Below are positions 1 to 29,186 of a stretch of 29,186 bases of DNA, piece by piece. Positions within the stretch are counted from its first letter, which is position 1; every line of letters starts with the position of its first letter. The stretch is from a virus, in the IMG/VR virus record IMGVR_UViG_3300048927_000324, positions 1 through 29,186 of that record; one strand, given 5' to 3'. The notes below the pieces were generated by a model. That model was not told the origin of the DNA, did no database searches, and worked only from the letters and a program-made list of their open reading frames with translations. The position numbers and the translations under genes were made by a program.

Positions 1-4
1 TTAA

Positions 5-11
5 CCTCCTT
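5..11 (-). promoter_or_regulatory. Ribosome binding site of a gene beyond the left edge (probable hicB)
   Basis: Read on the minus strand, the bases just after the hicA stop contain AAGGAGG, a near-perfect Shine-Dalgarno sequence. A start codon at normal spacing would fall just left of base 1. HicA genes are usually followed directly by the antitoxin gene hicB, so this site probably belongs to hicB. No hicB codon is visible here. Confidence 0.5.
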
Positions 12-22
12 GTGAGGGCCCC

Positions 23-214
23 TTATAGGAGCCCTGCTTGTTTGAGTATGGTTTTAATGGTCTTTGGTGCAAGTTCTCTCTTGGGGTGAGGGATGGTCAC
101 TTTCCCCGGCTTGCTTGGATGCTTGAATTGATGATGACTTCCCACTATGGCAACCAATCTCCAGCCGTCTTTTTCAACAAGTTTGATGAGTTCGCGGGAA
201 GTAATATTCTTCAT
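23..214 (-). CDS. hicA: HicA-type mRNA interferase toxin (YcfA family)
   Basis: This 63-residue protein has the HicA double-stranded-RNA-binding-like fold pattern. N-terminal SRELIKLVEKDGW is followed by the active-site motif GSHHQFKHP (His27/His28), VTIPHPKRELAP, and a terminal helix TIKTILKQAGL. HicA toxins cleave mRNA and are neutralised by HicB. An earlier in-frame start would add 17 residues that do not fit the family. The ATG at 214 is chosen because AAGGAGG sits just upstream on the minus strand and the family normally begins near the SRELIK motif. The gene diverges from the terminase genes and has its own promoter at 236-265. The expected partner hicB lies outside the window, so I cannot say whether the pair is intact. 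Confidence 0.9.
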   Translation of the reverse strand: MKNITSRELIKLVEKDGWRLVAIVGSHHQFKHPSKPGKVTIPHPKRELAPKTIKTILKQAGLL

Positions 215-235
215 GTTGTCCTCCTTTCTATCTTT

Positions 236-265
236 ATTATAACACGTATAAATAGTACGTGTCAA
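236..265 (-). promoter_or_regulatory. Consensus sigma-A promoter of hicA
   Basis: On the minus strand there is a perfect -35 box TTGACA (265-260) and a perfect -10 box TATAAT (241-236) with an 18-bp spacer. The start codon follows 21 bases downstream, leaving a short leader that holds AAGGAGG. A perfect palindrome fills the spacer, which suggests strong transcription held down by a repressor, as is usual for autoregulated hicAB operons. Confidence 0.8.
242..262. promoter_or_regulatory. Operator-like palindrome inside the hicA promoter
   Basis: ACACGTA-N7-TACGTGT is a perfect 7-bp inverted repeat. It overlaps the last three bases of the -35 box and ends next to the -10 box. It shares the TACGT half-site with a second palindrome at 273-289. 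A HicB-type DNA-binding antitoxin is the likely ligand, by inference from family behaviour. Confidence 0.6.
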
Positions 266-272
266 TAAAAAT

Positions 273-289
273 ACGTATAATTAATACGT
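273..289. promoter_or_regulatory. Second operator-like palindrome upstream of hicA
   Basis: ACGTAT-N5-ATACGT is a perfect 6-bp inverted repeat. Its centre is about 29 bp (nearly three helical turns) from the centre of the palindrome at 242-262, so both would face the same side of the DNA. It lies just before the terminase ribosome site, so binding here could also affect plus-strand transcription. Confidence 0.5.
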
Positions 290-315
290 TTTTCGGAGGT
301 GGTGAATGTGCAGTG

Positions 316-1017
316 ATGCATAAGAAGGCAGAAGCCGACTATCAGCGCGGCATGAAATATAAGGACATCGCCGAAAAGTATGGCGTATCGATAAACACGG
401 TTAAGAGCTGGAAGCAGCGGCATGGCTGGGAGCGAAAGAAGGGTGCACCCTCTGAAAAAGGTGTGCACACAAAAAAGCCGGGTGCACCAAAGGGGAATAA
501 GAACGCTGTAGGGAATCGGGGTGGGGCCGGTGGGCCACCGCGTAACGATAAAGCTGTTACGCATGGACTGTTCCAAAAGTTTATGCCGGCTGAGTCGCTA
601 GAGATCATGCAGCAGCTTCAGGAGAGCAGCCCGCTCGACATTGTTTGGAATAATATCATGATTCAGTACACGGCCATCATTCGGGCGCAGCAGATTATGT
701 ATGTTAAGGACAGGGACGATGTTACGACCACTAAGATCGAAGAGAAGGGCGGCAACGTATGGGGGGAGAAGTGGGAAGTCCAGCAGGCGTGGGACAAGCA
801 GGCTACCTTCCTTCAAGCACAGAGCCGGGCCATGGCAACTTTGCAGGGGCTTATTCGACAGTATGAGGAGCTTCTTCGGACAGAGGCCGCTACAGAGGAG
901 CAGGAGCTTCGAGCGAAGAAGTTAAAAGCTGAGGTAACCTTGCTGGAGCAACAGGCTGCTAAGGATGATGATAAGCCAATTGAAATCCGCATTGTCCGGA
1001 AGGGTGAGCGGTCATGA
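316..1017 (+). CDS. xtmA: Phage terminase small subunit (XtmA-like)
   Basis: This 233-residue DNA-recognition subunit of the packaging motor would bind the pac/cos region and recruit the large subunit. Residues about 5-38 form a helix-turn-helix ([18 protein letters not shown]). A basic, Gly/Pro/Asn-rich linker with [15 protein letters not shown] follows, then a helical oligomerisation region ending in a charged tail. This layout is typical of small subunits annotated in Bacillales prophages. The ATG at 316 is preferred; a GTG one codon earlier (313) is equally spaced from GGAGGTGG at 295-302. Its stop overlaps the start of the large subunit by 4 bp, indicating translational coupling. Confidence 0.88.
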
Positions 1018-2291
1018 CGGAAAAAGAGGTCAATCCGCATTTCGAGGACTTCTTATTCGACTGGCAGCATCGCTATTATTTTCTTGTCGGTGGTTACGGG
1101 TCGTCAAAGAGCTATCATGTCGGCTTGAAGCTGATCCTGAAGCTGCTAGAAGAGAAGCGGACCGCGCTGGTTGTGCGGGAAATATACGACACGCTGCGCG
1201 ATTCTACATTTGCCCTTCTTAGCGAAATCATCGTTGATCTTGGGCTTGAAGGTAAGGTTAAGCCGGTCAGTTCGCCGATGCAAATTCGTTTTCCGAACGG
1301 AAGCCGGATTATTTTCAAGGGCATGGACAAGCCTGAAAAGCTGAAATCCATTCATAATGTATCGATTGTGTGGGTAGAGGAATGCAGCGAGGTCAAGTAT
1401 GCCGGCTTTAAGGAGCTGATTGGCCGCTTGCGGCATCCGTCATTATCCTTGCACATGATCCTGAGCACAAACCCGGTCAACACGGCTAACTGGTGCTATA
1501 AACATTTCTTTAAGGACAGCAAGGCAAAGACGCTTGTTCTGGATGACGAGCAGCTATACCGGGATCGCATCATAGTGATTGGCAACACGTATTATCATCA
1601 TTCTGTTGCCGATGACAATCTCTTTTTGCCTGGAAGCTACATCGAACAACTGGACGACATGAAGGTATACGACCCGGACCTGCACCGTATAGCCCGCCGA
1701 GGCCGCTTCGGAGTAAATGGCCGCCGCGTGCTGCCGCAATTCGAGGTTTGGCCGCATCAAGATGTAATGCAGGCCATTAAGCGGACGCCTTCGCTCATTG
1801 ATCGCGTGGGCATGGACTTTGGCTTTGAGGAATCGTTCAACGCATTAGTGCGCTTGTCCATCGACCATAACGAAAAGATTCTGTACATTCACTGGGAATA
1901 TTACAAAAACAAAATGACCGATGATCGGACAGCTGAGGAAATCAAAGAGTTCAAGGATTCCGGTGAACTGATCCGGGCCGACTCAGCGGAGCCTAAAACC
2001 ATAGCCTACTTCAAGCAAAAGGGTTTTCGGATCAAGGGCGCCAAGAAGTTTCCGGGTTCTAGGCTCCAGAATACAAAGAAGGTCAAGCGGTTCAAGAAAA
2101 TCATCTGTTCCGATGCTTGTCCGAATGCCATGGATGAATTGAAAGACTTAACATATGCCGTGGATAAAGCGGGGGATATCATCGAAGATGAATTTTCGAT
2201 TGACCCTCATACGTTCTCGGCTATTTGGTATGCGCTTGATGAATACGAGGTGGCCGACATGAAGGGCGCTGGCGTATCATTCCGAAATTGA
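1014..2291 (+). CDS. xtmB: Phage terminase large subunit (ATPase/nuclease, XtmB-like)
   Basis: This 425-residue motor packages DNA into the prohead. The ATPase domain has a Walker A-like loop GGYGSSKS (26-33) and a Walker B with catalytic acids in VWVEECSE (Glu122/Glu123), then LSTNPVN as the coupling motif. The C-terminal RNase H-like nuclease shows MDFGFEES (Asp268), RADSAEPK (Asp323) and a third acidic patch near Asp397 in [13 protein letters not shown]. Length and motif order match the Terminase_3 family. The gene overlaps the small subunit by ATGA. It appears intact. Confidence 0.95.
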
Positions 2292-2304
2292 GAGGAGGGA
2301 ACCT

Positions 2305-3738
2305 ATGAGTACGCTGCAGGAGATTCTTGCTAACATTTCCGCCAACGCACCGATGACGATACCTGAAATCATTCAGGAGGAAGTCGGAGAGTGGGAACGG
2401 TCAGATGAGCGGAAGCTTATGTTGGCTGGTAAGCAGTATTACCGCGTCAAAAATGACATTTTGAAGCATCGGCGGCAGGTAGTTGGTGAAGAAGGTCGCT
2501 TGGTCCATGCTGAGAATCTGGCTGATAACCGAATCCCGCACGGCTTTGTCCGTAAGCTGGTCGATCAGAAAACCGGCTATCTGCTGGCCCGGCCGTTTGA
2601 GGCCACTACAGACGACAAGACATATCAAACAGAGCTTGATAACTTTTTTGACAAGGCGTTTAAAAGGCGCTTGAAAAACGTTGGCAAGGATGCAATCAAC
2701 TGCGGAAAAGGGTGGCTGCAGGTCTACTACAACGAGGACGGCGAGCTCAGCACTATGCAGCTGCCGCCGGAGGAATGCTTGCCGATCTGGAAGGACAGCG
2801 CGCACACGGAGCTGGCTGCATTTATCCGGTCGTATGATGTGACAACCTACGTTGCAAAGCGAAAGCAGGTCGTCCGGCACTTTCAGTGGTGGGATCAAGA
2901 CGGCATGAAGCTTTACGAAAAGGATGGCGGCCAACTCCGGCTGCTTGATGAGGCAAGTCACTTCTCATATGTGGAGGGTGAGGAGACGCGCCCTATGAAC
3001 TGGGAACGGCTTCCGTTTATCTGCTTCAAGTACAACGATGAGGAGCAGCCGCTGCTGGATCTGATTAAGCAGCAGGTTGATGACTATGACAAGCAGAAGT
3101 CGGCCAACGCTAACAATCTGGAGGATTTGCCCAACAGCATTTACGTTGTTAAAAACTTCAGCGGGACCAGCGGAAGCGAGTTTCGGAAAAACATTGCACG
3201 GTACCGAGTGGCCTTTGTTGACGGAGATGGCGACGTCCAGACAATCAGCTTGACGATCGACACAGAAGCTTACAAGAACCACATGGAGGAGAATCGTAAG
3301 AACATTTACGAATTCGGCCGCGGCATCGACACCCAACGCCAAGAGGTCGGCAACGCCTCCGGGCAGGCACTGAAGTTCCTCTATGCCGATTTGGATATGG
3401 ACATGAACGACATGGAAGCCGAGTTTCAGGCTTCGCTGGAGCAATTGCTTTGGTTCGTTGACGTGGATATTGCAAATAGAGGCGGTGCTGACTATGCCGA
3501 CAAAGATGTTAAATTCATCTTTAACCGCGATATCATCATCAATGAAACCGAGGCCGTGACAAATGCGAAAAACAGCGCCGGCGTAATCAGCGAGCGGACG
3601 ATAGTGGCCAATCATCCGTGGACGACGAACACGGACGATGAGCTCAAACAGATGGAGAAAGAGCGAAAAAAAGCCTTATCCGCTTATCCAGGGCTCAGTG
3701 GTGACCCTAGAACTGATCCGAACGGTGAGGAAACATGA
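2305..3738 (+). CDS. Portal protein (SPP1 gp6-like)
   Basis: This 477-residue protein would form the dodecameric portal ring at one capsid vertex and connect to the terminase. Recognisable SPP1-type portal features are the N-terminal stretch with VDQKTGYLLARPF (starting about residue 87), a central region with LPFICFKYNDEEQPLLDLIK, and the C-terminal helical part rich in NETEAV/NAKNSAGVISERTI. The ATG at 2305 follows GAGGAGGG. The last bases overlap the next gene's ATG (ATGA). Portal followed at once by a MuF protein is the standard SPP1-type order. Confidence 0.93.
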   Translation: MSTLQEILANISANAPMTIPEIIQEEVGEWERSDERKLMLAGKQYYRVKNDILKHRRQVVGEEGRLVHAENLADNRIPHGFVRKLVDQKTGYLLARPFEATTDDKTYQTELDNFFDKAFKRRLKNVGKDAINCGKGWLQVYYNEDGELSTMQLPPEECLPIWKDSAHTELAAFIRSYDVTTYVAKRKQVVRHFQWWDQDGMKLYEKDGGQLRLLDEASHFSYVEGEETRPMNWERLPFICFKYNDEEQPLLDLIKQQVDDYDKQKSANANNLEDLPNSIYVVKNFSGTSGSEFRKNIARYRVAFVDGDGDVQTISLTIDTEAYKNHMEENRKNIYEFGRGIDTQRQEVGNASGQALKFLYADLDMDMNDMEAEFQASLEQLLWFVDVDIANRGGADYADKDVKFIFNRDIIINETEAVTNAKNSAGVISERTIVANHPWTTNTDDELKQMEKERKKALSAYPGLSGDPRTDPNGEET

Positions 3739-5546
3739 GAACCGAGGAGTATTGGGCGGGCCGGATGGAACAACTGAACGAGGCTGAGCTGCGTAAAGGT
3801 GAAGCTTACATTCGGATTCAGAACGAAGAGTACGATAAAGCGATGTCCCGGATCCGGAAGGAGACGGAAACCTGGTATGCGCGTTTGGCTAAGAACAATG
3901 ACGTTAGTATGGCCGAAGCCAGAAAGCTGCTCACAGCGAATGAGCTAAAAGAATTTCATTGGGACGTTCAGGAGTATATCCAGCGAGGTCGTGAAAACGC
4001 CGTTGATCAACGTTGGATTAAACAGTTGGAAAATGCCAGCGCCAAGGTCCATATTACTCGTCTAGAGGAGTTGGAAACCAAGCTGCGTCAAGAAACGGAG
4101 CTGCTAGCTGCTCGCCGGGTTAAAGGAACGTCCAGCGTAATGGCTGATATCTACAAGGACGGCTATTACAAAGGGATATATGAGATCCAGCGCGGGAATG
4201 GTAAAGGGCTCCCGTTTGCGAGGCTGGACATAAAGCAGATGGATAAAGTGCTCGCGAAGCCTTGGGCACCTGACGGTCGAAATTTCAGCACTCGTATTTG
4301 GGAGGATCGCGATAAGCTTTACGCAGAGCTTCAGAAAGTGCTGACGCAGGATCTGATTCGGGGTGAAGCTGCCGAAAAGGTCATATCAGACTTTGCAGCG
4401 CGCATGGGTGTCAGCAAAAGCGTTGCCGAGCGCTTGGTTCTAACAGAAGCTGCTTATTTCAGTGGACAAAGCCGAATTGACGGATACAAGGAAACAGGCA
4501 TCACGCATTACAAGTTCGTGGCTACACTGGATAGGCGAACCTCGAAGATATGCCGTGATTTGGACGGTGAAATTTTGCTGTTGGACGAGGCTCAGGCTGG
4601 CGTGAATTACCCGCCGTTACATGCTTATTGCCGATCAACCACGACTCCTCATTTTGAAGATTCGTCAGAATCCGGCAAGAGGGCAGCCCGAAATGATGAG
4701 GACGGCAAAACTTACTACGTGCCAGGCGACATGACGTATAAGGATTGGGCCGCAAAGCATGCACCGAAAAGTGCGACCAAGCCACCTGAGCCAGATCCGC
4801 CGAAACCATCAGGACCGCCTCGTGTCCCGCCAGCGACTCCTGCACCACAACAGCAGCCATTTACTCCTGCTAATACATTTCGTGAAGCAGAAGCGGTGGC
4901 TAAGAAGAACTATGGGTTTGATTATGTTGATTACAAGGGACTTGATTTGGAAAGCGTGAATGCCGTCAACGAGGCTATTCATACCGCAATGACTGAGTTT
5001 CCAAGCTTGAAAGGCTTCGCGAAGAAAATCAGTGCGGTTGAAGATGATAATTTTGTGGCGCAGGCATCTGTGCAATATGAGGGCGGTGTCCTGACATCAA
5101 ATTTGAAAGTATCATCCCGCTATTTCAATTCTGAAATAGATGATATAATCGAGGCATCTGTAGCAGCAGGGCATTGGCCACAAGGTTCAAATAGGCGGTC
5201 TATATTCGTTCACGAATTTGGCCACATCGCTGAATATGCTCATGCAATCAAACTGATGGGCGGTTGGACTGGGGTTCAGATGGATGTTGACGATATTCAA
5301 ATCGCTTTTACCCGAATCACCAAAGGCTCCTTGTCGGCTTCCATTTTATCGGAGGCCTTGGAGAACCTTGGATTGCCGAATACGCCTGAAGTCATCAAAA
5401 GAGAGCTTAGCGCTTATGCGACGACTAACACCAAGGAGACGCTAGCGGAAGCTGTAGCAGAGGCACTAGGTACAAGTCAGCCCCGCCGCTTGTCCCTAGA
5501 GATATACAGAATCCTACAGCGTAAAATGAAGGAGGTTGGTCTTTAG
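3735..5546 (+). CDS. MuF head-morphogenesis protein fused to a C-terminal zinc-metallopeptidase-like domain
   Basis: The 603-residue product has two parts. Residues 1 to about 340 are an SPP1 gp7/MuF minor capsid protein; the diagnostic motif runs from ATLDRRTSKICRDLDGE to PPLHAYCRST (Pro293-Arg300). MuF proteins enter the capsid with the portal and can be injected with DNA. A Pro-rich linker (about 343-376) leads to an extra domain of about 225 residues, absent from plain SPP1 gp7. It contains HEFGH (493-497) and a downstream helix ATTNTKETLAEA (Glu568/Glu572), a gluzincin-like pattern in which Glu572 could be the third zinc ligand. Fusions of MuF to toxin-like domains are known in Firmicutes phages. 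Here a protease effector is inferred, not shown. A 52-codon gene overlaps the stop codon. Confidence 0.88.
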   Translation: MRTEEYWAGRMEQLNEAELRKGEAYIRIQNEEYDKAMSRIRKETETWYARLAKNNDVSMAEARKLLTANELKEFHWDVQEYIQRGRENAVDQRWIKQLENASAKVHITRLEELETKLRQETELLAARRVKGTSSVMADIYKDGYYKGIYEIQRGNGKGLPFARLDIKQMDKVLAKPWAPDGRNFSTRIWEDRDKLYAELQKVLTQDLIRGEAAEKVISDFAARMGVSKSVAERLVLTEAAYFSGQSRIDGYKETGITHYKFVATLDRRTSKICRDLDGEILLLDEAQAGVNYPPLHAYCRSTTTPHFEDSSESGKRAARNDEDGKTYYVPGDMTYKDWAAKHAPKSATKPPEPDPPKPSGPPRVPPATPAPQQQPFTPANTFREAEAVAKKNYGFDYVDYKGLDLESVNAVNEAIHTAMTEFPSLKGFAKKISAVEDDNFVAQASVQYEGGVLTSNLKVSSRYFNSEIDDIIEASVAAGHWPQGSNRRSIFVHEFGHIAEYAHAIKLMGGWTGVQMDVDDIQIAFTRITKGSLSASILSEALENLGLPNTPEVIKRELSAYATTNTKETLAEAVAEALGTSQPRRLSLEIYRILQRKMKEVGL

Positions 5547-5704
5547 TGGTTCCATTTATCCCGCCAAAACTGGTGCCGTGGATTGATTTTGGTCCGAATG
5601 AGGTTATTTTAAAGCCTGACGCCCCAAAGGAACTGTACCCACTGTATGAAAAGTTGAAAAATGATATGGCAAACGGGCAAGATCAAATGAATCCAAAACT
5701 TTAA
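5546..5704 (+). CDS. 52-codon gene overlapping the MuF-metallopeptidase stop; candidate immunity or accessory protein
   Basis: A GTG at 5546 shares its G with the TAG stop of the MuF gene and has AAGGAGG at 5529-5535, ten bases upstream. The 52-residue product begins VVPFIPPKLVPWIDFGPNE and is acidic/proline-rich in its first half, with a helix-like LYEKLKNDMANG later. It has no signal peptide or membrane segment. I do not recognise the family. One-base overlap with a toxin-like domain, a strong ribosome site and an immediate downstream terminator are the arrangement expected of an immunity gene, but that role is inference. It could instead be a minor head protein. Confidence 0.6.
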   Translation: MVPFIPPKLVPWIDFGPNEVILKPDAPKELYPLYEKLKNDMANGQDQMNPKL

Positions 5705-5734
5705 GCACTCACGCATTGGCGAGGGTGCTTTTTT
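5704..5734 (+). terminator. Rho-independent terminator inside the head gene cluster
   Basis: AGCACTC at 5704-5710 pairs with GAGGGTGCT (one G-T wobble, one bulge), and the hairpin is followed by six T residues (5729-5734). It starts on the last base of the 52-codon gene's stop. It would cut transcription between the MuF cassette and the scaffold/capsid genes unless read-through or antitermination occurs. Confidence 0.7.
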
Positions 5735-5754
5735 CATGGGCTGGAGGTGTGAGA

Positions 5755-6018
5755 ATGCTTAAGCAATATAAAAAATCGGTATTTGTTGAAGTCATCGAAT
5801 TTACAAATGAGCCGTTTAATCATCAAGCCATTATCGATTTTACGGATCTGCCGATAAGCGTCGAGTATGCCAGCGAAGGCGTGCAGCTCCGTGTGATTCG
5901 CGGTGCTTATAGTGTGTTGATTGCAAAAAAAGGTGAATTCATTGTAAAAGAGGGTGACGGATCGTTGCGGGTCAGCACAAAGGAAGCATTAGAAGCTGAA
6001 TATGAACTTGTTGAATGA
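5755..6018 (+). CDS. Small phage protein of unknown function
   Basis: The product is 87 residues. It begins MLKQYKKSVFVEVIEFT and ends with the pattern GEFIVKEGDGSLRVSTKEALEAEYELV. This resembles a widespread small phage protein group that starts with a YRKKPVVVEA-like strand and ends with a GDYI..G..G..Y...PDIFEATYE-like strand. The resemblance is from memory and the role of that group is unknown. The ATG at 5755 is chosen because GGAGGTGTGAG lies directly upstream; an earlier start would run through the terminator. The gene sits between the terminator and the scaffold gene. No signal peptide or membrane segment is seen. Confidence 0.72.
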   Translation: MLKQYKKSVFVEVIEFTNEPFNHQAIIDFTDLPISVEYASEGVQLRVIRGAYSVLIAKKGEFIVKEGDGSLRVSTKEALEAEYELVE

Positions 6019-6021
6019 TTG

Positions 6022-6046
6022 GGCCCTGGCTGAGACTGCCGGGGCC
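6022..6046 (+). other. GC-rich hairpin before the scaffold gene
   Basis: GGCCCTGGC (6022-6030) pairs with GCCGGGGCC (6038-6046) with one wobble around a seven-base loop. No T-run follows, so it is a poor terminator. It may stabilise or separate mRNA segments ahead of the highly expressed scaffold and capsid genes. Confidence 0.45.
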
Positions 6047-6125
6047 TTCGTCGTTCCCCGCGATGCAAAATAATGGGGCATCCACCGGGCGCAACCGGGA
6101 AAAAAGCGAAGATGGAGGAATTGAA

Positions 6126-6737
6126 ATGAATAAAGATCAATTTGTTGCGTTGGGTTTATCTGAGGATCTGGCCACGAAAGCAGCAGCCGCTTCTGCGGAG
6201 GAACTGAAAGGTTTTATCCCCAAAGCTCGCTTTGACGAAATCAACGAAGCAAAGAAACAGGCGGAACAAGACCGGGATAAGGTATCCGGCCAGCTTGAAG
6301 AAGTAAAAAAGTCCGCAGGCGATAACGAAACCCTGAAACAGCAGATCGAGAAGCTACAGGGTGAGAACAAAACAGCCAAGGACGAGTACGACGCTAAGGT
6401 CAAGGACTTGCAATTGACGACGGCCATAAAGCTGGCGTTGACTGGTCAAGCGCATGACCCGGATATCGTCGCTGGGCTCTTGGACAAGACGAAGATCCAA
6501 CTGGATGACAATGGCGCCGTAAAAGGTGGCTTGGACGATCAGGTGAAGGCCCTGCGCGAGAGCAAGAGCTTTTTGTTTGCTGCTAAAGAAGAGAAGCCGA
6601 AGTTTAAAGGAACCAAACCGGCAGAGGGTGGCGACCCTAACGGCGGCGGTGGAGATACAAGCACTGGCGCTAATTTTGCAAAAGCGGCAAATGAAAGCGG
6701 AAAAGCCCCCGCAGCCGCGCCGAATCTTTGGGCTTAA
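6126..6737 (+). CDS. Phage scaffolding protein (GP20-like)
   Basis: The product is 203 residues. It starts MNKDQFVALGLSEDLA, followed by AKARFDEINEAKKQAEQDRDK-type sequence and a long charged coiled coil (about residues 35-100), then a Pro/Gly-rich C-terminus. This composition and the position just before the capsid genes are typical of the GP20 scaffold family, which directs prohead assembly and is removed before DNA fills the head. The ATG at 6126 follows GGAGG at 6114-6118; the open frame extends upstream but without a ribosome site. Confidence 0.87.
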   Translation: MNKDQFVALGLSEDLATKAAAASAEELKGFIPKARFDEINEAKKQAEQDRDKVSGQLEEVKKSAGDNETLKQQIEKLQGENKTAKDEYDAKVKDLQLTTAIKLALTGQAHDPDIVAGLLDKTKIQLDDNGAVKGGLDDQVKALRESKSFLFAAKEEKPKFKGTKPAEGGDPNGGGGDTSTGANFAKAANESGKAPAAAPNLWA

Positions 6738-6753
6738 GAAAGGAGCATGAATC

Positions 6754-7089
6754 ATGCCATTTGTAAAATGTAAAACAGAAGTCAGCGAAATCAACTTTTT
6801 GGCCAGCTCGAAGGTGATTGCCCATACGTATCAGATCGATGATACGGGCATTACTGCCAATGCCCAGGGGCGCAAGATCGTACCCGCCGGCACCGTGTAT
6901 CCGTCCAACGACGCGGAAGCGATCGGCATCACGTACACCGATACCGATGTCACCGAGGGGCCGCAACCGGGCTCCGTGCTTATCGACGCATGGATTCTGG
7001 AAGCGCGCTTGCCTGTTGCCCCATCGGCTACAGCAAAGACAGCATTGGCCGCAAAATCTGGTATTAAATTCAAGCAAATTGGAGGTTAA
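6754..7089 (+). CDS. Probable capsid decoration (head fibre) protein
   Basis: The 111-residue product is rich in short beta-strand-like segments: HTYQIDDTGI, RKIVPAGTVYPSND, IGITYTDTDVTEG and SVLIDAWILEARL. It sits between scaffold and major capsid genes, where many phages encode a decoration or stabilising protein of this size. The pattern 'kiVpAGTvyP..d..a.Gi...dvt.G' is common in such proteins. The call rests on size, position and this pattern; there is no catalytic motif. Confidence 0.6.
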   Translation: MPFVKCKTEVSEINFLASSKVIAHTYQIDDTGITANAQGRKIVPAGTVYPSNDAEAIGITYTDTDVTEGPQPGSVLIDAWILEARLPVAPSATAKTALAAKSGIKFKQIGG

Positions 7090-7095
7090 TCAATC

Positions 7096-8115
7096 ATGGC
7101 AAACATTTTTGAACTTTTCACACAGCCGGATATCCTGAACTACTTGAAAGAACGGACGTATACACCGATGCTGGGTGAGCTTTTGTTTCCCGAAGTGAAA
7201 CGCGAATCGTTGGAATTCGACATGATCAAAGGCGCAGGCCGTCTTCCCGTTGCCGCTAGTGTTCATGCCTTTGACACGGAAGCCGAAATCGGCAGCCGCG
7301 AAGGCAGCAAGGAAGCGCTGGAGCTGGCGCTTATCAAGCGCAAGCTGCAGATGAAAGAAAAGGACATCATCGCCTTGGAAAACCCGCGTACAAGCCAGGA
7401 ACAGCAATACCTGATGAGCCTGGTCTACAATGACATTGATGTGCTGGTCAAAGGTGTACGAGCTGAGGTTGAACGCTTCCGCATGTCGGCGCTGGCAAAT
7501 GGGCAGATCCCAATTTCCGAAAATGGCCTAAACATGGTTATCGACTATCATGTGCCCGCCGCTCATCAGGAAATTCTGTCGGGTACATCGCTCTGGACGG
7601 TTCCGGATAGCGATCCGATCGGGGACCTGGAGCGCTGGGCAGATGCCCTTGACGAAAAGCCGGCTCGCGCAATGACGTCGACAAAGGTGTTGAGTGCCCT
7701 ATTGCGTCATCCGAACATCATTGGGGCGCTCTACGGCAATAACTCGCTACGTGTACCGACTCGCGCGGATCTGAACGCATTCCTGACACAGCATGACTTG
7801 CCTGTATTCGCGGTTAACGATGGCAAATATCGCAGGCAGGCTGCGAACGGGACGTACACAACGCACCGTTATTTCCCGGAGAACAAAATTGCGCTCTTTG
7901 GCGCCGGTACCCTTGGCGAAACCATTTACGGGCCTACAGCCGAGGAAATCCGTTTGTCGCGTAACGAAAACGTGGATACGTCCATTGTGGGCAACGTGCT
8001 GGCGATGGTTTACGAGGAAGGCAAAGACCCTGTTGCGACATGGACCAAAGCCGTTGCCACAGCTCTTCCGAGCTTTCCAGAGGCGGACAATGTATTCCAA
8101 GCGCAGGCCATTTAA
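7096..8115 (+). CDS. Major capsid protein (capsid E family)
   Basis: This 339-residue shell protein has an HK97-type fold. The N-terminus FELFTQPDILNYLKERTY leads to the segment KRESLEFDMIKGAGRLPVAA, and residues about 75-95 read ELALIKRKLQMKEKDI, matching the E-type major capsid family. Later parts contain the expected MTSTKVLSALLRHPNI and GTYTTHRYFPENKIALFG segments. No cleaved N-terminal delta domain is evident, consistent with a separate scaffold protein upstream. GGAGG at 7081-7085 serves the ATG at 7096. Confidence 0.93.
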   Translation: MANIFELFTQPDILNYLKERTYTPMLGELLFPEVKRESLEFDMIKGAGRLPVAASVHAFDTEAEIGSREGSKEALELALIKRKLQMKEKDIIALENPRTSQEQQYLMSLVYNDIDVLVKGVRAEVERFRMSALANGQIPISENGLNMVIDYHVPAAHQEILSGTSLWTVPDSDPIGDLERWADALDEKPARAMTSTKVLSALLRHPNIIGALYGNNSLRVPTRADLNAFLTQHDLPVFAVNDGKYRRQAANGTYTTHRYFPENKIALFGAGTLGETIYGPTAEEIRLSRNENVDTSIVGNVLAMVYEEGKDPVATWTKAVATALPSFPEADNVFQAQAI

Positions 8116-8129
8116 GGAGGGCATAGCAC

Positions 8130-8411
8130 ATGAAGGTAGAAGTGAAGGATACTGCAATCAGGCACGATGGGACGCTCTATTCCAAGGGGGCGTCCTTTTC
8201 TGTTGCTCCAGAGCAGTATGAACGCATCAAGCAGCATGTCGAAGTGTTGGAGAAAGACAAACCTGTGGCGGAGAAATCGATTGACGAAATGACGGTACCG
8301 GAGCTTAAAGGGTATGCTGCAAGTTCCGAACCTCCAATCGATCTCGGCGATGCAACCAAGAGGGATGAAATTCTAGCGAAAATCAAGGCGGCGCTTAATC
8401 CGGCCGAGTAG
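8130..8411 (+). CDS. Small phage head-region protein with a C-terminal HeH/Rho-N-like motif
   Basis: The product is 93 residues in two parts. The N-terminal part, about 50 residues, has a beta-rich VEVKDTAIRHDGTLYSKGASF pattern and continues EQYERIKQHVEVLE. The C-terminal helix-extended-loop-helix is KSIDEMTVPELKGYAASS...DATKRDEILAKIKAAL. The C-terminal motif resembles SAP/HeH/Rho-N modules, which often bind nucleic acid. Small proteins of this build regularly lie between capsid and connector genes in Firmicutes phages. Its exact role is not known to me. GGAGGG is found just before the ATG. Confidence 0.7.
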   Translation: MKVEVKDTAIRHDGTLYSKGASFSVAPEQYERIKQHVEVLEKDKPVAEKSIDEMTVPELKGYAASSEPPIDLGDATKRDEILAKIKAALNPAE

Positions 8412-8420
8412 GAGGCCAGT

Positions 8421-8792
8421 ATGGATTTTGAAAGCCAAGTATTTGAATTGATCCGGCGGCGGTTAAAACTTCCGCCGGAGAACGAGTCGCTGGATGAAAC
8501 CATTGAAATGTACATGGATGAAATCAAGCAGCGCATCCTCAATTTCACGAAGCAATCCGCGGTACCCGAAGGGCTGAAATATACCTGGGTCAATATGGTC
8601 ATCGATCTGCTGAAGGTCCGTGACTTTGCTTTGCCTGAAGTGTCTGCGCTAATTGGTGATGGAGCCATGGACATTAAAATCGGGGATACGACGGTCAAGC
8701 TTGCTGCTGCAGGTTCGGTATCCGTTGACGACATTGTGACCGGGTACACGGCGGATTTACGTCGGTACCGCAAAATGGGGTGGCAGGGATGA
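8421..8792 (+). CDS. Head-tail connector (gp6/gp15-like adaptor)
   Basis: The product is 123 residues, mostly helical. It has a N-terminal amphipathic segment, DETIEMYMDEIKQRILNFT, and then YTWVNMVIDLLKVRDF, and ends in TADLRRYRKMGWQG. The conserved 'I...I..yI......l...l......m.iel..' layout is that of phage head-tail adaptor proteins that bind below the portal. The order portal, capsid, small protein, adaptor, head-closure supports this. Its stop overlaps the next start (ATGA at 8789-8792). Confidence 0.75.
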   Translation: MDFESQVFELIRRRLKLPPENESLDETIEMYMDEIKQRILNFTKQSAVPEGLKYTWVNMVIDLLKVRDFALPEVSALIGDGAMDIKIGDTTVKLAAAGSVSVDDIVTGYTADLRRYRKMGWQG

Positions 8793-9160
8793 TTGACCAT
8801 AATCGTTACCGCACGGCGATCGAGCGGATGTATGAGGATAAAGCAACCATCAGCCGGCACGTCGCGGTAAAGGACCCAGTGACCAAGGAGACAAAGCAGG
8901 AGCTGCAGCAAATCTATGAGGAGCAGCCCTGCAAGCTCTCGCAGACGGGCCTTGCTAAAAACGGCCAGACTGAGGATGCCAACAACCTGCAGTATGATGC
9001 CAAATTGTTTATTGCACCGGAGCTTGAAATCAAACAGGGCGATGTTGTGGACGTGGTGCGCAGGGCTACCGGACAAGCGGCAACCTACACAGCAGGCCAG
9101 CCATTCCCGCCATATGGTAGCCATCAGGAAATAATGTTGACGGCGAAGGGCTGGGCGTAA
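8789..9160 (+). CDS. Head-closure / XkdH-like connector protein
   Basis: The product is 123 residues. The sequence YEDKATISRHVAVKDPVTKETKQ, then PCKLSQTGLA, then KLFIAPELEIKQGDVVDVV matches the beta-barrel head-closure proteins (XkdH/YqbH type) that stop DNA leaking from the filled head. The ATG at 8789 overlaps the upstream stop by 4 bp and is preferred over a GTG at 8780, which lacks a ribosome site. It is placed directly before the HK97-gp10-like gene, as in PBSX. Confidence 0.75.
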   Translation: MIDHNRYRTAIERMYEDKATISRHVAVKDPVTKETKQELQQIYEEQPCKLSQTGLAKNGQTEDANNLQYDAKLFIAPELEIKQGDVVDVVRRATGQAATYTAGQPFPPYGSHQEIMLTAKGWA

Positions 9161-9164
9161 TGGC

Positions 9165-9572
9165 ATGGGGAACATTGGGAGTTTTGATTTCTCAGCATTC
9201 GGTCAGTTTCATAGTGGATTGAAAGCGATGGGCAAGGCATTTCCTGGCTTCATGGTTGAATGTATCCAAGAGTTGGCTAATCGTCTACTAGCGAAGGCTG
9301 TCCCACGTACACCTGTGGAGCAAGGAGAACTGCGACGGGGGTGGACGATTGGACAAGTTAGCATTTCCTCAGCAGGTGCAGAAATCGAAATCTTCAACCC
9401 GGTTTACTATTCACCATATATTGAATACGGTCATCGGATAGCAAACGGCCAAGGGTGGGTCGAAGGGCGTTTTATGATGACGATCTCCCTGCAGGAGCTT
9501 GAACGTGAGCTACCAGCCATTATGGAAAAGAAAATGGAGCGGTTTGTGAATCGCTTCCTGGGAGGAAAGTAA
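9165..9572 (+). CDS. HK97 gp10-like tail/head-tail completion protein (XkdI-like)
   Basis: The product is 135 residues and contains the HK97-gp10 hallmark: AKAVPRTPVEQGELRRGW, followed by beta-rich AEIEIFNPVYYSPYIEYGHR and the C-terminal helix ELERELPAIMEKKMERFVNRFL. These proteins complete the tail interface. The start ATG at 9165 lies a few bases after the upstream stop. Confidence 0.85.
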   Translation: MGNIGSFDFSAFGQFHSGLKAMGKAFPGFMVECIQELANRLLAKAVPRTPVEQGELRRGWTIGQVSISSAGAEIEIFNPVYYSPYIEYGHRIANGQGWVEGRFMMTISLQELERELPAIMEKKMERFVNRFLGGK

Positions 9573-9573
9573 G

Positions 9574-10005
9574 GTGCATGTTACTTACAATCATGTGCGT
9601 TATGCATTAAACGCAGCCCTTGATACGGCGTTTCCCACTATCCCCTTATCGGGAGAGGAGATTAAGCAGGAACTTGATCCACCTCATTTTTTCGTTCGAC
9701 TTCTGGAGCCTGATCACACGCAAGAACTTGGACAGCGCTATCGCCGGGATCACCCATTTGTAGTGCGGTATTTCAGTGCAAAACGAACCAATGAAGAAAT
9801 GTATGACATGGCGGAGCAATTGACGTCAGCACTCAAACGGATAACGGTAGGCGGCCGGCAATGCCAAGGGCAGGGCATGAGGTTTCAAATCGTGGATGAG
9901 GTACTTCATTTTTTCGTGACGTATTCGTTGCTCGTTTGGGAGCAACTGCCTAATGACCCGGCAATGAAAATACTTGAACAGGAGGGGAAGATTTTTGAAA
10001 CGTAA
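9574..10005 (+). CDS. Tail terminator-like protein (XkdJ-like)
   Basis: The product is 143 residues. It starts at GTG 9574, directly after the upstream TAA, with GGAGG at 9561-9565. It has the sequence pattern of phage tail-completion proteins: IRYALNAAL-type N-terminus, then PPHFFVRLLEPDHTQEL, YRRDHPFVVRYFS and EMYDMAEQLTSALKRI. Position between gp10-like and YkzM-like genes corresponds to xkdJ/yqbJ of PBSX/skin. The role at the head-proximal end of the tail is inferred from order and family resemblance. Confidence 0.7.
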   Translation: MHVTYNHVRYALNAALDTAFPTIPLSGEEIKQELDPPHFFVRLLEPDHTQELGQRYRRDHPFVVRYFSAKRTNEEMYDMAEQLTSALKRITVGGRQCQGQGMRFQIVDEVLHFFVTYSLLVWEQLPNDPAMKILEQEGKIFET

Positions 10006-10198
10006 AGAAGAGCAAGAGACGAGACAAGCCCCTATTGAAAACGTGCCCCGCTTTACGAAAAATCAATTTTTGCAATCCCGTCAGCGGTCTGGCCGGGACC
10101 GAGATATTCTGGCTGTTGTATTGGCAGATGGTGAGCAATACACCGTATCTGAAGCCGAACGAGCAATGGAGAACTATTTGAAAAGGAGTGTGCAGTAA
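9995..10198 (+). CDS. ykzM: YqzN/YkzM domain protein
   Basis: The product is 67 residues. Sequence RFTKNQFLQSRQRSGRDRDILAVVLADGEQYTVSEAERAMENYLK fits the small YqzN/YkzM family found in skin and PBSX between the XkdJ and XkdK genes, exactly its place here. The TTG at 9995 is chosen because AGGAGG at 9980-9985 is well spaced. An earlier in-frame TTG at 9974 would overlap that site. The gene overlaps the previous one by 11 bp and shares one base with the sheath start. Function unknown; a structural or assembly role is inferred from conserved location. Confidence 0.8.
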   Translation: MKRKEEQETRQAPIENVPRFTKNQFLQSRQRSGRDRDILAVVLADGEQYTVSEAERAMENYLKRSVQ

Positions 10199-11529
10199 TG
10201 GCAGGAGGAACATGGACGGCGCAAAATAAGGTGCGCCCTGGTGTCTATATCAATTTTAAAGCCCGCCCGCAACCACTTGGTAGCTTGGGAGAACGCGGTG
10301 CCGTTGCATTTCCGGCGCCGCTACCATGGGGCAATCCAGAAGATGTTATCACACTGGAGGCGGGAGAATATGCGGACAAGGCGTTGGAGCTTATCGGTTT
10401 TCCAGCGACAGACCCACGTATTCGCCATATCACGGCTGCTGTCGGACAGGCGAGTAAAGTATTGCTTTATCGTTTGGGTGGCTCAGGATCGACAAAAGCG
10501 AAAGCGACTGTTGCCCCATTGACCGCCACGGCAAAGTGGGGCGGGACACGCGGTAATGATTTAGGTATCGTTATCCAAACCAATATTGACGTTCCCGCAG
10601 CCTATGATGTGGTGACGTTGCTTGATGGGAATGAGGTAGACCGCCAAACAGTGGCCGTGGTCGCGGACCTGCAGGCAAATGCATGGATTGACTGGTCCGG
10701 TACTGGGGAACCGGCTGTGACAGCGGGACTTCCACTCACGGGGGGCACTAATGGCACAGCGAGCGGTTCCGACTTTGCAGCGGCACTATCGGCGTTTGAA
10801 GCTCATGAAATCAACGTACTTGGCGTTCCGCTTACGGATTCTTCCAGTAAGCAATTGGCCGTGGCTTACGCACGGCGTCAGCGCGAGGAGGAAGGCAAGA
10901 AAATTCAAGTGGCAGTAGTCGGTTATCCTACCGCTGATTATGAGGGTGTCATTAGCCTGAAAAACGGCATTATTACATCGGATGGCCTGCAAGTCCCGGC
11001 GGAGTCATTGATATGGGAGATTGCAGCTATGGAGGCCGCGGCAAACGTGAATGAATCGCTTACGTACCGAGCTATCCCAAATGCAGTTGATGCTTATCCG
11101 CGTTTGAGTAACAGCGAAACGATCGCTGCGATCAAAAACGGGGAGTTGGTCATTACAGCAACCAACGGATCAGCCGTTATTGAGCAGGATATCAATACGC
11201 TGACGAGCTTCACGCCGGATCGGAGCCGGGCATTTAGTAAAAATCGTGTCATGAGGGTGCTGGATGGTATCGGCAACGATGCCAAGCGGATATTTGAACA
11301 GTTTTATATTGGTAAAGTGGCCAATAACGCTGATGGCCGCTCGCTGCTAAAGGCAGAAATTGTATCATACTTGACCACGCTGGAGGGGTTAGGTGCCATC
11401 CAGAACTTTGACAGCCAAACGGATGTCGCTGTTCTTGCTGGTGCTGATGGTGATGCGGTTATCGTAGAACTAAGCATCCAGCCAGTGGATAGTATTGAGA
11501 AGATTTATATGACAGTGGAGGTGGCATAA
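10198..11529 (+). CDS. xkdK: Contractile tail sheath protein (XkdK-like)
   Basis: This 443-residue protein forms the outer contractile sheath. The N-terminal MAGGTWTAQNKVRPGVYINFKA, split here after its first 15 residues by a conserved KVRPGVYINF strand, is the signature that donates strands between sheath rings. The middle domain has GTRGNDLGIVIQTN, and the C-terminal region has TLTSFTPDRSRAFSKNRVMRVLDGI and YLTTLEGLGAIQNF, typical of XkdK/YqbK. The start shares one base with the upstream stop. It proves a myovirus-type tail. Confidence 0.95.
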   Translation: MAGGTWTAQNKVRPGVYINFKARPQPLGSLGERGAVAFPAPLPWGNPEDVITLEAGEYADKALELIGFPATDPRIRHITAAVGQASKVLLYRLGGSGSTKAKATVAPLTATAKWGGTRGNDLGIVIQTNIDVPAAYDVVTLLDGNEVDRQTVAVVADLQANAWIDWSGTGEPAVTAGLPLTGGTNGTASGSDFAAALSAFEAHEINVLGVPLTDSSSKQLAVAYARRQREEEGKKIQVAVVGYPTADYEGVISLKNGIITSDGLQVPAESLIWEIAAMEAAANVNESLTYRAIPNAVDAYPRLSNSETIAAIKNGELVITATNGSAVIEQDINTLTSFTPDRSRAFSKNRVMRVLDGIGNDAKRIFEQFYIGKVANNADGRSLLKAEIVSYLTTLEGLGAIQNFDSQTDVAVLAGADGDAVIVELSIQPVDSIEKIYMTVEVA

Positions 11530-11531
11530 TC

Positions 11532-11999
11532 ATGGCATTCTTTCGAGAAGGCGACGCCATTAGCGGTAAGCATGCAAAAGCCTACGTGACAATTAACGGG
11601 CGTACAGAAGAATTGTTCTATGCAAAGTCACTGGAGGCCACTATTGAAAAAAACAAAGTGGATGTGCCTGTGTTGGGTAAAACCAATACGCCTCAACGTT
11701 CTGCTGGTTGGTCGGGCACAGGGACACTTACGGTATATTATGTAACTTCAACATTTAGGCAATTAATGCGGACGTATGTAAAGACCGGTCAAGATTTTTG
11801 GTTTGACTTGATGGTCGTCAACGAACAGCCTGGCAGCTCCACAGGAAAACAAACGACAAAACTGCTGGGCTGCAACCTCGACAGTGTTATTGCTGCACGA
11901 TTCGACGCGACTTCTGATGATATGTTGGAAGAAGAACTGCCCTTCACCTTCCATGATTTTGATATGGATGACCAATTCAATACAATTACGGGCGCCTAA
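11532..11999 (+). CDS. xkdM: Tail tube protein (XkdM-like)
   Basis: The product is 155 residues. FREGDAISGKHAKAYVTING, then ATIEKNKVDVPVLGKTN, WSGTGTLTVYYVTS and a C-terminal EELPFTFHDFDMDDQF are hallmarks of XkdM/YqbM inner-tube proteins. It would form the rigid tube inside the sheath. It is two bases after the sheath gene. A perfect GC hairpin spans its stop codon. Confidence 0.93.
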   Translation: MAFFREGDAISGKHAKAYVTINGRTEELFYAKSLEATIEKNKVDVPVLGKTNTPQRSAGWSGTGTLTVYYVTSTFRQLMRTYVKTGQDFWFDLMVVNEQPGSSTGKQTTKLLGCNLDSVIAARFDATSDDMLEEELPFTFHDFDMDDQFNTITGA

Positions 12000-12007
12000 T
12001 GGCGCCC
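11990..12007 (+). other. Perfect GC hairpin across the tube stop codon
   Basis: GGGCGCC-TAAT-GGCGCCC is a perfect 7-bp stem with a four-base loop that contains the TAA stop. No T-run follows. It may stabilise the sheath/tube mRNA or limit downstream chaperone translation, since tube protein is needed in far greater amount. Confidence 0.6.
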
Positions 12008-12027
12008 CCTGAGGAGGATATAATAGT

Positions 12028-12447
12028 ATGAGTTTACAAGCCTTTTTTGCACAAAATGTTCAATCTGAAATGACAGAAGAAGTAACGGTGTCTCAGCGCT
12101 TTAAGGATAAGGGCGGTAGTCCGATCAAATGGAAGTTGAAGACGCTGACGGAGGAAGAGAATGAGGCAATCAGGAAAACGGCCACGCGGCAGAGCAAAGG
12201 GAAAAACGGGGCGCGCATTACAGAAACGAATCAGGAGGAATATGTAGGCAAGCTTGCGGTAGCGAGCGTTGTGTTCCCTGATCTGCAGAATGCGGAGTTG
12301 CAAAAGTCTTATGGTGTACTGGGCGCCGACAACCTGCTTAAGAAGATGCTGTTGACTGGTGAATATGCTAACCTACTGCTCAAGGTGCAGGAGTTGAATG
12401 GTTTCGACCGTGATATTGATGCGATGGCGGACGAGGTAAAAAACTAA
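12028..12447 (+). CDS. xkdN: Tail assembly chaperone, short form (XkdN-like)
   Basis: This 139-residue zero-frame product binds the tape measure during tail assembly. MSLQAFFAQNVQ, VSQRFKDKGGSPIKWKLKTLTEEENE and the C-terminal NLLLKVQELNGF are typical of XkdN/YqbN. The gene ends at TAA 12445-12447, immediately after a slippery heptamer A AAA AAC read in the correct phase. A minority of ribosomes should shift to the -1 frame and make a longer form, as for lambda G/GT. The start has GAGGAGG upstream. Confidence 0.9.
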   Translation: MSLQAFFAQNVQSEMTEEVTVSQRFKDKGGSPIKWKLKTLTEEENEAIRKTATRQSKGKNGARITETNQEEYVGKLAVASVVFPDLQNAELQKSYGVLGADNLLKKMLLTGEYANLLLKVQELNGFDRDIDAMADEVKN

Positions 12448-12491
12448 TCAATGAGGGCGATCCCGAGGCAAACTATGCCTACTATGCCCTC
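12438..12491 (+). promoter_or_regulatory. Programmed -1 ribosomal frameshift signal
   Basis: The slippery heptamer A AAA AAC (12438-12444) is in the zero-frame phase X XXY YYZ. After an eight-base spacer, GAGGGC (12453-12458) pairs with GCCCTC (12486-12491), and inside it AGGCA (12466-12470) pairs with TGCCT (12476-12480). Heptamer, spacer and stem together form a textbook -1 signal at the end of the tail chaperone gene. Confidence 0.85.
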
Positions 12492-12620
12492 AATGAATAT
12501 CATATGATGCCGTGGGACTTTGCGGGGCTTGATGCAGTCAATAAAGCGGCACTGATTGGCTGCATTAAAGTTCGCATCGAAGCGGAAAGGAAGCAGCAGG
12601 TGAAAATGAAACGAAAATAA
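12444..12620 (+). CDS. Frameshift extension of the tail assembly chaperone
   Basis: In the -1 frame from the slippery site, 58 codons follow before TAA at 12618-12620. They encode LINEGDPEANYAYYALNEYH and then MMPWDFAGLDAVNKAALIGC, a helical, charged sequence ending in a basic tail. There is no ribosome site and no start codon before Met-Met (about 12504), so separate translation is unlikely. The fused product would be about 197 residues. In contractile and non-contractile phages the equivalent extension contacts the tape measure. The downstream moron gene now separates it from the tape measure gene. Confidence 0.85.
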   Translation, partial: LINEGDPEANYAYYALNEYHMMPWDFAGLDAVNKAALIGCIKVRIEAERKQQVKMKRK

Positions 12621-12635
12621 CTTTTTCCTCGTATA

Positions 12636-12665
12636 TTGTGGTAATATGTAGAAAATTAGTACAAT
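12636..12665 (+). promoter_or_regulatory. Candidate promoter of the stalk-domain moron gene
   Basis: TTGTGG (12636-12641) and TACAAT (12660-12665) are separated by 18 bp in an AT-rich gap of about 60 bases between the chaperone extension and the TTG start at 12682. Each box has one or two departures from sigma-A consensus. GAGGAG follows as ribosome site. Confidence 0.5.
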
Positions 12666-12681
12666 TGAGGAGTGAGTTGTT

Positions 12682-13767
12682 TTGAAAAGAATCAGAGATG
12701 TCTCAATGGGGATTTTAATTGGAGCCTTGTTGATGGTTGGGGCAACATCAGGATACGCCGCAGTCAAGCAATATCTATTAACCGAAGCTTCGTATCCTAT
12801 TTATGTTGATGGAACTGCCTACTCGGACAAGGAAAAGCCTGTCTTGAATTATAATGGCAGTACTTATGTCCCTTTGGCAAAATTAGGCGATATTACAGGT
12901 GTGAACTATACTTGGAATGAGTCGTTAAAACGTGTTGAAATAGCTACAGGTTTAACAAAAGGGACTGCAACAAACTCCAAGCCAGTGACTGATCCAAAAG
13001 CACTCAGCACAATAGATGGAAAAGGAAAATATGCTGGATACAAGCAATTGCAGGGATACACTGATTCTGATCAATATTCGATCTATTTCAAAGGCAATGC
13101 TAAATCATATTCTGTGAAAACAGAGGATTTAAGAGGCATCAATTTAAGTGAAATAATAACATGGAAGCACGATGGAAAAACTTACAAAACGTCCAAGAAA
13201 GACTTGCATGCTTTTTTCGTTGATACCGCCAAGTTTAAAAATTTTTTAGGGTATACTGATTACACGTTTACAGATGCATGGTATAGTGACACGTTTGGAG
13301 ACGTATATACTGAATGGGCGAAAGGGTTCGGATACGAGAATGAGGCAGCCAGATGGGTACAGAAGTATTTTGATCAAACCAATCCATCTTCAGGAAGTAT
13401 AACAACCCTAACGCCAGACACGGAATTTGTTCCAGTGGACGAGCCCATGAAGGAACCTACAATAGAAGAAGTAATAGAAGGAATTAATAAGTTAACTGAA
13501 AGTCAACTCTCTTCAGAAGAAAGAGAATTTCTGTCTACTTGGATTAGCCAAAATGAATTAAAAAATAAGTATTCTATTTCTGCAAGTCTTTCCATTGAAA
13601 GTATCGATTTTTATAAAATTGACCGCATATTTAAAATTGAAAATGTCCCATCCCAGTTAGAATCGGAAAAAGTAATGACAGGGAACGGAATTAGATATCA
13701 ATATATAGATAAGGATAAGGTCATTTATTTTAATCGTGCCGATTTAAAGGAACAGGGAATCATTTAA
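12682..13767 (+). CDS. Secreted stalk-domain protein inserted in the tail operon (probable moron)
   Basis: The product is 361 residues from TTG 12682. A signal peptide (positive MKRIRDVS, then hydrophobic MGILIGALLMVGATSGYA) is followed by a copper-amine-oxidase N-terminal-like stalk repeat: PIYVDGTAYSDKEKPVLNYN, STYVPLAKLGDITG, VNYTWNESLKRVEI. That domain is common on exported Paenibacillus proteins. The remaining 260 residues have no motif I recognise. They include NYTDYTFTDAWYSDTFGDVY-like aromatic sequence and an acidic segment. The gene is AT-richer than the tail genes, and has its own promoter and strong terminator. A lysogenic-conversion role at the cell surface is inferred. No lipobox cysteine is visible. 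Confidence 0.85.
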   Translation: MKRIRDVSMGILIGALLMVGATSGYAAVKQYLLTEASYPIYVDGTAYSDKEKPVLNYNGSTYVPLAKLGDITGVNYTWNESLKRVEIATGLTKGTATNSKPVTDPKALSTIDGKGKYAGYKQLQGYTDSDQYSIYFKGNAKSYSVKTEDLRGINLSEIITWKHDGKTYKTSKKDLHAFFVDTAKFKNFLGYTDYTFTDAWYSDTFGDVYTEWAKGFGYENEAARWVQKYFDQTNPSSGSITTLTPDTEFVPVDEPMKEPTIEEVIEGINKLTESQLSSEEREFLSTWISQNELKNKYSISASLSIESIDFYKIDRIFKIENVPSQLESEKVMTGNGIRYQYIDKDKVIYFNRADLKEQGII

Positions 13768-13780
13768 TAGATAAGGACAA

Positions 13781-13809
13781 AAAGAACCTCGTTATGAGGT
13801 TCTTTTTTT
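13781..13809 (+). terminator. Strong Rho-independent terminator after the moron
   Basis: AAAGAACCTC-gttat-GAGGTTCTTT is a perfect 10-bp stem followed by more T residues. It ends about 24 bases before the tape-measure start, so late transcripts must read through it for the tail to be built. Confidence 0.92.
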
Positions 13810-13832
13810 ATGCCGCAGAAAGGAGGAACTCA

Positions 13833-16800
13833 GTGCCAACAGTATCAACATATCTGAAAATGTTTGACCAGTTCTCTCGTCCGCTGCAACAAGTTAGCAA
13901 TGGGGTACAGGGCGCTCTCTCCGCTATGGAGCGGCTAAAGCGAGTAGTAGAGGCACCCGTCACGATGAAGATCGATACCTCCAAAGCAGCTGAGGCCATT
14001 ACCCGCACCCAGGCGCAACTAGCTGGCGCAAGTGGGAAAAGCGCAATTCAAATTGCGATCGACAGTCAAAGTGTTGCGCAGGATTTGAATGCGATCCGTC
14101 AGCGTCTGCAGAACGGGTTGACATCGGCGGCGGTACAGGTTGGCCTGAATGCACAGGAGGCGCTACAAACTGCACCATTAGTACGTGATCGAATCGCAGC
14201 TGCGCTTGGAACAGTGGATGTCACGGTTCAATTAACTGTACCGGGAAGCGTGCCAGCTATACATGTCCCTACTTTGGACATACCTTTACAACTGGATACT
14301 GCAGGAGCTGGCACACAGTGGCAGACATTCCGTGAAAGACTGTTAACAGAAGGCCTACCAACTCTTACACTTCAACTTGATATTGAGAAAACGGTATCAG
14401 CCATTGCGCGTGCTCGGGAGAAAATAGGTCAGGGCGGATCGCAAGCCATTGAACTGGTTTTGAATGTTCAGGACATCATGCGTAAGGTAAGTGATGTCAA
14501 GCAGCAGATCAAATCTACGTTGTCGGAGGCTATTGTGCATGTAACGCTGGACAAGCAGCAGGCTTTGGCGGAATCTGATGTTTTGCGCCAACAGATTCAG
14601 AGTACCTTAGGTCAAGTTGAACTGAAAGCAAATTTGGCCATACCGCAAGCAGAGGAGCTTACAAGCCGGCTATCTCAAATGCTAAATGGTGTTTCTCCTA
14701 TCGTGACGATTAGCCTTGCCTTTAATCATGAGGCTGCCTACGCGCAAATTCAACAAGTGTCAGGACAGTTGAAGCAAACGTCCATCGCATTTACAGCTAC
14801 TCTTGACGCAAGCGGCGCGTTAGCTGAGGTGGAGCGACTGAAGCAACGGATTACGGCCGGCACATTTTCTGCGATTCATGTCATGCTTGATGCTGGATCT
14901 GTCACCAAGGTCTTTCAACAAATCCAGCAGCGTATGCAGTCCGGAACCGAGCAGTTCATGCTAGAGGTGACTTTCAATGCTCGTCAAGCAGTTCAAAAAG
15001 CGCAAATGCTAAAAAAGCTGCTTGAGAAACAACTTGATGGCCTAAAGGCACGTATTCAGTTAGAATTGCCTGCATCGGTAAATATGTTGTTCGCCAACCT
15101 GCAGCGTATGATGATGAAACTGACAGCTACTACCCGACGCATGACTTCCACTGGCGAGGGTAGCAACAAGCTGGAGTCTGCCTTGCAGCGCATAGTGGCG
15201 TTGGAGAAGCAGATTGAACAAACGCAAAGTCGGGTAAACACCAAGATGCACCAAGCAGGCGGTGCTTCGAGTGATTGGATGGGGAATCTAAAGAGTATTG
15301 CTGGCGCCTATCTCTCCATTCAAGGTGCGCAACGACTTCTTCAATCAACAATTGGGCAGGCCATGGAACAGCAGAAAATGAGTGACATGTTTGTAGCTCG
15401 AACTGGTGATGAAAAAATAGGAACTGGTATGTTTGATAAATTTAAGGCAGAAGCCCTGGCAGCGGGCCAAGATGTAAACAAATCACTCCAAAGTACGTTG
15501 TCCTTTTTTTCGACCACGCAAAACACCGATCAATTATCTAAACTGAATAACTTGGCACAACGGATGGCGGCATTTGATAGTGCTGGGAATGGCATTGAAG
15601 GGGCAGCTTTCGCATTGAAAGAAGCAATGAGCGGTGATATTGTATCGCTTGCAGAACGCTTCAATATGTCAAAAACAGATATTCGTGCATTTAAAATTGA
15701 CGATCTTGGAAAATCCGGTAACATGGATGGTTTTATTAATGCATTCGATCAACTTCTCGAAAAACAGCGTATGGGTCAGGACGCTTTTGATAAGATGATG
15801 GCCAGTCCTGCGAAGCAAGCCGAAATTTTAGGTAACAACATTAAATCATCCTTGGCGGATGCTGGGCAATCTGGAATGTCTGCACTGATGCCGCTTATTA
15901 CGATGTTAAACACTGCGTTCCAGGAAGGGAAGTTCCAGCCGTTTTTTGATGGGTTGAGTGCAGGGCTAAGCCTTTTCGCTAATGTGGCCACCTGGGCTGG
16001 TCAACTGATATTGGACAATTTGGACATTGTTAAGAACATTCTACTCGCTGTCGGCATTGTGGCGTTGGTTGTTGCGGCCAAATTTTTGATTGCCTGGATC
16101 ATGGCTGCATGGCCAATTATTTTAATCATTGCAGCTATCGCGGGAATTATTACAATGTTGAACCATTTCGGGATATCTACAGCGGATATCATCGGCTTTG
16201 TAGTGGGCTTGTTTATGATGCTGGTCGCATCAATTTGGAATGTCATCGCTTTAATTTGGAATGTAATTTTAGGCTTTGCTGAGTTCCTATTTAATATATT
16301 TGTGGACCCGGTGTATGCCATTAAAAAGTTGTTCTACGATTTGGCAATGGCTTTCGGTGATCAGGTATATAACATGGTTCGCAGTGCTGAGGAGTTTGCT
16401 GGGGGCTTCACCAAAATGATTGTAGAAGCCATTAATGGTGTGCTTAAAGGATTTAATTGGCTTAGCGATAAAGTGAAGGATCTTTTCGGACTGGATATGG
16501 GGCAAGCAAAGCTTTTTGATGAGGAAAACGTGCATGCAATGAGCGATGCTGTCAAAAGTTTGATGGACCAACTAGAGGAACCGACAAGCGACAAAGACGT
16601 TTTTGATTTCAGCGATGCCAAAATGGATCCATTAAATTACAAGGATATGTTTGACACAGGCTTTGATTTTGGGAAAGACGCCTTTAACGGCGCATCCGAT
16701 GCATTGAGCAAAGCGACAGACTTCAGCTCATGGAACACGCAGACAGATCAGAATCGAAACATCGATAAAGTCGGTGAGGTCGGAAAGATTAAGGACACTG

Positions 16801-17009
16801 TGGATATCAGTAGTGAAGACCTCAAAACAATGCGTGAACTTGCAGAGATGAAGAACATCCAGAACTTTGTAACGCTCCAGCCTCAACTTACCTTCGGGGA
16901 TACAAATATCCGACAGGACGGTCGGAGTGTAGATGAAATCGTGTCCAATATTGCGGAGCGTATGGAGCAAGAGATTGCTGCTTCAGCCCGCGGCGTGTAT
17001 GGCGTATAG
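13833..17009 (+). CDS. xkdO: Tail tape measure protein (XkdO-like)
   Basis: The 1058-residue protein sets tail length and is threaded through the tube. The first 450 residues are long heptad-like helices with repeated 'VqL.ldigsai.ri...' units of beta/helix character (for example VTMKIDTSKAAEA, IQIAIDSQSVAQDL, IELVLNVQDIMRKV, IHVMLDAGSVTKV). Residues about 730-830 hold several strongly hydrophobic segments, for example NILLAVGIVALVVAAKFLIA and LIIAAIAGIITML, that may enter the host membrane at injection. The C-terminus has FVTLQPQLTFGDTNIRQDGR, typical of XkdO. The start is GTG 13833 with AAAGGAGG at 13820-13827; the open frame before it passes through the terminator. By the usual 1.5 angstrom per residue rule the tail would be roughly 160 nm. 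Confidence 0.93.
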   Translation: MPTVSTYLKMFDQFSRPLQQVSNGVQGALSAMERLKRVVEAPVTMKIDTSKAAEAITRTQAQLAGASGKSAIQIAIDSQSVAQDLNAIRQRLQNGLTSAAVQVGLNAQEALQTAPLVRDRIAAALGTVDVTVQLTVPGSVPAIHVPTLDIPLQLDTAGAGTQWQTFRERLLTEGLPTLTLQLDIEKTVSAIARAREKIGQGGSQAIELVLNVQDIMRKVSDVKQQIKSTLSEAIVHVTLDKQQALAESDVLRQQIQSTLGQVELKANLAIPQAEELTSRLSQMLNGVSPIVTISLAFNHEAAYAQIQQVSGQLKQTSIAFTATLDASGALAEVERLKQRITAGTFSAIHVMLDAGSVTKVFQQIQQRMQSGTEQFMLEVTFNARQAVQKAQMLKKLLEKQLDGLKARIQLELPASVNMLFANLQRMMMKLTATTRRMTSTGEGSNKLESALQRIVALEKQIEQTQSRVNTKMHQAGGASSDWMGNLKSIAGAYLSIQGAQRLLQSTIGQAMEQQKMSDMFVARTGDEKIGTGMFDKFKAEALAAGQDVNKSLQSTLSFFSTTQNTDQLSKLNNLAQRMAAFDSAGNGIEGAAFALKEAMSGDIVSLAERFNMSKTDIRAFKIDDLGKSGNMDGFINAFDQLLEKQRMGQDAFDKMMASPAKQAEILGNNIKSSLADAGQSGMSALMPLITMLNTAFQEGKFQPFFDGLSAGLSLFANVATWAGQLILDNLDIVKNILLAVGIVALVVAAKFLIAWIMAAWPIILIIAAIAGIITMLNHFGISTADIIGFVVGLFMMLVASIWNVIALIWNVILGFAEFLFNIFVDPVYAIKKLFYDLAMAFGDQVYNMVRSAEEFAGGFTKMIVEAINGVLKGFNWLSDKVKDLFGLDMGQAKLFDEENVHAMSDAVKSLMDQLEEPTSDKDVFDFSDAKMDPLNYKDMFDTGFDFGKDAFNGASDALSKATDFSSWNTQTDQNRNIDKVGEVGKIKDTVDISSEDLKTMRELAEMKNIQNFVTLQPQLTFGDTNIRQDGRSVDEIVSNIAERMEQEIAASARGVYGV

Positions 17010-17021
17010 GGAGGGATGACA

Positions 17022-17705
17022 TTGAGTTACGGCGTATGGCTCTCTTGGAACAATCAGACGGAGGGTTTCCAGCTTCCGATAAATCCGGGCAGCATTGATA
17101 TCGGAGAAGGCGGTAAGAGTTCCACCTATGATATTGAGAAGCTGGGCGAGGTAAATGTGATTAAGAGCCCCAAGCTCACCACGTATGCATTTGACGGCTT
17201 GCTCCCTTCCCGCGAATATCCATATTTGGCGGCGCCGTTGTTCCCGCCTGTGACCGTCAACGGAAAGAAACAAAACTATTATGTGCATTATATTACCAAG
17301 TGGATGGCGTCCAAGCGGCCCATCCGTTTTGTTTTAGTAGGGGAAAACTACGAGATCAATACGGCCGCGACTATCGAATCATTTTCGTGGCAGGACGTGG
17401 CCGGAAGTGGCGGCGATATCACTTTTTCATTAACACTGAAAAAGTATGTCTTTTACGCTGCGCAGAAGGTGGACGTGGGGCAAACGGCTGCGGGGGCCGT
17501 TAAGGTGACCAAGAAGACTGCAGCTCGTGCTAATGATAAACAAACGCCTAAAACCTATAAGTTAGCTGCGGGCGATACGCTTTGGAAGGTGGCTCAGAAG
17601 CAACTAGGCAACGGCGACCGCTGGAAGGAGATCCAGGCATTGAATGCAATCAGCAGTGCAGAACTGAAAAGCCTGCAAATCGGAAGGGTGCTGAAGCTGC
17701 CATGA
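17022..17705 (+). CDS. xkdP: LysM-containing baseplate/tail hub protein (XkdP-like)
   Basis: The product is 227 residues. The N-terminal tail domain begins MSYGVWLSWNNQTEGFQLPI. A C-terminal LysM repeat follows, TYKLAAGDTLWKVAQKQLGN, then DRWKEIQALNAIS and LQIGRVLKLP, as in XkdP/YqbP. LysM binds peptidoglycan or helps baseplate assembly. The TTG at 17022 has GGAGG seven bases upstream. An ATG at 17016 is also in frame but sits only one base after that site. It overlaps the next gene by ATGA. Confidence 0.9.
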   Translation: MSYGVWLSWNNQTEGFQLPINPGSIDIGEGGKSSTYDIEKLGEVNVIKSPKLTTYAFDGLLPSREYPYLAAPLFPPVTVNGKKQNYYVHYITKWMASKRPIRFVLVGENYEINTAATIESFSWQDVAGSGGDITFSLTLKKYVFYAAQKVDVGQTAAGAVKVTKKTAARANDKQTPKTYKLAAGDTLWKVAQKQLGNGDRWKEIQALNAISSAELKSLQIGRVLKLP

Positions 17706-18667
17706 TTGAACTCATGTTGGATGACAAGCAGGGCAATGTTTGGGATTTGTCCTCCATTGTATCGGATATCAAGTGGAAAACGCAGCGAATCGGCAAGGCT
17801 GGAAGCCTGGAGTTTACGCTAGTCAAAGGCGGACTTTATGAGAACCAGTCTTTTTCCTATGCCAATGGCGATATCGTTCGGTTTCGCTATGACGGGACCA
17901 ATATATTTTATGGTTATATTTTTACGATTGACGGCGGTAAGTCTGAGACGGTGAAAATAACAGCCTATGACCAGATGCGCTATTTGACGGCCAGCGATAC
18001 CTACGTCATGGCTGGCGTGACGGCAGCGGATGTTATTAAGCGCATAGCGGATGATTTCAAGCTGCGGATCGGCACATTGGCGCAGCCATCCTATCGTATA
18101 CCAACGATGTCGGAGGACGGGCAGGCGCTGCTCGACATCATCGACAAGGCGTTGACATTGACCTTGCATAATTCCGGCGTCAACTATGTTTTTTACGATG
18201 ATTTCGGCGAGTTGGTGCTGCGGAATGTGGAGGATATGCTTGTGGACGTCATCATTGGCGATGGAAGTAATATGTACGACTATGCCTATAAGCAGTCCAT
18301 TGACCAGGACACCTACAACCGTATCAAGCTTTATAAAGACAACAAGGATACAGGTAAGCGTGATATGTACCAAGTCCAGGATAGCGCGACTCAAGCACGA
18401 TGGGGCGTGCTGCAGCTCTACCAGAGTGTAGACGAGAAGCTGAACGATGCTCAGATCAATGAGCTTTTAGCCACCTTGTCCCAGCTGAAAAATCGGGAGA
18501 CGCGCAGCCTAAAGGTGGATGCGATTGGAGATGCACGAATTCGTGCAGGCTGTTATGTGCCGCTCATGATTGAGAAACTCGACATTAACCAGACATTCCT
18601 GATCGATGCCTGCACGCACAGTTTTGCAGGTAATCACACAATGAATTTGGAGTTGAAGGTGTTATGA
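17702..18667 (+). CDS. xkdQ: Baseplate hub protein (XkdQ-like, gp27/VgrG type)
   Basis: The product is 321 residues. MIELMLDDKQGNVWDLSSIV, then GSLEFTLVKGG, DIVRFRYDGTNIFYGYIFTI and ETVKITAYDQMRYLTASDTY are characteristic of XkdQ/YqbQ hub proteins, which form the tube-to-baseplate collar. The ATG at 17702 overlaps the previous stop; the open frame upstream is not used. Confidence 0.92.
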   Translation: MIELMLDDKQGNVWDLSSIVSDIKWKTQRIGKAGSLEFTLVKGGLYENQSFSYANGDIVRFRYDGTNIFYGYIFTIDGGKSETVKITAYDQMRYLTASDTYVMAGVTAADVIKRIADDFKLRIGTLAQPSYRIPTMSEDGQALLDIIDKALTLTLHNSGVNYVFYDDFGELVLRNVEDMLVDVIIGDGSNMYDYAYKQSIDQDTYNRIKLYKDNKDTGKRDMYQVQDSATQARWGVLQLYQSVDEKLNDAQINELLATLSQLKNRETRSLKVDAIGDARIRAGCYVPLMIEKLDINQTFLIDACTHSFAGNHTMNLELKVL

Positions 18668-19038
18668 GTGTAGAACGATTGCTTGGCGTTATGAAGCAAG
18701 CCGGGGTCGGTGCGGTAGAAGCCGGCAATCCGGTTGCCGTACTGTTTGGCGAAGTGGAGAGCAGTAAGCCGCTCGCGGTGCGTGTGGATCAGCGTTTCAC
18801 GCTGCCGGCAGCTTTTTTGATTGTGCCGGAGTCGCTGTTTCCTTATGAATTAGAGTTGCAGCATGAGCATGGTTATGTGGATAGTACCGGTACTGGCACA
18901 GCAAACCGTAAGACTGACCGGGCATTATCTGAACCAACTGTTATTCGTCGTGGTCTGGAGGAAGGAGACAAGGTACTTCTTCTCCGTATCCAAGGCGGCC
19001 AACAATATGTAGTGCTGGATCGGGTGGTGAACGCATGA
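18664..19038 (+). CDS. xkdR: Baseplate protein XkdR-like (DUF2577)
   Basis: The product is 124 residues. MSVERLLGVMKQAGVGAVEA, PVAVLFGEVESSKPLAVRVD, FTLPAAFLIVPESL and the terminal LEEGDKVLLLRIQGGQQYVVLDRV fit the XkdR family, an OB-fold spike-like part of the baseplate. It overlaps both neighbours by 4 bp. Confidence 0.9.
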   Translation: MSVERLLGVMKQAGVGAVEAGNPVAVLFGEVESSKPLAVRVDQRFTLPAAFLIVPESLFPYELELQHEHGYVDSTGTGTANRKTDRALSEPTVIRRGLEEGDKVLLLRIQGGQQYVVLDRVVNA

Positions 19039-19436
19039 TACCTCAAGGGGGACGTATGCAAAATGCCGCGGTTCAGGAAGTGCAACAGCCCTCGCTCACA
19101 TGGCGGCTTGATTTTGACAAAGGGCGGGTTGCCGGGCGTATCGACGGGCTTGAGGCAGTCAAGCAAGCGGCGTTGAAGGTGCTGCAGACGGATCGCTTCT
19201 GGCATGATGTATATAGCTTTGACTATGGTCACGAACTTAGCACGCTGATTGGCGGAAATGCGCTCTATGTGCAGTCGGAAATGTCTCGGATGATCAGCGA
19301 GGCACTGCTGCAAGATGACCGAATCACTGGCGTAGAAGGCATAGCTGTAAACGTAGTTGGAGACAGTCTAACTATCCGTTTTACGGTTGTATCGGATTTT
19401 GGAAGCTTTGAGGAGGTGGTGACCCGTAATGTATGA
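19035..19436 (+). CDS. xkdS: Baseplate wedge protein XkdS-like (DUF2634)
   Basis: The product is 133 residues. SLTWRLDFDKGRVAGRIDGLE, VLQTDRFWHDVYSFDYGHEL and the C-terminal region with ITGVEGIAVNVVGDSLTIRF match the gp25-like wedge proteins. The ATG at 19035 overlaps the previous stop. A second ATG at 19056 has GGGGGACG upstream and could be the true start. Confidence 0.88.
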   Translation: MIPQGGRMQNAAVQEVQQPSLTWRLDFDKGRVAGRIDGLEAVKQAALKVLQTDRFWHDVYSFDYGHELSTLIGGNALYVQSEMSRMISEALLQDDRITGVEGIAVNVVGDSLTIRFTVVSDFGSFEEVVTRNV

Positions 19437-20508
19437 GCATATGACGTATAGCACCATTCTTCAGCGGATGCTTGACCGCATTCCGGACGGTATGGACAAA
19501 CGGCAAGGCAGCGTTATTTATGATGCTTGTGCGCCGGCGGCGGCCGAGCTGGCACAATTGTATATCGATCTGGACACGAATTACAGCCTGTCCTTTGTAG
19601 ATACGGCCAGCGGGGAGTATTTAAGCCGGAAGACAGCGGAGTTTGGCGTGAACAGAAATACAGCAACTTCTGCTGTGAGATTGGGGCAGTTTTTTAATGC
19701 AAGCAATGGCCTTATGGATGTGCCGATTGGCACACGGTGGGCAATCGGAAGTCTGACCTATTCGGCAACCCAACGAATTAGCTTGGGAAACTTCCGAATG
19801 ACCTGTGAGACGGTCGGGGTAATCGGCAATCAGCAGTTTGGTGCGCTGCTCCCCATTGATTTTGTGGCGGATCTGGCCCGCGCCACATTGGGCGACGTGC
19901 TGGTGCCAGGTGAGGACGAAGAAGCAGACGATGCGTTACGTCAGCGATTTTATGATGCGGTCAATGAGCCAGCATTCGGCGGTAATATGGCTGACTATAG
20001 GCAAACGTTAGGAGCGCTCCCCGGTATTGGAGCAGTAAAAATCGATCCGGCCTGGAAGGGCGGTGGTACGGTCAAATGTACAATTATTGCGTCGGATTGG
20101 TCTGTGCCCTCTGGAACATTAGTTAATGAAGTGCAAACCTTGATGGATCCTACAATCAACAGCGGGCAGGGCAACGGATTGGCACCTATCGGGCACGAGG
20201 TAACAGTTGTTGGTGTGACGGGGCGACAGATCAATGTGGAGACAACATTGACTCTATCCGGTGGATTGATTCCCGAGCAAGTGCAGGTGGATGTAGAAGC
20301 AGCCATAGCGGCTTATTTGCTGGAGCTGCGGCAAGATTGGTCACATCAACAGCAGCTCACCATTCGGACGGCTCAGATTGACGCCCGCCTGCTGTCCGTA
20401 CAAGGTGTGGAGGATGTGACAGGCACAGAAATTAATGGAACAGCATCAAATTTGACACTTGGATCAGTTGAAGTGCCGCTCATGGGGACGGTGGTAGTTA
20501 ATGGGTGA
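19429..20508 (+). CDS. xkdT: Baseplate J/gp47-like protein (XkdT-like)
   Basis: The product is 359 residues. YSTILQRMLDRIPDGMDKRQ, then GSVIYDACAPAAAELAQLYI, YLSRKTAEFGVNR and EEADDALRQRFYDAVNEPAFGGN are the standard baseplate J motifs. It forms the wedge that triggers sheath contraction. It overlaps the gene before by 8 bp and the gene after by 8 bp. Confidence 0.94.
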   Translation: MYEHMTYSTILQRMLDRIPDGMDKRQGSVIYDACAPAAAELAQLYIDLDTNYSLSFVDTASGEYLSRKTAEFGVNRNTATSAVRLGQFFNASNGLMDVPIGTRWAIGSLTYSATQRISLGNFRMTCETVGVIGNQQFGALLPIDFVADLARATLGDVLVPGEDEEADDALRQRFYDAVNEPAFGGNMADYRQTLGALPGIGAVKIDPAWKGGGTVKCTIIASDWSVPSGTLVNEVQTLMDPTINSGQGNGLAPIGHEVTVVGVTGRQINVETTLTLSGGLIPEQVQVDVEAAIAAYLLELRQDWSHQQQLTIRTAQIDARLLSVQGVEDVTGTEINGTASNLTLGSVEVPLMGTVVVNG

Positions 20509-21085
20509 CCGTATCATGCAGCATTTGCCGGACTATTACCAGTTAATTGAGGATTTTCGAGCGCTGGATAATACGGAGACGATTGAGCTGGATCTGCTGC
20601 AGGGCGCGGTAGACCAACTTTTTAATGACCAATTTGTTATGACATCCGGACTGCAGGCCATCCGTCGGCGAGAACAAATGCTAGGTATACAGGCGAAACC
20701 TTCGGAATCACTAGAATTCCGTCGCCGGCGCATTTTGAATCGGTACCAGACAAAACCACCCTTTACCATTCGTTTTTTGCAACAGCAGCTTGATATGCTT
20801 GCCGGGCCAGGCATGGCGATTGCTGCTGTTGATGCGCAAGCTTGCGTCCTGACCATTACAACTAACGTGAGTAATGCAAGTGTTTTTGGAGAAATTGCTT
20901 ATACAGTGGCGACGATTAAGCCCGTAAATATGGCTTACCAGCAAGCAGCAGCACTGGACAATGTAATCGAAGCTGAGGAATCTATTGGCATGCGACAAAT
21001 GAATTGGCGCTATAAATTGAATGGAAGTTGGCAACTTGGTGCTACTTCTTTTGTTACCTATGGACCGGAGGTGACGGTCAGATGA
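20501..21085 (+). CDS. xkdU: Baseplate protein XkdU-like (DUF2313 / YmfQ)
   Basis: The product is 194 residues. MQHLPDYYQLIEDFRALDNT, then QFVMTSGLQAIRRREQMLGI, LEFRRRRILNRYQTKPPFTI and VATIKPVNMAYQQ match the Mu gp48/YmfQ family that links baseplate to tail fibres. The ATG at 20501 overlaps the previous gene; a second ATG at 20516 is possible. Confidence 0.9.
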   Translation: MGDRIMQHLPDYYQLIEDFRALDNTETIELDLLQGAVDQLFNDQFVMTSGLQAIRRREQMLGIQAKPSESLEFRRRRILNRYQTKPPFTIRFLQQQLDMLAGPGMAIAAVDAQACVLTITTNVSNASVFGEIAYTVATIKPVNMAYQQAAALDNVIEAEESIGMRQMNWRYKLNGSWQLGATSFVTYGPEVTVR

Positions 21086-21363
21086 TTAACCCTATTTTAT
21101 TGGCTGAAATGGCTGAGCATGTAGATCAGAGGATTGCAAAGGTCGTGCTGAATGGTACCTATGAAATAACAGATTTTCGTGTGAAAGAAGTATCAGAAAG
21201 TACAGTGGCATTGAATTATGTTGTCCCAGTGGCAGAAGTTTCACTTGTGACACTAATTGAGCTGAAGGATAGCACCGGGACAATCCTAAGTGCTAACGAG
21301 GTTTTTGTGCCTATTACGGCCGACCATATGATGCTTCAGACAATTACGATAAAGGAGGGATGA
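21082..21363 (+). CDS. Small baseplate/fibre-adjacent protein of unknown function
   Basis: The product is 93 residues starting MINPILLAEMAEHVDQRIAK. It continues as beta strands VLNGTYEITDFRVKEVS, TVALNYVVPVAEVSLVTLIE and ANEVFVPITADHMML. The ATG overlaps the previous stop by 4 bp. It lies between the DUF2313 gene and the tail fibre, where an adaptor for the fibre would be expected. I know of no characterised homologue. A fibre-attachment role is inference. Confidence 0.75.
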   Translation: MINPILLAEMAEHVDQRIAKVVLNGTYEITDFRVKEVSESTVALNYVVPVAEVSLVTLIELKDSTGTILSANEVFVPITADHMMLQTITIKEG

Positions 21364-21366
21364 TAA

Positions 21367-23649
21367 TTGGCGAAAATAGATTGGGATATGGATGATATAG
21401 TGCTGCCCAATGACATGAATCAGATCGGACGAGAAATTAATGACAAGGTGGACAAAGTTTCAGGAAAAAGCTTATCGACCAATGACTACACAACAGCTGA
21501 AAAAACAAAGCTGGCAGGTATTGCTACTGGTGCAAACGCCTATGTTCACCCTACTGGGGATGGAAATCTTCATATTCCAGTGACAGGTACCGCTAGTAAT
21601 GGGAAAGTTTTAAAAGCTGGAGCTACGGCTGGTAGCGCGTCATGGTCTACGCTAACAAAATTGGATATTTCCGACTTCCCCGCGAGTCTCCCGGCAAATG
21701 GTGGGGATGCGGATACAGTTGATGGCCTACACGCCAGTACAGGCAGCACTGCGAATACGGTTGCGGCCCGGCAAGGGAACGGGAATTTGCAGGCTGCTGC
21801 ACTCATTTCAACGGTGGCAGCGGGAACCGCTCCCCTTCAAGTGACGTCAACGACGTTGGTCACAAACCTCAATGCTGATTTATTGGATGGATACCATGCA
21901 GATGATGCGGATACAGCTAGCACTATAGCGCTAAGAGGCCTATCTGGCGGCCTAACAGGTCGAGTGCTAATAGCTACGGCCGCGCAAGGCACAGCCCCGT
22001 TACAGGTTGGATCATCAACAGTGGTTAAATATCTGAACGCGGATTCTGTGGACGGCTACCATGCAGACATTGCTAACAATATTAACACAGTTGTTGTACG
22101 AGGTTCGACAGGTAACATAAGTGTACAAGGAGTGTTATCCAAACTTGGAACAGCTGCTGGAGGCGCCGTCCACTATGCACTTCAAAGTGGTGAGCTTAAC
22201 CGATTTGGCATAGGGCTGGGCGGTGTTGAATCTGGCGGGGACGCCGGCTCTCAACTTCAAATTTATTCTTATAATGATGCGGGGGCGTGGGTCAGGACTG
22301 TTTTGGCGATTGACAGAGTGACGGGAGATGCGGCTTTCTCTAATAACGTATCTGCTGCACGCCTTATATCCAGAATCGGAACAGGCACAGCGCCTTTAGT
22401 GGTGTCATCCACAACCGTAGTGTCGAACCTGAATGCGGATATGGTAGACGGCTTTCATATGAATCAGGACGTCAGAACCACAGCAACGCCGTATTTTGCG
22501 GGCTTGAGGGTTGCGAGTGCAAGCGCCACGGGCTTGGTCGTTGAGAGAAATTCAAACACTGTAAACGCTGCGATTGAATACCGGACGACAGGCAGCAGTG
22601 TATTTGCCGGACATGGTAGTGCCGGAACGTTTGGTATAGGACCAGATGCAAATCTCAGCGCCGCTGCTTTTTATGTAGAGGCTAGTACAGGTAATACTTG
22701 GGTTAGACGGCTTACATCTACTGTAGCTACAGGCACCGCGCCCTTTACTGTTGTATCGTCAACTCTTGTAAGCAACCTAAATGCCGACATGGTGGATGGC
22801 TACCATGCCGCTACAGCAGATACGGCAAACACACTGGCGACCCGAGATGCTTCACGCAACCTTACTGCTAAAACGTTCATTTCTACTGCTGGACGCGGGG
22901 AGGCTCCAATTCAGACAACATCCACAGAATTAGTGCCTAATTTAAACGCCGAGATGGTGGGCGGATTTAATGCCAAGTCATTCGTTGTTCCTATCGCCAA
23001 TACTACCGGAAATAGCACGGCGTATGTCGCTGCTTTTCTCCCGCAATTCGAGAAGATGCACGGGCAGGGGGTGCGCATTCGTCCCCATACGGCAAGTGGG
23101 ACAAACCCAACGTTAAACGCCAATGCGACAGGTGCGGCTCCAATAAGGAATGCTGACGGTAGCGCCGCCAAACTAGCTGCGAGTGGCATTTATACGTTGA
23201 TTTGGGACGAATTTTCATCGGCTTTTATCTTACAGGGTGAAGGAGGTGGTACAGGCGGGATGGTCACACTGGTCTTCCCTTCGACGGCCCCGTTTGGGTA
23301 TATGTCAAACGAAATAGCTTGGCAGTTCGCTTTATCTGACCCCAAATTGACAGGGAAAACAATGGGTGATATAGACGCAGTTTTTGTGTATTGCCCATTT
23401 TCGGGGCATATGTACTCAAATTTAGGTTACACCACCTATATAGCTAATCAAACTGCTTCTTGGACCGCCCTGACAGGTAGCTTAGACAACTTTGTTGTCT
23501 CAACTGCTGTCAACTACGTGATGACGTTGGACGTTTCGGTTTCGAGCGGCACTATCTACGTCGATCTAACGTCGAAAATTTCAGCAGGTAGCTTTAATTC
23601 CCCGGCAAACGCTAGAGTCTCACCTGAAATTAGGGTAATTTTGAAGTAA
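21367..23649 (+). CDS. Tail fibre / receptor-binding protein with internal repeats
   Basis: The product is 760 residues from TTG 21367 (GGAGG at 21355-21359). The N-terminal INDKVDKVSGKSLSTNDYTT-type segment is a common fibre base. Then come at least five copies of a unit with TAPLxVxSTTxVxNLNADxxDGYHA, separated by Thr/Ala/Gly-rich runs. The 'NLNADLLDGYHA' motif is widespread in phage fibres. The last 150 residues switch to GGMVTLVFPSTAPFGYMSNE and FSGHMYSNLGYTTYIANQTA, probably the receptor-binding tip. This gene should be the host-range determinant. It is the last structural gene before lysis. Confidence 0.9.
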   Translation: MAKIDWDMDDIVLPNDMNQIGREINDKVDKVSGKSLSTNDYTTAEKTKLAGIATGANAYVHPTGDGNLHIPVTGTASNGKVLKAGATAGSASWSTLTKLDISDFPASLPANGGDADTVDGLHASTGSTANTVAARQGNGNLQAAALISTVAAGTAPLQVTSTTLVTNLNADLLDGYHADDADTASTIALRGLSGGLTGRVLIATAAQGTAPLQVGSSTVVKYLNADSVDGYHADIANNINTVVVRGSTGNISVQGVLSKLGTAAGGAVHYALQSGELNRFGIGLGGVESGGDAGSQLQIYSYNDAGAWVRTVLAIDRVTGDAAFSNNVSAARLISRIGTGTAPLVVSSTTVVSNLNADMVDGFHMNQDVRTTATPYFAGLRVASASATGLVVERNSNTVNAAIEYRTTGSSVFAGHGSAGTFGIGPDANLSAAAFYVEASTGNTWVRRLTSTVATGTAPFTVVSSTLVSNLNADMVDGYHAATADTANTLATRDASRNLTAKTFISTAGRGEAPIQTTSTELVPNLNAEMVGGFNAKSFVVPIANTTGNSTAYVAAFLPQFEKMHGQGVRIRPHTASGTNPTLNANATGAAPIRNADGSAAKLAASGIYTLIWDEFSSAFILQGEGGGTGGMVTLVFPSTAPFGYMSNEIAWQFALSDPKLTGKTMGDIDAVFVYCPFSGHMYSNLGYTTYIANQTASWTALTGSLDNFVVSTAVNYVMTLDVSVSSGTIYVDLTSKISAGSFNSPANARVSPEIRVILK
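21838..22974 (+). repeat. Fibre repeat units (NLNADxxDGYHA)
   Basis: Five copies of a coding repeat of about 60 bases occur near 21838-21900, 22000-22065, 22402-22458, 22751-22810 and 22915-22974. Codon choice differs between copies while the protein motif is kept, so they are old repeats held by selection, not recent duplications. A weaker copy (DTVDGLHA) lies near 21710. Confidence 0.8.
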
Positions 23650-23703
23650 TGGGCTATCGACAAAAATAACCAAAATAATATGCAATATGAGAGGAGTATT
23701 AAC

Positions 23704-23910
23704 ATGAGTGAATTTGTCAAAAGGGCCCAAATGCAACTTACTGAGGTCCAAGCTAAGCTTTACATCAACGGGATGGAGCGTAAAGCATTGGAGGAAGAGG
23801 CGGCAGGCTTGGCTAGCTTTATTAATTTAAGTCGCCAAGAGGCGGCAGAGGCTGCCAAGAAGGCCGAGCAAGCAGCTGCAACGGAAAGCCCTACAGAAAA
23901 GAAACAATAG
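23704..23910 (+). CDS. Small coiled-coil protein after the tail fibre
   Basis: The product is 68 residues. MSEFVKRAQMQLTEVQAKLY is followed by NGMERKALEEEAAGLASFI and an Ala/Lys/Glu-rich tail. It is strongly helical with no membrane segment. GAGAGGAG precedes the ATG. Genes of this type often follow fibre genes in Bacillales prophages. They could be fibre chaperones or lysis-region accessories; I do not recognise it. Confidence 0.7.
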   Translation: MSEFVKRAQMQLTEVQAKLYINGMERKALEEEAAGLASFINLSRQEAAEAAKKAEQAAATESPTEKKQ

Positions 23911-23943
23911 TATAATCGAATTGAAAATTGTGCTTTACATTAC

Positions 23944-23970
23944 AAGGCTCCGCTACATAAGCGGGGCCTT
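23944..23970 (+). terminator. Hairpin between fibre module and lysis genes
   Basis: AAGGCTCCGCT (23944-23954) pairs with AGCGGGGCCTT (23960-23970) with one wobble and a five-base loop. Only a weak T-rich tail follows, so it may be a partial terminator that lowers lysis-gene expression. Confidence 0.6.
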
Positions 23971-23994
23971 TACTATTACAAGGAGGTTTTTTCG

Positions 23995-24429
23995 TTGGAC
24001 ACAACAATTAAAACACTTATCGCCGTTGGCGGTGCAATCGCATCATTCTTGTTTGGAGGCTGGTCTAGCTTGTTATCTATCCTATTGGCATTTGTTGTTG
24101 TTGATTACCTCACCGGCTTAACGGCTGCTGCTAAAGAGGGGACGCTTAGGAGCGATGTCGGGCTATGGGGCATCGCCAAAAAAGTAATGATTTTTGGAAT
24201 TGTCGCCGTTGCCCATTTGGTCGATACGATCCTCGGCGGTTCGCACCTATTTAGGGACATGGCAATATTCTTTTATCTCTCTAATGAGCTACTGTCGCTA
24301 ATCGAGAACGCCGGCCGGATCGGCGCACCTATTCCGCCGGGGCTGCAGCGGGCGGTTGAGGTGCTGAAAAGCAAGTCTGGAGGTGCTGACGATGATCGAA
24401 CACAAACGAGCCAGGATAAACAACAGTAA
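23995..24429 (+). CDS. Phage holin (toxin-secretion/lysis holin family)
   Basis: This 144-residue membrane protein should form the pore that releases the endolysin. Hydrophobic segments are TLIAVGGAIASFLFGGW, SILLAFVVVDYLTGLTAA and KVMIFGIVAVAHLVDTIL, with a fourth around MAIFFYLSNELLSLIENAG. The 'VDYLTGL..A...g.l.S..G..Gi.kK' signature is that of the Bacteriophage_holin_4 family. The start is TTG 23995 with AAGGAGG upstream. Its 3' end overlaps the endolysin gene by 38 bp. Confidence 0.92.
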   Translation: MDTTIKTLIAVGGAIASFLFGGWSSLLSILLAFVVVDYLTGLTAAAKEGTLRSDVGLWGIAKKVMIFGIVAVAHLVDTILGGSHLFRDMAIFFYLSNELLSLIENAGRIGAPIPPGLQRAVEVLKSKSGGADDDRTQTSQDKQQ

Positions 24430-25918
24430 AGTTGAGCAGGGGCCGCTGACATACACGCGATCAGGCCAGTACAGCAAAGGGGAGGGCTGGACGGATTATC
24501 GCCAGCTCGACATTCCAGGGGCAGCCATTGTCCGGACGGAGCTGGTCACAGCCAAGGGCAAAACAGTATCAAGCATTCTGGCAGATATGGTCAAAAAGTA
24601 CGGCGGTAGTTGGGTGTGTCTCAACGGCGCCTTTGTTGCGTCCGATGGATCGTTACTGGGCCTTACACACCGAGAAGGCAAGGCTATCTATCCTGATGTC
24701 AAAGGTAAGACTGAGCAGCGTCCTCACCTGTACCGCAAAGGCGGACGCTTTGGCATTGGTAGGCAGTCCAGCCCTACAGGACTTGATTGGGCAATCTCTG
24801 CTGTGCCTACGCTAGTACAAAGTGGCAACGCCATCCTTACGCCCATTACCGCAGAGCAAACGCCATCAGATGTACAAGCCACTAACCCGCGCATGATCGC
24901 AGGCATCAAGCCGGATGGCACACTGGGTATAATCGTTGTGGATGGGCGCGGCACTTACGACAAGGGCTTTACCAGCCGGGAGGCGGCGATCCTTTCCGCT
25001 CACCTTGGCTATACCAACGCGGTCAACCTGGACGGCGGTGGCAGCGCAACGCTGGCGACGAATAACGACCAACTCCGCAAACTGCTGGACATCGACAAGG
25101 CCAACGGCAACAAGCGTCTGTATCACGTTGCAGACATGGGAGCAGATCAACAGGAGCGTGTTGTCCATCATGCGCTTTGCATCCAAGTAGATCCGGCCAA
25201 GCTGCTGCCGGATTACATTGTGGACCATATCCCAGTCAGTACGCCTAATAACCGTCGTTCGGGGCGCACGCTTAAAGCCACGACCTTGACCATACACAAT
25301 ACCGGCAATCCAACCAGCACAGCTCACAATGAGCGCAATTGGCTGACTAACCCTACCAATAATGTTACCGCGAGCTATCACATTGTCATCGGGCCGGAGA
25401 CAACCGCAGCTGACAGCCGGCCTATCGCAATCGAGTGTTTGCCGCTTAATGAGGTTGGCTGGCACGCTGGAGACGGCACCAAGGCGGACGGTGGCAATAT
25501 GACGTCCATTGGCATTGAGATTTGCGAGAGTGGCAATTATGCGGCCACGCTTGAGTATGCAGTTCAGTTAGTCGCAGGAATGCTTATGGAGCGTGGCTGG
25601 AGTGTTGATCGATTGAGGCGTCATTGGGATTGGCCGTCATCCTCCGGATACCGCAAGATTTGCCCACGTTTGATGTATGATGGCGTGGAATGGACGGGCT
25701 GGGCAGAGTTTAAAGAGAGGGTGAAGAAAGCTATGGGATCAAAAAACGAAACGCCGCCGGCGCAGCCAAAAGATGATGTTACCGGCCATTGGGCGGAATC
25801 AGACATCAGGGCCGTTCAAGCAACCGGATTAATGTCCGGATTCCCTGATGGTTCATTCCGTCCGGATAAAGAAGTTACTCGTGCGGAGTTGGCGGTTATT
25901 TTATTGAGAAAGCAGTAA
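24392..25918 (+). CDS. Three-domain endolysin: phosphodiester-glycosidase-like, Amidase_2, SLH
   Basis: The product is 508 residues. Residues about 60-250 look like a phosphodiester glycosidase (NAGPA-type) domain: VCLNGAFVASDGS, NPRMIAGIKPDGTLGIIVVD, and the hallmark NLDGGGSAT (212-220). Residues about 285-435 form an N-acetylmuramoyl-L-alanine amidase with LTIHNTG (His302), GWHAGDG, SIGIEICESG, HWDW (His411) and CPR (Cys424) as likely zinc ligands. Residues about 460-508 are one SLH repeat (GHWAESDIRAVQATGLMSGF, PDGSFRPDKEVTRAELAVIL) for binding the host wall. The ATG at 24392 has GGAGG eight bases upstream; GTG 24383 is less likely. Lysis of the host envelope is its role; the first domain's substrate is unknown. 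Confidence 0.9.
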   Translation: MIEHKRARINNSKVEQGPLTYTRSGQYSKGEGWTDYRQLDIPGAAIVRTELVTAKGKTVSSILADMVKKYGGSWVCLNGAFVASDGSLLGLTHREGKAIYPDVKGKTEQRPHLYRKGGRFGIGRQSSPTGLDWAISAVPTLVQSGNAILTPITAEQTPSDVQATNPRMIAGIKPDGTLGIIVVDGRGTYDKGFTSREAAILSAHLGYTNAVNLDGGGSATLATNNDQLRKLLDIDKANGNKRLYHVADMGADQQERVVHHALCIQVDPAKLLPDYIVDHIPVSTPNNRRSGRTLKATTLTIHNTGNPTSTAHNERNWLTNPTNNVTASYHIVIGPETTAADSRPIAIECLPLNEVGWHAGDGTKADGGNMTSIGIEICESGNYAATLEYAVQLVAGMLMERGWSVDRLRRHWDWPSSSGYRKICPRLMYDGVEWTGWAEFKERVKKAMGSKNETPPAQPKDDVTGHWAESDIRAVQATGLMSGFPDGSFRPDKEVTRAELAVILLRKQ

Positions 25919-25940
25919 GCGTTATAATTTGAAGAGGAAT

Positions 25941-25987
25941 TTGTTGTATAACTGCAATGTTTAGTATAAAATGAGAACAAGTGTTCT
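25941..25987 (+). promoter_or_regulatory. Promoter with LexA/DinR-like SOS box ahead of the two-gene cassette
   Basis: TTGTTG (25941-25946) and TATAAA (25965-25970) are 18 bp apart. Four bases later lies AGAACAAGTGTTCT (25974-25987), a perfect 6-2-6 palindrome. Its core GAACAAGTGTTC fits the Bacillus LexA consensus CGAACRNRYGTTYC at every position but the two outer bases. The box covers the expected transcription start, an effective repressor position. The 5' leader to the gene at 26077 would be about 95 bases. Confidence 0.55.
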
Positions 25988-26076
25988 TGAGATCATTAGT
26001 TCCTGTTGTCACTAAAGTATAAATAAGGGAAAATGAGGCATATATACCTAAACCCTTATAGAAATGGAGTGGCAAC

Positions 26077-26973
26077 ATGATAACCAAATACGTCAAATTC
26101 GACTATTTCAAAGTAGTTTTTAGGCCTTTTGGAGCGCCTGAGTCTGTGCCAGATGACCCCTATGATTTAAGACCGCTGATTTATGATTTGAGCAAGAGGT
26201 CTCTTTCCGATAGAGTAGTTCCTTATAAGCAAGAAAAAGCTCGAATGGATTCTCATGGCTTTGATCCTAAAACGAACTTATGGGATGTTTATTTTTCCCG
26301 TCTTCGTGATTTTAATCTTCCATCTAGAGCTAAAGAAGATGGTCCTTCAGAGCCATTTGATTTAGATGATGATGAATACATTGGTGAAAATGTTTCAGTG
26401 CTGTATGATGAGGATTATCATATATTAATGGTTCAACGAAATCGCTATAGCTTGAGTCCCTCTGCCTTGGAAGAATATTTTAATCATGTTTCTGGTGATT
26501 CTACTAACGTTATTTGTTTTCGACCAATCTCAATTCCGGATCCAAAGACCAGAGCAAAAAATGCGCATTATATTAGGAAGATCCGAGTAAGATTTGCTAA
26601 TCTAGATAAAGTGAAGCTTGAAGGCAGGGGAACTTCATTAACAAAGTGGTTATCACTACTTGATGAGTATGAACCAGTCACAGGAGAAGTTATTATTTCG
26701 GTAGGACGTCAAAGAAAAGCCTCACTTGAAAATTTAAGCGGCTTTATTGATGAACTAGTCGAAAATAGGGATATTGTTTCAGGGGCAGAGGTTTTAATCA
26801 AGAAGAGTGATCTTGTTGATGCAGAAATTGTTGATTTGTTTGAAAATAACGCCTACGATGTTATCAGTTTCACGGTACCGCCGAGAACCGTATTAAATCA
26901 CGAAGCTGTTATTTATGAAATGGGAAATGTGTATATTAATAGAAGATCGGAAATAGTTGGTTATCTTAAATGA
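26077..26973 (+). CDS. Uncharacterised prophage-end protein, possible RexA-like exclusion factor
   Basis: The 298-residue soluble protein has no signal peptide or membrane segment. Visible segments are KFDYFKVVFRPFG, VSVLYDEDYHILMVQRNRYS, VICFRPISIPD, YIRKIRVRFANLDKV and EVIISVGRQRKASLENLSGF. I believe it belongs to an uncharacterised Firmicutes family (possibly DUF6731; from memory, unverified). By eye the order of strands and helices is similar to lambda RexA (about 279 residues), and the gene is followed by a four-helix membrane protein like RexB. The gene is clearly AT-richer than the lysis genes and lies behind an SOS-like box. A defence or exclusion role is inference. GGAGTGG precedes the ATG. 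Confidence 0.75.
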   Translation: MITKYVKFDYFKVVFRPFGAPESVPDDPYDLRPLIYDLSKRSLSDRVVPYKQEKARMDSHGFDPKTNLWDVYFSRLRDFNLPSRAKEDGPSEPFDLDDDEYIGENVSVLYDEDYHILMVQRNRYSLSPSALEEYFNHVSGDSTNVICFRPISIPDPKTRAKNAHYIRKIRVRFANLDKVKLEGRGTSLTKWLSLLDEYEPVTGEVIISVGRQRKASLENLSGFIDELVENRDIVSGAEVLIKKSDLVDAEIVDLFENNAYDVISFTVPPRTVLNHEAVIYEMGNVYINRRSEIVGYLK

Positions 26974-26985
26974 GAGGTGAAAGTG

Positions 26986-27528
26986 ATGGGGAGAGTTTGG
27001 GATAAGGTTTACCCTGTTATAGTTTCCTTTTTCATAACTGGGGTATTTCTATCATTTGGACTTGATTCAAAATTAGAAGGATTTGAAAAGGTCCTAGATG
27101 GAACCATCACTTTCGCTTCAATTGTTGTAGGTTTTCTTGCCGCACTTCTTGCTATAATACTGAGTATTTCAAAGTCTAAAGTTATGAAACATCTATATAA
27201 TTACATAGATGTAAATAAAGGTAAGAAAATTTTATTTAGCTTTTTCCAGCAAAGTATTGCATCAGGATTTGTGGTCGTTATTCTTTCAATTGCGATGTAC
27301 CTTGTGATTGAATTGAAAGATCAATACGCATATCATAAAGTCGCATTTTACTTATGGCTCTTTTTAAGTATCTTTTTTGTTGTAACAACTTACAGAATTA
27401 TTAATATACTTATGAAGGCATTGTTTATTGAGGCTGGTACCGCGAGTGAGAAAAACACTAATCAACCCAATCATATGAGTGAAGAATCAATTGATCAGTT
27501 CAAAAATGAAAGCATAAGAAAATCATAA
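26986..27528 (+). CDS. Four-helix membrane protein, possible RexB-like partner
   Basis: The product is 180 residues from ATG 26986, with GAGAGGTG seven bases upstream; GTG codons at 26977 and 26983 are alternatives. Four hydrophobic helices are YPVIVSFFITGVFLSFGL, ITFASIVVGFLAALLAIILS, SIASGFVVVILSIAMYLVIE and FYLWLFLSIFFVVTTYRI, followed by a polar tail of about 40 residues. It begins 12 bases after the upstream stop, so the two genes are an operon. The size and topology are close to lambda RexB (144 residues, four helices). A membrane-depolarising effector is a hypothesis only. No catalytic motif is seen. Confidence 0.8.
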   Translation: MGRVWDKVYPVIVSFFITGVFLSFGLDSKLEGFEKVLDGTITFASIVVGFLAALLAIILSISKSKVMKHLYNYIDVNKGKKILFSFFQQSIASGFVVVILSIAMYLVIELKDQYAYHKVAFYLWLFLSIFFVVTTYRIINILMKALFIEAGTASEKNTNQPNHMSEESIDQFKNESIRKS

Positions 27529-27548
27529 AATTGAACAAAATTTAAAGT

Positions 27549-27583
27549 AGAGCCATCGGGAAAGCATCCCAGTGGCTCTTTTT
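27549..27583 (+). terminator. Rho-independent terminator of the two-gene cassette
   Basis: AGAGCCA (27549-27555) pairs with TGGCTCT (27573-27579), with an inner GGGA/TCCC pairing, and T residues follow. It ends the prophage-side transcription unit 20 bases after the membrane-protein stop. Confidence 0.9.
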
Positions 27584-27586
27584 AAT

Positions 27587-27604
27587 GGGTAACAAAAGGG
27601 TAAC
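27587..27604. repeat. Two GGGTAAC direct repeats, possible integrase arm sites
   Basis: GGGTAAC occurs at 27587-27593 and again at 27598-27604, 11 bp apart start to start (one helical turn). Short repeats of this kind are common as arm-type sites of tyrosine integrases near prophage ends. No core attachment sequence could be matched because the other prophage end is outside the window. Confidence 0.35.
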
Positions 27605-27708
27605 GGCAGGTCTATTTTTCAATGTTTTTATCAAATTAAGTACGACAATACTATACGGTTAAATCCCTTATAGATACTGCTATCAGCTCACATAAGACAG
27701 CATAATCG

Positions 27709-27859
27709 TATATGGGCGGCATGATGTGATGAAATCATTATCGAAGTAATTCGATGATGAGCGACCGCGCTTTAGCGGCAGATTTCATCGCCGATGGAGC
27801 AGAAAACGCTCCATGCGGTAATCTAGGCTGAAAAGCCTTGCCCCCATTTTGACCATATA
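27709..27859 (+). ncRNA. Structured RNA candidate, family not recognised
   Basis: Several perfect or near-perfect helices nest cleanly. A closing stem pairs ATGGG(C)GGCA at 27712-27721 with TGCCCCCAT at 27839-27847. GATGAAATC (27728-27736) pairs with GATTTCATC (27781-27789); inside it ATTATCGAA/TTCGATGAT closes a GTAA tetraloop and CCGC/GCGG closes a six-base loop. Next come CCGATGGAGC/GCTCCATgCGG with a seven-base loop, and AGGCT/AGCCT with a GAAA tetraloop. The two GNRA loops exist only on the plus strand. An alternative outer pairing, TATATGG (27709-27715) with CCATATA (27853-27859), is possible. No open frame spans the region. It is neither tRNA-like nor tmRNA-like. It may be prophage or host. 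Confidence 0.5.
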
Positions 27860-27869
27860 GAAATAAAAG

Positions 27870-27909
27870 AGGCTTCTCACTAGTTCAGATTGAACTTTGT
27901 GAGAAGCCT
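27870..27909. terminator. Bidirectional terminator hairpin
   Basis: AGGCTTCTCAC (27870-27880) pairs with GTGAGAAGCCT (27899-27909), with a perfect inner hairpin AGTTCA-GAT-TGAACT. A T-rich tract follows on the plus strand, and an A-rich tract precedes it (T-rich on the minus strand). It could end the structured RNA on the plus strand and the gene fragment on the minus strand. Confidence 0.8.
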
Positions 27910-27912
27910 GTT

Positions 27913-28045
27913 TTATTTAGCGTTGCGAAGTTCATCAAGCATTTGGTTAAATAGTGAACGATGCTTTCTGCCATTGGGCGATGCCCCTGTTCAGCAGGTA
28001 GTAGAATGTGCGTAAATAAGGAACTTCTAATCCTTCGAATAGGGC
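27913..28045 (-). pseudogene. Decayed minus-strand gene fragment
   Basis: Read on the minus strand, two neighbouring frames give protein-like text: ALFEGLEVPYLRTFYYLLNR in one, then ASPNGRKHRSLFNQMLDELR followed by NAK and TAA (27915-27913) in another. A single frameshift would join them. The stop lies directly before a terminator in the minus direction. There is no ribosome site or long frame. It looks like the 3' end of a broken gene, perhaps cut by prophage integration or by later decay. I do not recognise the family, and chance similarity to coding sequence is possible. Confidence 0.3.
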
Positions 28046-28058
28046 AAAAACGACAAAC

Positions 28059-28090
28059 AAAAAAGCGGTGCAAGCATAACCCTTGCACCG
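28059..28090 (-). terminator. Terminator of the antiporter gene
   Basis: On the minus strand CGGTGCAAG (28090-28082) pairs with CTTGCACCG (28074-28066), followed by C and a run of T residues (28064-28059). It lies 15 bases after the antiporter stop codon. Confidence 0.9.
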
Positions 28091-28104
28091 TTAATACCTT
28101 ACAT

Positions 28105-29186
28105 CTACCGATGAGTCATATGAGCTGGAGCCACTGCTTTTTCACTGCTTTTTTGAAAAAATAACTTAATTAACGGCGGAGTAATCAAGGTCGTCAAGAG
28201 AACGACCATGACGATTGCGGTATAATAGCTCGCTGGTAGCAAGCCTGCCGATAAACCTGCCGATGCAATAATAAGTGCCACTTCTCCTCGCGAAACCATG
28301 CCGGAGCCAATAGCCAGCGACTGTCTGGAACTGAAGCCGGTGAGCCGCGCTCCCAAGCCGCCGCCTGCCATCTTTGTAATAATGGCAACTATCGTCAAAA
28401 GCACAATAAACAATGCTTGGCTGCCAAGTCCCTCGAATGAGATATTAAGACCGATACTGACGAAAAAGACAGGAACAAACAAGGTGTAAGCGATAGGCTC
28501 TACCTTTTGCTCGATGACGGGCCTGAAGGTTGTGCGTGACAGCGCGAGTCCTGCCGCAAATGCGCCGATGATTCCGGCAACGCCCATATATTCCGCGAAA
28601 TAGGAGTAACCGAAGCAGAGCAACAAAGCACCGCTCATTACACCTTCGCTCACTTTTATTTTGGACATGAGTTTTATCAAAAATGGAACGGCAAAGCTTA
28701 CTGCAATGATGACGATAAAAAAGATTGTTTTTTTCAACAACATAACAGGCAGGGAGACGGCTTCAGCATCACCCAGCAAGCTCATCATAACGGCAAAAAG
28801 AACAACGACAACAACATCATCCACGACAGCCGCGCCCAAAATGGTTGTTCCCTCTCTGGAGCCAAGCTGGTTCATTTCTTTCAAGGATTGCACGGTGATG
28901 CTGACAGAGGTTGCGCATAGCAGCAGACCCATGAATAAAGCGTGAGGCTGGGGCAGTCCTAGCAGAAGAGAGAGGCTGTATCCTCCAAAAAAGGGCAAAA
29001 TGATGCCCCCTGCAGCAACCGCGACGGATGACATCCAATTTTTCCGAAGCTGGTCCATATCCGTCTCTAGCCCAGCAATAAACATGAGTAATAATACGCC
29101 AATTTCCGAAAAGTGTCCGATGAGCTCTCCAGGCTCGACCCATCCCAAGACGGCCGGTCCTAGCAGAATGCCTGCAAGCAGCTTGC
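28105..29186 (-). CDS. CPA2-family cation/proton antiporter, 5' end outside the window
   Basis: The visible 360 codons encode a polytopic membrane protein. Codons upstream of an in-frame TTG at 29148 continue as LLAGILLGPAVLGWVEPGEL, the classic N-terminal helix of KefB/NapA/GerN-type antiporters, so the true start lies beyond 29186. Other hallmarks are GVLLLMFIAGLETDMDQLRK, FMGLLLCATSVSITVQSL, ILGAAVVDDVVVVVLFAVMM (the paired Asp residues of the ion site), GAFAAGLALSR, FVPVFFVSIGLNISF and SRGEVALIIASAGLSAG. No C-terminal TrkA domain is present. It is oriented against the prophage and has its own terminator, so it is probably host chromosome. It would exchange Na+ or K+ for protons. Confidence 0.93.
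   Translation of the reverse strand, partial: KLLAGILLGPAVLGWVEPGELIGHFSEIGVLLLMFIAGLETDMDQLRKNWMSSVAVAAGGIILPFFGGYSLSLLLGLPQPHALFMGLLLCATSVSITVQSLKEMNQLGSREGTTILGAAVVDDVVVVVLFAVMMSLLGDAEAVSLPVMLLKKTIFFIVIIAVSFAVPFLIKLMSKIKVSEGVMSGALLLCFGYSYFAEYMGVAGIIGAFAAGLALSRTTFRPVIEQKVEPIAYTLFVPVFFVSIGLNISFEGLGSQALFIVLLTIVAIITKMAGGGLGARLTGFSSRQSLAIGSGMVSRGEVALIIASAGLSAGLLPASYYTAIVMVVLLTTLITPPLIKLFFQKSSEKAVAPAHMTHR

Follow-up and report, generated by a model that had tools for sequence, protein, structure and literature searches.

The window analysed here (29,186 bases, recorded as a virus in IMG/VR) covers a prophage and the adjoining part of its host chromosome. Terminase, portal, head, tail-sheath, tape-measure, holin, and endolysin genes are present from position 259. 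In the lysis protein encoded at 24383-25918, a phosphodiester glycosidase (NAGPA) is combined with an amidase and with an S-layer homology domain. The prophage ends with a DUF6731 gene and then a small membrane-protein-like gene (26077-27528); the same pair also terminates another IMG/VR provirus (L449, 4001-5457), and the small gene has a weak match to PADLOC PDC-M18B. A hairpin plus T-run at 27549-27584 on the plus strand resembles a terminator and would mark the end of the last prophage transcript. On the host side, a terminator-like hairpin of the groEL transcript is located at 27870-27915 (plus strand; 90% identical in the uninterrupted locus L385), and a partial Na+/H+ exchanger gene (Pfam PF00999) occupies 28105-29148 on the minus strand. 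No Na+/H+ exchanger was found behind groEL in the relatives, so the gene order downstream of groEL is not conserved.

Between these two terminator-like hairpins lie the last 18 bp of groEL (ATGGGCGGCATGATGTGA, encoding M-G-G-M-M-stop; 27712-27729, plus strand), and the bases preceding 27712 in the window are not groEL. We searched 396 Paenibacillaceae genomes with a pattern consisting of the groEL end and the first half of the structured element that follows it, and 18 of them gave matches. At 13 of the 18 loci, an open groEL frame (501 codons, all upstream sequence examined) reads into the stop codon and is followed by the element; at L386, L390, L394, L395, and L399, the groEL stop is preceded by an open frame of just 8 to 50 codons, and in the window by one of 5 codons. 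Two different junction positions at the groEL end were seen in Paenibacillaceae on comparing L386 and L395 with L390 and L394: two of these four loci have a common junction, with TTTGTCTC abutting ATGGGCGG, and in the other two the join lies some 47-50 codons farther upstream. L385, where groEL is intact, matches the downstream side of the window best; identity to L385 is 96% over window positions 27712-27761 and 90% over 27862-27950.

The same groEL end is found next to other phages. The sequence ATGGGCGGCATGATGTRAT, the last 18-19 bp of groEL, is present in 34 IMG/VR loci (L450-L483), and, by our reading, non-groEL sequence precedes it in about 23 of them. On contig 3300014070_000012 (L470, L467), one end carries an intact groEL and then an integrase-like frame, and the other end carries phage sequence, then the bare groEL core, and then a terminator. 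The staphylococcal island SeCISE48 also has an att site that overlaps the last 18 bp of groEL (PMC8125051), whereas the present case is a prophage in a Paenibacillaceae host, with its integrase lying outside the window. Since the groEL end is a bare copy at the right junction of this prophage, is intact in relatives, and has a core reused by other proviruses, 27712-27729 is the core of the right attachment site. As judged from these sequence comparisons, the last 18 bp of groEL are an attachment core in wide use by phages, and the window sequence after 27729 is the former groEL 3' UTR on the host side; an intact groEL is expected at the other end of this prophage.

The original prediction for this region was a compact multi-helix RNA in the gap between prophage and host, and a real conserved multi-helix fold is indeed present there. 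The folding energy of 27700-27865 is -62.5 kcal/mol as compared to -41.1 ± 3.6 kcal/mol for shuffled sequences (z -6.0), and the minus strand of the same segment has a z of -5.0; for the element core, z is -5.2 as RNA (27726-27824) and -4.0 as DNA (27724-27824). A complete copy of a dispersed structured repeat, belonging to its groEL subtype, spans 27726-27821 on the plus strand (covariance model R1, 90.5 bits, E 1.8e-17, with the window itself among the model's own sequences). Its architecture is a domain closed by helix P1, which holds a near-invariant core, with hairpin D after it. The 5' arm of P1 (27728-27736) overlaps the groEL stop codon and pairs with the 3' arm at 27781-27789, both arms being identified by covariation; the core, GATGAGCGACCGCG (27756-27769, with its end at 27759-27769), was recognized from alignments, and hairpin D (27790-27819, arms 27790-27800/27808-27819) from covariation in the family.

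The pairing inside P1 differs by subtype. Most copies have a hairpin like CCUC-UAUC-GAGG (P2; 5.84 versus 5.43 ± 0.08, permutation z 5.4), while the groEL subtype has hairpin B with a GTAA loop (27737-27758, arms 27737-27745/27750-27758), predicted from the fold and from changes among the groEL copies, together with hairpin P4, CCGC-GCTTTA-GCGG (27765-27778, arms 27765-27768/27775-27778), predicted from the fold and from comparison. P2 and hairpin B are mutually exclusive, and P2, B, and P4 suit different subtypes. A pseudoknot, ACCGC/GYGGT, was considered as well; it is compatible with the sequences, but the base of hairpin D accounts for the same conservation.

The nested helices expected from the single sequence, namely P1, hairpin B, P4, and D, all exist, while several other parts of the original prediction did not survive comparison. 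One arm of the proposed closing stem consists of groEL codons (GGGCGGC, 27714-27720), and its partner, GCCTTGCCCCC, was not seen in the relatives compared. The proposed switch helix, TATATGG/CCATATA, crosses the junction between phage and host (TAT from the phage, ATGG from groEL), so it is absent from the uninterrupted gene. The hairpin with the GAAA tetraloop (AGGCT-GAAA-AGCCT, 27825-27838, plus strand) lies outside the conserved element and is present in only some groEL neighbours. The reading of the GTAA loop as a GNRA tetraloop holds for most groEL copies, which have GTAA or GCAA, but not for the family at large, and tertiary docking found no support in the comparison of relatives. As for the suggestion that the structure is the host gene used as integration site, this came close: the att core is formed by the last 18 bp of groEL just upstream, and it overlaps the element only at its first bases.

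The first relatives of the element came from a blastn search of Paenibacillus cellulosilyticus replicons. A degenerate core pattern matched at least 70 of the 396 Paenibacillaceae genomes, with up to 30 copies per genome, and a reversed control pattern gave zero matches. In five rich genomes, the covariance model R1, built from 22 sequences, detected 42, 63, 68, 32, and 33 copies. When it was run on 250 genomes sampled from the class, 16 had matches; all 16 are 4.8 Mb or larger, some belong to the genus of G001, and the family is likely limited to Paenibacillales. A single-sequence DNA search of 75 genomes of G001's genus found no copy, but diverged copies in this genus were subsequently picked up with the covariance model, so the earlier negative result was a matter of sensitivity. 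Many copies are dispersed in the intergenic regions of each genome, and the ability to form hairpins is conserved across the family. The copies are single or joined in head-to-tail arrays, which are frequent, with about four bases common to the units at each boundary. Some of the tandem arrays (L258, 2457-2734; L371; L372) are formed by compact 79-bp units, with the long hairpin D in the last unit only. At L216 (710-789), a glycine riboswitch match is located directly behind one repeat copy.

The compensatory changes that a genuine structure should leave among homologs were found, with strong covariation in P1 and D. Among 43 matches, 87.1% of cells were paired, 189 cells were double-changed versus 64.0 ± 7.5 after shuffling, and the covariation score was 0.386 versus 0.134 ± 0.009 for shuffled alignments and at most 0.088 when the partners were slid; a second alignment with 63 distinct rows gave 0.293 versus 0.094 ± 0.006, both alignments (A3 and A4) having been fitted to the model and therefore being biased towards structure. 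Alignment A2, which was built without the model, gave a covariation of 0.192 versus 0.063 ± 0.009, and swapping the P1 arms between copies lowered the mean score from 12.1 to 11.3 ± 0.16. On these sequence comparisons, the closing helix P1 and hairpin D are strongly supported across the family.

Presence and absence of the element at orthologous sites were seen at three sites, which indicates that the element inserts. One of these is within a MITE with the ends GTTCAAAAAG and CTTTTTGAAC (L245, 2193-2480; L289; L290), a separate element that is common in Paenibacillus, occurs at 23 places in one P. cellulosilyticus replicon, and has the repeat as a passenger in some genomes. The MITE is found without the repeat in P. 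cellulosilyticus (L289, where TTTTGAT is directly followed by CACGAAG) and in P. urinalis (L290), and with it at L245, L242, and L253 (TTTTGAT, then AAGAAAACC to ATATCTAA, then CACGAAG); the insertion is precise, and target duplication is absent. At the hemW-lepA spacer, L008 has the element, G303 has a disrupted copy, and the six other aligned genomes have none; the start of the element is similar to the empty flank, which leaves the exact junction and any target duplication ambiguous there. At the third site, the element is present in G299 and absent in G303, with flanks that have diverged to 92-94% identity; the insertion boundary is therefore base-exact only at the MITE site. The type-2 subfamily owes its many copies at least in part to the MITE that carries it, and this MITE is a different element from the repeat. 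The two ends of the repeat, RTRAG... and ...GTGGTAA, do not form an inverted repeat.

We consider it probable that the element in the window is a host-derived copy from a new Paenibacillaceae family of small interspersed repeats, about 80-130 bp long, which are mobile but non-autonomous, and that the phage integrated into the groEL end later. One repeat copy would have landed directly after the groEL stop codon in the ancestor of a groEL clade and would then have been inherited. The phage, presumably using a tyrosine recombinase as in another provirus with this core, would have inserted at the final 18 bp of groEL, so that the prophage would now have at its right end the bare 18 bp, the repeat, and the groEL terminator. 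An enzyme provided in trans may recognise the hairpins and mobilise the repeat, most simply by acting on folded single-stranded DNA. Against the mobile-hairpin explanation stand the near-invariance of the inner core, which exceeds what a mere hairpin substrate would require, the lack of both Y1 transposase and TnpB in five rich genomes, an insertion boundary that is exact to the base at one of three sites, and the fitting of alignments A3 and A4 to the model. A bolder version, which we regard as speculative, is that the repeats represent a new mobile structured nucleic acid, that is, folded units that have a near-invariant core and bind a putative dedicated protein, spreading without terminal inverted repeats or target duplications and multiplying into head-to-tail arrays.

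The inner core and the strong covariation could also be explained if the family is a dispersed non-coding RNA that acts as RNA, either as an sRNA or bound to protein, with the core as a putative binding site and the spread as a secondary feature. The groEL copies are in line with such a function, as hairpin B shows one double change plus G.U intermediates among them, the GNRA loop is kept in most, and the window copy is in sense within a transcribed 3' UTR. However, the helices of the family contain 36 G.U pairs and 45 A.C mismatches (cells that are not independent of each other); since G.U is not above A.C, folding as DNA is supported as well as folding as RNA, and the plus strand, which the original prediction had taken as the RNA strand, is not favoured by the comparisons. 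According to approximate gene calls, the neighbouring genes run in the same direction as the element in some copies and in the opposite direction in others, which together with the lack of a G.U excess argues against a general cis-acting RNA and is compatible with DNA folding. An RNA function is therefore rather unlikely as the primary explanation.

A narrower possibility is that the element acts in cis in the groEL 3' UTR, where it would stabilise or process groEL mRNA. The element, whole or truncated, lies directly behind intact groEL in 13 other Paenibacillaceae genomes and appears to have been inherited behind groEL in 18 genomes; its 5' half is present at all 18 loci because the search pattern demanded it, and so this is no evidence of conservation. 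Thirteen complete copies of the element behind groEL show weak covariation (0.080 versus 0.057 ± 0.006), so some constraint is possible, and hairpin D pairs in 93.7% of cells among groEL copies with zero double changes. Against a role in groEL expression, the 3' half of the element was lost at 6 of the 18 groEL loci (L385, L387, L388, L391, L392, and L400), which means that the whole structure is not needed there, and most members of the family are found elsewhere in either orientation. Taken together, the element is probably not a groEL regulator, and the cis-acting reading has little probability.

Even less likely is a relic of an RNA-guided transposon system of the HEARO/IscB or TnpB type. 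The repeat is structured, has no terminal inverted repeats, and shows a precise insertion without target duplication; with single-strand transposons of the IS200/IS605 type and their derivatives it also shares hairpins near both ends. HEARO/IscB RNA is likewise a mobile-element RNA of similar size, but the element gave no match to the HEARO model even at E 10. Of the 16 genomes that hold the element, four have Y1 transposases and ten have TnpB-type proteins, but neither was found in the rich genomes G289, G299, G303, G371, and G363, none of the loci retrieved around Y1-transposase or TnpB genes contains a family copy, and the IS605-type elements of G216 have ends unrelated to those of the repeat. 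Y1 transposase and TnpB were accordingly rejected as general mobilisers, and the element is one copy of a dispersed host repeat family rather than a stranded guide-type RNA of this prophage. The last alternative, a phage-encoded RNA of this prophage, is suggested by the adjoining position but can be given practically no weight, since the element is located beyond the att core, on the host side, and follows groEL at uninterrupted loci, and no relatives were found in the phage collection. The element was found at none of the 34 IMG/VR loci with the same att core, some of which are on contigs that stop at the site, and so does not belong to the integration module; matches in a scan of viral contigs with a 14-base pattern looked like chance.

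No known class could be assigned to the element, as the original prediction had said; Rfam 15 scans, HEARO included, gave no matching entry, and a search for tRNA and tmRNA returned nothing. In the literature consulted, mostly outside subscription journals, we found no described Paenibacillus repeat of this kind. The bcr repeats of Bacillus cereus, from a related group, are described as dispersed, structured, and about the size of the element. Among other Gram-positive bacteria, the pneumococcal BOX, RUP, and SPRITE elements are small interspersed intergenic repeats that are predicted to fold when transcribed, BOX modules occur in tandem arrays, and terminal inverted repeats connect both BOX and RUP with IS elements (PMC3049150). 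The Paenibacillaceae repeat resembles them in size, intergenic location, and predicted folding, and resembles BOX in its arrays, whereas its sequence and host are different, neither terminal inverted repeats nor an IS partner was found, and its pairing is backed by extensive covariation.

Our results show that what stands out as an "orphan RNA" next to a prophage can be the displaced 3' UTR of a host gene. They also define a new repeat family of Paenibacillaceae that reaches tens of copies per genome, and provide a covariance model for it together with pairs of filled and empty sites.
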